A DNA stretch of 64,000 nucleotides from the NCBI RefSeq assembly GCF_016195855.1, contig NZ_JACPYU010000025.1, positions 36,953-100,952 of the forward strand. Direction: 5' to 3'. The notes under the pieces are model-generated. The model saw nothing but the letters and a program-made list of their open reading frames with translations, was not told the DNA's origin and made no database searches. Shown here one piece after another: positions 1 to 64,000 of the stretch (position 1 is the first letter of the stretch; each line of letters begins with the position of its first letter). Made by a program: the position numbers and the translations under genes. This DNA is from Aquabacterium sp. GTDB lineage: Bacteria > Pseudomonadota > Gammaproteobacteria > Burkholderiales > Burkholderiaceae_C.

Positions 1-857
1 TCGCCAAGCAAGGGCGGCAAGGTCAAGCACGCCACAAGCAAAGCCGCACCGGATGTCAGATCACCCAGCGCGGCGACCAGGTCCCCCGGCATGAAGCGAT
101 ACCCCATCAACCACAAGCCTTCACGCAAGCCCCACAAGAGGCTGACCATCGCAAACAGCCATGCCTCGGACCTGATGCGCCAGGCCACCCACAAACCGGC
201 CAGCGTCAACAAGGCGGAGGTGCTCAGGGTGGTCACGGCGCTGCCCGTGAGAAAGACATCGCGCAGCACATGCCGCGCATTCAGGGATGCCTCCGTACCC
301 ACCCACAGGCGCGACAAGCCACCCAAACGCGCCAAAGGGCTGGACACCACCAGGCGCACATCGTTGTCCAGGCCTGGCCGTGCGTCGCGCAGCAGCGAAG
401 GCGCCATGGTCAGCATGATCGGGCGCTTGCCACGGTCCAGGTCCCTGCCCTGCCCCTGCTCAGGCCCATTGACCTCGGCCAGGCGAAGCACGGGCTGGCC
501 ATTGACCCACAGCGCCACGCCGCACCCCACCCGCGGGATCCACAAGGCCGAGCCAGGACGGGGGGCCAGGCAAGCCCCCGCCACGCCGGGCCCACAGGTC
601 GGCAGGCGCAAGCGGTAGGTCCAGGTACCCGATCGGCCATCCAGCCGCCATGAGTCTGGCAGGCCAACCGTCTGCCAACCCGGGCCCTGTCGCGCGTCAT
701 CGGCATCAGTGACGACCACACCTGGCGCCCGCTCCGCGTGGTCCAGCAGCCAGACTTGGTCGGCTGGCCCGGGCAAGGCCTGGCCCTGTCCGTGCGCCAA
801 CCCCCACCCCATCAAGAGCCATGCAAGCCCCAACTGCCAGCACCACCGCATCATCAT
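1..857 (-). CDS. Membrane sensor protein, probable histidine kinase N-terminal part (runs off the window)
   Basis: The reading frame starts with three consecutive ATG codons (857, 854, 851) and stays open to the window edge, giving at least 285 residues. It begins with a cleavable-looking signal peptide ending near AHG, followed by about 150 residues of Trp/Gly-rich beta structure with a jelly-roll look (motif VALWVNGQPVLRL), then several hydrophobic segments. This resembles the extracellular plus multi-TM sensory part of 7TMR-DISM-type sensors. The catalytic kinase region would lie beyond the edge and cannot be seen, so the kinase assignment is an inference from the response regulator gene that ends 10 bases upstream on the same strand. 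No convincing Shine-Dalgarno sequence is visible, which fits translational coupling. Confidence 0.6.
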   Translation of the reverse strand, partial: MMMRWCWQLGLAWLLMGWGLAHGQGQALPGPADQVWLLDHAERAPGVVVTDADDARQGPGWQTVGLPDSWRLDGRSGTWTYRLRLPTCGPGVAGACLAPRPGSALWIPRVGCGVALWVNGQPVLRLAEVNGPEQGQGRDLDRGKRPIMLTMAPSLLRDARPGLDNDVRLVVSSPLARLGGLSRLWVGTEASLNARHVLRDVFLTGSAVTTLSTSALLTLAGLWVAWRIRSEAWLFAMVSLLWGLREGLWLMGYRFMPGDLVAALGDLTSGAALLVACLTLPPLLG

Positions 858-867
858 GGTCAGCCCG

Positions 868-1560
868 TCATGAGGCGTCCAGCCAGCGCCGGCGGCGCGC
901 CTCGTTGATGGCATCCACCTTGGTGTGCACCCCCAGCTTGGCGTAGATGCCGCGCACATGGTGGCGGATCGTGTTGAGGGCAACCTGCAGGTTCGCGGCC
1001 ACCTCTTCGTACGAATAGCCGCGTGCGATCCAGTCGAGCACATCCAGCTCCCTGGCCGTCAGATAAGGATCGGCCAGCGCATCGCCGAAGCCTGAGGACT
1101 TGCGCCCAGGCCGCTGCACTTCGCGCGCCATGCGGAAACGGCTGAGCACCTGGCGCGCGATGATGGGCGACATGGGCGAGCCACCATGGAGCAGATCCTC
1201 AATGTGCAACAGGATGTCTTCGTCGCCCTGCCCCTTGAGGATGTAGCCCATGGCGCCCGCATCGATGCAATCGAGCACCTTGCTTTCATCGCCGAACATC
1301 GACACCACCATCACCTGCGTCTGGGGGTGCAGGGCCAGCGCGTGCCGGATCACGCTCAGCCCGCTGCCATCGGGCAGGCCCAAGTCCACCAGCCACAGCG
1401 AAGGCCAGGCATCGGGTGGGCATTGGCTCATCCACTCCAATGCGCTCAGCATCGAGCCGGTCTCGAACCACAGCTCGAACTCGTGAGAACGGCCGATCGC
1501 ATGGGCGAAGCGGCGCCGCACCCGGTCATCGTCCTCCACCAACCCCATTTTTTTTCGCAT
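868..1560 (-). CDS. LuxR/NarL-family response regulator
   Basis: The protein has 230 residues: an N-terminal receiver domain with the acidic cluster EDDD at 9-12, the phosphoacceptor Asp59 in LVDLGLPDGSG and Lys109, then a C-terminal LuxR-type helix-turn-helix (about 165-228, motif LTARELDVLDWIARGYSYEEVA). The frame is open further upstream, but the ATG at 1560 is chosen because the receiver domain begins right there (MRKKMGLVEDDD). The linker between the domains is fairly long. The gene is followed after 10 bases by the truncated sensor gene, so the two probably form one two-component system. A perfect 20-bp palindrome lies 35 bases upstream of the start and could be an autoregulatory operator. 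The target genes are unknown. Confidence 0.85.
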   Translation of the reverse strand: MRKKMGLVEDDDRVRRRFAHAIGRSHEFELWFETGSMLSALEWMSQCPPDAWPSLWLVDLGLPDGSGLSVIRHALALHPQTQVMVVSMFGDESKVLDCIDAGAMGYILKGQGDEDILLHIEDLLHGGSPMSPIIARQVLSRFRMAREVQRPGRKSSGFGDALADPYLTARELDVLDWIARGYSYEEVAANLQVALNTIRHHVRGIYAKLGVHTKVDAINEARRRRWLDAS

Positions 1561-1594
1561 GTCCCAATTATCGAGACATCGCGCGGCCTGGCGC

Positions 1595-1614
1595 CATCGC
1601 ACATTTGTGCGATG
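1595..1614. promoter_or_regulatory. Perfect palindrome in divergent promoter region
   Basis: CATCGCACATTTGTGCGATG has 9-bp arms separated by TT. It lies in the 233-bp region between the response regulator gene (start 1560, leftward) and the secreted hypothetical protein (start 1794, rightward), so it could serve either. LuxR-type regulators commonly bind such inverted repeats; binding by the neighbouring regulator is an inference. Confidence 0.5.
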
Positions 1615-1793
1615 CGGTTTACACCTAGCACTTGGACACAATCTGACGCGTTTGACATCCAAAAGCGGCTTTTTCGGACTCACCGCCCGCGCCGAAAGAT
1701 GGCAAGATCCTCCCGCCGCGACCGGTTTTTTGCGAACCGCCGCCCGATCGCTCTCGATCGCCCCCAATGCCCCGATGGAGTAAGGCCCCCGCC

Positions 1794-2330
1794 ATGACGA
1801 AGACCGCTACCCGCAGAATCCAGCGCTATCAACGCATCCGCACCCTGGCCCTGTCCGCCGGCATGGTGCTGGGCATGGTGGCCGCCACTTTCGGCCCCCA
1901 GCTGGCGCATGCTGAAACCCGCGCCTCCAAGAAGATCCTGGCCGAGAAGTTCCAACCCCTGCCCGAGGCCTCGCCCGAGCAACTGCTGGCCGCCGACCGC
2001 GTGCTGATCGGTCGCTACGAGTGCGAATTCGGCAAGCGCGTGTCGGTTGACCGCAATGACCGCAACAAGGGCTACTTCAACCTCAAGCTGGGCAACCAGT
2101 CCTGGGTGATGAAGCCGGTTCTGTCCAACACAGGCGCCATCCGCCTGGAAGACGTCAAGGGCGCCGCCCTGCTGATCCAGATCCTGACCAAGTCCATGCT
2201 GATGGACGTGAAGGCCGGCCGTCGCATGGTGGACGGCTGCGTGCACGAAGTGCAGCGTGCAGCTGAAGCCGAAATGGCCAAACAACCGCCTCGTCCCGCG
2301 CTGTTTGAAGCACCGGCTGGCGCCCAGTAA
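1794..2330 (+). CDS. Conserved secreted hypothetical protein
   Basis: The product has 178 residues with a long signal peptide (Arg-rich n-region, hydrophobic core LALSAGMVLGMVAATFG, likely cleavage after AHA at 40). The mature part is alpha/beta-like, with GRYECEFGKRVSV and a conserved-looking DGCVHEVQRA near the end; the two cysteines could form a disulphide. The ATG at 1794 is preferred over the upstream frame start at 1767 because GGAG sits 15 bases ahead and the signal peptide begins there. The gene stands alone and ends in a strong terminator. I recognise it only as the type of small periplasmic protein common in Burkholderiales; no function can be given. Confidence 0.65.
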   Translation: MTKTATRRIQRYQRIRTLALSAGMVLGMVAATFGPQLAHAETRASKKILAEKFQPLPEASPEQLLAADRVLIGRYECEFGKRVSVDRNDRNKGYFNLKLGNQSWVMKPVLSNTGAIRLEDVKGAALLIQILTKSMLMDVKAGRRMVDGCVHEVQRAAEAEMAKQPPRPALFEAPAGAQ

Positions 2331-2360
2331 GCACCCCAAGTTCGCTGAAAAGCCCTCAAA

Positions 2361-2393
2361 CAAAGCCCGGGAACGCCCCGGGCTTTGCTTTTT
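2361..2393 (+). terminator. Rho-independent terminator after the secreted hypothetical gene
   Basis: A perfect 10-bp stem (AAAGCCCGGG, 2362-2371, with CCCGGGCTTT, 2377-2386) with a 5-base loop is followed by GCTTTTT. It lies 32 bases after the stop codon at 2330. Confidence 0.85.
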
Positions 2394-2501
2394 GGCCCGC
2401 TCCGTTGCGACGAACCGGCACCTCCCCCCCTGTTTACGCGAACAATTCCCCCTGGGGGCTCGTCGGAAAGCCCTCTCGTGCGCGATAATCAAAGGCTGCA
2501 C

Positions 2502-2516
2502 GGAAATTGCATTTCC
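2502..2516. promoter_or_regulatory. Inverted repeat upstream of acnB
   Basis: GGAAATTGCATTTCC is a perfect inverted repeat (6-bp arms, TGC centre) 103 bases upstream of the acnB start. A related 15-mer, GGGAATTGCCTTCCC, occurs upstream of the TonB receptor gene at 12353. It could be an operator; the binding protein is unknown. Confidence 0.35.
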
Positions 2517-2618
2517 CTGTGATCGCGACGCGTTGTCTGCCCCGTTTGTGCCCCACGATGGTGATTCGGCAGGGCGCGCGTCTCCAGCGTTTTGCCCCAT
2601 CCACTCCAGGTGAACACC

Positions 2619-5210
2619 ATGTTGCAAGCCTATCGCCAACACGTTGCCGAGCGCGCCGCGCTGGGCATCCCCCCTCTTGCCCTGTCTGCCAGCCAAGTTG
2701 CTGAGCTGATCGAGTTGATCAAGAACCCGCCCGCTGGCGAAGACGCCTTCCTGCTGGACCTGCTGACGCACCGCGTGCCCCCGGGCGTGGACGACGCTGC
2801 CAAGGTCAAGGCCTCCTTCCTGTCGGCCGTGGCCCACGGCGATGTCGTCACCAAGCTGATCTCCAAGGCCAAGGCCACCGAGCTGCTGGGCACCATGGTG
2901 GGCGGCTACAACGTCAAACCCCTGATCGACCTGCTGTCTGACGCTGAAGTCGGTGGCGTGGCCGCTGAAGCCCTGAAGAAGACCCTGCTGATGTTCGACG
3001 CGTTCCACGACGTCGCCGAGCTGGTCAAGGCTGGCAATGCCAACGCCAAGGCCGTGATGCAATCCTGGGCTGACGCCGAGTGGTTCACCACCCGCCCTGA
3101 AGTCGCCAAGAAAATCACCGTGACCGTGTTCAAGGTGCCTGGCGAAACCAACACCGACGACCTGTCGCCTGCGCCTGACGCATGGAGCCGCCCTGACATC
3201 CCGATGCACTATCTGGCGATGCTCAAGAACACCCGTCCTGACGCGGCCTTCAAGCCCGAAGAAGACGGCAAGCGCGGCCCGATGCAGTTCATCGAAGACC
3301 TGAAGAAGAAGGGCAACCTGGTTGCCTACGTGGGCGACGTGGTCGGCACCGGTTCTTCCCGCAAGTCGGCCACCAACAGCGTGATCTGGGCTACCGGCGA
3401 AGACATCCCCTTCGTGCCCAACAAGCGCTTTGGCGGCGTGACCCTGGGCGGCAAGATCGCCCCCATCTTCTTCAACACGCAGGAAGACTCCGGCTCCCTG
3501 CCGATCGAAGTGGACGTGACCGCTTTCGAAATGGGCGATGTCATCGACATCTACCCCTATGACGGCAAGATCGAGAAGAACGGCGCCGTGGCTGCCAACT
3601 TCGAGCTGAAGTCGCAAGTGCTGCTGGACGAAGTCCGCGCCGGCGGCCGCATCAACCTGATCATCGGCCGCTCGCTGACCGGCAAGGCCCGTGAGTTCCT
3701 GGGCTTGAGCGCTTCCACCCTGTTCCGTCTGCCCCAGGCACCGAAGGACAGCGGCAAGGGCTTCACCCTGGCTCAGAAGATGGTTGGCCGCGCTGTGGGC
3801 CTGCCTGAAGGCCAAGGCGTGCGTCCTGGCACGTACTGCGAGCCCAAGATGACCACCGTTGGTTCGCAAGACACCACCGGCCCGATGACCCGTGACGAGC
3901 TGAAGGACCTGGCTTGCCTGGGCTTCTCGGCTGACCTGGTCATGCAATCGTTCTGCCACACGGCCGCTTATCCCAAGCCCGTGGACGTGAAGATGCACCG
4001 CGAGCTGCCTGCCTTCATCAGCAACCGCGGCGGCGTGGCCCTGCGTCCTGGCGACGGCGTGATCCACTCGTGGCTGAACCGCCTGCTGCTGCCCGACACC
4101 GTCGGCACCGGTGGCGACTCGCACACCCGCTTCCCCATCGGCATCTCCTTCCCCGCTGGTTCGGGCCTGGTTGCCTTCGGCGCTGCCACCGGCGTGATGC
4201 CTCTGGACATGCCTGAGTCGGTGCTGGTGCGCTTCAAGGGCACCATGCAGCCTGGCATCACCCTGCGTGACCTGGTGCATGCCATCCCCCTGTACGCCAT
4301 CAAGGCTGGTCTGCTGACCGTGGCCAAGGCCGGCAAGAAGAACATCTTCTCGGGCCGCGTGCTGGAAATCGAAGGCCTGCCAGACCTGAAGGTCGAGCAA
4401 GCGTTCGAGCTGTCCGACGCTTCGGCTGAGCGTTCCGCTGCGGGTTGCACCATCAAGCTGAACAAGGAGCCTGTGGCCGAGTACCTGAAGTCGAACATCG
4501 TTCTGATGAAGAACATGATCGCCGACGGTTACGCCGATGCCCGCACCCTGCAGCGCCGTATCGAAGCCCAGGAAGCCTGGTTGGCCAACCAAACCCTGCT
4601 GGAAGCCGACAAGGATGCCGAGTACGCTGCCGTGATCGAGATCGATCTGGCCGACATCAAGGAGCCCATCGTCTGCTGCCCGAACGACCCGGACGACGCC
4701 AAGTTCCTGTCTGAAGTCGCTGGCACCAAGATCGACGAGGCCTTCATCGGCTCTTGCATGACCAACATCGGTCACTTCCGTGCCGCCGGCAAGCTGCTGG
4801 AAGGCAAGAAGGACATCCCGGTGCGTCTGTGGGTGGCACCGCCCACCAAGATGGACGCGGCCGAGCTGACCAAGGAAGGCTTCTACAACACCTTCGGCAC
4901 CGCTGGCGCCCGTACCGAAATGCCCGGCTGCTCGCTGTGCATGGGTAACCAGGCTCAGATCAAGGAAGGCTCGACCTGTATCTCCACGTCGACCCGGAAC
5001 TTCCCCAACCGCCTGGGCAAGAACACCAACGTGTTCCTGGGCTCGGCCGAGCTGACTGCTGTGGCATCGAAGCTGGGCAAGCTGCCAACGCCTGCCGAGT
5101 ACCTGGCTGAAGTCGGTGTGGTCGCCAAGGATGCCGACAAGATCTACAAGTACATGAACTTCAACCAGATTGAAGAGTACGTGGAAACCGCCAAGACGGT
5201 GAACGCCTGA
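2619..5210 (+). CDS. acnB: Bifunctional aconitate hydratase 2 / 2-methylisocitrate dehydratase
   Basis: The enzyme isomerises citrate and isocitrate in the TCA cycle and can act on 2-methylisocitrate. It has 863 residues, almost the length of E. coli AcnB (865), and shows the AcnB domain order: N-terminal HEAT-like domain, swivel domain ([12 protein letters not shown], about 246-257), then the Fe-S catalytic domains. The [4Fe-4S] ligands are Cys713 ([10 protein letters not shown]), Cys771 and Cys774 (GCSLCMGN). The start at 2619 (MLQAYRQHV) matches the family N-terminus; the frame is open 27 bases further upstream. A weak AGGTG precedes it. The gene is monocistronic, followed by a terminator, with an inverted repeat upstream. 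A second, structurally different aconitase (acnA) lies at 26212. Confidence 0.97.
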
Positions 5211-5266
5211 TCTTGAATGTGCCCCCTGACCTGATCGACAACGGTTGTTGGATCAGGGGCCACACC

Positions 5267-5299
5267 AAAGCCCGCCCGGGAAACCTGGCGGGCTTTTTT
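5267..5299 (+). terminator. Rho-independent terminator after acnB
   Basis: AAAGCCCGCC (5267-5276) pairs with GGCGGGCTTT (5287-5296) and runs into a six-T tract. It lies 57 bases after the acnB stop. An imperfect second hairpin (CCCCTGA...TCAGGGGC) lies at 5222-5261. Confidence 0.85.
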
Positions 5300-5391
5300 G
5301 ATGCTCACCGTTTGTCACGACCATGGCAACCCAGGCCTGATAATCCACGGCTCTGACTGGCCTGACGCCAGCCGCGCCCATAGGATCTTGC

Positions 5392-7773
5392 ATGTCCGAG
5401 AAGATCGAAGATGTCTCTGTGTTGGCCCGCATCACGAGGGGCCCTCTCTTGAAAAAGCTGATGTGGCTGGGCGCTGGTGGCGCCGTGATCGGCCTGCTGA
5501 TCCTGCTGGGCTCGATCGCCGTGCTCTACCCCCAGTTGCCCGACACCAGCAGCCTGGCGCACTACCAACCCAAGCAACCCCTGCGCGTCTACACGGCCGA
5601 TGGCGTCGAGATCGGTGGTTTTGGCAACGAAAAGCGCCAATACCAGCACTTTGACCAGATCCCCAAGCTGATGCGCGACAGCCTGCTGGCCGTTGAGGAC
5701 GCGCGCTTTTACGAGCACCCGGGCATCGACGTGGTCGGGGTATTGCGCGCGGTGCTGTCCAACGTCACGGGCGGGCGCACGCAAGGTGCCTCCACCATCA
5801 CGCAGCAGGTGGCCCGCACCTTCTTCCTCACACGTGAAAAGACGCTGAGCCGCAAGCTCAAGGAGGCCATGCTGTCCTTGAAGATCGAGCATGAACTGAG
5901 CAAGAACCAGATCCTGGAGCTCTACATGAACCAGATCTACCTGGGTGCACGCGCCTATGGTTTTGCAGAAGCGGCCCAGACCTACTTTGGCAAGCCCTTG
6001 AGCGCGCTGTCTGCCGCCGAATGCGCGATGCTGGCGGGCCTGCCCCAGAACCCCGCCAACGTGAACCCCATCCGCAACCCGGAGCGGGCCCGCGCCCGGC
6101 AACTGGTGGCCTTGATGCGCATGCATGCCCAAGGCGTGGTCGATGACACCCAGTACGCCGCCGCCAAGGCCGAAAAGCTCAGCGTGCGCGCGCCCGGCGA
6201 GGTTGAAGTGCATGCCGAGTTCGTCGCCGAAATGGCCCGCGCCCAGGTGTTCGCGCGCTATGGCGAGGCGGCCTACAGCACCGGCATGAAGGTGATCACC
6301 ACCCTGCGCGCCAACGAGCAGCAAGCCGCCTACAAGGCCGTGCGCAAGACCCTGATCGACCGCGAGTTGCAGCAAGCCTGGCGCGGCCCCGAAGAGCAGG
6401 AAGAACTTGACAACAGCCTGGAAGACACCGACCCGGCCGTATCGCAGGCCCTGGCCGATTACAACGACGACGAGACCCTGAAGATCGCCATCGTGACCGA
6501 GGCCTCACGGCAGCGCGTGGTGACGGTGCTGGCATCCGGTGAAGTGATCACCATCACCGGCAAGGGCCTGCGTCAGGCGCAGCCCGGTTTGTCCCCCAAG
6601 GCCAGCGCCAAGCTGCGCATCCAGCGTGGCGCCGTGGTGCGCGTGCTGCAGCAAGGCAAGGACTGGACGCTCACGCAATGGCCCGAAGCCGAGAGCGCCC
6701 TCGTGGCCATCAACCCGCATGACGGCGAAGTCCATGCCCTGGTGGGCGGCTTTGACTTCCGCGCCAACCAGTTCAACCACGTGACCCAGGGTTGGCGCCA
6801 GCCTGGCTCCAGCTACAAGCCCTTCCTGTATGCCGCCGCGATGGAAAACGGCGTCATGCCCGAGACCATCGTCAACGACGCCCCCCTCAGTGGGCTGGGT
6901 GACTGGAACCCACAAAACGCCGATGGCAGCGCCGACGGCCCGATCACCCTGCGCGAGGCCCTGGCCCGCTCCAAGAACCTGGTCAGCATCCGCCTGGTGC
7001 AATTGATGGGCCCCGATGCCGCACGCGAGTGGACCGGCCGCTACGGCTTTGATGTCGACAAGCAGCCCAACAACCTGACCCTGGCATTGGGCGCCGGCTC
7101 GACCACGCCCATGCAACTGGCCAGCGCCTACGCGGTCATCGCCAATGGCGGCTTGAAGGTGACGCCCGTGGTGATCAAGCGCATCACCGATGTCGACGGC
7201 AAGACGGTGTTCGAAGCGCCCCCCGCCACCGTGGACGAAAGCCAGCGCACCGTCCCGGCCCGCAATACCTACATGACCGCATCGCTGCTGCAGGAGGTCG
7301 CGCGCAGTGGCACCGCCGCACGCGCGCAGGCCCAGCTCAAGCGCCCCGACATCTACGGCAAGACCGGCACCACCAACGATGTGGTCGACGCCTGGTTCGC
7401 GGGCTTCCAACCCAATCTGGTTGCGGTGGTCTGGGTGGGCTATGACAAGCCGCAATCACTGGGCAACCACAGCTCGGGCGCCTCGCTGGCCCTGCCGACC
7501 TGGATCAACTTCATGGCGACCGCACTGGCGCATGAACCAGTGAAAGAGATCAGCCCGCCCGGCGACGGCCTGATGCGCAGCGACACCGACTGGCGCTACG
7601 CCGAGTGGGCCAACGGCGGCTTCATCACTTCGCTGGGCCTGGACGACCAGGTCATCAACCGCTCGCTGATCCCGACGCCCCCGAGCGCGGCCTCTGCGGC
7701 GTCCGAGCCCGGGTTGGCAACGGGTGCGCAAAAAGGGCTGGATCAGTCGCTGTTCCCTGACATCCACCCGTGA
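5392..7773 (+). CDS. mrcA: Penicillin-binding protein 1A (bifunctional transglycosylase/transpeptidase)
   Basis: The protein polymerises and cross-links peptidoglycan at the outer face of the inner membrane. It has 793 residues: a cytoplasmic N-terminus, one membrane anchor (about 25-46), a GT51 glycosyltransferase domain with catalytic Glu102 in AVEDARFYEHPG and GASTITQQ, an OB-like insert (about 320-430), and a class A transpeptidase domain with SxxK at Ser473-Lys476 (GSSYKPF), SKN in ARSKNLVS, and KTGT at 657-660. All catalytic motifs are intact. The short tail is Ser/Ala/Pro-rich. It is preceded by the acnB terminator and so is probably transcribed on its own. In other proteobacteria this gene often adjoins pilMNOPQ; none of those is seen here. 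Confidence 0.95.
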   Translation: MSEKIEDVSVLARITRGPLLKKLMWLGAGGAVIGLLILLGSIAVLYPQLPDTSSLAHYQPKQPLRVYTADGVEIGGFGNEKRQYQHFDQIPKLMRDSLLAVEDARFYEHPGIDVVGVLRAVLSNVTGGRTQGASTITQQVARTFFLTREKTLSRKLKEAMLSLKIEHELSKNQILELYMNQIYLGARAYGFAEAAQTYFGKPLSALSAAECAMLAGLPQNPANVNPIRNPERARARQLVALMRMHAQGVVDDTQYAAAKAEKLSVRAPGEVEVHAEFVAEMARAQVFARYGEAAYSTGMKVITTLRANEQQAAYKAVRKTLIDRELQQAWRGPEEQEELDNSLEDTDPAVSQALADYNDDETLKIAIVTEASRQRVVTVLASGEVITITGKGLRQAQPGLSPKASAKLRIQRGAVVRVLQQGKDWTLTQWPEAESALVAINPHDGEVHALVGGFDFRANQFNHVTQGWRQPGSSYKPFLYAAAMENGVMPETIVNDAPLSGLGDWNPQNADGSADGPITLREALARSKNLVSIRLVQLMGPDAAREWTGRYGFDVDKQPNNLTLALGAGSTTPMQLASAYAVIANGGLKVTPVVIKRITDVDGKTVFEAPPATVDESQRTVPARNTYMTASLLQEVARSGTAARAQAQLKRPDIYGKTGTTNDVVDAWFAGFQPNLVAVVWVGYDKPQSLGNHSSGASLALPTWINFMATALAHEPVKEISPPGDGLMRSDTDWRYAEWANGGFITSLGLDDQVINRSLIPTPPSAASAASEPGLATGAQKGLDQSLFPDIHP

Positions 7774-7908
7774 TTTACAACAGCAGGTCAAGGTGCGGCA
7801 ACTCCGGTACAAGGCCGTAGATGGCACCAAATGGCGGGGCCGCAGGGTCAACTTGCTGGTCGGATGTGGCACTCTCTTGCTGATGCTGAGCACTTAGGAG
7901 GCCCCATC

Positions 7909-8799
7909 ATGAACATCCTGCTGTGTGGTTCATCCGGCTTCATCGGCCACAACATCACCAAGGCGCTGATCGCCGCCGGGCATCGGGTCATCCCCACGCG
8001 CTCGCCGGCCAGCCGGGGTGATGACGACCAGGCCATCGCTGTTGACTTCAGCCGCGACACCAACCCTGCGGTCTGGCTGGCCCGGCTCAAGGGCGTGGAT
8101 GCTGTGGTCAATGCGGTGGGCGTGCTGCGTGATACCCGCCAACGCCCCATCCAGGTCGTGCACGCCGAGGTGCCCAAGGCCCTGTACACGGCCTGCGCGC
8201 AAGCCGGTGTGCGACGCGTGATCCATGTCTCTGCGCTGGGTATCGAGGGCAGTGACACCGCCTACGCCCAGACCAAGCTCGCAGCAGACCGGCATCTGCT
8301 GGGCCTCACCGAGCAAGGTCAGCTCGATGGCGTCGTGCTGCGCCCCAGCATCGTGTTTGGTGCCCAAGGTGACAGCAGCAAGCTGTTCATGGGCCTGGCT
8401 CAGTTGCCGGCGCTGCTGTTGCCGCAAGCCATGATCAAGGCCCGCATCCAGCCGGTGGCCGTGGGCGATCTGGCCCTGGCCATTGCCCGCTTGCTGAGCG
8501 AGGCACGCACGCTGACAGGCGTCTTGCCTTGCGTCGGCCCCACGCCCTTGAGCATGGCTGACTTCATCGGCAGCCTGCGCCAGCAACTCGGCAAGAGCAA
8601 AGCCCTGGTCATGCCCTTGCCCGGCTTCATGACCACATTGAGCGCCCGCATCGGCGACCAGATCCCGGCCATGCCCTTCTGCACGGAGACGCTGTCCCTG
8701 CTGGATCAAGACAACGTGGCACCAGCTGAGGCTTTCACCGAGGTATTGGGGCGTCGCCCCATCGGGCACCAGGATCTGGTGACGACCTCATGGCATTGA
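7909..8799 (+). CDS. NAD(P)-binding Rossmann epimerase/dehydratase-like protein (complex I NDUFA9-like)
   Basis: The product has 296 residues and starts with a nucleotide-binding Rossmann motif (CGSSGFIGHNI, 7-17). It contains a conserved HVSALGIEG stretch and AYAQTKLAADRHL, where YxxxK-type chemistry is reduced to AQTK, and VVLRPSIVFG. These are traits of the NmrA/NDUFA9-like atypical SDRs rather than of sugar epimerases. The ATG at 7909 is chosen because an AGGAG lies 9 bases upstream and the Rossmann strand begins there; the frame is open upstream but has no ribosome site. The substrate is unknown; a quinone- or lipid-related oxidoreductase is possible. It converges on the HxlR regulator gene, with 54 bases between the stops. 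Confidence 0.75.
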   Translation: MNILLCGSSGFIGHNITKALIAAGHRVIPTRSPASRGDDDQAIAVDFSRDTNPAVWLARLKGVDAVVNAVGVLRDTRQRPIQVVHAEVPKALYTACAQAGVRRVIHVSALGIEGSDTAYAQTKLAADRHLLGLTEQGQLDGVVLRPSIVFGAQGDSSKLFMGLAQLPALLLPQAMIKARIQPVAVGDLALAIARLLSEARTLTGVLPCVGPTPLSMADFIGSLRQQLGKSKALVMPLPGFMTTLSARIGDQIPAMPFCTETLSLLDQDNVAPAEAFTEVLGRRPIGHQDLVTTSWH

Positions 8800-8853
8800 G
8801 CGCATGAAGTGGCGGAAACTGCCCGCTTCCGTCGCCATGGTGGAACTGACGGC

Positions 8854-9372
8854 TCACCTCTCGCCTGATCGGCGAGCATCAGCCAGCTCGGCAATCTCCG
8901 CCATGCGGTTGCGCACCGCCTGCCCGGCCCCAGGCCCTGGCACCGGCATCACCTCGGACACATCCAGCGCCTCGCCGCTGGCCGAGCGCAGCAGCATGGG
9001 CGCGATCTCCTGGCCGGTGCGGCGCTCCACGATGCGCACCGGCGGGCCTTTGGGCGCGCTGGCGTGCTTGTCGCCCCATTGCAGCATGGCCACCAGCACC
9101 GGGAACAGATCGCGGCCCTTGGGGCTGAGCCGGTAGGACAAGGCCTTGCCGCTCGCACTGGTGGCCTCGACCACCAGGATGCCGCCGTCCACCAGCTTGG
9201 CCAGGCGCTGCGTGAGCACATTGGGCGCGATGCCCAGCACCTTCTCGAACTCAACGAACTTTCGGCTGCCGAAAAACGCCTCGCGCACGATCAGGAAGGT
9301 CCACCAGTCGCCCACCAGCTCCAGCGTGCGGGCGATGGAACAGCTCATCTTGGCAAACGAGGTGCGGCGCAT
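8854..9372 (-). CDS. HxlR-family winged-helix transcriptional regulator
   Basis: The protein has 172 residues with the HxlR winged helix over about 5-100: SCSIARTLELVGDWWTFLIVREAFFG, then APNVLTQRLAKLVDGGIL as recognition helix and turn, and YRLSPKGRDLFPVL as the wing. The C-terminal 70 residues look poorly ordered. The ATG at 9372 is preferred to the TTG at 9414 because AAAGG precedes it and the conserved domain begins shortly after. It is divergent from the alpha/beta hydrolase gene, and a perfect inverted repeat lies between them. HxlR regulators usually repress a divergent neighbour in response to a small electrophile or oxidant, so control of the hydrolase is the natural inference. Confidence 0.88.
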   Translation of the reverse strand: MRRTSFAKMSCSIARTLELVGDWWTFLIVREAFFGSRKFVEFEKVLGIAPNVLTQRLAKLVDGGILVVEATSASGKALSYRLSPKGRDLFPVLVAMLQWGDKHASAPKGPPVRIVERRTGQEIAPMLLRSASGEALDVSEVMPVPGPGAGQAVRNRMAEIAELADARRSGER

Positions 9373-9441
9373 GGGGCCTTTCGAGGACAGAAAAAAGGGG
9401 TTGCTTGCAGGCAAGGCGTTTCGTTCCTATACTGACCCAAC

Positions 9442-9460
9442 TACTTGCTTTATGCAAGTA
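9442..9460. promoter_or_regulatory. Putative HxlR operator
   Basis: TACTTGC and GCAAGTA form a perfect 7-bp inverted repeat around TTTAT, 18 bases upstream of the hydrolase start and 70 bases upstream of the regulator start. This position overlaps the expected promoter or leader of the hydrolase gene, as expected for repression. Confidence 0.6.
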
Positions 9461-9477
9461 AATTCCGGAGACGATTC

Positions 9478-10299
9478 ATGACCCAACCTACGCCAGACAC
9501 CGCCCTGTTCATCCACTCCACCGGCATGGGGCCCTTCATGTGGAAGCGCCTGATGGGCACGGTGCCCGAGGGCATGCGCAGCCTGGCGGTGGTGAACCGG
9601 GGTTACGCCCCTGACGACCTGATGCCAGCCGGCACCCCGTTCACGATGGACATGGATCTGGCGCACATCCGCAAGCAGATCCCGTCGGACACCAGTGGCC
9701 TGCATCTGGTGGCCCACTCGTATGGCGGCCTGCTGGCTCTGCTATTGACGCTGGAGCGGGATCTGCCCGTCAAATCACTGTGGCTGTATGAGCCGGTGAT
9801 GTTTGGCTCGCTGCGCCAGGTGCAGGACGAACTCGACGGTGAACTGGGTGTCGAGATGCGCACCATGTACGGCCCCGGCAGCGTCTTCACCAAGGCCGAA
9901 CAAGGCGGCAGCGACGAGTGGCTGGAAGCCTTCATCAACTACTGGAATGGCCCCGGCGCCTGGTCCTTCATGCCCGACAAGGTGAAAGCCCCGATGCGCG
10001 CCTTCGGCTGGAAGATGTCGCAGGAGGTGAACCTGATCGGCAGCCTGCCGCGCCGCTTCGAGGACTTCCGCGTCGAGCAGCCCCTGACGCTGGTCCATGG
10101 CGAACACACCCGGCTGCCCGCGCGTGAGATGACACGCCGCCTGGCCCGCGTCAATGATCAGGCGCTGGTGGAGACCATGCCTGGTCTGGGCCACATGTCC
10201 GTGGTCACCGATGCCGAGCGCGTGGTGCCCAGCCTGCAGGCGCACTGGCAGCGGATCATGCAGCCGGCGGCGCAGACGGCGATGGCGCGTCAGGCTTGA
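9478..10299 (+). CDS. Alpha/beta-fold hydrolase
   Basis: The protein has 273 residues with the alpha/beta hydrolase hallmarks: IHSTGMGPFMW near the oxyanion region, the nucleophile elbow AHSYGG with Ser81, an acidic strand near LTLVHGEHT, and a C-terminal His in GLGHMSVV. No signal peptide is present, so it is probably cytoplasmic. GGAG lies 10 bases before the ATG. The gene is divergent from the HxlR regulator and probably repressed by it, which suggests a role in detoxifying or degrading an inducible small molecule; the substrate cannot be deduced. Its 3' end overlaps the convergent YgjP-like gene by 44 bases. Confidence 0.85.
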   Translation: MTQPTPDTALFIHSTGMGPFMWKRLMGTVPEGMRSLAVVNRGYAPDDLMPAGTPFTMDMDLAHIRKQIPSDTSGLHLVAHSYGGLLALLLTLERDLPVKSLWLYEPVMFGSLRQVQDELDGELGVEMRTMYGPGSVFTKAEQGGSDEWLEAFINYWNGPGAWSFMPDKVKAPMRAFGWKMSQEVNLIGSLPRRFEDFRVEQPLTLVHGEHTRLPAREMTRRLARVNDQALVETMPGLGHMSVVTDAERVVPSLQAHWQRIMQPAAQTAMARQA

Positions 10300-10888
10300 G
10301 CCTGGCCAGATCCTGCGCGACCAGGTACAGGCGCAGATCGAACTCGTACTGGTGGTAGCAGGGCTCCATGTGCGTGCACAGCTGGTAGAAGGCCTTGTCA
10401 TGAGCCTTCTCTTTCAGGTGCGCCAGCTCGTGCACCACGATCATGCGCAGGAACTCGGGCGCCACCTCGCGGAACAGGCTGGCCACGCGGATCTCGCGCT
10501 TGGCCTTGAGCTTGCCACCCTGCACGCGTGACACGGCCGTGTGCGTACCCAGCGCGTGCGTGATCACCTTGAGCTTGTTGTCGTAGGCCACCTTGCTGAG
10601 CTGGTCGGCATTGCGCATGTAGCGGGCCTTGAGGTCCATCACGTACTCGTACAAGGCCGCATCTGACTTGACCTCGTGGCGCTCCGGGTAACGGCGCGCC
10701 AGCGTGTCAGCCAGCTTGCCCTCGTCGATCAACTGCTGCACCTGCTGGAGCAGATGCGGCGGGTAGCCGCTCAGGTAACGCAGGTGCGTGGGTGCACTGC
10801 GGATCACCGGCACCAGCGTCTGCACGCCGGGCCTGGCCAAGCCACCCGACGTATCCCCGGTTGGCTTACGGTGCGATCTGCTCGGCAT
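10256..10888 (-). CDS. YgjP-like metallopeptidase-domain protein
   Basis: The protein has 210 residues and carries the zinc motif HELAHLKEKAHDKAFYQL: HExxH plus a third His, as in the YgjP/WLM/SprT-related DUF45 family. Otherwise it is mostly charged and helical, with no signal peptide. YgjP proteins have been described as nucleotide pyrophosphatase or metalloprotease-like; the reaction here is not decidable from sequence. The start is uncertain: an ATG at 10888 lies 23 bases inside the upstream sbcB gene on the same strand, and later starts are possible. The arrangement suggests cotranscription with sbcB. The 3' end overlaps the convergent hydrolase gene by 44 bases. Confidence 0.75.
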   Translation of the reverse strand: MPSRSHRKPTGDTSGGLARPGVQTLVPVIRSAPTHLRYLSGYPPHLLQQVQQLIDEGKLADTLARRYPERHEVKSDAALYEYVMDLKARYMRNADQLSKVAYDNKLKVITHALGTHTAVSRVQGGKLKAKREIRVASLFREVAPEFLRMIVVHELAHLKEKAHDKAFYQLCTHMEPCYHQYEFDLRLYLVAQDLARLKPDAPSPSAPPAA

Positions 10889-12317
10889 AGTCATACAGCG
10901 CGCCCAGGATGTCCTGACCACGCTCGTCGTCTTCGCTCAACGCCTCGCTCAAGGCATCAATGCGTTCGAAGAAGGCAGCCAGCGACAGGCCACCACCTTG
11001 CCCCTCATGCAGGCGGGCCACACGCAACTCATGCCAGCGTGCCTGCTCGGCTTCGCTCAAGGTGTCAGGGAAGTTGCGCGCGCGGTAGCGAAAGAGCACT
11101 TCTTCCAGGCGCTCGTCCACAAAGCCCGGCGCACGCTCGGCCAGTTGGGCTGGCGACAGGCCACGCAGTCGTTGCAGCACACGGCGGTCTTCGTTGCCCA
11201 CAAAACCACCGTACAGATCTTCGTCCACGTCCACCTCGGTGCGGCTGTCGGCACGGTTGTACAGCTCGGCCCAGATGCCATCCATGCTGGATGCGCGCTC
11301 TGCGGCGATCTCGGCATGCGCCATGGCCTTGTCCAGGTCCAGCCCCCATTTGGTGATCAAGGCCGGGCTGAGGATCTTGAGGTTGCCGATCACGATGGGC
11401 GACTTGTTGATGTGCACGCTCTTGACGGGCAGGCGTGTCACGCCCTCGGGCAGATCGGCCGTCTTGCTGAACATGCGCAGGCGGATGTCGGCCGCGCTCA
11501 TGCCGAACAGCTCGGTGGGGTCGTGGGCCAGGTCCCACACCAGGATCTCGTTCTTGTTGCTGGGGTGCTGGGCCAGCGGATACACCAGCGCCATGCAGCC
11601 GCGCTCGTGGCTGAACATGCCCGAGATGTGCAGGAATGGCTTCCAGCTCCAGCGCGGCTTGTCCAGCCCGGCCTCGGCCAGCACCGCGTCCTTCTTGCGC
11701 AGCTTCAGGCAGAAGTCCCACAGCTTGGGCTGCGCGTGCTTGATCAGGCGTGCCAGACCCACCGTGGCGCGCACGTCAGACAGCGCATCGTGCGCGGCCT
11801 CATGGCTCAGGCCATTGGCGGCCGTCAGGTGCTCCAGCTTGAACGAGGGGCGGCCGTCTTCATGCTTGGGCCAGTTGATGCCTTCGGGGCGCAAGGCCCA
11901 GGTGCAGCGCACCACATCGAGCAGGTCCCAGCGGCCACAGCCGTTTTGCCATTCGCGTGCATACGGGTCGATCAGGTTGCGCCAGAACAGGTGGCGCGTC
12001 ACTTCGTCGTCGAAGCGAATGGTGTTGTAGCCCACGCCCACCGTGTTGGGTTGGGCCAGCTCGCGCTCGATGGCATCGGCAAAGCGGTGCTCGGGCACGC
12101 CCCGCTCCAGGCAGGTCTGCGGCAGGATGCCGGTGAGCAGGCAGGCTTCCGGGTCGGGCAGGTAATCCGGCGAGGGCTGGCAGTACTGCATGAGCGGCGC
12201 GCCGATCTCGTTGAGGTCGGCATCGGTGCGCACACCAGCGAACTGAGAGGGCCGGTCGCGCCGGGCCACTTTGCCGAAGGTCTCGTAGTCGTGCCAGTAA
12301 AAGGTGTAATCGTTCAT
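10866..12317 (-). CDS. sbcB: Exodeoxyribonuclease I
   Basis: The enzyme degrades single-stranded DNA 3' to 5' in recombination and mismatch repair. It has 483 residues (E. coli enzyme 475) and a DEDDh exonuclease fold: Asp and Glu in HDYETFG near the N-terminus, the middle Asp region around GVGYNTIRFDDE, and the last His/Asp pair in AHDALSDVRATVG. SH3-like and C-terminal helical regions follow. The start at 12317 (MNDYTFYWHDYETFG) matches family N-termini; the frame extends 72 bases upstream without homology. It is divergent from the TonB receptor gene, and the YgjP-like gene overlaps its 3' end. Confidence 0.95.
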   Translation of the reverse strand: MNDYTFYWHDYETFGKVARRDRPSQFAGVRTDADLNEIGAPLMQYCQPSPDYLPDPEACLLTGILPQTCLERGVPEHRFADAIERELAQPNTVGVGYNTIRFDDEVTRHLFWRNLIDPYAREWQNGCGRWDLLDVVRCTWALRPEGINWPKHEDGRPSFKLEHLTAANGLSHEAAHDALSDVRATVGLARLIKHAQPKLWDFCLKLRKKDAVLAEAGLDKPRWSWKPFLHISGMFSHERGCMALVYPLAQHPSNKNEILVWDLAHDPTELFGMSAADIRLRMFSKTADLPEGVTRLPVKSVHINKSPIVIGNLKILSPALITKWGLDLDKAMAHAEIAAERASSMDGIWAELYNRADSRTEVDVDEDLYGGFVGNEDRRVLQRLRGLSPAQLAERAPGFVDERLEEVLFRYRARNFPDTLSEAEQARWHELRVARLHEGQGGGLSLAAFFERIDALSEALSEDDERGQDILGALYDYAEQIAP

Positions 12318-12352
12318 GGAAATCGCCAGGATCAAGAGCCTATGGTAACCAA

Positions 12353-12367
12353 GGGAATTGCCTTCCC
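12353..12367. promoter_or_regulatory. Inverted repeat upstream of the TonB receptor operon
   Basis: GGGAATTGCCTTCCC has 5-bp arms and lies 60 bases before the receptor start at 12427 and 36 bases before the sbcB start. It matches the inverted repeat upstream of acnB (2502) at 12 of 15 positions, including an identical AATTGC core. Confidence 0.3.
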
Positions 12368-12426
12368 GAGGCAAGCCAGGGAGGATCATGTCTCACGATC
12401 CCGGTGGCATACCTACAGGAGTTTGC

Positions 12427-14382
12427 ATGGTCCGCGCCACGTCCTGGCCAATTCGCAAGCCATACCTTGCATGGGTATGCGCTTTGTCAAGTACAGCCCT
12501 GGCAGGGCCGACCACCAACCTCAGCCTGGCCGACATGAGCCTGGAGGAGTTGAGCAACGTCGAAATCACCTCGGCATCCAAACGGCCCGAGCCGTTGTCA
12601 GATGCCGCGGCGTCCGTCTTCGTGATCACCGCCGACGACATCAGGCGCTCAGGCGCGAGCAATCTGCCAGACGCGCTGCGCCTGGCGCCCAACCTGAATG
12701 TGGCGCAGATCAGCAACAGTGGTTATTCGATCAGTGCCCGGGGCTTCAGTGGCACCTCGTCCAACAAGCTACTGGTGTTGATCGACGGGCGATCGGTCTA
12801 TACCCCCCTGTTTGCCGGCGTGTTCTGGGATGTACAGGATGTGCTGTTGCAGGATGTTGAACGAATCGAGGTCATCAGCGGGCCAGGCGGCACACTTTGG
12901 GGTGTCAACGCGGTCAATGGCGTCATCAATGTGATCACGCGCTCCGCGGTGGATACAACAGGCAGCCTGCTTGTGGGCAATACCGGCAACCGAGGCAGCA
13001 ATGTGTCAGCCAGATATGGCGGCGACCTGGATGGCGATGGCAGCTACCGTATCTACTCAAGGCACTTCAACCTGAACCATACACAGCTGGCAAATGGCCG
13101 GGATGTGGACGATGCCGGCCAGATGAGCCAAGTGGGGTTTCGCGCCGACTGGGAGCGAGCCCGCAGTCAGGTCACGATGGAAGGCTCGCTGTACCGGGGG
13201 GACCACGGCCAGCCACTGCCTGGCAGTATTGTCATCAGTGGCAGGCCTTTCACGCTACGCAATATTGAGACCAAGGGCGGGCATCTTCTGGCCCGCTGGA
13301 CACGCAAGCTTGACGATGGCAGCGAATTCAATGTGCAGGCGTATGTCGACCACACCGAACGCGTCGTGCCCCCCACCTTCTCCGAAAAACTGGACATCAC
13401 CGATGTCCAGTTTCAATACGCGCTGCCTCGCGAAGAAAAGCAAGCGTGGGTTCTGGGCGGGCAATACCGGCTTGGCCAGGATCGCGTGGACAACACCAGC
13501 GTCAACTTCGCCTTCCTGCCCGCTGACGTCAATCAGACCTGGACCAGTCTCTTTGCGCAAAATGACATCACGCTGTCGCCCAGCCTGCGCCTGACGCTGG
13601 GGGCCCGGCTGGAGAGCAATGACTACACCGGGGTTGAGTGGCTGCCCAATGCCCGCCTGGCTTGGAAACCCGCCGCCGATCACCTCTTGTGGACGGCCTT
13701 GTCACGCACCGTGCGGGCCCCCTCCCGTCTGGACCGAGACCCCTATATCCCCAGCCTTGTGGCCAACCCGCCCTACCTGCTGGCAGGTGGCCCCGGCGTC
13801 GATGCCGAGGTCGCGCGGGTGTTCGAGATTGGCTACCGAGGGCAACCCACACCCCAAAGCAGCGTGTCCTTGAGCTGGTATCGCTCGCTGTATGACAACC
13901 TGCACACGCAGGAGTTGAGCGCCACACGCAACTACCTGATTTTTTCGGGCAGGATGCGCGCGGCGATCAATGGCCTGGAGGCCTGGGGCAGCTACCAGCC
14001 GACATCGGACTGGCGCTTGTCGGCAGGCTTTTCTGGCCTGTATCAGCGCTTTGCATTGGCCGCCGACAGCACCGACCGGGCGGGCCTGGCCGCTGCCCGA
14101 GGCAAGGATCCAGCGCAGACATGGTTGCTGCGCTCATCCTGGGACGGGCCGCATGGCCACGAATTCGACGCCACGCTCAGGCATGTATCGATGCTGAACA
14201 ACCCGTATGTCCCGGGCTATCTGGCCTTTGACCTTCGCTGGGGCTGGCATGTGCGCACGAACCTGGAGCTGTCCATCACCGGGCGCAATCTGCTGGGTAC
14301 CTCGCACGGTGAGTACACCTCCGTCACAACCCGATCGGAAATCGGCCCCGGCGTTTCCCTACAGGCTGTCATGTGGTTCTGA
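12427..14382 (+). CDS. TonB-dependent outer-membrane receptor
   Basis: The protein has 651 residues: signal peptide (cleavage probably after STALA, about 25), a short N-terminal LSLADMSLEELSNVEITSA segment, a plug domain (about 40-165, with ISARGFSG, LVLIDGRSVYTP, IEVISGPGGTLWGVNAVNG), and a beta-barrel ending in VMWF, the usual aromatic C-terminus. The ATG at 12427 follows a good AGGAG 5 bases away and fits the signal peptide; the frame is open further upstream. The LSLEEL-type N-terminus belongs to the receptor group often found with YfiR-like and CHASE8-kinase genes. The ligand is unknown. The last 10 bases overlap the YfiR-like gene, so the three genes are probably one operon. Confidence 0.9.
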   Translation: MVRATSWPIRKPYLAWVCALSSTALAGPTTNLSLADMSLEELSNVEITSASKRPEPLSDAAASVFVITADDIRRSGASNLPDALRLAPNLNVAQISNSGYSISARGFSGTSSNKLLVLIDGRSVYTPLFAGVFWDVQDVLLQDVERIEVISGPGGTLWGVNAVNGVINVITRSAVDTTGSLLVGNTGNRGSNVSARYGGDLDGDGSYRIYSRHFNLNHTQLANGRDVDDAGQMSQVGFRADWERARSQVTMEGSLYRGDHGQPLPGSIVISGRPFTLRNIETKGGHLLARWTRKLDDGSEFNVQAYVDHTERVVPPTFSEKLDITDVQFQYALPREEKQAWVLGGQYRLGQDRVDNTSVNFAFLPADVNQTWTSLFAQNDITLSPSLRLTLGARLESNDYTGVEWLPNARLAWKPAADHLLWTALSRTVRAPSRLDRDPYIPSLVANPPYLLAGGPGVDAEVARVFEIGYRGQPTPQSSVSLSWYRSLYDNLHTQELSATRNYLIFSGRMRAAINGLEAWGSYQPTSDWRLSAGFSGLYQRFALAADSTDRAGLAAARGKDPAQTWLLRSSWDGPHGHEFDATLRHVSMLNNPYVPGYLAFDLRWGWHVRTNLELSITGRNLLGTSHGEYTSVTTRSEIGPGVSLQAVMWF

Positions 14383-14969
14383 ACCCTCACGCCCCATCAT
14401 CAAAGCCACGGCGAGGGCACCGGGGCTGGTTCGGCCTGTTGCTGACGCTTGCCTTGTTGACACACATCGCGGACGGTGCAGCCCAACTGGCCGCCCAACC
14501 CATCGAAGCGCAGGTCAAAGCCGCCTTCTTGTACAAATTTGGCGCCTATGTGGCATGGCCCAACCAGGCTTTCGAAAAAGCTGATAGCCCTTTCGTCATT
14601 GCCGTCATGGGCGCGGATGCCTTCGCCGATGTCCTGGAGCAGACCACGGCGGGCCGCAATGTAAATGGCCGACCGGTTGAGGTCCACAGAGTACGACGAG
14701 GCGCGTCCCTGACGGGCGTGCAGATCGCCTTCATCATGGGAGCAGAGACATCTACGCTGCCCGATATCCTGGCTGCCACAAAAGGGCAATCGATCCTGAT
14801 CGTGACCGAAGCCGAGCGAGGCCTTGACTCCGGCAGCATGATCAACTTCGTGCTGGAGCAGGATAAGGTCCGCTTCGACATCGCGCCCGTGCCCGCCGAG
14901 CAGAACAACCTGAAGATCAGTGCACGCCTCTTGAGCGTGGCCCGCAAGGTGGTGAGGAGGGCTTCATGA
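14373..14969 (+). CDS. YfiR-like periplasmic regulatory protein (DUF4154)
   Basis: The protein has 198 residues, with a signal peptide at about 20-40 and then the YfiR signature: EAQVKAAFLYKFGAYVAWP, FVIAVMGADAFADVLEQ, VRRGASLTGVQIAFIMG, QSILIVTEAERGLDSGSMINFVLEQDKVRFDI and an Asn-rich LKISARLLSVA. In Pseudomonas, YfiR is a periplasmic repressor of the CHASE8 diguanylate cyclase YfiN. Here the start is GTG at 14373, overlapping the receptor gene by 10 bases, and the stop overlaps the kinase start as ATGA. Both overlaps indicate coupled translation. By analogy it would bind the CHASE8 domain of the next protein; that partnership is inferred. Confidence 0.88.
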   Translation: MVLNPHAPSSKPRRGHRGWFGLLLTLALLTHIADGAAQLAAQPIEAQVKAAFLYKFGAYVAWPNQAFEKADSPFVIAVMGADAFADVLEQTTAGRNVNGRPVEVHRVRRGASLTGVQIAFIMGAETSTLPDILAATKGQSILIVTEAERGLDSGSMINFVLEQDKVRFDIAPVPAEQNNLKISARLLSVARKVVRRAS

Positions 14970-17008
14970 GGCCACGCATCGGCGCCCACTCACTCAGCAT
15001 TCGCCTTGTCATCGTCATGATGGCCACGACACTGGTGGCCCTGATCGTGGCGCTGGGCGCCATGGTGGCCTATGACCTGCGCACCTACCATGAGAGCTGG
15101 ATCGAAGACATGGGCGCCCAGGCTGAACTGCTGGGCCGCACCACCGCTCCTGCCCTGAGCTTCAACGACGCACGAATGGCACGGGAAAACCTGCACTTCC
15201 TGCGCCTGACCAAGGTGCGTGCCGCCGCCATCTACAACGCCAACGGCGCACTGTTCGCCAGCTACCTGGCGCCAGGCGAGCCCCACACCCTACCCAAGCT
15301 GCCAGGTGACGAGGGCGTGCAGATCGTTGACCGCAAGCTGATGGTGTTCAAGCGCATCGTGGAGAACGACGAGATCCTCGGCACGATCTACCTGCGCACA
15401 GACTACGCACTGTTTGACCGCATCGGCCAATACGCCGGCATTGCCGCCATTGTCATCACCGCGTCCATGTTGGTGGCGTTCCTGGTGTCGTGGTGGCTGC
15501 AGCGCATTGTCACAAGGCCGGTGCTGGCCATCGCCGAAGTGGCCCGCGAGGTGGTGCAAGAAGGCTCCTATTCCCGACGTGCGGACAAGATCAGCGACGA
15601 CGAAGTAGGGGTGCTGGTCGAGTCTTTCAACGACATGCTCAACGAGATCGAACGGCGTACCAACGAGCTGGAAATCTCGAACAAGGACAAGGCGCAGGAG
15701 GTTGAAGAGCGGCGTCTGGTTCAGCAAGAGGTCATGCGCCTGAACCAGGAGCTGGAGCAACGCGTGCAAGAGCGCACCTTGCAACTGGCAGCCTCCAACA
15801 CCGAACTGGAGCGCGCCCGGCAGGCCGCTGAAAGCGCCAATCAGGCCAAGTCGGAGTTCCTCTCCAGCATGAGCCACGAGCTGCGCACGCCCTTGAACGC
15901 GATCATCGGCTTTGGCCAGCTGCTCACTTCCGAGGCTTTCGCGACCACGCCCGATCAAAGGCAGCAGTACACGGAGCACATCGTCCGGGCCGGTCGGCAT
16001 CTGCTGGAGCTCATCAACGAGATCCTGAACCTGGCGCAGATCGAGTCGGGCAAGCTGAGCGTGTCGCTGGAGCCTGTCGAGTTGGACGACGTGCTGGCCG
16101 ATTGCAAGAACATGGTCGAGCCCTTGTGCGAGCAACGCGGCATCCGTTTGCTGTTTCCGCCACCGCACGGCTTGTGTGTGGTGGCAGACCGCATGCGGTT
16201 CAAGCAGATCATGCTGAACCTGCTGTCCAACGCGATCAAATACAACCGGGATGCGGGCGCCGTGGTAGTGGAGTGCGTCGCCACCCAGAACCAGTGCATC
16301 CGCGTCGCGGTTCAGGATACGGGCATGGGCCTCACCCCGGAGCAAGTCAGCATGTTGTTCCAACCATTCAACCGCCTGGGGCAGGAAGCCAGCACCATCG
16401 AGGGCACTGGCATTGGTCTGGTCGTCACGCGCCGGCTGATCGAGTTGATGAACGGCGAAATGGGCGTGACCAGCACGGTGGGCATGGGCAGCGTTTTCTG
16501 GCTGGAGTTGCCTGCAGCCCCTCCGCGGGCGCCGCTCGTGGTACCCGCACTGGTGACACCGGCCGGTAACGACCACCCGCCACAAGCAGCGCCCCCCGGC
16601 CGCAGCACCTTGCTGTACGTGGAGGACAACCCGGCCAGCCTGCGACTGGTGCAGGAAATCTTGAGCGCACGAGCCGACTGGCACCTGATCTCGGCACCCG
16701 ACGCCCGATTGGGTATCGAGATGGCTCAGGCCCACCTGCCTGAGGTGATCCTGATGGACAACAACCTGCCCGGCATGGACGGTGCTCAGGCCCTGGACAT
16801 CTTGCGGCTGGACCCGAGAACAAGCGGCATACCCGTCATCGCGCTCACGGCCCATGCGATGCCTGACGCCATCAGGAAGGGCTTGCAAAGAGGCTTCTTC
16901 CGCTACCTCACCAAACCGATCGACGTCAGGGAACTGATCGACGCCGTTGAAGCAGCGTTGAGCGGCGCACCCGCGCCGTCAAACCCAACACCCTCAAATC
17001 GGCCGTGA
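14966..17008 (+). CDS. CHASE8 hybrid sensor histidine kinase (YfiN-like sensor with kinase output)
   Basis: The inner-membrane sensor has 680 residues: TM1 (about 12-36), a periplasmic CHASE8-like domain (about 38-150; APALSFNDARMARENLHFL is typical), TM2 (about 152-178), HAMP (about 177-232), a coiled coil (225-290), HisKA with His304 in SSMSHELRTPLNAI, HATPase with LLSNAIKY and GTGIGL, and a C-terminal receiver with Asp598 (LMDNNLPGMDG) and a KPID lysine. The sensory half looks like YfiN, but the GGDEF output is replaced by a hybrid kinase. No Hpt domain is present, so a separate phosphotransfer partner is needed, or the receiver is a regulatory sink. It is the third gene of the TonB receptor operon. 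Confidence 0.92.
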   Translation: MRPRIGAHSLSIRLVIVMMATTLVALIVALGAMVAYDLRTYHESWIEDMGAQAELLGRTTAPALSFNDARMARENLHFLRLTKVRAAAIYNANGALFASYLAPGEPHTLPKLPGDEGVQIVDRKLMVFKRIVENDEILGTIYLRTDYALFDRIGQYAGIAAIVITASMLVAFLVSWWLQRIVTRPVLAIAEVAREVVQEGSYSRRADKISDDEVGVLVESFNDMLNEIERRTNELEISNKDKAQEVEERRLVQQEVMRLNQELEQRVQERTLQLAASNTELERARQAAESANQAKSEFLSSMSHELRTPLNAIIGFGQLLTSEAFATTPDQRQQYTEHIVRAGRHLLELINEILNLAQIESGKLSVSLEPVELDDVLADCKNMVEPLCEQRGIRLLFPPPHGLCVVADRMRFKQIMLNLLSNAIKYNRDAGAVVVECVATQNQCIRVAVQDTGMGLTPEQVSMLFQPFNRLGQEASTIEGTGIGLVVTRRLIELMNGEMGVTSTVGMGSVFWLELPAAPPRAPLVVPALVTPAGNDHPPQAAPPGRSTLLYVEDNPASLRLVQEILSARADWHLISAPDARLGIEMAQAHLPEVILMDNNLPGMDGAQALDILRLDPRTSGIPVIALTAHAMPDAIRKGLQRGFFRYLTKPIDVRELIDAVEAALSGAPAPSNPTPSNRP

Positions 17009-17011
17009 AGC

Positions 17012-18133
17012 TCAGCGCTTGCGCACCACCACGCTGCCCACCGAATAACCTGCACCAAAAGAGCAGATCACGCCCACATCGCCCTTGGCCAGATCGGCGC
17101 GGTACTTGTGGAAGGCAATGATGGAGCCAGCCGATGAGGTGTTGGCGAACTCGTCCAGGATCAGCGGCGCCGTGTCGGGGGTGACTTCCGCGTTGATCAG
17201 CTTCTTGACGATCAGCTGGTTCATCGACAGATTGGCCTGGTGCAGCCAGTAGCGGCGCACGGCCGTGGGCTCCAGGCCCAGCGGGGCCAGTTGCGACTCG
17301 ATGTGGGCGGCCGCGATGGGCACCACTTCCTTGAAGACCTTGCGGCCTTCCTGGCGGAAGGTCTTGTCACGGGCCTTGGGGTCGCTGTCTTCGCTGCGGT
17401 TGAGGTAGCCGAAGTTGTTGCGGATGTTGTTGGAGAACTGGGTGGCCAGCTTGGAGCCCAGCACTTCCCACTGCTCGGCCGAGGTGGCCGTGTCCGCGCG
17501 CTCGACGATGGTGGCCGTGGCCACATCACCGAAGATAAAGTGGCAGTCCCGGTCCTTCCACTCCTGGTGGCCGGAGGTGATCTCGGGGTTGATCACCAGC
17601 ACGCAACTGGCCGAGCCAGACTTGATCGCGTTGACCGCCTGCTCCAGGCCAAAGGTGGCTGCCGAGCAGGCCACGTTCATGTCATAGCCATAACCCCGGG
17701 CGCCAATGGCGTTCTGGATCTCGATAGCGATGGCCGGGTAGGCGCGCTGCAGGTTGGAGCACGAGCAGATCACGGCGTCGATGTCGGCACCGGTCTTGCC
17801 GGCGGCGGCCATGGCCTTTTTGGCGGCCTCGACACCGATTTCAGCCAGGATGGACAGTTGGTCGTCCGAGCGCGGCTGCAAGCGGGGGTACATGCGCTTG
17901 GGATCAAGGATGCCGTCCTTGTCCATCACGTAGCGCTGCTTGATGCCCGACGCTTTTTCGATGAACTCGGCACTGGAGTGGGTCAGCGCCGTCAGCGTAC
18001 CGGCTTCGATTTCTGCGGCGTGCTCGGCGTTGTAGAGGTCAACGTAGGCGTTGAACGATTCGACCAGCTCGGCGTTGGTGATGGTATGGGGCGGCTGGTA
18101 CAGCCCAGTACCGCTGATGACAACTGCAGTCAT
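17012..18133 (-). CDS. Beta-ketoacyl-ACP synthase III family protein (FabH2-like)
   Basis: The condensing enzyme has 373 residues in a thiolase fold, with the catalytic triad Cys156 ([10 protein letters not shown]), His298 (HQANLSMNQ) and Asn331 (FANTSSAG). It is longer than housekeeping FabH (about 320) because of an N-terminal insert (about 28-60). Length and motifs resemble Pseudomonas PA3286/FabH2, reported to condense medium-chain acyl-CoA from beta-oxidation with malonyl-ACP; the same role here is inferred. The start at 18133 ([12 protein letters not shown]) fits the family; the frame continues upstream without similarity. It converges with the CHASE8 kinase gene (3 bases apart) and is divergent from a second hybrid kinase. 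No other fatty-acid genes adjoin it. Confidence 0.87.
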
Positions 18134-18393
18134 GGCATCCGGTCTCTGACGAAAAACGGAGATTCTGCCATGAGCGCCCGCTGCGCCCGGTTCAGCCCAT
18201 TTGGCACGCTGAAAATGCACCTGGCGCCTGTGGTCAAAGCACGCCATCCCTTGCTTGTCACAGGCTTGCTGTGCGATCCAGGTTGCCCATTGCATGGCGA
18301 CTCTGTTAGAAAACCAATGATGCCGGTGAGAGCTGGCAGGCGGGAGCCCCGCGGTACCGATCATCTTGGGCTCAGCAAGCTGGAGAGACCCCG

Positions 18394-21300
18394 ATGACCC
18401 AGACAGACCAGGCGTTCCCGGTCGAGGCACCCGACATCAACCCCTTGCGACGCAGGCTGCTCATGGCCGCGCTGGCCTGGACAGCCGCCGTCCTGGTCGG
18501 TGCCGTCTGGGTGGACCAATACCGCACCCACGCCTTCAGGCAGGAGGCGGTCAACAACGCCAACGTGCGTCTGAACAGCCTGCAGGACAACGTCGAAAAC
18601 CACTTCCGGTCGCTGGCTGCGCTGGGGCAGGTTCTGGCAAGAGAGGCCTCCTTCATCGGCTTTCTGCGCCAGAACATCGCCCCGGATACCGCCGAATCGA
18701 GGGCCATCGATCCCAAACGCCTGCGCGAGACCCTCACCGCGAACCCCGCCGTGCAGAAGATGAGCCAGCAACTCGATGGCATCGTCAGGAACTTCCAGAT
18801 CCGCCAGGCCTACCTGCAAAACGCCTACGGCACCACGGTGGCAGACAACGCTTACCTCGACCCTCGCTACTCGACCATCGGCCACAACTTCCACATCCGC
18901 GATTACTTCATCGACGCCATGGAAACCGGCGCGGGCTTTCAGTTCGTGATGGGGCGCGTCAGCCACAAGCCAGGCTTCAACTTCTCGGCCCGCATTGATG
19001 ACGGCACGCGGGCACTGGGCGTGCTCATCCTCAAGACGGACCCTGCGTCCATGGCCCGGCTGTTCACCGACACCACGGGGCGTTACCTGTACATCGTCGA
19101 TGCCAACGGCGTGATCGTCGCCGGCAACCAGCCCGAGTCCGCCTTGCAGCAGGTGCCCGGCGCGCCCTCCCTGGCGGGCAGGGAAAGGCAGATGGAGGGC
19201 GCTTACCTGAACATGCCCAAGCCGCTGGGCTGGAAGCCCATCCCGATCGACGATGGCAAGAACACGCAACCGGGCATGGAGATCGGCCGCCAGCGCTACC
19301 TGGCCCTGACGCGCCAGCTCACCGGCTATCCCTACACGCTGTGGGTGCTGACGCCCCTGGCAGCCGAAAGTGCCATCGGAGCCTCCACTGCCGTCGGCGC
19401 GGCCTTGGCCATGGGCTTGGGCTGGCTCATCATCTGGGCCTATCTGAGAAGGCTGGAGCGGCAGGACGCGGTCGAGCAGGTGCGCCGTGAAACCCTGGAC
19501 ATGACGCGCGCCTTGCCACTGACGCTGTTCCGCTACCGGGTGTCGCCGTCCGGGCGGGGCAAGTTCGCCTACATCGGCGCAGGCGTGAGCCAGCTTTTCG
19601 GCCTGGACGAGGCCACCCTGAAAGCCAACCCGGCTTTTGCATGGGGCCCCCATGAGCAGACGCCGACACACCCGCCCACCACCCCCGTCGAGTTCGAGGT
19701 GGACGCGCAATCTCACAAGCACTGGATCAGCGTCAACAGTGCCGTGGCCAGCACGCCCGATGGCGGTCAGGTGTACGACGGCTACTGGCTGGATGTGACA
19801 GACCGACGCCAGGCCGAGCTGCGCTTTGATGCGGTCTTCAACCATGCGACCTCGGCCTTCCTGTTCTTCCACAGGGAAAAGGGCATCCTGCGCTGCAACC
19901 CCGCCACCTTGAGCCTGTTCGGCGCAGAACGCTTCGAGCAGTTGCAGGGTCTGCGCCCCTGGCTCGCCCCCCTGTCCCAGCCCAAGCAAGCCAATGGCGA
20001 ATCCAGCCAGGTGCTGGCCGAACAGTTGCTGGACAGCGCCCGTGACGGCCTTCAGCCAGGGCGCATCGAGTGGCGCCTGTGCCGGCTGGACCAGCAGCCC
20101 TTTGACGCCGAGGTGATGCTGCTGTCCCTGAGCCATGAGGACAAGGACCTGTACTTCGCCATCGTGGACGATGTGACCGCGCGCAAGCAGACCGAAGAGG
20201 CGCTGCGTTCAGCCAGCAAGGCCGCGCAGGAAACCACCCGGGCCAAATCGGCCTTCCTGGCCAATATGAGCCACGAGATCCGCACCCCGATGAACGCCAT
20301 CATCGGCATGACCCACCTGGCGCTGGATGACGCGCCGCCCGACAAGCTGCGCCAGTACGTGGTCAAGGCCCACCAGGCGGCCAACAACCTGCTGCAGATC
20401 ATCAACGACGTGTTGGACATGTCCAAGATCGAGGCCGGCCACCTGGAGCTGGAGTGCATCGACTTCGACCTGCAGGACGTGCTCACCCATGTGTCGGACG
20501 TGCTGGGCCTGCCCGCCGAGCGCAAGGGGCTGGAGCTGCTGTTCACCGCCCCGCCCGATCTGCCCACGCGCCTGATGGGCGACCCGACGCGCTTGCGTCA
20601 GATCCTGGTCAACCTCGGCTCGAACGCCATCAAGTTCACCGACAAGGGCAGCGTGACCATCGGCCTGGAAGTCCAGCATCGCAGCGGGCAGGACATCGTC
20701 CTGCATGGCTGGGTGCGCGACACAGGCATGGGCATGAGCCCGGACCAGCAAGGCAAGCTGTTCCAACCTTTCAGCCAGGTGGACGCCTCCACCACCCGGC
20801 GCTTTGGCGGCACCGGCCTGGGCTTGACCATCTCCCGCCAGCTCACCGAACGCATGGGCGGGCGGCTGTGGGTCGACAGCGAACTCCACAAAGGCTCGAC
20901 CTTCCACTTCACGCTGCGCATGAGCCTGCCCGCACGGTCCTTGCCCATGGCGCTGGCCAGCGAGGACTGGCGTGGCAAGCACGTGCTGCTGGTCGACGAC
21001 AACCCTGACGCCCGCCAGGTGCTGGGCCAGATGGCCGGCACCTTGGGCCTGAGCGTGGACTTTGCCGGTGGCGGCGAAGAAGCGCTGGCGCACCTGCAAC
21101 AGGCTGATGCGCCGTACGACTGCATCATGCTGGACTGGAAGATGCCCGGCATGGACGGCATCACCTGCGCCAGGCACATCCACGAACTGGCGCACGAGCG
21201 CTTCCCGGACGACAACCCCTGCATCCTGCTGGTCACGGCCTTCAACCGGGCCGATGCCATGAAGGCCGCCCAGGACATCCCGCTGGCCGACATCCTGACC

Positions 21301-21822
21301 AAACCCGTCACACCCTCCACGCTGTTCGACAGCCTGACACGGGCCATGACGCACGGCACAAGCCCCCAACAGACGCTCACGCTGCGCCAGCCGGAACCGC
21401 CCAAGGCCCAGGTGCCCGATCTCACCGGTGTGAACGTGTTGCTGGTCGAAGACCAGCCTCTCAACCAGGAGCTGGCCCGGGAGCTGCTGGCCCGCGCTGG
21501 CGCGCAAGTCACCATCGCGCAGGATGGCTACGAAGCGCTGAGCCAACTGCAAGCCAGCCCCAACGCCTTCGATTGCGTGCTGATGGACTGCCAGATGCCC
21601 CACATGGACGGCTACACCACCACCGAGCACATCCGCCGTGATGCGCGCTGGAAACACCTGCCCATCATTGCCATGACCGCCAGTGCCCTGGTCAGCGACC
21701 GGGAGCGCGCCCTCGCTGTCGGCATGAACGACCACGTGCCCAAACCGCTTGACGTGAATCAGATGTACCAGGTCATTTCGCGCTGGATTGAGGTCGCGCA
21801 TCGTGCGAGAATCGCACCTTAA
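18394..21822 (+). CDS. Large hybrid sensor histidine kinase with two receiver domains
   Basis: The protein has 1142 residues: TM1 (about 26-46), a long periplasmic Cache-like domain (about 50-325; [27 protein letters not shown]), TM2 (about 329-350), two PAS-like regions (about 365-470 and 475-605), HisKA with His627 ([13 protein letters not shown]), HATPase ([16 protein letters not shown]), and two receivers with Asp914 ([11 protein letters not shown]) and Asp1065 ([11 protein letters not shown]). No Hpt domain is present although two receivers usually imply one, so the phosphorelay partner must be encoded elsewhere. GGAG precedes the ATG by 9 bases. The signal is unknown; Cache domains usually bind small organic acids or amino acids. 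The 260-bp region before it, shared with the FabH2-like gene, shows no clear promoter element. Confidence 0.92.
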
Positions 21823-21837
21823 TGCGAATGATTCTTA
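21823..21837 (+). promoter_or_regulatory. Fur-box-like site upstream of the PepSY/cytochrome b561 pair
   Basis: TGCGAATGATTCTTA matches the 7-1-7 Fur half-site consensus TGATAAT-N-ATTATCA at 11 of 14 informative positions and is an imperfect palindrome. It starts directly after the kinase stop and lies 11 bases before the PepSY start, overlapping the leader. The site is a visual match only. Confidence 0.45.
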
Positions 21838-21848
21838 GGAGCATCTGA

Positions 21849-22121
21849 ATGAAACATCTGACCGCGACCCTCGTCCTGGGCTTGGCCGCCCTCCCCCTGA
21901 CTGCCCTGGCCAGCGCCAATTGCCCAGCCCACCCGAAGTCCGAATGGGTCAAGGAGGGCGACGCCCGCGCCAAGCTGGAAGAACAGGGCTACAAGATCCG
22001 CAAGTTCAAGGTCGAAGGCCAGTGCTACGAGATCTACGGCTGGAACAAGGACGGCAAAAAGGTCGAGATCTACTTCGACACCAAGACGCTGGACATCGTC
22101 AAGGCTGAAATCGAGAAGTGA
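21849..22121 (+). CDS. Small secreted PepSY-domain protein
   Basis: The protein has 90 residues with a signal peptide (cleavage after ALASA, about 22) and one compact PepSY domain of the 'PepSY_2' type: EWVKEGDARAKLEEQGYKIRKFKVEGQCYEIYG and VEIYFDTKTLDIVKAE. Two cysteines (NCPAHP and GQCYEI) could form a disulphide. A TAGGAG motif lies 7 bases before the ATG. The stop overlaps the next start as TGATG, so it is cotranslated with the cytochrome b561. Such pairs are associated with periplasmic electron transfer or iron/copper reduction; the Fur-like site just upstream fits an iron role, but this is inferred. Confidence 0.85.
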   Translation: MKHLTATLVLGLAALPLTALASANCPAHPKSEWVKEGDARAKLEEQGYKIRKFKVEGQCYEIYGWNKDGKKVEIYFDTKTLDIVKAEIEK

Positions 22122-22651
22122 TGCCCAAGCGGGAAGAGGCCGGCACGGTGCTGGTCTGGGGCGTTGTCGTGCGCCTGAGCCACTGGCTGGTGGCCGCCAT
22201 CGTGCTGTTCAACCTGTTCAATGACACCGGGCCTGTGCACCGCTACGCAGGCTATGTGGCCGCAGGTGCGGTGCTGCTGCGGGTGATCTACGGCCTGAGC
22301 CGGGCCCGCGATGACGCAGCGCACCTGGGGCTGCCGTCCTGGGTCGCTATCAGGCAGCATCTGCACGAACTCAGGCAGCGCCAGGTGCACCGCACGCTGG
22401 GGCACAACCCGGTCGGCATGCTCATGGCCTTGCTGCTGTGGGCACTGGTGCTGGCGCTGGCCGTCACCGGCTGGATGACGCAACTGGACGCCTGGTGGGG
22501 CGAAGACTGGCTGATCAATACGCACGAGTACCTGGCCTGGGCGCTGCAAGCCTGCGTGCTGGGCCATTGGGCCGGCGTGCTGGTGATGAGTTGGCTGCAG
22601 CAAGAGAACCTGGCCAAGGCCATGGTCACCGGGCGCAAGCCCAGGCTTTGA
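22121..22651 (+). CDS. Cytochrome b561 domain protein
   Basis: The integral membrane protein has 176 residues and four hydrophobic segments, with candidate haem-ligating histidines in LSHWLV, VHRYAGY, THEYLAW and LGHWAG. This is the pattern of bacterial b561/Ni-hydrogenase-type di-haem cytochromes of the inner membrane. The ATG at 22121 overlaps the PepSY stop (TGATG). It probably passes quinol electrons to a periplasmic acceptor, with the PepSY protein as partner; this is an inference from the pairing. Confidence 0.88.
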   Translation: MPKREEAGTVLVWGVVVRLSHWLVAAIVLFNLFNDTGPVHRYAGYVAAGAVLLRVIYGLSRARDDAAHLGLPSWVAIRQHLHELRQRQVHRTLGHNPVGMLMALLLWALVLALAVTGWMTQLDAWWGEDWLINTHEYLAWALQACVLGHWAGVLVMSWLQQENLAKAMVTGRKPRL

Positions 22652-22692
22652 ATCCGGTTGGCCGGGCGGGCTGCATGCGGCCTGCACGCGGC

Positions 22693-23391
22693 CTAAAAAG
22701 GTGCCGCGCTCTCGAACACCTGCTCAGCCCGGCTCACCGGATGCGGCAAGGTCAACCGGCTGGCATGCAGCATCAGGCGCGGCCAGGCGGCCTGCACCAC
22801 CTGATCGCCATAGAGCGGGTCGCCCACGATCGGGTGGCCGAGCGCCAGCATGTGCACGCGCAACTGGTGCGAGCGGCCCGTGACCGGCTCCAGCTCCACC
22901 CTTGTCTGATTCAGGGCTGCGTCTCTCGACAGCACACGGTAGCGGGTCAGCGAAGGCTTGCCCCGCTCGTGACACACCATCTGCATGGGCCGATTGGGCC
23001 AGTCCGTGATCAGCGGCAAGCCCACCTCGCCCTCGTCACAGGCCAGCAGGCCATGGACCAGCGCCACATAACGCTTGCTGACATGCCGGTCCTGAAACAG
23101 CATGCTCAAGGCACGCTGCATGGCCTGGCCGCGCGCCAGCACCAGCATCCCCGAGGTGGCCATGTCCAGCCGGTGCACGATCATGGCATCGTCATACCGG
23201 CGAGCAGCCCGGCTGATCATGCAGTCCTCGCGCCCCTCACCCCGCCCCGGCACGGACAGCAAACCCGCAGGCTTGTTGAGCACCAGCATGGCTTCGTCCA
23301 GGAACACCAAGTCCAGCCCCAGGTCTGGCGGCGGGCAATAAATGACATCCGGCGTGAAAGATGGCGCACTCGCGCCGCGCATATCGTTCAT
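22693..23391 (-). CDS. rluA: RluA-family pseudouridine synthase
   Basis: The enzyme converts specific uridines in rRNA and/or tRNA to pseudouridine. It has 232 residues, the size of RluA (dual specificity 23S U746 / tRNA U32), without an S4 domain. The catalytic Asp sits in HRLDMATSGMLV, and ALVHGLL, GRPMQMV-like and GRSHQLRVHMLALGHPIVGDPLYG motifs follow. The name rluA rather than rluC/D is based on the short length and lack of S4. The ATG at 23391 is used; a second ATG at 23382 is possible. It is divergent from the chemoreceptor gene. Confidence 0.88.
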   Translation of the reverse strand: MNDMRGASAPSFTPDVIYCPPPDLGLDLVFLDEAMLVLNKPAGLLSVPGRGEGREDCMISRAARRYDDAMIVHRLDMATSGMLVLARGQAMQRALSMLFQDRHVSKRYVALVHGLLACDEGEVGLPLITDWPNRPMQMVCHERGKPSLTRYRVLSRDAALNQTRVELEPVTGRSHQLRVHMLALGHPIVGDPLYGDQVVQAAWPRLMLHASRLTLPHPVSRAEQVFESAAPF

Positions 23392-23409
23392 ACGCGACTC
23401 ATAAATGAC

Positions 23410-23436
23410 TCAACACAAGGACAATAACGCCGAAAG
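23410..23436 (+). promoter_or_regulatory. Possible sigma-28 (FliA) promoter of the chemoreceptor gene
   Basis: TCAA (23410), a 15-base spacer and GCCGAAAG (23429-23436) resemble the flagellar consensus TAAA-N15-GCCGATAA (3 of 4 and 6 of 8 matches). The element lies 81 bases before the chemoreceptor start, a gene class usually under FliA control. Confidence 0.35.
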
Positions 23437-23516
23437 ACGAAGTGATTCCACATTAGGCGCGTGGGGATTCTGGCCAGATTGGGCCGAGTCTAATCCCGCC
23501 CGCCGGAGGACGAGAC

Positions 23517-25076
23517 ATGCGGCTCAACCTGCCCGTATCGGGGCAAGAGTATGACTATCCCGGCGAAGAGATGCTGGTGTCCATGACGGACAAGCAAGGC
23601 ATCATCACCCATTGCAATGCCGCCTTCACCCGCGTGAGCGGCTACACGCAAGACGAACTCATCGGGCAGGCCCACAACCTCATCCGCCACCCGGACATGC
23701 CCGAGGAAGCCTTCAAGGACATGTGGCGCACCATTGGTTATGGCCGCTCCTGGACGGCCACCGTCCAGAACCGCCGCAAAAACGGCGACCACTACTGGGT
23801 GCAAGCCCATGTGACACCGCTGCTAAGCCATGGCAAGCCCATCGGCTACCTGTCGGTGCGGACCAAGCCCACGCGCGAGCAGATCGACGCCGCCCAATCG
23901 CTCTACCAAGCGCTGATCTCGCAACGTGCGCTGGTCAAGCCCCGCTTCAAGCTGCATGCAGGCCGCGTGCGCTACTTCGGCATGCGGGACCTGTTTGGCA
24001 AGTTCGGTCGCGTCCACCTCACGGGCCGCGTCGGCATCGCGATGGCGCTCATCCTGCCCATGATGCTGATCCCATCCTGGCTGGGCCTGCCCGCACACAT
24101 CCTGCCCTGGGCCCAACTGGCGGTCGGTGCGGCCCTGTCACTGGCCATGGTCAAGCTGCTTGACCTCACGGTGACCCAGCCCTTGAACGAAGCCATCCGC
24201 TTCATCAACAGCATGTCGGCGGGCGACCTGACCCAGGACATCTGGTCGGACCGCACCGACCAGGTCGGCATGCTGATGCGCGGCCTGCGTCAGGCCAACC
24301 TCAACACCCGGGCCTTCGTGAACGACGTGCGCTGCGAAACCGATGGCATCCAGCTGGCCATCGGCAACATCGCCCAGGGCAACCACAACCTGTCCGCCCG
24401 CACCGACACGCAGGCAGGCAGTCTGGAGCGCACCACGGCCGCCATGTCCATGCTGACCAGCAACGTCAAACAGACGGCCGACACCGCGCGCGAAGTAGCC
24501 CAGGTCAGCGAGAACACCTCGGCCGCGGCCGAACAAGGCGGCCAGGCGGTCAGCCAGGTGATCGAGGCCATGCAAGGCATCCAGGGCTCATCCCAGCGCA
24601 TGAGCGAGATCACCCAGCTGATCGAAAGCATTGCGTTCCAGACCAATATCCTGGCGCTCAACGCGGCGGTGGAAGCCGCACGCGCCGGCGAACAAGGCCG
24701 GGGCTTTGCCGTGGTGGCCGCCGAGGTGCGCTCGCTGGCACGCCGCAGCTCGCAGGCCGCCAAGGAGATCCGTGGCCTGATCAGCTCATCGGTCGAGCAA
24801 GTGGGTGACGGCACCCGCCAGGTAGAGGCCGCCGGGGAGACCATCAACCGGGTGGTCGAAGCCGTCTCGCAAGTCACGCAGCTGATCCAGGGCATCACGG
24901 CCGCAACGGCCGAGCAGTCCGACGACATCGCCAGCGTCAACCAGTCCATCAGCCAGATCGACAGCGCCACGCAGCAAAACGCCAGCCTGGTCGAAGAAGC
25001 GGCCGTCGCGGCCCAATCGCTTCAGCGCCAGGCGCAGACCCTGGTGCGCGCAGCGCAGGTGTTCCGAGTGAGCTGA
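23517..25076 (+). CDS. Aer-like PAS-containing methyl-accepting chemotaxis protein
   Basis: The receptor has 519 residues with no large periplasmic domain: an N-terminal PAS domain (about 15-120; GIITHCNAAFTRVSGYTQDELIGQ), a hydrophobic hairpin (about 165-215), a HAMP-like region (TQPLNEAIRFINSMSAGDL) and the signalling coiled coil with the conserved tip IAFQTNILALNAAVEAARAG. This is the Aer layout for energy or redox taxis, where the PAS domain binds FAD. No C-terminal CheR-tethering pentapeptide is present (it ends QVFRVS). A strong GGAGG lies 9 bases upstream. No che or fla genes are in the window, so it is an orphan receptor. Confidence 0.92.
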   Translation: MRLNLPVSGQEYDYPGEEMLVSMTDKQGIITHCNAAFTRVSGYTQDELIGQAHNLIRHPDMPEEAFKDMWRTIGYGRSWTATVQNRRKNGDHYWVQAHVTPLLSHGKPIGYLSVRTKPTREQIDAAQSLYQALISQRALVKPRFKLHAGRVRYFGMRDLFGKFGRVHLTGRVGIAMALILPMMLIPSWLGLPAHILPWAQLAVGAALSLAMVKLLDLTVTQPLNEAIRFINSMSAGDLTQDIWSDRTDQVGMLMRGLRQANLNTRAFVNDVRCETDGIQLAIGNIAQGNHNLSARTDTQAGSLERTTAAMSMLTSNVKQTADTAREVAQVSENTSAAAEQGGQAVSQVIEAMQGIQGSSQRMSEITQLIESIAFQTNILALNAAVEAARAGEQGRGFAVVAAEVRSLARRSSQAAKEIRGLISSSVEQVGDGTRQVEAAGETINRVVEAVSQVTQLIQGITAATAEQSDDIASVNQSISQIDSATQQNASLVEEAAVAAQSLQRQAQTLVRAAQVFRVS

Positions 25077-25089
25077 CGCAGCGCCTGTC

Positions 25090-26100
25090 TCAACTGGAGA
25101 CGATGGTCCGCGCCTCACGCGCGGCATAGCGCCGCGCCATCACCGCGCACACGAACAACTGCAACTGGTGGTAGAGCATGATGGGCAGGATCAGCACGCC
25201 CATGGCCGCATTGCCACCAAACAGCAGCTTGGCCATGGGCATGCCCGAAGCCAGCGTCTTCTTGGAGCCGCAGAACACAGCCACGATCTCGTCCTCCACC
25301 TCAAAGCCCAGGGCGCGTGCGGCACGGCGTGTCACCCACAGCATGGGCATGAGGAAGATGGCTGCACCCACAATAGCCTGCGCCAGCAGCCAGGGGCCAT
25401 GACGCGTCCACAGCCCATCGGCCACTGAATCGCTGAAGGCTGACCACACCAGCAGCACGATCACGCCGCGATCGAACACCGTGGTGATGGGCTTGATGCG
25501 CGTGAACCAGCCTGACAGCCAGGGCCGCAGCAGGTGCCCGATGACAAATGGCAGCAGCAGCTGTTGCGCCACCTTGAGCATGGTGTGCCCCACATCCAGC
25601 TCATGCCCCTGCCCGCTCATCACCAGGCTGACCAGCAAGGGCGTGATGAACACACCCAGCAAGGTCGACAAGGTGGCATTGAGCACGGCCGCGGCCACAT
25701 GGCCACGCGCCAGCGCCGTCATCGCCACCGAGGACGACACCGTCGAGGGCAGCACCGCCAGATAGAAAAAGCCCATGGCCAGGTCATGCGGCAACCAGCG
25801 GCCCAGGGACACGTAAAGCAGCCCCCACCACAGGGGAAACAGGACATAGGTGCAGGCTTGCACCAGCACATGCAGCTTCCAGCGGCTTGCGCCGGTTTTC
25901 AGGCTGTCGGTGGACAAGCCCATGCCATGCAGGAAAAACAGCAGGAAGACACCCACGTCGGTGACCTGGCCCAGGTGCAGCACGCCCTCACTGCGGCCCC
26001 ATTGCGGGGCGAAGGAGGCCAGCAAGACGGCCCCGACCATGGCCATCAAAAACCAATCGGCCGCGCCGGTTTGTCGACTGTATTTTTTTAACACCAACAT
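25090..26100 (-). CDS. Bile acid:sodium symporter-like membrane transporter (SBF-like)
   Basis: The protein has 336 residues and about nine or ten hydrophobic segments, with the SBF-like family motifs [29 protein letters not shown] and [16 protein letters not shown]. In this YfeH-type subgroup the substrate is not established; proton- or sodium-coupled organic anion transport is likely. The ATG at 26100 is chosen because the hydrophobic protein begins there; the frame stays open far upstream, antisense through acnA, which is an artefact of codon bias. It is divergent from acnA, with 111 bases between the starts. Confidence 0.85.
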
Positions 26101-26211
26101 GGATCCTGTGTACGTGGCATGGCCACTCGCCGCGTATTGTCGCGCGCCCGGGCTTGCTGCCAAAATGAAGTTTTGTCGCATCCACCAACCATTGCAGACG
26201 GAGAACCATCC

Positions 26212-28944
<2,733 letters not shown>

Positions 28945-28969
28945 TCGACCACCAGCGGCGCTGGCCGCA

Positions 28970-30415
28970 TCAAGCCACGCGCTTGAGCTGGCGCAGCGCC
29001 TCGGGCATGAAGTAGTCGCGCCGCATCTGGCCTGGGTGAGCCACGAACAAGGGGCCCCAGGCCGGGTTGGCATCGTGCAGCTTGTTGAGTTGCGCGATCA
29101 GATTGGCCTGCAAGACCGAGATGTTCTGCCCTGTGGCCAAGGCCTCCATCACCGCAGCCGACACCAGGTGCGCGGCATACAGCTTCTTGCCACCCGGTGT
29201 GGGGGGCAGCGGCTTGCCGTCACGCAGTGGCACGCGCATGGCCTGCAAGATGGCCTCGTCCGAATCGGCCCAGCCCTGGATATCGCCCAGGGCATGGAAC
29301 TCCAGCGCCTTGGCCTTGCCTTTGACCAGGGTCTTGGCCACGATCTTGGCGGCCTTGCGGGCAACCGAAGGCGGGATGGTTTCACCTGCGAGCACGATGG
29401 TCTCACGGTCCTTCTCTGTCTCGGCTGCAATCAGCTTGGACCAGGCCGTGTGGCCAGCAAAACTCAGCAAGGCCACCACCTCGGCGGCCAGGTAGCCCCG
29501 CACGATGTCGGCAGGATGCGGGTCGTCATCGGGCCCATCGCTGCGCAGCTTGGGTGGCTGGCCAAAGGCCGCGCCCAGGCCGCGGAAGTAGGCGATCAGC
29601 CCGATGGCCGCTGCGGGCCCCAGGTTGAGAATGCCCATGACGTCTGACGCGGTCTCGTCGATGCGCGTGGCCCAATAGTCGCCCAGGCCATGTCCCAGCG
29701 AGGCCAGGTTGATCCGCAAGTTCTCGGCCAGTTCGGACTGCAAGCCTTTGTCTGCATGCAGGATGTCGTGGCCTGCGGTTTCGTGGCCCAAGGCTGCCCA
29801 GGCAATCAGACCTCGATCGGCATTGGCCGGCGGCATGTTGACCACGGCCGCGCCCACATGGAAGGATTTGGCCGCATCAATGGGCCAGGTGTAGGGGCCG
29901 GCCTCGGGGTTGCCCCATTTGGCCAGCGGTGGGACCACACCCAGGTCAGGTGCTTTCACACCGCGCCGGTCTTCGGCACTGAGAAAGCCGTCGTACAGGT
30001 CGGAGATGAACTCCTGGAACCCACGCGTCTCGGCTTTGAGGAAGCCCTCGCCATGCTGAAGAATGGCCTGCCCCAGATCGAACATGAGGCCCGCCGTGCT
30101 TTCGCGATCAGGGTCACTGGACAAGATCTTGTTGAACCTGGTGGCGCCCAGGCCCACGATGGTCTTGATGAAAGGGGCCACGTAAGACTGTTCATACAAA
30201 GGCGGGAACTTGCCCTGAACAGCCTTGAGTCGGTTGACAAAGGTGGTGTAGTTCGTGGGGTCAGCCGGCCCCTTGCTGATCGAGATGGCCGCCTTGCGTG
30301 CATCCTCGATCACGGCCTTCATGCCAGCCAGCTTCAGCGGGTCTGCCAGCTTGGTGGCCACTGCGAGCTTGCCCGCGCCCTTGTCTGCCTTGGATGTTTT
30401 CCTGGATGTAGCCAT
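28970..30415 (-). CDS. Uncharacterised protein with an HExxxH metalloprotein-like motif
   Basis: The protein has 481 residues with a Lys/Ser/Ala-rich N-terminus (1-20), no signal peptide and no clear membrane segment. The central part carries GHETAGHDILHAD (His211, Glu212, His216) and 42 residues later RIDETASDVMG (Glu254, Asp258). The second stretch looks like the NExxSD glutamate motif of gluzincin peptidases, but the first has three residues between Glu and His instead of two. Short repeats of small residues (NLGPAAAIGLIAYFRGLGAAFG) follow. I do not recognise the family. It converges on acnA (25 bases between the stops) and is divergent from the AlkD-like gene. A metal-dependent hydrolase or an inactive relative is a guess only. 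Confidence 0.6.
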   Translation of the reverse strand: MATSRKTSKADKGAGKLAVATKLADPLKLAGMKAVIEDARKAAISISKGPADPTNYTTFVNRLKAVQGKFPPLYEQSYVAPFIKTIVGLGATRFNKILSSDPDRESTAGLMFDLGQAILQHGEGFLKAETRGFQEFISDLYDGFLSAEDRRGVKAPDLGVVPPLAKWGNPEAGPYTWPIDAAKSFHVGAAVVNMPPANADRGLIAWAALGHETAGHDILHADKGLQSELAENLRINLASLGHGLGDYWATRIDETASDVMGILNLGPAAAIGLIAYFRGLGAAFGQPPKLRSDGPDDDPHPADIVRGYLAAEVVALLSFAGHTAWSKLIAAETEKDRETIVLAGETIPPSVARKAAKIVAKTLVKGKAKALEFHALGDIQGWADSDEAILQAMRVPLRDGKPLPPTPGGKKLYAAHLVSAAVMEALATGQNISVLQANLIAQLNKLHDANPAWGPLFVAHPGQMRRDYFMPEALRQLKRVA

Positions 30416-30509
30416 GGTGTGTCACTTGCCCCGCTATTGACGATGAGCCCAGTCTAGGCAGGCCACATGACAGCAGCCATCCCTAGATCGCCATCCCCCA
30501 CACCCACGC

Positions 30510-30538
30510 TTGACCTTGATCATGCACGTGCATACTGG
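30510..30538 (+). promoter_or_regulatory. Candidate promoter with perfect palindrome in the spacer
   Basis: TTGACC (30510-30515) is a good -35; a weak -10 lies at 30531-30538. Between them sits the perfect 12-bp palindrome ATGCACGTGCAT (30522-30533). The ATG of the AlkD-like gene is only 6-8 bases beyond the -10, with no ribosome site, so the transcript may be leaderless. Confidence 0.4.
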
Positions 30539-30543
30539 CTCGC

Positions 30544-31692
30544 ATGGAACCATTCAAGAACCTCATCAACACGGATGTCGTGCGCCAGATGGGCCACCAT
30601 CTCAAGCGCGCCGATTCGTCGTTCAAGCGCCAGCGCTTCGAGCAGCTCGCACTGGATGGCCTGGATGCCCTGGCGTTCAAGGACCGCGCCATCCACCTCG
30701 CGCGCGCCCTGCACGCGACCCTGCCCACGCACTTCGAGCAGGCCGCCGACCAACTGGAAGCCAGCCTCAAGCACGTCCCCCGGCCCCATATCGGCCACGA
30801 TCCGGACAAGGAGCTGGGCGCCCTCCAGACCGATGACACGGGCCTGGCAGGCTGGGCGCTGTGGTCGTTTGGCGAGTACGTGGCACGCCAAGGGCTGGCG
30901 CACCCCGAGCGCGCACTGAAGGCCTTGCATGCGATCACGCAGCGCTTCACCGCCGAGTTCGCCATCCGCCCCTTCATCATCGAACACCCCAAGCTGACCT
31001 TCGCGACCTTGTCTCGCTGGCTTGATGACCCCAGCGCCCATGTGCGCCGCCTCGTCAGCGAAGGCAGCCGCCCGCGCCTGCCCTGGGGGCAACGCCTGCA
31101 AGCGCTGGTGCAGGACCCCAGCCCCACACTGCCCCTGTTGCATCGCTTGCAGGACGACCCCAGCGAGTACGTGCGCCGCAGCGTGGCCAACCACCTCAAC
31201 GACATCGCCAAGGACCACCCTGACCTGCTGGTCACCTGGTTGAACACGCACCTGCCAGATGCCCCCGACACCCGCCGCAGGTTGCTCAGGCACGCCAGCC
31301 GCTCGCTGATCAAGAGCGCCCATGTGGAGGTGCTGTCGGCATGGGGGTTGGGCCAGGCCTTTGAAGGCGACATCAAGGTGACGGTGGACAAGCGCCGCGT
31401 GGTCGTGGGCGAGGCCTTGACCATCCAGGTGACGCTGCTCGCACACGGCCAAGCCCCGCAAGCGCTGGAGCTGGACTACCGCGTGCACCACCTCAAGGCC
31501 AACGGTGAGACCTCACCCAAGACCTTCAAAGGCAAGCGCCTGACGCTGCAACCCGGCGAGAAGCTGGTCTGGCAAAAGGTGCACGCACTCAAGCCCGTCA
31601 GCACGCGGCGCTACTACCCCGGCCCGCATGCCCTGGACATCCAGGTCAACGGGGCGGTGCACGGGCTCACGCCGTTCTTGCTGATGCGTTGA
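30544..31692 (+). CDS. AlkD-like DNA alkylation repair protein
   Basis: The protein has 382 residues. The first 270 form HEAT-like helical repeats of the DNA_alkylation (AlkC/AlkD) type: FIIEHPKLTFATLSRWLDDPSAHVRRLVSEGSRPRLPWG and DDPSEYVRRSVANHLNDIAKDHPDLLV are characteristic of the AlkC-like subgroup. The last 100 or so residues look like a beta-sandwich extension (VTVDKRRVVVGEALTIQVTLLAHG...RRYYPGPHALDIQVNG), as in AlkC proteins with an Ig-like domain. It would remove alkylated bases without flipping. The start is the ATG at 30544, with no Shine-Dalgarno sequence. It is monocistronic. A palindrome in the promoter suggests control by a dimeric regulator. Confidence 0.8.
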   Translation: MEPFKNLINTDVVRQMGHHLKRADSSFKRQRFEQLALDGLDALAFKDRAIHLARALHATLPTHFEQAADQLEASLKHVPRPHIGHDPDKELGALQTDDTGLAGWALWSFGEYVARQGLAHPERALKALHAITQRFTAEFAIRPFIIEHPKLTFATLSRWLDDPSAHVRRLVSEGSRPRLPWGQRLQALVQDPSPTLPLLHRLQDDPSEYVRRSVANHLNDIAKDHPDLLVTWLNTHLPDAPDTRRRLLRHASRSLIKSAHVEVLSAWGLGQAFEGDIKVTVDKRRVVVGEALTIQVTLLAHGQAPQALELDYRVHHLKANGETSPKTFKGKRLTLQPGEKLVWQKVHALKPVSTRRYYPGPHALDIQVNGAVHGLTPFLLMR

Positions 31693-31784
31693 ACCCCTCA
31701 TTCTGGTTAATGGTATCCACCATTGAACGGAAGTCATTCGTTTTGCATGATTGTTACCCTACATAACTATGTGAGGTTGACACC

Positions 31785-32693
31785 ATGCGTCTGCTCCGCG
31801 CCATCCTGATCGCCGCCGCTGGCGTGATCGGCACATTCACCAGCCTGGGCACCCAGGCCGCCACCACCGACACCACCTACGCGGCCACCAGATACCCCAT
31901 CGTCCTGGTCCACGGCTTCATGGGCTTCAAGGACATCCTGGGTGTCGACTACTTCTACCAGGTGCCTGACACCTTGCGCAAAAACGGCGCCAAGGTCTAT
32001 GTGGCGGCCGTGTCCGAGGTCAACTCCAGCTCGGTGCGCGGCGAACAATTGCTGCAGCAGATGAAGCAATGGGCTGCCGCCGACGGCATCAAGAAGTTCA
32101 ACCTGATCGGCCACAGCCAGGGTGGCCCGACCATCCGCTACGTGGCCGGCGTGGCGCCTGATCTGGTCGCCAGCGTGACCACCATGGCCGGCCCGGCCAT
32201 CATGACCGACGCGCAGGCAGCCAACAGCAACATCACGTCCTTCGTGGCCAACTACGGCTCGCTGGTGCAGTTTGCAGGCAGCTTCGTGGCCTGGATCTCC
32301 GGGCACCAGAGCCTGCCGCAAGACGCCACCGCGCTGAACATCAAGGCCGAGCTGGACGACTACGCCGTGCGCTTCCCGGCTGGCCTGCCTGCCACCTACT
32401 GCGGCCAGGGCGCCAACCTGGTCAAGGGCATCTATTACTTCTCGGCATCCGGCCAGGGCATCAAGACCAATGCCTGGGACATCTCCGACCTGGCCATGCA
32501 GCAGACCGACGAGCCCAGTGACGGCGCCGTGATCGCCTGTGGCGCCCACCTGGGCAAGGTCATCCGTGACGACTACCCCTGGAACCACATCGACGAGATG
32601 AACCACATCTTCGGCCTGATCGGCAAAGGCGCACCTGACCCTGTTCAGTTCTACCTGAGCCAGGCCAACCGCTTGAAGCTGCTGGGCCGTTGA
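31785..32693 (+). CDS. Secreted triacylglycerol lipase (family I, LipA type)
   Basis: The esterase has 302 residues and a signal peptide (cleavage after TQA, about 25). It closely follows Pseudomonas/Burkholderia LipA: YPIVLVHGFMGFKDILGVDYFYQ oxyanion region, nucleophile Ser111 in GHSQGGPTIRYV, Asp246 (PSDGAV) and His268 (NHIDEMNHIFGLIG). Cys206 and Cys252 occupy the positions of the LipA disulphide. A calcium site is expected near the Asp/His loops. Family I.1/I.2 lipases normally need a membrane foldase (Lif) encoded next door; the downstream gene is a convergent ArsC-like gene, so no lif is present here. The start is the ATG at 31785, preceded by GAGG. Confidence 0.92.
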   Translation: MRLLRAILIAAAGVIGTFTSLGTQAATTDTTYAATRYPIVLVHGFMGFKDILGVDYFYQVPDTLRKNGAKVYVAAVSEVNSSSVRGEQLLQQMKQWAAADGIKKFNLIGHSQGGPTIRYVAGVAPDLVASVTTMAGPAIMTDAQAANSNITSFVANYGSLVQFAGSFVAWISGHQSLPQDATALNIKAELDDYAVRFPAGLPATYCGQGANLVKGIYYFSASGQGIKTNAWDISDLAMQQTDEPSDGAVIACGAHLGKVIRDDYPWNHIDEMNHIFGLIGKGAPDPVQFYLSQANRLKLLGR

Positions 32694-32733
32694 ATCGCCA
32701 ATTAGCCAGCAACTTGATCGCGCAAGGTGTCAA

Positions 32734-33087
32734 TCAGGCCTTCAACGTAGCCAGCTTGGCTTCGTCAAAGCCCACGCAGACCACCTTGCCGTTCAGCTCG
32801 ACCACCGGGCGCTTGATCACGCTCGCGTTGGCCTGCATCAAGGCCTTGGCGCTGGTGGCGTCCACCACACCGACCTTGGTCGCATCGTCAAACTTGCGCC
32901 AGGTTGTGCCCTGCCGGTTGACAAGCACCTCCCAGCCCACCGCCTTGATCCACGCGTCCAGCCTGTCGGCGGGCACGCCCTGCTTCTTGTAGTCGTGGAA
33001 GGTGTAGGCCAGGCCCTGCTCGTCCAGCCAGGTGCGGGCCTTCTTGACGGTGTTGCAGTTGGGGATGCCGTAGACGACGGTGCTCAT
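32734..33087 (-). CDS. ArsC/YffB-family thioredoxin-fold reductase
   Basis: The thioredoxin-fold protein has 117 residues with a single conserved N-terminal cysteine (IPNCNTVKKARTWLDE, Cys11), a DYKKQGV stretch and a C-terminal KRPVVELNGKVVCVGFD. It is of the Spx/MgsR/YffB type, in which the glutathione- or arsenate-handling residues differ from true ArsC. Arsenate reduction is uncertain; YffB is thought to act as a glutathione-dependent thiol reductase. It converges on the lipase gene and stands alone, with no ars genes nearby. Confidence 0.85.
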   Translation of the reverse strand: MSTVVYGIPNCNTVKKARTWLDEQGLAYTFHDYKKQGVPADRLDAWIKAVGWEVLVNRQGTTWRKFDDATKVGVVDATSAKALMQANASVIKRPVVELNGKVVCVGFDEAKLATLKA

Positions 33088-33146
33088 GTGACAGGGACTC
33101 CTTGTTCGACTTCAGGCTCAACTGTGTCACAAGGCGAGCACCCCAT

Positions 33147-33174
33147 AAAAAAAGGCCTCGAATCACCGAGGCCT
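33147..33174 (-). terminator. Rho-independent terminator of the PEP-CTERM-like gene
   Basis: Read on the minus strand, AGGCCTCG and CGAGGCCT form an 8-bp stem around a 6-base loop, followed by seven T residues. It lies 24 bases after the stop codon at 33198. Confidence 0.85.
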
Positions 33175-33197
33175 GCGCTGTCATATCGCGCGCTGTC

Positions 33198-33824
33198 TTA
33201 TCGGGTCTTGGACTTCTTCTTGAGTCCGACCAAGGCGACGAGCGCCCCGAATGCGGCCATCAAGGAGGCGTCCGCTTCAGGCACGGCAGGCGTGTGCGTC
33301 TTCACCAGCCAGCCACCCATCTTGTTCTCTGGCGTGTCTTTCCAGTACTGGTCTTCAGGCGTGAACCAGTTGTCCAGTACACGCACCAGGGAAGCATTGC
33401 CAGAATACGCGGTGGGAAGGTAGAAGAGCCAGCTCACATTGCCGCCGTCTTCATTCAGGAGCATGCCGTCGCCGCGTGCGCAGCAGTTGGTGCCGGTCTG
33501 ACCAAACGCGTTGAAGATCGTCGACACGGCTGCGCGCGATGCACCATCAGAGACTTCGTTATAAAAGTCGCCCGTGTAGCCCTGGTTGTTGAAAAGGGTC
33601 TTGACGTCGCTCACAGCCGCCAGCTGGTACCCATACAGGGCAGAGCTGGTGTTGGCCAGCTCACCGACCAGGGAGTTGTAGCTTTGCCCGGTCGAAGCCG
33701 TCAGCTCCAGCCAGTCCAGGCCTGTCGATTCGTCATAGATCACGTTGCCAGTCTTGACCAGTGCGGCATGCGCGGCGCCGGATACAAGAGACATGGCGAG
33801 AACGATGGCAGTCAGCTTTTTCAT
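33198..33824 (-). CDS. PEP-CTERM-like sorting-signal protein
   Basis: The secreted protein has 208 residues with a signal peptide (MKKLTAIVLAMSLVSGAAHA, 1-20) and a tripartite C-terminus (about 181-208): VPEADASLM, a short hydrophobic helix (AAFGALVALVGL) and the basic tail KKKSKTR. This is the layout of exosortase substrates, with PEA instead of PEP. The middle has the pattern DESTGLDWLELTASTGQSYNSLVGE found in several Burkholderiales PEP-CTERM proteins. The start at 33824 is chosen for the signal peptide; the long upstream frame is not supported. It is probably surface- or biofilm-associated, processed by an exosortase not seen here; the EPS operon at 40360-45576 would fit such a system. 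Confidence 0.82.
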   Translation of the reverse strand: MKKLTAIVLAMSLVSGAAHAALVKTGNVIYDESTGLDWLELTASTGQSYNSLVGELANTSSALYGYQLAAVSDVKTLFNNQGYTGDFYNEVSDGASRAAVSTIFNAFGQTGTNCCARGDGMLLNEDGGNVSWLFYLPTAYSGNASLVRVLDNWFTPEDQYWKDTPENKMGGWLVKTHTPAVPEADASLMAAFGALVALVGLKKKSKTR

Positions 33825-33826
33825 TA

Positions 33827-33841
33827 CATCAGTCCCTGATG
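33827..33841 (-). promoter_or_regulatory. Hairpin covering the ribosome-binding region of the PEP-CTERM-like gene
   Basis: On the minus strand CATCAG and CTGATG form a perfect 6-bp stem with a GGA loop, 2 bases upstream of the ATG at 33824. The likely Shine-Dalgarno AGGGA is partly inside the stem and loop, which could limit translation. The rest of the 335-bp gap (33825-34159) holds a terminator and nothing else that I can identify. Confidence 0.35.
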
Positions 33842-33962
33842 GTTGTTGTCTAAGGCTTACATTTTCCCCCGGTTTTTGGGACGCGTCCTCCGCTGACTTG
33901 AGGGGGGTCCACACACCTGCATCCCGGACATCCGCACAACATCCACACAATCAGCCTGCCCC

Positions 33963-33990
33963 AAAAAAACAGGGAGCACGAAGCCCCCTG
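33963..33990 (-). terminator. Rho-independent terminator of acoD
   Basis: On the minus strand CAGGGGGC pairs with GCTCCCTG (one mismatch) around TTCGT, followed by seven T residues. It lies about 170 bases downstream of the acoD stop at 34160, the only upstream gene on this strand. Confidence 0.75.
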
Positions 33991-34159
33991 AAAGTCGCGG
34001 ATTACCTTGAGTGATGTGGAGAGGATCGGCTCACCGCCACCGCTGGCCCAGGCCCGTTGGTCACAGGCCTGCCCGGGAAGCCCCGACACCTCTTTTGGAA
34101 GCGACAGAACATCCCGGCCCAGCACAACATGAAGACGTTGTTCTGTCAGCCGGCCAGCA

Positions 34160-35680
34160 TCAGAAGAAGCCCAGCTTGTTGGGGTCGTAGCTGACCAGCA
34201 GGTTCTTGGTCTGCTGGTAGTGGTCCAGCATCATCTTGTGGGTCTCACGGCCGATGCCCGATTCCTTGTAGCCGCCGAACGTGGCGTGCGCCGGGTAAGC
34301 GTGGTAGCAATTGGTCCACACACGGCCAGCTTGAATACCACGGCCAAATCGGTAAGCGCGGCTGCCATCGCGTGTCCAAACACCTGCACCGAGGCCATAA
34401 GGCGTGTCATTGGCGATCTCCAGGGCTTCCTGCTCGTTCTTGAAGGTGGTCACGGCCAGCACCGGGCCAAAGATCTCTTCCTGGAAGATGCGCATCTTGT
34501 TATGGCCCTTGAACAGCGTGGGTTGCACGTAGTAGCCGCCGCTCAACTCGCCACCCAGGTTGGCCTTGTCGCCACCGATCAGCACCTGTGCGCCTTCGCT
34601 CTTGCCCACAGCGAGGTAAGACATGATCTTGTCCATCTGCATGGACGAGGCCTGCGCGCCCATCATGGTCTCGGTGTCCAGCGGGCTGCCCTGCTTGATG
34701 GCCGCCACGCGCTTGACGGCGCGCTCGATGAAGCGGTCGTAGATCGACTCCTGGATCAGCGCACGCGAGGGGCAAGTGCAGACCTCACCCTGGTTGAAAG
34801 CGAACAGCACCATGCCTTCAATCGCCTTGTCCAGAAAGGCGTCGTCCTCGGCCATGACATCGTCGAAAAAGATGTTGGGGCTTTTGCCGCCCAGCTCCAG
34901 CGTGGCCGGGATCAGGTTGGTGGCCGCTGCCTGGGCGATCACACGGCCCGTGGCGGTCGAGCCCGTGAACGCGATCTTGGCGATGCGGCGGCTGGAGGCC
35001 AAAGGCATGCCGGCTTCACGCCCATAGCCATTGATGATGTTGAGCACGCCAGGGGGCAGCAAGTCGGCGATCAACTCGGTCAGCACCATGATGCTCACGG
35101 GCGTGGACTCGGCCGGCTTGAGCACCACGCAGTTGCCGGCGCCCAGCGCGGGGGCCAGCTTCCACGCGGCCATCAGGATGGGGAAGTTCCAGGGGATGAT
35201 CTGGCCGACCACGCCCAGGGGCTCGTGGAAGTGGTAGGCAATGGTGTTGCCGTCGATCTCGCTGAGCGAGCCTTCCTGGGCGCGCAGGCAACCGGCAAAG
35301 TAGCGGAAGTGGTCCACCGCCAACGGGATGTCGGCGTTGAGCGTTTCGCGGATGGGCTTGCCGTTGTCGATGGTCTCGGCGTAGGCCAGCTTTTCCAGGT
35401 TCTGCTCGAGGCGGTCGGCGATCTTGAGCAGGATGTTGGCGCGCTCGGTCGGTGAGGTGGCCCCCCATTTGGCCGATGCGGCATGCGCGGCATCCAGGGC
35501 CAGTTCCACGTCCGCCTCGTTGGAGCGCGCCGCTTGCGTGAACACCAGGCCATTGATGGGCGTGATCACATCGAAGTACTGGCCACTGACGGGCGGCACG
35601 AACTTGCCGTTGATGAAGTTGTCATAGCACTTCTTGAAAGCCACGGGGGCGCCGGCTGCTCCGGGGAGGGCGTAGATCAT
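34160..35680 (-). CDS. acoD: NAD-dependent acetaldehyde dehydrogenase (AcoD/ExaC type)
   Basis: The enzyme oxidises acetaldehyde and related aldehydes to acids using NAD, in ethanol and acetoin metabolism. It has 506 residues, the length of Ralstonia AcoD. The ALDH fold is intact: [32 protein letters not shown], general base Glu262 (LELGGKSP) and catalytic Cys301 ([11 protein letters not shown]), with a second Cys two residues later. An AGGAGA lies 9 bases before the ATG. It is divergent from acoR, and a sigma-54 type promoter with paired upstream sites lies between them, so AcoR-dependent induction is expected. No acoABC genes are in the window, so the pair acts as a stand-alone aldehyde module. 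Confidence 0.93.
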
Positions 35681-35737
35681 GTCAGGTCTCCTGGTTCACG
35701 GTTCACTTCACGGTTCACACATGCCAGGCCGTTGTGC

Positions 35738-35753
35738 GGCCAGGGTCGTGCCA
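35738..35753 (-). promoter_or_regulatory. Second sigma-54-like promoter element, acoD
   Basis: On the minus strand TGGCACGACCCTGGCC fits the -24/-12 consensus TGGCACG-N4-TTGC with GG and GC ten bases apart (one mismatch in TTGC). It lies 58 bases before the acoD start, downstream of the similar element at 35761. Confidence 0.45.
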
Positions 35754-35760
35754 TCTACAG

Positions 35761-35776
35761 CGCACGGCTTGTGCCA
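35761..35776 (-). promoter_or_regulatory. Sigma-54 (-24/-12) promoter of acoD
   Basis: On the minus strand TGGCACAAGCCGTGCG matches TGGCAC-N5-TTGC, with GG and GC ten bases apart and one mismatch. It lies 81 bases upstream of the acoD start, downstream of the paired activator sites; the divergent activator AcoR carries an intact GAFTGA motif. Confidence 0.6.
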
Positions 35777-35894
35777 TCTGGGGTTCATCCTGATCTGGCC
35801 CTGCCCACCCCCACCACCCGAATGCGCCGCCAGCCCTGGCCAGCATTGGCTTTGCCCGAGCACAGCACCCGGTTTTTCACGCGCTGCCCAAGCT

Positions 35895-35958
35895 GTCACC
35901 CCTGTGTCAGCCTTGTTGCGCCACAAGTGCACACTGTCCCAAAATGACACAGGGTGAC
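35895..35958. promoter_or_regulatory. Paired inverted activator sites between acoD and acoR
   Basis: GTCACCCCTGTGTCA (35895-35909) and TGACACAGGGTGAC (35945-35958) are inverted copies of each other apart from one extra C. They are separated by 35 bases and lie about 120-180 bases upstream of the sigma-54 elements, the usual position for enhancer sites. Binding by AcoR is inferred. Confidence 0.55.
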
Positions 35959-36023
35959 TACGGGTGTCGCCCCCCTTGGCCGGGGCGATACTGCCCAGGT
36001 TGCCGCTCACATATCACCCGCCC

Positions 36024-37988
36024 ATGCCCCAACGCCTCGTGCACCACCAATCCGCCACCGAGCTTCAGCAAGCCCGGCGCTGGATGCTGGAGCACGGCGA
36101 AGTCCCCCAGGGCATGGTGGACGAGGCCTTGAGCCGCTCCTGGCAGCGCAGCCACCACGCCGGTCTCAGCCCCATCGACCTGGCCACCGAGCAACCCGTC
36201 TGCAGCGCGCCCGATCTGCGCATCGCCCTGGACAGGCAGCACGACTTCCTGGCGCACGCACGCCCGGTGATGGAGTTCGTCTTTGACCAGATGCGCGGCA
36301 GCGGCAACCTCGTGGTGCTGTCCGATTCGCGCGGCCTGCTGCTGCACAGCCTGGGCGACACCGACTTCATGAGCCGCGCCGACCGCGTCTCGCTGCGCCC
36401 CGGCGCCCTCTGGCATGAGGCCGACCGCGGCACCAACGCCATCGGCACCGCCCTGGCCGACCAGCGGCCCGTCGTCATCCACGGTGCCGAGCACTATCTG
36501 GAGCGCAACAGCTTCCTCACCTGCTCGGCCGCCCCCGTGCTGACCTCGGCGGGCCGGCTGCAAGGCGTGCTCGATATCTCGGGCGACCAGCGCGCCCACC
36601 ACCCTCACACCTTTGCGCTGGTGCGCTCGGCGGCCCGCATGATCGAAGACCGGCTCTTCCACGCCCGCCACAGCCGCGACCAGATCCTGCGCCTGCACCA
36701 CCTCGCCGAAGGCCTGGGTGCTGTGGGCGAAGGCCTGATTGCCCTGTCCGACGACGGCTGGGTGGTGGGCGCCAACGCCTTGGCCCAGCAGTGGCTGGGT
36801 CTGGACGAATCCCGCATCGGCGCCGGTACGCTGGACCAGTTGACCGGCATCCAGAGCCGGCTGATGCCGCCGGGCAAGGTCATGCGCCTGCACACACCTG
36901 GTGACCGCCCCTTGTTTGGCCGCATGGACCCGCGCCAGCGCCCGGTGCTGAACCTGTCGGGCAGCGCGGTGCGGCGCACGTCTGCCACGCCGCCCACCTC
37001 CACCGCGCCGGCCCGTGCCCCTGAACAAGACCCGCGCCTGCAAGAGGCCCTGATCCGCGCCCGTCGCGTGCAGGCCCAGGGCATCGCCGTGCTGGTGCAG
37101 GGCGAATCGGGCAGCGGCAAGGAAGTGTTCGCGCGAGCCCTGCATGCCGAAGGCGAGCGCGCCCACAAGCCCTTTGTGGCCGTCAACTGCGCGGCCCTGC
37201 CCGAAACCCTGATCGAAGCCGAACTGTTCGGCTACGTGGGCGGCGCCTTCACCGGCGCGCGCCGTGAAGGCTCGCCCGGCCGCATCCGCGAGGCCGACGG
37301 CGGCACGCTCTTCCTCGATGAAATCGGCGACATGCCCTTGGCCCTGCAAGCTCGCCTGCTGCGCGTGCTGCAGGACAAGGTGGTCATGCCCCTGGGCGGC
37401 AGCAAGCCCCAGCCGGTTGACTTCGTGCTGGTCTGCGCCACGCACCACAAGCTGCGCGAGGCCATCGCCGCCGGAACCTTCCGCGAAGACCTGTACTACC
37501 GCCTCAACGGCCTGACCGTCACCCTGCCCGCCCTGCGCGAGCGCCAGGACTTCGAAGGCGTGGTGCTGGGCATGCTGGATCAGCTCGCGTCCGACATGAA
37601 ACGCGCGCCTGTGCAGGCCATCCACCCCGGCCTCATGGCCGCCATGAGCCGCTACCCATGGCCCGGCAACCTGCGCCAGTTGCACAGCCTGCTGCGCACC
37701 GTCTGCGCCTTGCTGGACCCGGACGAACACACCCTGGACTGGCACCACCTGCCCGAGGACATGGCCCAGGATCTGAGGGCAGCCAGGGAGCCTGCGAGCG
37801 CCACATCCCCCCTGCCCGGCTCACCCATGCTTGCCACCCCGGTCGCTGAAGCCAACCTGCGCCGCCTGTCCGATCAGGCCATCCAGCAGGTCATCGACGC
37901 CACCCAGGGCAACATGTCCGAAGCGGCCCGCCGCCTGGGCATCAGCCGCAACACGCTCTACCGCCGCCTCAAACAAGCGGGCGCCTGA
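36024..37988 (+). CDS. acoR: Sigma-54-dependent Fis-family activator (AcoR type)
   Basis: The protein has 654 residues: an N-terminal GAF-like sensory domain (about 60-200; [20 protein letters not shown] is the AcoR-family signature), a PAS-like region (about 230-300), an AAA+ domain with Walker A GESGSGKE, the sigma-54 contact loop GAFTGA and Walker [12 protein letters not shown], and a C-terminal Fis helix-turn-helix ([21 protein letters not shown]). The ATG at 36024 is chosen because the conserved region begins soon after; the frame is open 60 bases further upstream. It activates RNA polymerase-sigma-54, most plausibly at the divergent acoD promoter. The effector is presumably acetaldehyde or acetoin. 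Confidence 0.93.
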
Positions 37989-38097
37989 AGGCCACGGGCA
38001 GCATCACGGTGCGTCAGCCCCTGGTCAGGATCAAAAAACGGCGAAGAATTCCCCGCACAGGCGTGATCCCGGCCCGCATTTGGGTAGCATCTCGGGC

Positions 38098-38805
38098 ATG
38101 ACGAACGCCGACCCCCAAGAACTCGCCAAATTCAGCGATCTGGCCCACAAGTGGTGGGACCCGGAAAGCGAATTCCGCCCCCTGCACGAGATCAACCCCC
38201 TGCGCCTGGACTGGATCGACCAGTTGGCCGCCATCAAGGGCAAGAACGTGGTGGACGTGGGCTGCGGCGGCGGCATCCTGGCTGAATCCATGGCCCGCAA
38301 AAGCGCCAATGTGCTGGGTGTGGACCTGGCCGACAAACCGCTGAAGGTTGCCCAGCTGCACGCCATGGAAGCCGGCGTCGCCAACATCGACTACCGCAGT
38401 GTGGCCGCCGAGGCCCTGGCCGCCGAGCAACCCGGCCACTTCGATGTGATCACCTGCATGGAGATGCTGGAACACGTGCCCGACCCCTCGTCCATCGTGC
38501 AGGCCTGCTTTGACATGGCCAAGCCGGGCGGCTGGGTGTTCTTCTCCACCATCAACCGCAACCCCAAGGCCTTCCTGTTTGCCATCGTGGGTGCAGAGTA
38601 CATGCTCAAGCTGCTGCCCAAGGGCACGCACGAGTTCGCACGCTTCATCCGCCCGGCCGAGCTGGCCCGCTGGATCCGCGAAGCCGGCCTGGACCTGGTT
38701 CAGTTCAAGGGCATGGAATACAACCCGATCACCCGCCGCTACTGGCTGTCGGGCGACACCAGCGTGAACTACCTGGTGGCTTGCCGCAAGCCCCTGGCCT
38801 CGTGA
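38098..38805 (+). CDS. ubiG: Bifunctional 3-demethylubiquinol / 2-polyprenyl-6-hydroxyphenol methylase
   Basis: The enzyme carries out both O-methylations in ubiquinone synthesis using S-adenosylmethionine. It has 235 residues (E. coli 240) and class I methyltransferase motifs: [16 protein letters not shown] (motif I), [15 protein letters not shown] (motif II) and [12 protein letters not shown] (motif III). The N-terminal [30 protein letters not shown]-like region is typical of UbiG. The start at 38098 fits; the open frame upstream lies inside acoR. The stop overlaps the gph start (TGATG), a ubiG-gph pairing common in Burkholderiales. Confidence 0.95.
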
Positions 38806-39518
38806 TGGGCGGCGGCACGAGCCTGTCGGCTTCCTTCAAGCTCAACGCGATCCGCTGGGCCTGCCCGCCCACCGCGGTGCTGTTCGATCTGGACGGCACC
38901 CTGGCCGATACCGCGGGCGATCTGGGTGGTGCGCTGAACCAGTTGCGCGTGGCCCGCGGGCTCGATCCGCTGCCGCTGGACGTGCTGCGCCCTTATGCCT
39001 CGGCAGGTGCCCGGGGCCTCATTGGCGTGGGGCTGGACATCCACCCCGGCGATCCTGAATTCGAACCGCTGCGACTGGCGTTTCTCGACGCCTACATGCG
39101 CTGCCTGGCCGACACCACGGTCCTGTTCGATGGCATGAGCGAGCTGCTTTACGAGTTGAGCGCGCGCGGTTTGAAGTGGGGCATCGTCACCAACAAACCC
39201 CACCGCTTCACCTTGCCGGTGATGGAGGGCCTGGGCCTGCGCGAAGACGCCGCGGTCATCATCAGCGGCGACAGCACCGCCCATGCCAAGCCGCACCCAC
39301 TGCCCTTGCTCACAGCATGTGAAGAGATGGGCGTGCCGCCCGCGTCGGTGCTGTATGTGGGTGATGACCTGCGTGACATCCAGGTGGCGCAGGCGGCTGC
39401 GATGCCCAGTGCGGCGGCGCAATGGGGTTATATCGGGCACAACGGTGACATCAGTGAGTGGGGCGCTGACGTGATCGTGGCGCAACCGCTGGATTTGCTG
39501 GCGCACTTGCCTGCTTGA
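38805..39518 (+). CDS. gph: Phosphoglycolate phosphatase (HAD family)
   Basis: The protein has 237 residues and HAD-IA motifs: motif I VLFDLDGTLADTAGD, motif II GIVTNKP, motif III lysine in HAKPHPLPLL and motif IV VGDDLRDIQVAQAA. It removes phosphate from 2-phosphoglycolate formed by oxygenation or DNA repair. The ATG at 38805 overlaps the ubiG stop, so the pair is cotranslated. After the stop the DNA is non-coding until the EPS operon terminator. Confidence 0.88.
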   Translation: MGGGTSLSASFKLNAIRWACPPTAVLFDLDGTLADTAGDLGGALNQLRVARGLDPLPLDVLRPYASAGARGLIGVGLDIHPGDPEFEPLRLAFLDAYMRCLADTTVLFDGMSELLYELSARGLKWGIVTNKPHRFTLPVMEGLGLREDAAVIISGDSTAHAKPHPLPLLTACEEMGVPPASVLYVGDDLRDIQVAQAAAMPSAAAQWGYIGHNGDISEWGADVIVAQPLDLLAHLPA

Positions 39519-39598
39519 GGTTGATGGCTGGTGGGGGCATCGTCGTCAACGGTGCCTGATGCTGGTTTCGCGCGTGCGTGTCTCGTGCGTGAGAAGGC

Positions 39599-39890
39599 GC
39601 GCTTTGTCGAGGGAGCGCGAGGCGGGGGCTGAGCCAGCATCCGTCCAGGCTTCATGTTGACGGTCCCGCTTTGCAAGCGGGACTGCCCTGCGATGCGCGC
39701 AAGGAAGTGGCGCCGGGGAACTCGCTGCAGGGCCCACGGCCCTTACGCTCGAACAACCCCGGCGAGTTTGAGTACGAAGCACGCTGCGCGTGCCCACTTC
39801 CTTGCTGTGCTTCTCGGCGCCAACAAGGCGCCCAGCCAGATGCCGACTCAGCCCTTTTCCGCCTCGCTCGTGGCATGCCCAGGCTCCGGT
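39599..39890 (+). repeat. Structured intergenic repeat element, copy A
   Basis: This non-coding stretch is repeated in inverted orientation at 39987-40275. It can fold into hairpins at 39663-39683 (9-bp stem, TGC loop), 39729-39743 (6 bp), 39779-39793 (6 bp, TGC loop) and 39816-39832 (6 bp), plus a 12-bp closing stem (39699-39710 with 39794-39805) and an inner stem (39719-39725 with 39762-39768). All these stems are perfect. Short open frames through it give only low-complexity Arg/Ala/Ser translations shared with copy B and are not genes. Together with copy B it fills the 840-bp gap between gph and manC. Confidence 0.8.
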
Positions 39891-39986
39891 CCTGACTAAT
39901 CGACGAATCAGGCTTTGTTGATACCGCCACCCCTCGCACATGCACATGCACTCACCGCGCGCCGCTTCGCCCATTGCGCCCACCCG

Positions 39987-40275
39987 CAGCCGTGGCGACG
40001 CGCAAGCGGGGCGGCCAAAGGCTGAGGTGGTGTGCGGTGGGGCGCCTTGGTGACGCCGAGCAGCGCAGTGGCAAGGTGGGCGCACGCAGTGCGCTTCGTG
40101 ATCTGACTCGCTGGCGTTGTTCGAGCGCAGGGGCTGCAAGCCCTGTAGCGAGTTCGCCAGCGCCACCTTGGCACGAGCAGCACAGGGCAGTCCTGCCGCA
40201 GGCAGGACCGTCAACATGAAGCCCAGCCGCACGCCAACTCAGCCTTTGGCCGCCCCGCGCCCCCCGACAAAGCGC
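39987..40275 (-). repeat. Structured intergenic repeat element, copy B (inverted)
   Basis: Read on the minus strand this aligns end to end with copy A, from GCGCTTTGTCG to GGCTGCGG, sharing blocks such as TTCATGTTGACGGTCC, GGACTGCCCTG and CGCTCGAACAAC. The hairpins recur at 40190-40208, 40130-40144 and 40080-40094, and the closing stem pairs 40163-40174 with 40068-40079 (one mismatch). Substitutions relative to copy A fall on both sides of the stems. The arms are separated by about 95 bp (39891-39986) with no recognisable feature. Confidence 0.8.
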
Positions 40276-40290
40276 CTCAACCCACACATG

Positions 40291-40319
40291 AAAAAGCCAC
40301 CGCATCAAACGGTGGCTTC
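40291..40319 (-). terminator. Rho-independent terminator of the EPS operon
   Basis: On the minus strand AAGCCACCG and CGGTGGCTT form a 9-bp stem with a 7-base loop, followed by TTTC. It lies 41 bases after the manC stop at 40360. Confidence 0.8.
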
Positions 40320-40359
40320 TTCATTCACGCAGAACCAAATCTGCAAAAAAACCGAGCAA

Positions 40360-41814
40360 TCAGGCCGAACGCCCATAGTTGTCCTGGAAGCGCACGATGT
40401 CATCTTCACCCAGGTAGCTGCCCGACTGCACCTCGATGATCTCCAGCGGGATCGTGCCCGGGTTGACCAGGCGGTGCACCGTGCCCAGAGGGATGTAGGT
40501 GGACTGGTTCTCTGACAGCATCAGCACCTTGTCGCCATTGGTGACCTCGGCCGTGCCGCTCACCACGATCCAATGCTCGGCGCGGTGGTGGTGCATCTGC
40601 AGGCTCAATGATGCCTTGGGCTTGACCATGATGCGCTTGACCTGAAAGCGCGGGCCCGAGTCGATCGAGTCATACCAGCCCCAGGGGCGGTGCACACGAC
40701 GGTGCAGCGTGCCTTCCGTGCGGGACTTGCTGTCCAGCGTCGACACGATCTTCTTGACGTCCTGGCTGCTGTTGCGGTCGGCCACCAGCACGGCATCCGG
40801 CGTTTCCACCACAACCACGTTGTCCAGGCCCACAGCGGCCACCAGGCGGCTCGTGGCATGCACCAGGGTATTGCTGCTGTTCTGGAACAGCGCGTCGCCT
40901 TGCGAGGCATTGCCCTTCTCGTCGTGCTCGCTGACCTGCCACACGGCATCCCAGGCCCCCAGGTCAGACCAGCCCGCATCCAGCGGCACCATGCGCACCA
41001 CGAAACCACTCTCGGGGTGCGACGGGCACTGCTCCATCACGGCATAGTCCACCGACTCGGACGGCACGGTGGCGAACTCGGCCTTGCCCGGACGCACGAA
41101 CTGCGCGTCGGTTGTGCGCACCGCGAAGGACTCGCGCGTGGCCTTGGCGATGTCGGGACGGAAGTGCTCCAGCGCTGCGAGCCAGCGTGATGCCTTCATC
41201 ACGAACATGCCGCTGTTCCAGAAATAGCCGCCATCGGCCACATAGGACTTGGCCGTTTCCAGGTTGGGCTTCTCGACGAAAGCGGCCACGGCGCGTGCGC
41301 CATTGGCGTCGGTGGCACCCGTGCGGATATAACCAAAGCCGGTTTCGGGGCGATCCGGCGTGATGCCCAGGATGACGATGTCGCCATTGGCCGCGGCACG
41401 CACGGCGGTCTGCAGTGCTGCAGTGTAGGCCGCTTCATTGGTGACGGTCTGGTCAGCGGGTGTGACCACCAGGATGGGGTCGGCGCCATCGGCCGTGGCC
41501 TGCAAGGCAGCCAGGGTCACGGCGGGCGCGGTGTTGCGGCCCACGGGCTCCAGCAGCAGCGAAGAAGGCTCACCCTTCAACTCGCGCAGCTGGTCCAGCA
41601 CCAGGAAGCGGTGCTCCTCGTTGCCCACCACGCAGGGCTTGCTGACCTCGATGTCATCCGCACCCAGGGCCTGCAAACGCAGGTGCGCCTGCTGGAACAG
41701 GCTCTGGTTGCCTTGCAGCACCAGGAACTGCTTGGGGTACAGCGCACGCGACAGCGGCCACAGGCGGGTGCCGGAACCACCGGCCATGATCACGGGAAGC
41801 AAAGCGTATTTCAT
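40360..41814 (-). CDS. manC: Mannose-1-phosphate guanylyltransferase / mannose-6-phosphate isomerase
   Basis: The bifunctional enzyme supplies GDP-mannose for exopolysaccharide. It has 484 residues: an N-terminal nucleotidyltransferase (PVIMAGGSGTRLWPLSRALYPKQF; VEKP and YFWNSGMF motifs) and a C-terminal type II phosphomannose isomerase cupin (HRPWGWYDSID, LSLQMHHHRAEHWIVVSG, LGTVHRLVNPG). The ATG at 41814 is preferred to the TTG at 41820. It is the last gene of the leftward EPS operon (52 bases after galE) and is followed by a terminator. Similar proteins are called AlgA, XanB or CpsB depending on the polysaccharide. Confidence 0.93.
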   Translation of the reverse strand: MKYALLPVIMAGGSGTRLWPLSRALYPKQFLVLQGNQSLFQQAHLRLQALGADDIEVSKPCVVGNEEHRFLVLDQLRELKGEPSSLLLEPVGRNTAPAVTLAALQATADGADPILVVTPADQTVTNEAAYTAALQTAVRAAANGDIVILGITPDRPETGFGYIRTGATDANGARAVAAFVEKPNLETAKSYVADGGYFWNSGMFVMKASRWLAALEHFRPDIAKATRESFAVRTTDAQFVRPGKAEFATVPSESVDYAVMEQCPSHPESGFVVRMVPLDAGWSDLGAWDAVWQVSEHDEKGNASQGDALFQNSSNTLVHATSRLVAAVGLDNVVVVETPDAVLVADRNSSQDVKKIVSTLDSKSRTEGTLHRRVHRPWGWYDSIDSGPRFQVKRIMVKPKASLSLQMHHHRAEHWIVVSGTAEVTNGDKVLMLSENQSTYIPLGTVHRLVNPGTIPLEIIEVQSGSYLGEDDIVRFQDNYGRSA

Positions 41815-41866
41815 AGTCAAACCATCACTAAATTGGCGAGCGGATCAAGGGGCGGCGCCCCCTGGC

Positions 41867-42898
41867 TCAACCTTCAAATCCGTTGGGGTTGGTGGACTGC
41901 CAGCGCCACGAGTCTACGCACATCTGCTCCAGACCTCGGCTCGCTTTCCAGCCCATCGTTTCAAATGCGTGACGGGGGTCCGCATAACAGGCGTCCACAT
42001 CGCCCGGCCGGCGGGGCGCGAACACCAGCGGGATCTCGCGGTCGGCGGCCTTGCCGTAAGCCTGCGCCAGCTCCACCACGCTGTAGCCCTGCCCTGTGCC
42101 CAGGTTGACCGTCAGCGACTGGCCCTTGTCGGCCAGGTAGCGCAGTGCGGCCACATGGCCTTCGGCCAGATCACACACGTGGATGTAGTCACGCACGCCC
42201 GTGCCATCGGGCGTGTTGTAGTCGTTGCCGAACACATTGAGGTGCTGACGTTTGCCGATGGCCACCTGCGCGACGTAAGGCATCAGGTTGTTGGGCACGC
42301 CACGCGGGTCTTCGCCGATGAGCCCACTGTGATGCGCGCCCACCGGGTTGAAATAGCGCAGGTAGGCCACGTGCCAGTTGGCATCGCAGCGCTCCAGCTC
42401 ACGCAGCATTTCCTCGCCCAGCAGCTTGGTCTGGCCATAGGGGTTGGTCACGCGCAGGGGCGCGTCTTCGGTGATGGGCAGGCGCTCGGGCTTGCCGTAC
42501 ACCGTGGCCGATGAACTGAACACGAGCTTGAACACCCCGTGGCGCTTCATGGCCTGGCACACCGCCAGCAAACCACCCAGGTTGTTCTCGAAATAGTCCA
42601 GTGGCCGCTCGACCGATTCGCCCACGGCCTTGAGGGCCGCGAAGTGCACCACCGCCTGGATGCCACCGAACTGAGCCTGACCCACCTCGAAGCACCGGTC
42701 CATCACGACCTGGTCACGCACATCGCCCTGGATGAACACCGGCTTGCGGCCGCCGATGGTTTCCAGGCGATCCAGCACGCGGATGGAGCTGTTGACCAGG
42801 CTGTCCACACCAACGACATCAAAGCCGGCGTCTTGCAGGGCCAGCCAGGTGTGGGAGCCGATATAGCCGGTCGCGCCGGTCAACAGGATGCAGGCCAC
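41867..42898 (-). CDS. galE: UDP-glucose 4-epimerase
   Basis: The enzyme interconverts UDP-glucose and UDP-galactose for polysaccharide synthesis. It has 343 residues of extended SDR fold: LLTGATGYIGSHTWLAL (NAD site), FSSSATVYG (catalytic Ser/Thr), NPYGQTKLLGEE (Tyr-xxx-Lys) and the substrate loop RYFNPVGAHHSG. The start appears to be GTG at 42898, 15 bases downstream of the EpsL-type gene's stop codon. It sits in the EPS operon, which suggests galactose in the polymer. Confidence 0.92.
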   Translation of the reverse strand: MACILLTGATGYIGSHTWLALQDAGFDVVGVDSLVNSSIRVLDRLETIGGRKPVFIQGDVRDQVVMDRCFEVGQAQFGGIQAVVHFAALKAVGESVERPLDYFENNLGGLLAVCQAMKRHGVFKLVFSSSATVYGKPERLPITEDAPLRVTNPYGQTKLLGEEMLRELERCDANWHVAYLRYFNPVGAHHSGLIGEDPRGVPNNLMPYVAQVAIGKRQHLNVFGNDYNTPDGTGVRDYIHVCDLAEGHVAALRYLADKGQSLTVNLGTGQGYSVVELAQAYGKAADREIPLVFAPRRPGDVDACYADPRHAFETMGWKASRGLEQMCVDSWRWQSTNPNGFEG

Positions 42899-42913
42899 AG
42901 CTTACTCGTCCAT

Positions 42914-44170
42914 TTAGAAATTGAATGAGTCAATCGTGAAGTTGGCATTACACGAGAATGCATGACCATCGTATTGAGGCCGAATCAGGTACGGATCGCC
43001 GAATAGATTCCTAGACTCTTGCTTGGTTTGACTGTATTTTGTGTAAGAGCACGCACCCTTCAACGATCGGAGCACCTGATAAGACCCACCCACCGAGAAA
43101 CTACGCCCCAAGCTTGAACTCTTCAGCGAGTTATCCAAGCCTGTATAAGAATTATCCTGCTTGTACTGCGTCAATGTATAGGACGTAGTAAAAAGCAATT
43201 TTGCTGTGGCCTGCAAACGGGCGTCTGCAGTCGCCGTTGTGGCGATGGTATCCGCAAGGCTGACAATCGGCGTCGACGCAAAGACATAATTTGTATTTTG
43301 ACGATCCGACCCAATTGAGCGCGACATATTCAGGCCATAAGACATCAGCCCTCCAGGTGTGTAGTCCCACCCCAACTGACCGCCCCACCCCGTCGACGAC
43401 GCGTACTGCGCGTCGCTGTAGTCTGTAGACCGACGGGTCAGTACAGCAGACAAATTGCTCAACCCGGTTGCACGCCAATTCACTGAAAAGTCAATGTTCT
43501 TGTCGGTCTGAACCAAATCTGCCCGATTCACGTAGTTGGTAGATACGCGCCGCCCGCCAAGACCGAAGTTCAACACATCCGAACTGTAGTACACCAACTT
43601 CAGCCCATTGGTGTGCTGCTTGGCATCATTCAAGGGCTGCGCTTCGTAGCTGACATTATTCGCATCATATGATCCCACGAGGGCCCAGGTACCACCATTC
43701 CCATACTGAACGGTAAGCCCCCCATCACGGTACTTTCTCAAATTCTTGACCAGTCGACTGCCAGCATCGTTGTTTTGAATCTGGTTCAAATTTTCATCAT
43801 ATATACCATTGACGCGCACAATCCAATTCGAAAGCACTTCGGAACTCAGCTCTGCCGTGACGTTCTTGCCGTCATTGTTCAACTGGTCATTGTTGGCATA
43901 TCGATTGGCGTCGACACGCGCGTTCAAGCTGTAATTCTGCCTGCCATAGGCCTTGTTCAAACCCAGCTGTGCGCTGGTTGTGTTAACCGTTTCACTCTGC
44001 CCACTTTCGTTCTTCGAAAAATTACTGTCCCTCATGATCTGGTGAGAAACAGTAAGAGACAAAGGTGTGGTGTCCTCACCAGCCACCGCATGGCCAGAAG
44101 CGAGCACACCCAGGCTCAACACAGCTGCCGCAACGGGCCGCAAGGACATGATGGATCGTTTAGCGTGCAC
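42914..44170 (-). CDS. epsL: EpsL-type exopolysaccharide outer-membrane beta-barrel protein
   Basis: The protein has 418 residues with a signal peptide (HAKRSIMSLRPVAAAVLSL...HAVAG) and then alternating beta strands with many Asn, Ser and Tyr, ending in DSFNF, the aromatic C-terminus of outer-membrane barrels. It matches the putative EPS-export barrels found with EpsB/exosortase systems in Burkholderiales; export of the polymer is inferred. The GTG at 44170 is chosen because AGGAG lies 5 bases before it; an ATG at 44149 is the alternative. The coding sequence is distinctly AT-richer than its neighbours (21 of 60 bases G+C at 43141-43200), which suggests separate acquisition or unusual selection. 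Confidence 0.78.
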   Translation of the reverse strand: MHAKRSIMSLRPVAAAVLSLGVLASGHAVAGEDTTPLSLTVSHQIMRDSNFSKNESGQSETVNTTSAQLGLNKAYGRQNYSLNARVDANRYANNDQLNNDGKNVTAELSSEVLSNWIVRVNGIYDENLNQIQNNDAGSRLVKNLRKYRDGGLTVQYGNGGTWALVGSYDANNVSYEAQPLNDAKQHTNGLKLVYYSSDVLNFGLGGRRVSTNYVNRADLVQTDKNIDFSVNWRATGLSNLSAVLTRRSTDYSDAQYASSTGWGGQLGWDYTPGGLMSYGLNMSRSIGSDRQNTNYVFASTPIVSLADTIATTATADARLQATAKLLFTTSYTLTQYKQDNSYTGLDNSLKSSSLGRSFSVGGSYQVLRSLKGACSYTKYSQTKQESRNLFGDPYLIRPQYDGHAFSCNANFTIDSFNF

Positions 44171-44181
44171 CTCAGCTCCTC

Positions 44182-45576
44182 TCAATATGCGTTACGGTCA
44201 AAAATCACCAGGCGGATCGTGCGGATGATGATCTGCAGATCCAGGCCCAATGACCAGTTGCGCAGGTATTCCAGGTCGTACTCGACCCGCGCCTGCATCT
44301 TCTCGATGGTTTCTGTCTCGCCGCGCAGGCCATTGACCTGGGCCCAGCCGGTGATGCCGGGGCGCACCTTGTGGCGCACCATGTAGGCCTTGATCAGGCG
44401 GCGGTATTCCTCGTTGTGGGCCACCGCATGCGGACGCGGCCCGACAATGCTCATGCGGCCTTGCAACACGTTGATGAACTGGGGTAGTTCATCCAGCGAG
44501 GTCTTGCGGATGAAGGCGCCAAACGGCGTGATGCGTGGGTCGCCCTTGGTGGCCTGCTTGACCACCGTGCCGTTGTCCAGCGAACGCATGGAGCGAAACT
44601 TGTAGACGATGATCTCTTCGCCGTCCAGGCCGTTGCGGCGCTGCTTGAAGATCACCGGCCCGGGCGAGCTCAGCTTCACGCCAATGGCCAGCGCCAGCAG
44701 GATGGGCGAGATCAACACCAGGATGATGCTGGCCAGCGCGATGTCCGACAGGCGCTTGACCAGCTCGTTGGTGCCCGTGAACGGGGTTTCGCAGATGCCC
44801 ACCACCGGTACGCCGTTCATGTCTTGCAGGCGGCCCTGGATGATGCTGATGCCGAACACATCCGGCACGAAGTACAGCGAGGCCGTGGTGCCCTGCACCG
44901 CCTCCAGCAACTCGACGATACGGGGCTGCGAACCCAGCGGCAAGGTGATGTAGACCTCCTGCACGCCATGCGCATAGACGTAGTTGGCCACGTCACGCAG
45001 GCCGCCCAGGCGCATGCTCACGGCCTCGGGCAGCACGCGGCTGTCGGTGCGGTCGTCGAAGTAGCCAATGAACTCGGTGCTCTGGTCCGGGTTGCTCTGC
45101 AGGGCGCGCGCGACCTTGCCGCCCAGGGGGCCGGCGCCCACCACGATGGCGCGGCGCTTGGCATTGGGTTGCGAGACCCGGTGCTTGATGATGACCTTGC
45201 CGATCAGCACAGCCACCCACTGGTAGAGGGGGGTGAGCACCGCCCAGGCCAGCATCACATTGAAGTCGAAAAACTGCAGGCTGTTGGTGGCGTACCCGCA
45301 CAACCAGAGGATGGCCAACATGGACACCCAGGAGCTGACGATGTCGACACCCGCTTCCAGGCGCGAATCGGTGAAGCGGTTGCGGCCTGGAAAGGTCAGC
45401 GCAAACACCAGAAGGCACAGTGCCATGGACGCACGCATCACCGGCTCATCGAAATAAGCGAGTGCGCCCAGCAGGGATGCCACGGTGATGGACGGCTCAA
45501 GGAAAGCCGCCACGAACGATGTCACCGATTGCGGAGCGTTGAAAAACGTGCGGTTGTAGTTGCGGTTATTGAACAT
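44182..45576 (-). CDS. Undecaprenyl-phosphate sugar phosphotransferase (EpsB/WcaJ type)
   Basis: The initiating enzyme of EPS synthesis transfers a hexose-1-phosphate to the lipid carrier. It has 464 residues: four or five N-terminal TM helices (about 15-135), a CoA-binding-like Rossmann domain (RRAIVVGAGPLGGKVARAL, about 145-260), one TM helix (DIALASIILVLISPILLALAIG) and the catalytic sugar-transferase domain (KFRSM, TSLDELPQFINVLQGRMSIVGPRPHA, RHKVRPGITGWAQVNGLRG). The ATG at 45576 follows GGTG; the upstream frame lacks homology. It is the first gene of the four-gene EPS operon, 11 bases ahead of the EpsL-type gene. The exact sugar (glucose or galactose) is not decidable. Confidence 0.92.
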   Translation of the reverse strand: MFNNRNYNRTFFNAPQSVTSFVAAFLEPSITVASLLGALAYFDEPVMRASMALCLLVFALTFPGRNRFTDSRLEAGVDIVSSWVSMLAILWLCGYATNSLQFFDFNVMLAWAVLTPLYQWVAVLIGKVIIKHRVSQPNAKRRAIVVGAGPLGGKVARALQSNPDQSTEFIGYFDDRTDSRVLPEAVSMRLGGLRDVANYVYAHGVQEVYITLPLGSQPRIVELLEAVQGTTASLYFVPDVFGISIIQGRLQDMNGVPVVGICETPFTGTNELVKRLSDIALASIILVLISPILLALAIGVKLSSPGPVIFKQRRNGLDGEEIIVYKFRSMRSLDNGTVVKQATKGDPRITPFGAFIRKTSLDELPQFINVLQGRMSIVGPRPHAVAHNEEYRRLIKAYMVRHKVRPGITGWAQVNGLRGETETIEKMQARVEYDLEYLRNWSLGLDLQIIIRTIRLVIFDRNAY

Positions 45577-45612
45577 GTACACCAGGGGCTCACCCCAAGC
45601 CCCGGAAAACAC

Positions 45613-45647
45613 CACGACCTTTTCGCCGCAGGGGCGCAAAGGTCGTG
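45613..45647 (-). promoter_or_regulatory. Large leader hairpin of the EPS operon
   Basis: CACGACCTTT (45613-45622) and AAAGGTCGTG (45638-45647) pair perfectly; inside them CGCC pairs with GGCG around a 5-base loop, with a single T/C mismatch. It lies 37-71 bases upstream of the first EPS gene. TCGTGAC is also directly repeated at 45643 and 45658. It could act as attenuator, RNA-binding site or operator. Confidence 0.45.
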
Positions 45648-45791
45648 ACAGATGATCTCGTGACGAACGAAAGAGCCTCAAGCAAAAGGCCGGCCAGACA
45701 TTGTGGACCAAAAACTGTGACAGCCAGACTCGGACTCGCCCTGTGGGACAAGAGTTCCTAAGGGTTGTCGGGGGGCCCCTACAATCGCGGG

Positions 45792-46376
45792 ATGGCACCT
45801 CACCCGCTTTCCTGGATCGGTCAGTTCGCCCTGCCGCGACTGACCCTGCTGCTCAACCACATCGTGTCGAGCGAACCCGTGGCCACCGCCAAGCTGCAGG
45901 CGCACGCAGGCCGCACGATCGATATACGCTGGGATTCGTCCTTCAGCCCCTCGCTGCCCGGCTTCCTGGCGCGCGTGCTGCCGGCCGGTGGCGGCCAGCC
46001 TTCGCCCTGGCGCTTCGTGATCACGCCTGCGGGCCTGTTCGAGGCCGTCGACACCCCCAATTCGCCGGAAAACACGGACACGACTGTCACAACTCCTAAC
46101 GGATTGACCCTCACCGTCCGACTGGCTGACCCGCTCACCATGGCGCGGCAGGCTTTGAAGGGCGAGCGCCCCGAGGTGGCCATCGAAGGCGACGCGGCTC
46201 TGGCAGAAGTGGCCTCCTGGATGATGAAAAACCTGCGCTGGGACATCCAGGACGACATCGCCCGCTGGATGGGCACGGCACCGGCCGAAATGCTGCGCAC
46301 CGTCGGCGAGAGCATCAAGCAAAGCCTGCAGCGCTGGCGCCCGCAGTCCGGCACCCGCCCGGGCAGCCCGCGTTGA
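45792..46376 (+). CDS. ubiJ: Ubiquinone biosynthesis accessory protein with SCP2-like lipid-binding domain
   Basis: The protein has 194 residues. An SCP2/sterol-carrier-like domain (about 10-130; LTVRLADPLTMARQALKGERPEVAIEGDAALAEVA) is followed by a helical tail (DIQDDIARWMGTAPAEMLRTVGESIKQSLQRW). UbiJ binds ubiquinone intermediates and organises the Ubi complex in the cytosol. The gene lies directly before ubiB (20 bases), the usual pairing. The ATG at 45792 is used; the frame is open 27 bases further upstream. Confidence 0.85.
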   Translation: MAPHPLSWIGQFALPRLTLLLNHIVSSEPVATAKLQAHAGRTIDIRWDSSFSPSLPGFLARVLPAGGGQPSPWRFVITPAGLFEAVDTPNSPENTDTTVTTPNGLTLTVRLADPLTMARQALKGERPEVAIEGDAALAEVASWMMKNLRWDIQDDIARWMGTAPAEMLRTVGESIKQSLQRWRPQSGTRPGSPR

Positions 46377-46396
46377 TGTCGGCTGACCGCTAGCCA

Positions 46397-47959
46397 ATGC
46401 GCGCGCTGTTTCGCCCTGCCTTCATTGGCCTGATCGCCCTGCGCTATGGCCTGGACGGGCTGTTCCTGGACAGCCTGCGCCGGCCTGGCCTCAGTGCACT
46501 GGCGCGCGTGCTGTCCTTTGGCCGCAGGCTGAACGCACCACGCGGCCAGCGGCTGCGCATGGCCCTGGAGCGCCTGGGGCCCATCTTTGTCAAATTCGGG
46601 CAGATGCTGTCCACCCGGCGCGACCTGCTGCCCGCCGACGTGGCCGACGAGCTGGCCAAACTGCAAGACCGCGTCCCGCCTTTCCCCAGCGACGAGTCGA
46701 TCAAGCTGGTTGAAAAAGCCCTGGGCCGCCCGATCGCCGCGGTGTTCAAGCAGTTCGACGCCGACCCGATCGCCAGTGCGTCGGTGGCGCAGGTGCACTT
46801 CGCCGTGCTACACGATGGCCGCGAAGTGGCGGTCAAGGTGCTGCGCCCGGGCATGCTCAACGTCATCGACGATGACCTGGCCTTGATGCGCACGCTGGCC
46901 GGCTGGGTCGAGCGCATCTGGGCCGATGGCCGCCGCCTCAAGCCTCGTGAGGTGGTCGCCGAGTTCGACAAACACCTGCACGATGAGCTGGACCTGGTGC
47001 GCGAGGCCGCCAACGCCGCGCAACTGCGCCGCAACATGCAGGGGCTGGACCTGGTGCTGGTGCCCGAGATGATCTGGGACTACTGCACGCCCACCGTCAT
47101 GGTGATGGAGCGCATGAAGGGCGTGCCCATCAGCCAGATGCAGCGCCTGCGCGAAGCCGGCGTGGACATCAAGAAGCTGGCGCGCGATGGGGTCACCATC
47201 TTCTTCACCCAGGTCTTCCGCGACGGCTTCTTCCACGCCGACATGCACCCGGGCAACATCCAGGTCAGCCTGGACCCGGTGACATTCGGGCGCTACATCG
47301 CGCTGGACTTCGGCATCATCGGCACGCTCACCGAGGTCGACAAGGACTACCTGGCGCAGAACTTCGTGGCCTTCTTCCACCGCGACTACAAGCGCGTGGC
47401 CGAGCTGCACATCGAAAGCGGCTGGGTGCCGGCCAATACCCGCATCGACGAACTCGAAGGCGCGGTGCGCACGGTGTGCGAGCCCTACTTCGACCGGCCG
47501 ATCAAGGAAATCTCGCTGGGCCAGGTGCTGTTGCGCCTGTTCCAGATCTCGCGGCGCTTCAACGTCGAGATCCAGCCCCAGCTGGTGCTGCTGCAAAAGA
47601 CGCTGCTGAACGTGGAGGGCCTGGGCCGCGAGCTCGACCCCGATCTGGACCTGTGGAGCACGGCCAAGCCCTTCCTGGAACGCTGGATGCACGAGCAAGT
47701 CGGCATCCGTGGCCTGTTCGAGCGCTTCAAGCGCGAGGCACCCCGCTACGCCAAATTGCTGCCCGAGTTGCCCCGCCTGGTGCACCGCAACTTGCAGCAA
47801 GGCGACGCGGGCCTGCGCCGCGACCTGCAAGCCATCCTGCTGGAGCAGCGCCGCACCAACCGCACGCTGTCGGCCATCCTGTGGGTGGGCTTCGGCTTCG
47901 TGATGGGCCTGGTGGCCGCGCAATTCGTGGCACGGATGCACGCCCTGGGCTGGTTCTGA
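46397..47959 (+). CDS. ubiB: Ubiquinone biosynthesis regulatory protein kinase-like UbiB
   Basis: The atypical kinase/ATPase of the ABC1/ADCK family supports coenzyme Q synthesis at the inner membrane. It has 520 residues: the family KxGQ-type motif ([15 protein letters not shown]), an Ala-rich nucleotide loop ([11 protein letters not shown]), the lysine in VAVKVLRPG, the catalytic HADMHPGN and the metal-binding DFG in ALDFGIIG. The C-terminal hydrophobic segment ([20 protein letters not shown]) is a membrane anchor. The start is the ATG at 46397, 20 bases after ubiJ. After it, a GC-rich stretch of 170 bases without a gene precedes the symporter. Confidence 0.95.
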
Positions 47960-48129
47960 CAGGCCGGGGGCCCCCCAGGCTGAGGGGGGTGCAGCGTGGT
48001 GACGCCGCCAGGGCCCGCGGCCTGCCTGGCAGGCACTAAACTGCGCCCCGCGCCCAAATCGTCCCCAATCATCCCGTTCCGCCCTGTCTCGCCCCATTGG
48101 CGACAACCCCGAGCGAAAAGACTGCTGAC

Positions 48130-49578
48130 ATGAACACCACCTTGCTTGCGTTTGTGATCCTGTATCTCGTCGGCACGATGGGCATCGGCATCTACGCTGG
48201 CACCCGCATCAAGAGCACCACGGACTTCGCCATCGCCGGCCGCAGCCTGCCGCTGGCCATGGTGATCACCACGACGTTTGCCACCTGGTTCGGCGCCGAA
48301 ACGGTGATGGGCATCCCTGCCAAGTTCGTGCAAGGCGGGCTGAACGCCGTGGTGGAAGACCCGTTTGGCGCCTCGATGTGCCTGGTGCTGGTGGGCGCCT
48401 TCTTCGCCTCGCGCCTGTACAAGATGAGCTTGCTCACCATCGGTGACTTCTACCGCCACCGTTTTGGCGAAGGCGTTGAAATTTTCTGCTCCATCGCCAT
48501 CATCCTGAGCTACCTGGGCTGGGTGGCCGCGCAGATCACGGCCCTGGGCCTGGTGTTCTCGGTGCTGTCGGGTGGGGCCATTGCACCGGCCACCGGCATG
48601 ATCATCGGGACCTCGCTGGTGCTGGTCTACGTGCTGATCGGCGGCATGCTGGCCGTGGCCTGGACGGACTTCATCCAGATGATCGTGCTGGTCGTGGGCC
48701 TGTCCCTGATCGCCGTGATGGCCGGCCACCAGGCCGGTGGCGCCGACAAGGTGCTGGACATGGCCAAGGCCAACGAGTGGTTCAAGATCCTGCCGGAAGC
48801 CACGCCCAAGGGCTGGATCTTCTTCATCGGCACGGCCGTGACCATGATGCTGGGCTCGATCCCGCAGCAGGACGTGTTCCAGCGCGTGATGTCGGCCAAA
48901 GACAGCCAGACGGCCCGCAATGGCGCCATGATCGGTGGCTTCAGCTACCTGGCCTTTGCCTTCGTGCCCATGTTCATCGTGGCCTCGTCGCTGATCATCA
49001 TGCCGGCCGAGACCAAGGAGCTGCTGGCCAATGACCCGCAGAAGGTGCTGCCCACCCTGATCCTGACCAAGATGCCGCTGATCGCCCAGATCTTCTTCTT
49101 CGGCGCCCTGGTGTCGGCCATCAAGTCGACGTCGTCGGCCACCCTGCTGGCGCCCTCGACCAGCTTTGTCGAGAACATCCTCAAGAACATCCATCCCGGC
49201 ATGAGCGACCGCCAGGTGCTGCTGTCGCTGCGGATCACCATCCTGGTCTTCACGGCGCTGGTGCTGACCTACGCCATCAAGATGCAGGGCACGGCCATTT
49301 ATGACCTGGTGTCCTCGGCTTACCAGGTCACCCTGGTGGGCGCCTTCGTGCCACTGACGTTTGGCCTGTACTGGGGCCGCGCCACCACACAAGGCGCCAT
49401 CCTGTCCATCGCGGGGGGCATTGGTGTGTGGGCATTGTTCCTGGCCAACAGCGCCTGGGGCGAGTTGTTCCCGGGGCAGTTGGCCGGCCTGATCGCCGCG
49501 CTGGCCGGCATGGTGCTGGGCTCCCTGCTGCCGCAGGTGGTTCCCGACCACCGCGCCCGCGAAGCCCACATGGCCTGA
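48130..49578 (+). CDS. Sodium:solute symporter (SSS family)
   Basis: The protein has 482 residues and about 13 TM helices, with SSS-family motifs: YAGTRIKSTTDFAIAGRSLPLAMVITTTFATWFGAETVMG near the N-terminus, GGMLAVAWTDFIQMIVLVVG, GSIPQQDVFQRVMSAKD and SAIKSTSSATLLAPSTSFVENI, the last covering the sodium-site serines. It couples sodium entry to uptake of an unknown organic solute. The ATG at 48130 is chosen from the conserved N-terminal helix. A 7-bp hairpin without a T-run (49614-49637, GGCCTGC/GCAGGCC) follows the gene and may slow transcription before fmdB. Confidence 0.88.
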   Translation: MNTTLLAFVILYLVGTMGIGIYAGTRIKSTTDFAIAGRSLPLAMVITTTFATWFGAETVMGIPAKFVQGGLNAVVEDPFGASMCLVLVGAFFASRLYKMSLLTIGDFYRHRFGEGVEIFCSIAIILSYLGWVAAQITALGLVFSVLSGGAIAPATGMIIGTSLVLVYVLIGGMLAVAWTDFIQMIVLVVGLSLIAVMAGHQAGGADKVLDMAKANEWFKILPEATPKGWIFFIGTAVTMMLGSIPQQDVFQRVMSAKDSQTARNGAMIGGFSYLAFAFVPMFIVASSLIIMPAETKELLANDPQKVLPTLILTKMPLIAQIFFFGALVSAIKSTSSATLLAPSTSFVENILKNIHPGMSDRQVLLSLRITILVFTALVLTYAIKMQGTAIYDLVSSAYQVTLVGAFVPLTFGLYWGRATTQGAILSIAGGIGVWALFLANSAWGELFPGQLAGLIAALAGMVLGSLLPQVVPDHRAREAHMA

Positions 49579-49613
49579 AATCGCCGCCAACCCGTGTTCA
49601 TGGGGCAGGACTT

Positions 49614-49637
49614 GGCCTGCTCTTGAAACGGCAGGCC
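49614..49637 (+). other. Hairpin between the symporter gene and fmdB
   Basis: GGCCTGC and GCAGGCC form a perfect 7-bp stem with a 10-base loop, 36 bases after the symporter stop. There is no following T-run, so it is not a classical intrinsic terminator. Confidence 0.3.
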
Positions 49638-49686
49638 TGCGCCCCAACTAGAATGGCGTCTTCACGGGATTGCCCGAGGTTTTCAC

Positions 49687-50025
49687 ATGCCGATTTACGC
49701 TTACCGCTGCGAGTCCTGTGGTCACGTCAAGGATGTCTTGCAAAAGATCTCTGACCCGGTGCTGACCACCTGCCCTGCTTGTGGCGCCGAGTCCTTCAAG
49801 AAACAGATCACCGCCGCCGGCTTCCAGCTCAAGGGCTCGGGCTGGTATGTCACCGACTTCCGGGGTGGCTCGGGTGGCACCAGCGCCCCGGCCGCCGGCG
49901 CGGCTGCCGCATCCACGGCAACGGCGGCGGCTGCATCCGACAGCGGCGCGTCCTCGTCGTCTTCATCCTCTTCGGGCGGCGACACGGCCGCCGGCGGTTG
50001 CGGCACATCCTGCGCCTGCCACTGA
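49687..50025 (+). CDS. FmdB-family zinc-ribbon protein with low-complexity tail
   Basis: The protein has 112 residues. Residues 1-45 form the FmdB/CxxC_CxxC zinc ribbon (MPIYAYRCESCGHVKDV; TTCPACGAESFKKQITAAGF). The remainder is a low-complexity Gly/Ala/Ser tract including an eight-serine run, ending in a second cysteine-rich cluster, GGCGTSCACH. The zinc ribbon suggests a nucleic-acid or small regulatory role; its function is not known. It is the first gene of the fmdB-DUF502-aspS block, 27 bases ahead of DUF502. The start is the ATG at 49687. Confidence 0.85.
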   Translation: MPIYAYRCESCGHVKDVLQKISDPVLTTCPACGAESFKKQITAAGFQLKGSGWYVTDFRGGSGGTSAPAAGAAAASTATAAAASDSGASSSSSSSSGGDTAAGGCGTSCACH

Positions 50026-50052
50026 CGCCAAGCCCCCAACACAAGGCACCAT

Positions 50053-50715
50053 GTGAAGAAATACATCCTTACCGGGCTGCTCGTCTGGTTGCCGCTGGCC
50101 ATCACCATCTGGGTGCTGATGAACGTCGTCGGCACGCTCGATGGCGTGTTTGCCTGGGTGGTCGTCGCAGCCCAGACGGTGCTGCCCGAAAGCCTGCGCC
50201 CCCTGCTGCAGGACCTGCGCAACATCCCCGGCCTGAGCGTCATCGTCGTCGTGACGGCCCTGTGGCTGACCGGCGTGGCCGTGACCAATATGGCCGGCCA
50301 GTGGATCCTCAACCAGTCGAACCGGATGTTCTCCAACATCCCCATCGTCAAGAGCATCTACACCTCGGTCAAGCAGGTGTCCGACACGCTGTTTTCCAGC
50401 AGCGGCCAGGCCTTCCGTGAGGCGGTGCTGGTGCAATACCCCCGTGCCGGCTCCTGGACGATCGCTTTCGTGACTGGCAAGCCCAGCGGCGAAGTGGCGC
50501 AGCACCTGCCCGCCGACATGGTGACGCTGTATGTGCCCACCACGCCCAACCCGACCTCCGGCTTCATGCTGATGGTGCCGCGCGCCGACGTCGTGGCCCT
50601 GCACATGTCGGTGGACGAGGCGCTCAAGTACATCATTTCCATGGGTGTGGTGGCCCCGCCGCCTTCGGCCGCGCCGGGCAGTTTGCCTCCGGTCACGCCA
50701 ACGACCCAATCCTGA
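50053..50715 (+). CDS. DUF502 membrane protein
   Basis: The protein has 220 residues with two TM segments (about 5-28 and 60-85) and a conserved soluble core (SNIPIVKSIYTSVKQVSDTLFS, AVLVQYPRAGSWTIAFVTG, LYVPTTPNPTSGFMLMVPRADVV), all characteristic of DUF502. The family function is unknown, possibly membrane homeostasis. The start is GTG at 50053; the ATG two bases earlier is out of frame. The tail is Pro-rich. The fmdB-DUF502-aspS order is typical of Burkholderiales and suggests cotranscription. Confidence 0.88.
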   Translation: MKKYILTGLLVWLPLAITIWVLMNVVGTLDGVFAWVVVAAQTVLPESLRPLLQDLRNIPGLSVIVVVTALWLTGVAVTNMAGQWILNQSNRMFSNIPIVKSIYTSVKQVSDTLFSSSGQAFREAVLVQYPRAGSWTIAFVTGKPSGEVAQHLPADMVTLYVPTTPNPTSGFMLMVPRADVVALHMSVDEALKYIISMGVVAPPPSAAPGSLPPVTPTTQS

Positions 50716-50787
50716 ACGACAATCGAGGGTTTCGGGCCTGCGCACAATGCGTGGGCCGCGTGACCCTCATCTCGGAGAAAACCAACA

Positions 50788-52587
50788 ATGCGCACCACTT
50801 ACTGTGGTCTGGTCAGCGAAGCGCTGATGGGCCAGACCGTGACGCTGATGGGCTGGGCCCACCGTCGCCGCGACCACGGCGGCGTGATCTTCATTGACAT
50901 GCGCGACCGCGAAGGTCTGGTGCAGGTGGTGTTCGACCCCGACCGTGCCGATTCCTTCAAGATCGCCGAAGACGTGCGCAACGAGTTCTGCCTGAAGGTG
51001 ACCGGCGTTGTGCGCGCCCGCCCCGCCGGCACCGAAAACGCTGGCCTGACCAGCGGCAAGATCGAGGTGCTGGGCCACACGCTGGAAGTGCTGAACGCTT
51101 CCGTGACGCCTCCCTTCCAGATCGACGACGAAAACCTGTCTGAGACGACCCGCCTGACGCACCGCGTGCTGGACCTGCGTCGTCCCTACATGCAAAAGAA
51201 CCTGATGCTGCGCTACCGCGTGGCCATGGAAGCGCGCAAGTTCCTGGACGAGCACGGCTTTGTCGACATCGAAACCCCGATGCTGACCAAGTCCACACCC
51301 GAAGGGGCCCGCGACTACCTGGTGCCCTCGCGCGTGCACGATGGCGCGTTCTTCGCCCTGCCCCAGTCGCCCCAGTTGTTCAAACAGCTGCTGATGGTGG
51401 CCGGCTTTGACCGCTACTACCAGATCACCAAGTGCTTCCGCGACGAAGACCTGCGCGCCGATCGCCAGCCCGAATTCACCCAGATCGATATTGAAACGAG
51501 CTTCCTGACCGAGCAGGAAATCCGTGACATGTTCGAAGGCATGATCCGCCACGTCTTCATGAAGGCGTTGAATGTGGACCTGGGCGTGTACCCGGTCATG
51601 AAGTACGCCGACGCGATGCACCGCTTTGGCTCCGACAAGCCTGACCTGCGCGTCAAGCTGGAGTTCACCGAGCTGACCGACGTGATGGCCGATGTGGACT
51701 TCAAGGTCTTCTCCACCCCCGCCACGACCAAGGGCGGCCGCGTGGTGGCCCTGTGCGTGCCCGGTGGCGGCACCATGTCCCGCGGTGAAATTGACGCCTA
51801 CACCGAGTTCGTCAAGATCTACGGTGCCAAGGGCCTGGCCTGGATCAAGGTCAACGAAGTTGCGAAGGGCCGCGAGGGCCTGCAATCGCCCATCGTCAAG
51901 AACCTGCACGACGCGGCCATTGCCAAGATCCTGGAGCGCACCGGCGCCAAGGACGGCGACTTGATCTTCTTCGGCGCCGACAAGGAAAAGATCGTCAACG
52001 ACGCCATCGGCGCGCTGCGCCTGAAGGTCGGTCACTCCGACTTCGGCAAGAAGGCCGGCCTGTTCGAAGACCGCTGGGCCCCGCTGTGGGTGGTGGACTT
52101 CCCGATGTTCGAGTACGACGACGACGGCGAACGCTGGAACGCCGTGCACCACCCCTTCACCGCCCCGAAGGATGGTCACGAAGACTACATGGACACCGAT
52201 CCGGGCAAGTGCATTGCCAAGGCCTACGACATGGTGCTCAACGGCTGGGAACTGGGTGGCGGCTCGATCCGTATCCACCGCGCCGAGGTGCAGTCCAAGG
52301 TGTTCAAGGCCCTGAACATCACCGACGAAGACGCCAAGGTCAAGTTTGGCTTCCTGCTGGATGCGCTGCAGTACGGTGCGCCCCCGCACGGTGGCCTGGC
52401 CTTCGGCCTGGATCGCCTGGTCACGCTGATGACCAAGGCCGAGTCGATCCGCGACGTGATCGCCTTCCCCAAGACGCAGCGAGCCCAGTGTCTGCTGACC
52501 GGTGCCCCGTCGCTGGTCGACGAGAAGCAACTGCGCGAGTTGCACATCCGCCTGCGCAACGCAGGGGCGACGACGCCAGCGGCTTAA
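50788..52587 (+). CDS. aspS: Aspartate-tRNA(Asp/Asn) ligase
   Basis: The class IIb synthetase has 599 residues: an N-terminal OB-fold anticodon-binding domain (1-110), a catalytic core with motif 1 ([16 protein letters not shown]), motif 2 ([18 protein letters not shown]) and motif 3 ([11 protein letters not shown]), and the bacterial GAD insertion (about 290-420). [11 protein letters not shown] marks the amino-acid site. At the anticodon-binding face it has His30 ([10 protein letters not shown]), the residue of non-discriminating enzymes such as that of P. aeruginosa, where E. coli has Leu. It probably also charges tRNA-Asn for GatCAB. A terminator follows. Confidence 0.96.
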
Positions 52588-52649
52588 GTCACCTACAAGG
52601 ACACCCAAGAGGGGCGGTTGATCCGTGCGGCCTCTTGCGTAAACTCCTG

Positions 52650-52680
52650 CGGGCCACCCAAACGGTGGCCCGTTGTCATT
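52650..52680 (+). terminator. Probable terminator after aspS
   Basis: CGGGCCACC and GGTGGCCCG form a perfect 9-bp stem with a 5-base loop, followed by TTGTCATTT. The T-tract is broken, so termination may be partial. It lies 62 bases after the stop. Confidence 0.65.
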
Positions 52681-52710
52681 TACAGCATCACATTCTCAGG
52701 ATCGACCACC

Positions 52711-53526
52711 ATGCGCGCCGCCACCTCCGCTTTGTTGATTTCTTCCTTGGCTCTGGGGCTGGGCCTGGCCGGCTGCAAGGACAAGACCCCGCAATCGTCG
52801 ACCGAGCTCGGCAACGGCGGCTCGGTGGTCAGCGGCTCGGCGGGCCCCAAAGGTGCGCAAGGCGCAGACGCCTCGCTGGTGAAGTGCGACAGCCCCGTGG
52901 CCACGCTGGCCCTGGCCGAGAACCCCGATGGCTACACCATGAGCTCGCACTACCAGTTGCCCGCCTCGCCTGTGCCGCTCATCAAATTGCTGGCACAGCA
53001 AAGTGGGTGCTTTCGGGTGGTTGATCGCGCGGCCGGCCTGCGCAACACCATGCAGGAGTCGCAATTGAAGGAGGCCGGCATCGTGCGCGCCGACAGCACG
53101 GTGCACAAAGGCAAGGGCTATGAGGCGCAGTACACCATCATCCCCAGCCTGACCTTCAGCGAGCAGGAGGCGGGGCGCGGCATAGCCGGCGTCATCGCCA
53201 GCATCCCGGTGCTGCGTGACATCGCCGGGCTGGCGGGCCTGCTGGAGCAGGTCAAGCTGAAAGAAGCCCAGGTGGCCCTGCTGCTGACCGACAACGAAAC
53301 CACCGAACAACTGGCCGCCGCCACGGGCTCGGCGCGCACCACCGACCTGGGCCTGGGCGGCCTGCTGGTCACCAAGCTGGGCGGCGGTGCCGGCCTGGGG
53401 TGGAGCAACACCAATGAAGGCAAGGTGATCGCCGCGGCCTTCCTGGACGCGCACAACAAGCTGGTGGTGCAGGTGCGCGAACTGCAAGCCAAAACCTTGC
53501 CCCCCGCCGTGGCCACACGGAAATGA
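52711..53526 (+). CDS. CsgG-like lipoprotein
   Basis: The protein has 271 residues with a lipoprotein signal peptide (lipobox LAGC, Cys at about 21). A flexible Gly/Ser-rich linker (about 25-60) is followed by a domain resembling CsgG/HfaB proteins: LIKLLAQQSGCFRVVDRAAGLRNTMQESQLKEAG, YEAQYTIIPSLTFSEQE, VALLLTDNETTEQLAAATGSAR. Curli or other surface-assembly genes are not present, so the role is open. The ATG at 52711 is chosen for the signal peptide; the frame is open 93 bases further upstream. The stop overlaps the nudB start (ATGA), so the genes are coupled. Confidence 0.68.
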   Translation: MRAATSALLISSLALGLGLAGCKDKTPQSSTELGNGGSVVSGSAGPKGAQGADASLVKCDSPVATLALAENPDGYTMSSHYQLPASPVPLIKLLAQQSGCFRVVDRAAGLRNTMQESQLKEAGIVRADSTVHKGKGYEAQYTIIPSLTFSEQEAGRGIAGVIASIPVLRDIAGLAGLLEQVKLKEAQVALLLTDNETTEQLAAATGSARTTDLGLGGLLVTKLGGGAGLGWSNTNEGKVIAAAFLDAHNKLVVQVRELQAKTLPPAVATRK

Positions 53527-53990
53527 CGCCCCACAAGATCCCCGAATCGGTGCTGGTGGTGATCTACACGCCAGAGCTGGATGTCTTGCTGATCGAGCGC
53601 GCCAAGCAACCCGGCTTCTGGCAAAGCGTGACCGGCTCCAAGGACACGCTGGACGAGCCCTGGGTGGAAACCGCCATCCGTGAGGTGCGGGAAGAAACCG
53701 GCATCGTGGTGGGCGCGCCCGAGGTGCCCAAGCCCGCCCTGGCCGACTGGGCCGTGGAGAACGTTTACGAGATCTACCCGGTGTGGCGCCACCGTTATGC
53801 CCCCGGCGTGACCCACAACACCGAGCGCGTCTTTGGCCTGCGTGTCCCGCACGGCACCCCCATCACCCTGGCGCCTCGCGAGCACACCCAGTACGTCTGG
53901 TTGCCCTACCAGGAGGCGGCCGACCGTTGTTTTTCGCCATCCAACGCCGAGGCCATCTTGCAGTTGCCCCAGCGCATCACCCCTCGGTGA
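53523..53990 (+). CDS. nudB: Dihydroneopterin triphosphate diphosphatase
   Basis: The Nudix hydrolase of 155 residues removes pyrophosphate from dihydroneopterin triphosphate in folate synthesis. The Nudix box reads GSKDTLDEPWVETAIREVREETGI (about 40-63). Length and the surrounding FWQSVTGS and WRHRYAPGVTHNTERVFGL motifs match NudB. It follows aspS, as in E. coli, apart from the interposed CsgG-like lipoprotein, whose stop codon it overlaps. Confidence 0.9.
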   Translation: MTPHKIPESVLVVIYTPELDVLLIERAKQPGFWQSVTGSKDTLDEPWVETAIREVREETGIVVGAPEVPKPALADWAVENVYEIYPVWRHRYAPGVTHNTERVFGLRVPHGTPITLAPREHTQYVWLPYQEAADRCFSPSNAEAILQLPQRITPR

Positions 53991-54129
53991 GGTCTGCCAG
54001 GCCTGCTGCGGCAGGTCAAACAGGCAAGCAGACGGGGAAAGCCCCCGCTTGAAACAGCGCTCAAAGCCCCGCAGATGCGGTTATCTTTGACACCATAGGG
54101 TTGCCCTTGTTTCGCTGCCGAACATTGCC

Positions 54130-54942
54130 GTGCTGAATCCGCTCCAGTCCTCCTTGCTGCCGCCGTCCACGCTGTCCTCCAGGAGCCTGCGTGTGGCCAC
54201 GTACAACATCCACAAAGGTGTGCGGGGGCTGGGGCCCACCAAGCGCCTGGAAATCCACAACCTGGGGCTGGCGGTGGAGGCCATGGACGCCGACATCGTC
54301 TGCCTGCAGGAGGTGCGGCGCTTTCACCATACCGACGCGCAGCGTTTCTCCAGGACCGACTTTGGCCCACTGTGCTGGCCCAATGTGCCGCAAGCCGAGT
54401 ACCTGGCGCCGGAAGGCTATGAGGTGGCCTACCGCACCAATGCGGTCACCAAGAACGGCGAGCATGGCAATGCCCTGCTGGCGCGCTGGCCACTGGGCCA
54501 CATCGGGCACCATGACGTCTCTGACCACCGTTTCGAGCAACGCGGCTTCCTGCATGTGTCGGTTCACTGGCGTGGCGTGGAGATCCATGTGGTGGTGGTG
54601 CACCTTGGCCTGATCCACGCCAGCCGCGTCAGGCAGGCCGAACGTCTGGCGCAACTGGTGCAGGAGCACATCCCGCCGGGCGTGCCCGTCGTGATCGCGG
54701 GCGACTTCAACGACTGGAACGAGAAGCTCGACGCCATCCTGGAGTCAGCGGGCATGAAGCGCGCCAGTGTGGGTGATGCCGAGCGCACCCCCACCTTCCC
54801 CTCGCTGGTGCCCGTGCTGGCGCTGGACCGCGTCTACACACGGGGCATGCACTGCCAGTCCATCATGGTGCCGCGAGGAGGTGCCTGGGCCCGGCTGTCT
54901 GACCATTTGCCGCTGGTGGTGGAGCTGGATCTGGCGTCCTGA
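54130..54942 (+). CDS. Endonuclease/exonuclease/phosphatase-family protein (YbhP-like)
   Basis: The protein has 270 residues and the EEP fold: LRVATYNIHKGVRG, DIVCLQEVRRF (metal Glu), VIAGDFNDWNE (catalytic Asp/Asn), ALDRVYTRG and a terminal SDHLPLVVEL (catalytic His). No signal peptide is evident. The start appears to be GTG at 54130, with the domain beginning at about 20. It lies 2 bases ahead of clsB, the same pairing as ybhP-clsB in E. coli, so a role in phospholipid turnover is plausible; the substrate is unproven. Confidence 0.85.
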   Translation: MLNPLQSSLLPPSTLSSRSLRVATYNIHKGVRGLGPTKRLEIHNLGLAVEAMDADIVCLQEVRRFHHTDAQRFSRTDFGPLCWPNVPQAEYLAPEGYEVAYRTNAVTKNGEHGNALLARWPLGHIGHHDVSDHRFEQRGFLHVSVHWRGVEIHVVVVHLGLIHASRVRQAERLAQLVQEHIPPGVPVVIAGDFNDWNEKLDAILESAGMKRASVGDAERTPTFPSLVPVLALDRVYTRGMHCQSIMVPRGGAWARLSDHLPLVVELDLAS

Positions 54943-54944
54943 TC

Positions 54945-56264
54945 ATGCGCGACAAAGCATCCCCGGACAAGGAGGCGGATGAGTCGCTCAGAAGGCTGGC
55001 CTGGTATGCCCAGCGCAAGCCGGTGTTCACGGGTGGCAACCAGGTCAAGCTCCTGCGTGGTGGCAAGGAGCTGTTTCCCGCCTTGAGCGACTGCATCGAC
55101 CGGGCGCGCAGCAGCGTGTGGCTGGCGCTCTACATCGTGTCGCCACTGGGGCAAAGCGGTGGCGTGCTGCAATCGCTCAAACGCGCGGCGCGGCGCGGTG
55201 TCCATGTGCACCTGGTGGTCGATGGCTTTGGCTCCGGTGAGGCACCGCAGAGCATGTGGCACGAGCTGGAGAAGGCCGGCGTGAAGCTGGCCATCTATCG
55301 CCCCATGCACAGGCTGTGGGGACTGCTGGATACCAGCCAGTGGCGGCGCATGCACATGAAGCTGTGCGTGGTCGACGACGAGCATGCCTTTGTGGGCGGC
55401 ATCAACCTGATCGACGACCACTATGACCTCACGCACGGTTGGTCGGACCTGCCGCGCCTGGACTATGCGGTTCAGGCACAAGGCCCTGTGATCACGCCGA
55501 TGCTGCACACCATCAAGGCGGTGTGGACCCGCGCGCAATTCGGCCGGGACTGGCGTGACGACCTCAGCCACCTCATGCAGGACAAGCACAAGCTCAAGCG
55601 CCTGAGGCACTGGGTGCAGCAGGCCCGCATGCGGCTGAACCCGCGTGAGCAAGGCAAGCTGGCGCACGGTGCGGCGCTGCATGTGCCCATGCGCAGTGCT
55701 TTTGTGCTGCGCGACAACCTGCGTCAACGGCGCACCATCGAGCAATCGGCGCTGCAAGCCATCAACCGGGCCCGCCAGCGCATCGACATCGTCACGCCCT
55801 ACTTCTACCCTCGTCGCCCGATCCGGCTGGCGCTGCGCGCGGCTGCGGCGCGGGGGGTAGCCGTGCGCCTGCTGCTGCAAGGCAAGCTGGACTTCCAGAT
55901 CGCCGGCCTGGCCGCACGCGTGCTGTACGGTGAGATGCAGCAGCAAGGCGTGCGCATCTTCGAGTACCAGCCGGCCTTTCTGCATGCCAAGGTGCTGTGC
56001 GTGGACGACGAGTGGGCCACGGTCGGCTCGTCCAACCTCGACCCCTTGTCGCTGGTGCTGAACCTGGAGGCCAACCTCATCATCAAGGACCGGGCGTTTG
56101 TGCGTTCACTGTCGGGCGCATTGAGCGTGGACTTTGCCCAAAGCCGTGAAATCCTTCAGGCAGAGGCCACCTCTTCGCGCTGGATCACACGCCTGCGGCG
56201 CGGCTTTGTGCGCCAGTTGGCCAAGGCCTATCTGCGGCTGGCCGGGGCGGCTGGGCGTTATTGA
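54945..56264 (+). CDS. clsB: Cardiolipin synthase B
   Basis: The phospholipase-D-family enzyme has 439 residues and makes cardiolipin from phosphatidylglycerol or other donors at the inner membrane. Two HKD motifs are intact: HMKLCVVDDEHAFVGGINL and HAKVLCVDDEWATVGSSNLD. No N-terminal TM pair is present, which matches ClsB rather than ClsA. The C-terminal basic-hydrophobic helix (RWITRLRRGFVRQLAKAYLRLAG) may attach it to the membrane. The gene follows the EEP gene directly and converges on the CobC-type phosphatase gene. Confidence 0.92.
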   Translation: MRDKASPDKEADESLRRLAWYAQRKPVFTGGNQVKLLRGGKELFPALSDCIDRARSSVWLALYIVSPLGQSGGVLQSLKRAARRGVHVHLVVDGFGSGEAPQSMWHELEKAGVKLAIYRPMHRLWGLLDTSQWRRMHMKLCVVDDEHAFVGGINLIDDHYDLTHGWSDLPRLDYAVQAQGPVITPMLHTIKAVWTRAQFGRDWRDDLSHLMQDKHKLKRLRHWVQQARMRLNPREQGKLAHGAALHVPMRSAFVLRDNLRQRRTIEQSALQAINRARQRIDIVTPYFYPRRPIRLALRAAAARGVAVRLLLQGKLDFQIAGLAARVLYGEMQQQGVRIFEYQPAFLHAKVLCVDDEWATVGSSNLDPLSLVLNLEANLIIKDRAFVRSLSGALSVDFAQSREILQAEATSSRWITRLRRGFVRQLAKAYLRLAGAAGRY

Positions 56265-56306
56265 GTGCGTACCGGGCGCAGCGTCGGTGCCAGGCGCTGG
56301 GCCGCT

Positions 56307-56909
56307 TCACAAGCTGAACTGACGGCACTGCCCGTAAGCCGGGGGTGCGGGCCATTGCACCGCCCGGGTGGGGCGATCTGATCGGGTACTCAGCCACGCC
56401 AGCGTCAGCATCCACCCTGCGTGGCCGACCACGAGCTGGGGGCCGTCAGCAAGCCCGCTGCGCGACAGGCGTGCGCGGGCAGCCCAATCCCCTACCCGAC
56501 GGAACAGGTCGGCCAGGCTCTCGCCACCGCCCGGTGCATGGTGAAGGAAGTCGCCGCACCAGGCGTCCACCTCTGCATGCTCGATGGTCGACCATGGGCG
56601 GCCATCCCAATCACCGAAGTCCATCTCCTGCAAGGCTGGATCGATGTGGTGGCGCCAGCCCCAGGTGCGCAGCACCCACCCGACCGCAGCGCAGCGCCCC
56701 AGCGGCGAGGTGTGGATCACGTGAGGTAAGCCATGCCGACGCGCCTGCTGGCGGATGCGGTGCGCCAGGCGTTTGGCCTTGCGTTTGTCGATGGGCACAT
56801 CGGTCTGGCCGATGCAGCGCCCGGCCACATCGCGCGGGCGCGGATGGCGCCAGACCCAGCAGGCGCTGGGTTGCGGCGGCAAGCTGTCAAGCTCGGGCGT
56901 CATCGTCAT
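56307..56909 (-). CDS. Alpha-ribazole phosphatase-like histidine phosphatase (CobC type)
   Basis: The phosphatase has about 200 residues. The catalytic histidine lies in WRHPRPRD, a divergent form of the RHG motif; further signatures are GQTDVPIDKRKAKRLAHRI, HTSPLGRCAAVGWVL, MDFGDWDGRPWSTIEHAEVDAW and the second His in VVGHAGWM. Position as the last gene of the cobalamin operon and the DFGDWDGRPW motif support removal of the 5'-phosphate of alpha-ribazole or cobalamin phosphate. The start is uncertain: ATG 56909 (used here), ATG 56903 or GTG 56918. It begins 15 bases after the cobS stop. Confidence 0.82.
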   Translation of the reverse strand: MTMTPELDSLPPQPSACWVWRHPRPRDVAGRCIGQTDVPIDKRKAKRLAHRIRQQARRHGLPHVIHTSPLGRCAAVGWVLRTWGWRHHIDPALQEMDFGDWDGRPWSTIEHAEVDAWCGDFLHHAPGGGESLADLFRRVGDWAARARLSRSGLADGPQLVVGHAGWMLTLAWLSTRSDRPTRAVQWPAPPAYGQCRQFSL

Positions 56910-56924
56910 CGACAGCACTCGCCA

Positions 56925-57794
56925 TCAGGCCACAGGGTGCACCACAGCGAGCCAGGCCATCAGGCCCAGCACCTCGGTGATCTGCTGGCTGGCGCCCAGC
57001 GTGTCCCCCGTGAAGCCGCCCAGGCGCTTGCTGAACCAGCGGGCGCAGAAGGCCGCACCCAGCGCCATCGCCAGCGTCGACTTCATCAAGGCGGCCAGCA
57101 AGGTCCCGGCAGGCCAGGCCGTGAAGCCGAACCACAACCACATCAGCCCCGCCACGGCACCCGTCATCATGACAGCGCCCAGCAGGTTGAGCCAGGACAC
57201 CTGCATGGCCAGCGGCTTGGCCTTGGCATGGTCCAGATCACCGGCATAGGGCAGGAAACGGATGAGGCAGACCGGCACCAGGCGCGAGGCTGCATGGCAC
57301 CAGACCAGGGCCATCATGGTCCAGGCCAGCAGAACCTGCCTGACGTGGCTGGACTCGGCGCTGTCGAGTTCATTGAGCAAAGGTGTGGCCAGCGAGGCCA
57401 GCACCGTGGCTTTGAGGATCAGCATGAGGATCAGGCCCAATGCGCCGTAGGAGCCCAGGCGCGAGTCCTTCATGATGGTCAACGCACGCTCGCGGCTGAC
57501 CGCGCCCCCCAGCCCATCGCAGGTATCGGCCAGCCCGTCTTCATGAAAGCCGCCCGTGAGCCACACGGTGAAGGCCATGCTCAGCACGACCGCCACCACC
57601 GGTGGCCACCAGAAGGCGGTGGCAGCCAGCACCAGTGCACCCGCCAGGCCCACCAGTGCACCCACCAAGGGGAAGTAGCGCAGGCAACCTTGCAACCAGG
57701 CCGGCTCGAAACCCACCCAGCCTGGCACCGGCACCCGCGTGAGGAACTGCAGGGCGATCAGGCTCAGGCGGAGTTCATGCAGCAAGGCTTTCAT
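56925..57794 (-). CDS. cobS: Adenosylcobinamide-GDP ribazoletransferase
   Basis: The integral membrane enzyme joins adenosylcobinamide-GDP and alpha-ribazole (phosphate) in the nucleotide-loop assembly of cobalamin. It has 289 residues and about six hydrophobic segments, with the characteristic FLTRVPVPG, FPLVGALVG and the acidic TGGFHEDGLADTCDGLGGAVSRERALTIMKDSRLGSYG. The last region binds metal and substrate. It starts 7 bases after cobT. Confidence 0.94.
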   Translation of the reverse strand: MKALLHELRLSLIALQFLTRVPVPGWVGFEPAWLQGCLRYFPLVGALVGLAGALVLAATAFWWPPVVAVVLSMAFTVWLTGGFHEDGLADTCDGLGGAVSRERALTIMKDSRLGSYGALGLILMLILKATVLASLATPLLNELDSAESSHVRQVLLAWTMMALVWCHAASRLVPVCLIRFLPYAGDLDHAKAKPLAMQVSWLNLLGAVMMTGAVAGLMWLWFGFTAWPAGTLLAALMKSTLAMALGAAFCARWFSKRLGGFTGDTLGASQQITEVLGLMAWLAVVHPVA

Positions 57795-57801
57795 GCCCGC
57801 A

Positions 57802-58872
57802 TCATGCCTCGTCTGCGGGGCGTTGCCCGGCGTCGTGATCCGAGTTGCTCACCCCTGCGACCTCAAAGCTGGCCATCTCCCGCAGGATGCGGCAGGCCGA
57901 CTCCAACAGGGGCCAGGCCAATGCGGCACCGGAGCCCTCGCCCAGGCGCAGATGGAGCTTGAGCAAAGGTTTAGCGTGGAGGTGCTTGAGCAACAAGGCA
58001 TGGCCGGACTCATCGGACTGGTGCGCAAACACGCAACGCTGCAGCACCAAGGGCTGCAGCCTCGACGCGACCAGCACGGCACTGCTGGTGATGAAGCCAT
58101 CGACGACGATCACGCGGTTCTCGGCCGCGGCCTGCAGGATGGCACCCACCATCATCGCGATCTCGAAGCCACCAAATGCGGCCAGCGTTGCCATGGGCGA
58201 CACCGCATCGACATGCAGCGAGAGCACCTCCCGCAGCACATCCAGCTTGCGCTGGTAGGCGGCATCGTCCAGCCCCGTGCCACGCCCGGCGCAAGCCAGC
58301 AAAGGCTCGCCCAGCAAGCGGGCCATCAGCAAGGTGGCGCTCGATGTGTTGCCGATGCCCATTTCGCCCAGCAGCACGGTGTTGCCTGGCAGGCTGCGGA
58401 TCACCTCCTTGCCGTGTGCCATGGCCTGCTCGCACTGCTGTGCGCTCATGGCGGCCTGGCGCGAACTGTCGGCGGTGCCGGGTGCCACCTTGCGGATCTG
58501 CAGGCCGGCACGCGGTGCGAAATCATGGGCCACACCCGCGTCCACCACGGTCAGGGCCAGGCCATGCTGGCGCGCCAGCACGCTGACGGCGGCACCACCA
58601 GCCAGGAAGTTCTCGACCATCTGCCAGGTCACGTCGCTCGGGTAGGCGGACACGCCGCGCGCGGCCAGGCCATGGTCGCCCGCGAACACCACCATCTGAG
58701 GCTGCACCAAATGCGGGTCGAGCCTGGACTGGATCAGGCCCAGCTGCCGGCCCAGTGTTTCAAGCTGGCCGAGTGCGCCCAGGGGCTTGGTCTTGTGGTC
58801 GATCAGATGCTGCAGCTTCTGGGCCAGTCCCGTGTTGTTCAAATCGTTGAGGGGACCGTGTGTCTGTGTCAT
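57802..58872 (-). CDS. cobT: Nicotinate-nucleotide-dimethylbenzimidazole phosphoribosyltransferase
   Basis: The enzyme makes alpha-ribazole 5'-phosphate, the lower-ligand precursor of cobalamin. It has 356 residues with DHKTKPLGALGQLE, VVFAGDHGLAARGVSAYP, GEMGIGNTSSAT, GRGTGLDD and a conserved Glu in LRLGEGSGAALAWPLL (the catalytic base region). The ATG at 58872 (MTQTHGPL) is preferred to the frame start at 58896, which overlaps the preceding stop. It lies 20 bases after the BtuF-like gene. Confidence 0.94.
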   Translation of the reverse strand: MTQTHGPLNDLNNTGLAQKLQHLIDHKTKPLGALGQLETLGRQLGLIQSRLDPHLVQPQMVVFAGDHGLAARGVSAYPSDVTWQMVENFLAGGAAVSVLARQHGLALTVVDAGVAHDFAPRAGLQIRKVAPGTADSSRQAAMSAQQCEQAMAHGKEVIRSLPGNTVLLGEMGIGNTSSATLLMARLLGEPLLACAGRGTGLDDAAYQRKLDVLREVLSLHVDAVSPMATLAAFGGFEIAMMVGAILQAAAENRVIVVDGFITSSAVLVASRLQPLVLQRCVFAHQSDESGHALLLKHLHAKPLLKLHLRLGEGSGAALAWPLLESACRILREMASFEVAGVSNSDHDAGQRPADEA

Positions 58873-58892
58873 GTTGTTTTGCTTTCGTTGGC

Positions 58893-59711
58893 TCAAGTTG
58901 TCTGTTCAAAGCCCAGGCCCTGCAAGGTCGTGCCCGCGCAGGTGGCCAGCGCGGACAGCACCGCGACCAGGCCGCACTCGATGGCCGCAGGCCCTGGCGC
59001 CAGGATGTCGGAAGAAGGCACATCGCGCATCAGGGCATGGAGCTCGGCAAAGCCGGGGCGAGCCTGCACCTGATCCACGTCGAAGCGCTGGCCACACCAC
59101 GAGCCCAGGATCACCTGAGGGCGTGCCGCCAGGATCTGCTCTGCCGTCACGGCCCGTGCGCTGAAGGGATCTCGGGGCGCGATCTCGGCAAAGACGTCCA
59201 CCCCGCCGGCCAGGCTGATGAGCTCGCTCACCCACTGGATACCGCATGTCAAAGGCGAGTGCCATTCCTCGAAGTAGACGCGGGGCTGGAAAGGCAGGCG
59301 CGCTGCGGCCTGGGCCACGCGGGCCTTGATGCCATCCAGATGAGCGATGAGGTCGCGGGCCTTCTCGGGCTCACCCACCACCTCGCCCAGGGTGCGGACC
59401 ATGTCGTTGATGCCGGCCAATGTGCGGTGGTGAAAGCACAAGGTCTGCACGCCAGCCGCCTCGACCTCATCAAGCAACTTGCGTTGAACGTGCGAGTAGC
59501 CGATGACCAGATCGGGCGTCACCGACAGGATCTTGTCCAGCTTGCCGGTCTTGAAGCCGCTGATCTTGGGCTTGCTTTCGCGGGCTTGTGGCGGGTAGAC
59601 CGTGAAGCCGGAGATGCCGACCAGACGGTCTTGCACACCCAGTCGATAAAGGATGTCCACCGCCTCGGTGGACAGGCTGGCAATGCGTTGCGGGGATGGG
59701 GCAAGGTTCAC
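58893..59711 (-). CDS. BtuF-like cobalamin-binding protein without a signal peptide
   Basis: The protein has 272 residues of helical-backbone binding-protein fold (PF01497 type): RIASLSTEAVDILYRLG, VGISGFTVYPPQAR, LVIGYSHVQRKLLDEVEAAGVQTL, YFEEWHSPLTCGIQWVSELISLAGG, VILGSWCGQRFD. These are features of corrinoid- or siderophore-binding proteins such as BtuF. No signal peptide is present: the GTG start overlaps the cobQ stop (GTGA), and the reading frame upstream reaches a stop codon before any start. It would thus stay in the cytoplasm, inside a cobalamin synthesis operon and with no btuCD beside it. A role as intracellular corrinoid carrier is an inference. Confidence 0.82.
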   Translation of the reverse strand: MNLAPSPQRIASLSTEAVDILYRLGVQDRLVGISGFTVYPPQARESKPKISGFKTGKLDKILSVTPDLVIGYSHVQRKLLDEVEAAGVQTLCFHHRTLAGINDMVRTLGEVVGEPEKARDLIAHLDGIKARVAQAAARLPFQPRVYFEEWHSPLTCGIQWVSELISLAGGVDVFAEIAPRDPFSARAVTAEQILAARPQVILGSWCGQRFDVDQVQARPGFAELHALMRDVPSSDILAPGPAAIECGLVAVLSALATCAGTTLQGLGFEQTT

Positions 59712-61216
59712 GATTGGGGGGCTTTCAACAAAGACATCAAGGCACCGGGCTCAAAGTGCCGCTCGACATAGTCGGCCAGGCCCTCGAACACCTGGGACAG
59801 CACAGGCACCTGGCTGCCCAGCAAGGCCCGCAAGACCGGCTCGGACTCGAACAAGCCGTGCAGATACAGGCCCAGCACCTGGCCTTGCTGCCAGCCCAGC
59901 GCATGGCCATGGCCATCCAGCAAGACGGGATGGGCGCGCGACGAGACGGCCTGGGTGCGCCCGTGGTGGATTTCGTAGCCGCGGGTCGGCACACCGGACA
60001 AGGCAGACCAGGCGCCAGGCATGCCCGGCACGAATTGCGCGGCGGTGTCCTGCAGCAGCTTGCTGGCGTCAAAGCGCGTACGGACATCCAACAGACCCAG
60101 GCCAGGCATTTCGCCGCTCGGCGGGTCTTCGTTCGACTCGATGCCATCGGGGTCGGACAAGGTCTGCCCCAGCATTTGCAGGCCACCGCAAATGCCCAGC
60201 ACCGCCCCGCCCCGCTGCACATGACCAGCGATGGCGTGGTCCAGGCCTTGCGCGCGCAACCAGGCCAGATCAGAGCGGGTGTGTTTGGAGCCCGGCAGGA
60301 TCACCCAGTCGGCGCAGTCCAGGTCAGCGGGCTGACGTGCCCAGACCAGGCGCACATGCGAGGCCGAACGCAAGGGCTGGAACTCGTCGAGGTTGCTGAT
60401 GCGGGGGTAGGCCAGCACGGCCACACGCAGGATGCGCTGGCCATGGCGATCATGCTGCTGGGCCGGCCCGGTGGCGGCGTCATCGAACACGCCGTCTTCT
60501 TCGGGCAGGCCATGGCCGCGCCACATGGGCAAGACCGCCAGCGTGGGCACGCCGGTGAGGTCCTGCAGTTGCTGAGGCCCGGGCGCAAGCAGGCTGGCAT
60601 CGCCGCGGAAGCGGTTGAGCACAAAGCCCTTGATCAAGGCGCGCTCGTGCGCGGGCAGCAGTTGGTGCGTCCCGTACAGATGGGCAAAGGCGCCGCCCCG
60701 GTCGATGTCGGTGACCAGCAGGCAAGCCGCCTGCGCTGCCAGCGCGGTGCGCATGTTGACGTAGTCACTGCTGTGCAGGTTGATCTCGGCTGGCGAGCCC
60801 GCCCCTTCGATCACCACCACCTCGTGGTCGGCCATCAGCGCCTGGAGCCCGGCTTGCGCGTGGGGCCACAGTTGCTCACTGCGTTCACGCCAGGGCACGC
60901 TTTGCAGGTCGGGTCGCACCTCGCCCATGACCACGACCTGGCTGGCCGTGTCCTTCTCGGGTTTGAGCAGGATGGGGTTCATGCGCACATCGGGGCCGAT
61001 GCCGGCAGCCAGCGCCTGGAAATACTGGGCGCTGCCGATCTCGCCCATGCGCCCCTGCAGACCGGGCACCACGCGCGCGTTGTTGCTCATGTTCTGCGCC
61101 TTGAAGGGCGCCACCTTGAACCCTTGTCGGGCATACCAGCGGCACAAGGCCGTGGTCAACCAGCTCTTGCCGGCCCCGCTGGTGGTGCCCAGCACCATCA
61201 CGGCTCTGGCGCTCAT
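59708..61216 (-). CDS. cobQ: Cobyric acid synthase
   Basis: The glutamine-dependent amidase adds four amide groups to adenosylcobyrinate diamide. It has 502 residues: an N-terminal dethiobiotin-synthetase-like ATP domain (MVLGTTSGAGKSWLTTALCR; NMSNNARVVP; VVIEGAGSPAEINL) and a C-terminal class I amidotransferase (WVILPGSKHTRSDL; Cys in GGAVLGICGGLQMLG; His in LGLYLHGLFES). The ATG at 61216 is used; the frame is open 102 bases further upstream inside the aminotransferase gene. The start overlaps the preceding stop (ATGA) and the stop overlaps the next start (GTGA). Confidence 0.95.
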   Translation of the reverse strand: MSARAVMVLGTTSGAGKSWLTTALCRWYARQGFKVAPFKAQNMSNNARVVPGLQGRMGEIGSAQYFQALAAGIGPDVRMNPILLKPEKDTASQVVVMGEVRPDLQSVPWRERSEQLWPHAQAGLQALMADHEVVVIEGAGSPAEINLHSSDYVNMRTALAAQAACLLVTDIDRGGAFAHLYGTHQLLPAHERALIKGFVLNRFRGDASLLAPGPQQLQDLTGVPTLAVLPMWRGHGLPEEDGVFDDAATGPAQQHDRHGQRILRVAVLAYPRISNLDEFQPLRSASHVRLVWARQPADLDCADWVILPGSKHTRSDLAWLRAQGLDHAIAGHVQRGGAVLGICGGLQMLGQTLSDPDGIESNEDPPSGEMPGLGLLDVRTRFDASKLLQDTAAQFVPGMPGAWSALSGVPTRGYEIHHGRTQAVSSRAHPVLLDGHGHALGWQQGQVLGLYLHGLFESEPVLRALLGSQVPVLSQVFEGLADYVERHFEPGALMSLLKAPQS

Positions 61217-62289
61217 GCGGCACTCCTGCTGGGCTGCTTGCGCAAGGCCATCCATTGGTCCAGGGCCTTCAGCAAGGCCGCTTGCGCCTGCGGCTGATGC
61301 ACACGCCAGCGCACCCATCCAGGCAGGCCAAGGTTGGCCGCATCACGCCATTTGAGGCCCTGCGCCCGCAGGAAGGTGTTCAGGTCATGCAGATCAGCCG
61401 CGTCCAGCAAGGGGTGGCGGCTGACCACGAAGTTGGTGCAAGTGGCTTGATGAACCCAAGCTCGCTCGACCAAGGCAGCTTGTTGCCGGCGCAGGCCTTC
61501 ACGCAGGGTGTCATGCGCCCGTGCCAGCCAGTCCTGCACGGCCGCGCTCGGCCATTGGGTCAGCAAGCTCACCCCTTCTGCGGACAAGACCCAACTCGGC
61601 GCGAGATGCTGCAGGGAAGGCAGCAGGCCAGCCTGGTCAGCAACGGGTGCCAGCATCCACCCTGCCCTGACCCCCGTCAGGCCCAAGGCTTTGTTGGGCG
61701 AATACAGCTGCCAGCAACGCTCGGCGCACGCTACAGGAACGGGGTCATGGCCCTGCAAGCGCAAGGGCTCGTAGGCACGGTCCAGTGCCACGATCAAACC
61801 GGGGTGCATGCGCTGCGCGTGGGCCAAGGCAGACCAGAAGTCCGCAGGCAAGCTGCTACCCGTCGGGTTGCAGGGCTCGCACAACCACAGCAACACGGGG
61901 CCTTGCAGGATGAGATCGGGGTAGTGCGCCATCGGCTGCACGTTCATGCCCAGCGCCAGCGCGGCCGTGCGGTAATCACCATAAGCAGGCTCGGGCACGC
62001 AGACTTGGCGATACCCGGCCAGGAAGGCCGCAAGCGTGAGGCGGCGAATGCCCTCGCTGCTGCCGGCCGTGGGCACGATGCGCGCCGCGTCCACACCATG
62101 CCATTGCGCCAGGGCCTGGCGCACACTGGCGTAGGTGGGCTCGGGGTAGAGGCGCCTGTCTGCGGTCAGCAAGCGCGCCAGCAAGTCCGCGGGCAGGGGC
62201 ACCGCGTTGGCGTTGCTGGAGAAGTCCCACTCAATGGGTGGGCCATCGTCCTGGCCACCATGCACGTGCAGGTTCAATGCCGACACCAT
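61213..62289 (-). CDS. PLP-dependent L-threonine-O-3-phosphate decarboxylase (CobC/CobD type)
   Basis: The enzyme makes (R)-1-aminopropan-2-ol phosphate, the linker of the nucleotide loop. It has 358 residues of fold-type I aminotransferase: DFSSNANAVPLP, YPEPTYASVRQALA, WLCEPCNPTGSSLP, the PLP lysine in LYSPNKALGLTGVRAGW and a C-terminal RWRVHQPQA. Naming differs: CobC in Pseudomonas denitrificans, CobD in Salmonella. The ATG at 62289 overlaps the cbiB stop (TGATG). The frame is open upstream inside cbiB without homology. Confidence 0.92.
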   Translation of the reverse strand: MVSALNLHVHGGQDDGPPIEWDFSSNANAVPLPADLLARLLTADRRLYPEPTYASVRQALAQWHGVDAARIVPTAGSSEGIRRLTLAAFLAGYRQVCVPEPAYGDYRTAALALGMNVQPMAHYPDLILQGPVLLWLCEPCNPTGSSLPADFWSALAHAQRMHPGLIVALDRAYEPLRLQGHDPVPVACAERCWQLYSPNKALGLTGVRAGWMLAPVADQAGLLPSLQHLAPSWVLSAEGVSLLTQWPSAAVQDWLARAHDTLREGLRRQQAALVERAWVHQATCTNFVVSRHPLLDAADLHDLNTFLRAQGLKWRDAANLGLPGWVRWRVHQPQAQAALLKALDQWMALRKQPSRSAA

Positions 62290-63251
62290 CAGCGCCCCCA
62301 CCCGATGACCAGGGGCACCGCCTGCACCAACGCGCTCACCAGCGCCGCCAGCCAGGCAGCGCGGCCGGCCATGAGCAAGGCCGCCTGCGTGTGCCTGGCC
62401 AGCGGTGCGCCCGCCTGTTCGTTCAAGGCATAGGCCCCGGGCTTGCGCAGGCTCACGCCCAGGAGCAAGGCCATGGCGCCCATGGGCCAGCCACCATTGG
62501 GTGAAGGCGTGAGCCGGGCCTGGGCGCGCATGCGCGCAAGACCTGGCCAGCACCCCGCCGCCGCACACAAGAGCAAGGCCGTCAGGCGCGCGGGCAGCCA
62601 GGACAAGAGGTCGTCCAGCTTCGCGGCCCATTTGCCGGCCCATTCATAAGGGCCGCGGTGGCCCCACATCGCATCGGCCGTGTTGGCAAAACGGTAGAGC
62701 GCCGCGCCAGGCAGGCCCAGCAAGGCGAACCAGAACAAGGGCGCGACCAGGGAGTCGTTGAGGTTCTCAGCCAGCGACTCGATGGCGCTTTCACGCACGC
62801 CCACGTCATCCAGTTGATGGACATCGCGGCTTACCAGGCGCCGCAACTGCGTCTGCCCGGCCTGCAGCGACTGGCCCAGCGCTTGCTCGACCTGGTGAAC
62901 CTCGTCACGCAGCATGCGCCACGCCAGAAAGGGCTTGAGCAACAAGCCCAGCCCCAGGCCGGCCAGGATGGCGGAGGCCCATGCGGGCCAGGCCAGCGTG
63001 GACACCAGCCAGTGCCAGCCCAACTCCATGGCCAACCCGACGGCCGTCACCAGGCAGGCCCCCAGGCACCAGGCCATGGCGCCACCCAGCAGGGCCAGCG
63101 GCGCAGGCAGGTGTGTCAAAGCCGGCCCCATCAAACCCAGGTAGCGCCCCATGACCACCACGGGGTGCACCCATGCAGGCGGCTCGCCCCAAAGGCGGTC
63201 CACCCACAAGGCCACCAGCACGGCCAGCATGCAAGCCAGGATCCAGGCCAT
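62289..63251 (-). CDS. cbiB: Adenosylcobinamide-phosphate synthase
   Basis: The membrane enzyme has 320 residues and attaches aminopropanol phosphate to adenosylcobyric acid. Typical motifs are DRLWGEPPAWVHPVVVMGR, LVSRDVHQLDDVGVRESAIESLAENLNDSLVAPLFWFALLGLPGAALYRFANTADAMWGHR-type core (in segments), and PSPNGGWPMGAMALLLGV. Called CobD in the aerobic nomenclature. It starts 7 bases after cobO. Confidence 0.94.
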   Translation of the reverse strand: MAWILACMLAVLVALWVDRLWGEPPAWVHPVVVMGRYLGLMGPALTHLPAPLALLGGAMAWCLGACLVTAVGLAMELGWHWLVSTLAWPAWASAILAGLGLGLLLKPFLAWRMLRDEVHQVEQALGQSLQAGQTQLRRLVSRDVHQLDDVGVRESAIESLAENLNDSLVAPLFWFALLGLPGAALYRFANTADAMWGHRGPYEWAGKWAAKLDDLLSWLPARLTALLLCAAAGCWPGLARMRAQARLTPSPNGGWPMGAMALLLGVSLRKPGAYALNEQAGAPLARHTQAALLMAGRAAWLAALVSALVQAVPLVIGWGR

Positions 63252-63258
63252 GTGCCCG

Positions 63259-63828
63259 TCAGTCCTCGATGCCGCGTTGCGCCGGCACGCCGGCGTTGTA
63301 ATGATGCTTGATCAGTGTCATCTCGGTCACGGTGTCGGCCAGGTCAATCAGCTCCTGGGGGGCGCCCCGGCCCGTCAGCACCACGTTGACGTGCGAGGGG
63401 CGCTCACGCAGCACCTTCAGCACAGCCTCCAGATCCAGCCAGCCGTATCGCAAGGGGTAGGTGATCTCATCGAGCACCACCAGGAAATGTTCGCCCGCGG
63501 TGATGGTGGCGGCTGCACGCTCCCAGCCTTCGCGTGCCAGCTGGCCAGAGTGCTCCAGGTCCTTGCTCTTCCAGCTGAAGCCATCCCCCAGACCTTCAAT
63601 GGGCACGCCCAGTTGCTCGAACACGCGGTGTTCGCCAAAGCGGGCGCTGGGCACCTTCATGAACTGGTAGATCTTGACGGCCTTGCCCCGGCCATGGGCG
63701 CGCAAGGCCAGGCCGAAGGCCGCGGTGCTCTTGCCCTTGCCGTCACCGGTGTTGATCAGGATCAGGCCGCGTCGGTCACCTGCGGGCTTCTCGACCTGAC
63801 GGTCGACGGGGGGCTTTTCGATTTCCAT
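63259..63828 (-). CDS. cobO: Corrinoid adenosyltransferase
   Basis: The protein has 189 residues of the CobA/CobO/BtuR family and transfers the adenosyl group of ATP to the cobalt of corrinoids. Walker A reads NTGDGKGKSTAAFG; VKIYQFMKVP, LVVLDEITYPLRYGWLD and VVLTGRGAPQELIDLADTVTEM complete the family pattern. It lies 23 bases after the cobB stop and 7 bases before cbiB. Confidence 0.95.
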   Translation of the reverse strand: MEIEKPPVDRQVEKPAGDRRGLILINTGDGKGKSTAAFGLALRAHGRGKAVKIYQFMKVPSARFGEHRVFEQLGVPIEGLGDGFSWKSKDLEHSGQLAREGWERAAATITAGEHFLVVLDEITYPLRYGWLDLEAVLKVLRERPSHVNVVLTGRGAPQELIDLADTVTEMTLIKHHYNAGVPAQRGIED

Positions 63829-63851
63829 GAGGGACTCCGTTGGAAGGTGCG

Positions 63852-64000
63852 TCAGCGCGCGGGGCCGAACAGGCCCGCCACAGCGAGTGGATTGGAGGGG
63901 AAGTACATGTGCAGGAAGGAGGCATGAAGACGCCCCTCCTGATAGATGGCTTCAGGCTGGCCATTGAAACGCTGCGCCGTGGTCTGCAAGGCGGGCGTCA
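63852..64000 (-). CDS. cobB: C-terminal end of a CobB/CbiA-type cobyrinate a,c-diamide synthase (runs off the window)
   Basis: The last 48 codons of a minus-strand gene are visible before its TGA at 63852-63854. The translation contains QRFNGQPEAIYQEGRLHASF and LHMYFPSNPLA, which resembles the C-terminus of the CobB/CbiA amidotransferase domain, with its Gly-x-x-x-ASxLHxxF pattern around the catalytic His. Position at the head of the visible cobalamin operon, just before cobO, supports this. The assignment rests on a short fragment. Confidence 0.6.
   Translation of the reverse strand, partial: TPALQTTAQRFNGQPEAIYQEGRLHASFLHMYFPSNPLAVAGLFGPAR

Follow-up and report, generated by a model that had tools for sequence, protein, structure and literature searches.

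The closest described systems in overall organisation are the REP, BIME and REPIN repeats. In the accessible passages of PMC3116915 and PMC2817692, these are dispersed, non-coding palindromic units that lie outside genes and occur in inverted pairs. A single REP measures 20-40 bp (PMC3733652, available part). According to the accessible part of PMC1525189, insertion sequences of the IS110 family enter REPs specifically, and IS110-type elements are guided by bridge and seek RNAs (available excerpts of PMC11208160 and PMC11187229). The Beta-proteobacterial repeat element (BRE), found via a detected small RNA, is dispersed in Comamonadaceae and Bordetella. As described in the available part of PMC3110155, full-length copies in Bordetella span 75-91 bp, frequently lie in tandem and differ in number, and no inverted pair is described there. 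Two candidate structured motifs have been reported as well. The Burkholderiales-1 motif, a candidate structured RNA from Burkholderiales, is listed with a question mark and no Rfam number in the accessible part of PMC2864571. The MRSC-65-2 motif, in the available passages of PMC11109978, is a covarying, single long stem with a UYCCGG repeat that is multi-copy, often with dozens per genome, and whose RNA or DNA form is left open.

In this study, we focused on a paired repeat in a 64,000-nucleotide stretch of Aquabacterium sp. DNA (the window, G000:C3:36953-100952, from a genome of 4.88 Mb in 29 contigs). An initial annotation of the window had claimed that compensatory base changes preserve the same hairpins in two copies of an element at 39663..40208. 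A literature search over mostly freely readable texts gave no description of this repeat family among the matches listed, which comprised BRE, candidate-RNA surveys and general REP/MITE papers; queries with literal sequence words returned nothing.

Results

The element is about 677 bp long and occupies the spacer between two convergent genes, which we take to be gph-like and manC-like (Table 1). Its two arms, each about 280 nt, align as inverted repeats over 213 nt (72%) and 43 nt (79%), carry matching GCGCTTTGTCG ends and flank a centre that is variable in Aquabacterium. Hairpins 1, 3 and 4 of the initial annotation are present in both arms and lie within the extent it gave, but its limits were too narrow, since the element runs on to the GCGCTTTGTCG ends. 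No gene was called within the element by a simple purpose-written gene caller, and the mechanical open reading frames that overlap it are at most 228 amino acids long. A sigma-70 scan of positions 39480-40400 returned no promoter-like site.

Table 1. Positions of the element, its parts and its neighbours in the window.
Feature	Position	Strand or orientation	Basis or remark
Whole element, two inverted arms and matching GCGCTTTGTCG ends	39599..40275		Sequence, inverted repeats, own-genome copy alignment
Arm A	39599..39889	Better-folding strand - (centre to gph)	nhmmer arm model, wobble asymmetry, MFE z
Arm B	39976..40275	Better-folding strand + (centre to manC)	nhmmer arm model, MFE z
Centre, flanked by both arms	39890..39975		Sequence, own-genome copy alignment
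Structured core, arm A	39654..39829	-	R1, G000:C3:76606-76781, E 5.2e-36
Structured core, arm B	40044..40217	+	R1, G000:C3:76996-77169, E 4.2e-37
Hairpin 1, arm A, GTCCCGCTT-TGC-AAGCGGGAC	39663..39683	-	A1 columns 66-86; pairs 70-82 and 73-79 significant
Hairpin 1, arm B	40190-40208		Position by eye
Hairpin 3, arm A	39729-39743		Position by eye
Hairpin 3, arm B	40131-40143		Position by eye
Hairpin 4, arm A	39779..39793	-	A1 columns 190-212; pairs 192-210 and 193-209 significant
Hairpin 4, arm B	40080-40094		Position by eye
gph-like gene (presumed)	38802..39518	+	3' end faces arm A
manC-like gene (presumed)	40360..41814	-	3' end faces arm B
Terminator-like hairpin AAAAAGCCACCG..CGGTGGCTTCTT, gap between element and manC	40291..40321	-	By eye

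An nhmmer search gave 198 arm hits from 110 stretches, namely 115 full-length strong, 46 full-length weak and 37 partial hits. Only the 115 strong full-length arms, from 15 Aquabacterium genomes, entered alignment A1; the 46 weak and 37 partial hits were excluded. RNAalifold predicted 71 pairs on this alignment. The predicted arm fold is closed and branched, with an outer stem, a junction that bears hairpin 1, a long stem and a second junction that bears hairpin 4 and a nested hairpin. Covariation was assessed on the 115 sequences (278 columns, 2564 substitutions on the tree) by a purpose-written test that is R-scape-like and distinct from R-scape, in which Fitch substitutions on a FastTree tree were re-placed randomly in 60 simulations. 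At E<=0.05, 21 of 37,675 column pairs were significant. Twenty of these belong to the 71 predicted pairs. The remaining one, 97-231, keeps the register of helix pair 99-229 and lies two positions outside it. In this tree-aware test, 51 of the predicted pairs stayed below significance. At least one kept double change was found in 58 of the 71 pairs, and across the 115 arms the hairpin 4 pair 192-210 occurs as GC in 62 and as AU in 53. The covariation is real and the structure is under selection, as the initial annotation had proposed from two copies; neither an absence of covariation nor a placement of substitutions independent of the stems was seen. Its further claim, that structure and not primary sequence has been selected, holds for the structure but goes too far for the sequence. 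Twenty-five columns are invariant across the 115 arms, some of them unpaired (e.g. AACTC), and by eye the words GAGnAGCGCAG, TGTTTGAGCG and GAGTT return in the forms from other orders.

Several other copies are found at one and the same site across 2-4 species. Arms at such shared sites were compared 25 times, and some of these comparisons are not independent of each other. In total, 1461 pair cells were unchanged and 67 were broken, and 168 double compensatory changes were counted against 47.8 expected if the two sides changed independently. The same-site partner was the closest of 114 arms in just 5 of the 25 comparisons, which suggests that copies may exchange modules. Such exchange can by itself produce linked changes, so these data indicate that the fold is kept in place, or that the copies are homogenised by exchange, or both.

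The paired columns showed a marked strand asymmetry. On the gene-sense strand, A·C mismatches outnumbered G·U mismatches by 206 to 29 when the doubtful pair 54-248 was set aside and by 206 to 126 when it was included. Counted per pair, 40 of the 71 lean to A·C, 8 lean to G·T and 23 tie; the arms at shared sites gave 87 A·C-type and 13 G·U-type cells. Since an A·C on one strand is a G·U on the other, the outward-reading strand stays paired more often, and the better-folding strand therefore reads outward, antisense to the gene ends. The MFE was lower on the outward strand in 96 of 115 arms. In the window, arm A had an MFE z of -7.3 on the minus strand against -4.8 on the other strand (computed on 39597-39889), and arm B -6.2 on the plus strand against -5.1. 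The unpaired bases of the outward strand are 58.5% purine. In other genera and orders, this strand had 94 G·U against 12 A·C, and 85 against 10 in a second set, in model-fitted alignments that may favour G·U; without the constant U·G pair 114-161 the 94 falls to 58 (against 12). A strand-biased mutation process may be an alternative source of the asymmetry.

Placement was analysed for the 93 Aquabacterium elements with both neighbours known, after exclusion of 23 at contig edges. These lie between convergent genes in 62 cases, codirectional genes in 28 and divergent genes in 3. The full set of neighbouring gene pairs in these loci and in the window comprises 88, 219 and 61, respectively (Fisher p 2e-26 and 2e-5). 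Of the 93 elements, 90 follow the end of one or both neighbouring genes, and 127 of 131 arms start within 166 nt past the end of an upstream gene that points at them. Outside the genus, 23 rows (L237 contributes two) comprised 6 convergent, 17 codirectional and no divergent pairs. Gene pairs there as a whole numbered 21, 109 and 22, so that convergent sites were not clearly enriched among these 23 rows. All 14 syntenic relatives have the gph-manC spacer without the element, with the gph ortholog beside manC. In G021 an element follows gph as well, so the site may be ancient, with the element lost from other genomes. Either two gains or several losses could account for this, and we dropped the idea of a certainly recent insertion at the window site.

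The arms are joined in a highly regular manner. All 66 two-arm clusters of Aquabacterium with known neighbours share one arrangement, while 27 of the 93 elements have a single arm. Close pairs outside the genus share this arrangement, and L217, the only locus with neighbouring arms in one direction, has an extra arm. Some arms lie 1.5-3.3 kb apart (L074, L177 and L237); together with the single arms, this suggests that the unit may at times be something other than the pair. The initial annotation had treated the two halves as copies of one hairpin set. Both do carry the hairpins, but they are not equal copies, because 8 of 10 complete pairs in the window's own genome join an A-type and a B-type arm, in either order (exceptions L023 and L044). 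The types come from cutting the arms into four clusters by their outer ends, and the split is missing at two or three clusters. The outer parts have an identity of 0.65 within an element, compared with 0.88 for the best arm elsewhere. The gap from core to core is variable in Aquabacterium, and it is 104 bases in 6 of 6 pairs of G155 (with two more single arms) and 105 in 8 of 9 pairs of G227 (with four more). These near-constant gaps correspond to about ten helical turns. Three shortened arms (L026:2945-3100, L131:1427-1585 and L042:3003-3070) look like products of the loss of whole hairpin domains; two of them lack one common inner block (model positions about 93-198), and the third keeps the outer part only.

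The repeat is widespread. A 261-base piece of arm A matched 57 places in its own genome at E<=1, the weakest of them doubtful. In an initial DNA search, matches came from 24 of 61 genomes, every one of them Aquabacterium, and the exact arm pattern occurred in 20 stretches, 16 from Aquabacterium sp. and 4 from Leptothrix sp. A covariance model, R1, was built with 174 positions from 44 of the 56 non-redundant cores listed; both window cores belong to its seed, so their matches in Table 1 arise by construction. With R1, whose E-values are rough, 38 arm matches were found in the own genome (E<=1e-4). Within Aquabacterium, 25 of 42 genomes had arms and 17 had none detected at the same threshold. 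The family sample was positive in 175 of 299 genomes and 89 of 141 genera (E<=0.001); at most nine candidates were scored per genome, so that copy numbers are at least those counted. In the class sample, 22 of 369 genomes matched (E<=1e-5), 19 of them from other orders.

The other-order matches are weaker and shorter, with a best E of 3.5e-11. A second arm lies close by in nine stretches from five genomes, with the same facing in all nine, and the further stretches have one arm only or distant arms. The nearby second arm in its constant facing and the sequence words that persist by eye give credit to these weak matches. Across the 46 R1-aligned matches from outside the genus, in an alignment fitted to the R1 structure, 95.7% of cells were paired, compared with 28-43% (maximum 42.9%) when the partners were slid. 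Double changes occurred in 51 of 55 pairs, and none of 500 shuffles scored as high on any of five measures.

Other-order arms (L215, L218, L250-L269) have a shorter core of about 120-150 nt, followed outward in several cases by an AT-rich hairpin, CCTTTCTTTTGGTTACTTTTCTTTGG..CAAAGAAAAGT. A similar hairpin occurs without an arm-model match in Pasteurella multocida (L270, about 1140-1560) and Ilyobacter polytropus (L272, about 1500-1550), and in Pasteurella a palindromic stretch is flanked by a left and a right AT-rich hairpin that point toward each other. The family may be wider than the arm-model matches. Plasmids carry the repeat as well: a Variovorax paradoxus plasmid has an arm pair between convergent genes, and a Comamonas odontotermitis plasmid has a match, by blastn only, between codirectional genes. 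The centre of the Variovorax pair (L271:2260-2390) contains a CCCTCTCCC..GGGAGAGGG repeat, and the same part of the query matches plasmids of Azospirillum, Enterobacter and Rhizobium. No blastn match was obtained for the L226 element against plasmids and phages or for the window element against plasmids, and two sequence patterns found nothing in viral contigs.

Rfam 15 scans at gathering and permissive thresholds gave no match on any arm core and none to an integron attC site, a group II intron or a retron RNA. Weak permissive rows (E 0.16-2.3) fell at or past the element's edge, such as Thr_leader at 40245-40325, RNAI over the hairpin beside manC and Leu_leader outside the L218 arms. One scan at the gathering cut-off yielded one tRNA.

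The contigs of the own genome break within arms at one fixed point (L022, L032-L040). Four left and six right junctions carry identical foreign ends, after CCCTCTAACT or before CGCTGCGCGG-type sequence, and a fifth left end stops short. At the right junction, 44 residues match the NCBIfam IS110 family RNA-guided transposase with an E-value of 3.6e-5, a match that falls far short of the curated cut-off. These residues had no Pfam hit, and PF02371 had no match in the own genome. The body of the insertion sequence seems to have been lost at the contig breaks. The repeat is parasitised by an IS110-type insertion sequence, which enters the arm at a single site. Our searches found no mobilising gene for the arms themselves. 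An autonomous element between the far-apart arms was considered and rejected, because no transposase was recognised by eye among the open reading frames listed.

Discussion

The element shares with REP, BIME and REPIN repeats its inverted pairs, although some elements are one-armed, its extragenic position near gene 3' ends and, as far as the accessible part of PMC1525189 allows the comparison, its targeting by IS110-family elements. It differs from them in size and shape. A REP is a short palindromic unit, whereas each arm here has its 71 predicted pairs in several branches and is joined to an arm of an unlike type. Like BRE, it is a dispersed repeat; BRE is set apart from the arms by its description, in the available part of that report, and not by sequence. 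Both the arms and the Burkholderiales-1 motif are candidate structured RNAs of Burkholderiales, and that motif, from what the accessible part of its report gives, could be an earlier sighting of this repeat. The MRSC-65-2 motif resembles the element in its covariation, copy number and open choice between RNA and DNA, but in the available description it is a single stem in place of a branched arm pair.

On balance, we regard the element as a non-autonomous, BIME-like paired repeat that acts as folded RNA or single-stranded DNA through a trans factor, and we hold this reading with modest confidence. The repeat would be comparable to a giant BIME, dispersed and non-coding, with two unlike arms head to head, and would settle just past gene 3' ends. 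The two arms are probably inherited together and spread together as one unit. Since the strand with the best fold runs from the centre outward, the most likely active form of the element is a folded single-stranded nucleic acid. This may be an RNA transcribed outward, antisense to the ends of the adjacent genes, or the same strand as single-stranded DNA, and a trans-acting protein would recognise the fold. The initial annotation had offered a structured RNA or a DNA hairpin recognised by a protein, and these are still the right pair of options. More tentatively, the arms may belong to a previously undescribed class of structured RNAs (or single-stranded DNAs) that are paired head to head. They would occur in several orders of one bacterial class, spread and persist as a pair at gene ends, and need an undescribed recognition factor.

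In Aquabacterium, the strong bias toward gene 3' ends and convergent pairs would also be expected of a host device, such as a two-way transcription stopper or a protector of mRNA 3' ends, that is kept as helpful to the cell. The copies at the same site in 2-4 species, whose fold is kept by double changes, point in the same direction. However, by eye a terminator-like hairpin already lies between arm B and manC, and a similar one is present in 7 of 14 gph-manC spacers that lack the element. The terminator scan of 39480-40400 did not pick out this hairpin and flagged no terminator-like site at all. The strand that folds better runs antisense to the end of the neighbouring gene, and no arm was detected in 17 of the 42 Aquabacterium genomes. 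We consider a host device of this kind unlikely.

An inverted, hairpin-rich pair at gene ends, with a strand preference in its fold and IS110-type targeting, resembles REPs and would fit a giant REPIN, a single-stranded DNA element moved by an HUH/Y1 transposase (RAYT). Contigs G002:C94 and G004:C6 each carry an arm and, about 4 kb away, the Y1 transposase gene of that genome. The presence of Y1 does not track that of arms over 42 Aquabacterium genomes, however (12 of 25 with arms, 10 of 17 without; p 0.54), in contrast to RAYT-linked REPs. One genome, G025, has 36 arms and no Y1, and in the own genome no arm lies within 1.5 kb of the Y1 match. RAYT is thus unsupported as a necessary partner, and this mode of movement appears improbable.

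The matching terminal inverted repeats, the lack of a called gene inside and the empty orthologous sites are features of a MITE, and the element might be what is left of the ends of a classical cut-and-paste transposon, its fold a by-product of the long inverted ends. We give this explanation equally little credence, because the covarying pairs fall within the individual arms and belong to a branched fold, and the outer parts of the arms are only 65% alike. No clear target duplication was seen by eye at the window copy, where the gph-side flank is too diverged for placing the junction. Chance hairpins, which are common in GC-rich DNA such as this region, can be dismissed in view of the tree-aware covariation, the MFE z of -4.8 to -7.3 and the excess of pairing over slid partners in the model-fitted alignment from outside the genus.

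A branched fold of about 280 nt, maintained by compensatory changes and matched in more than half of the sampled family genomes and in other orders, that has no Rfam match would mark a major omission from the catalogue of structured nucleic acids. With the covariance model the family can be searched for, and the strand asymmetry indicates which strand to probe. If the paired repeat is mobile, it points to a new way of moving structured repeats; if it is functional at gene ends, it would be a new type of 3'-end element.
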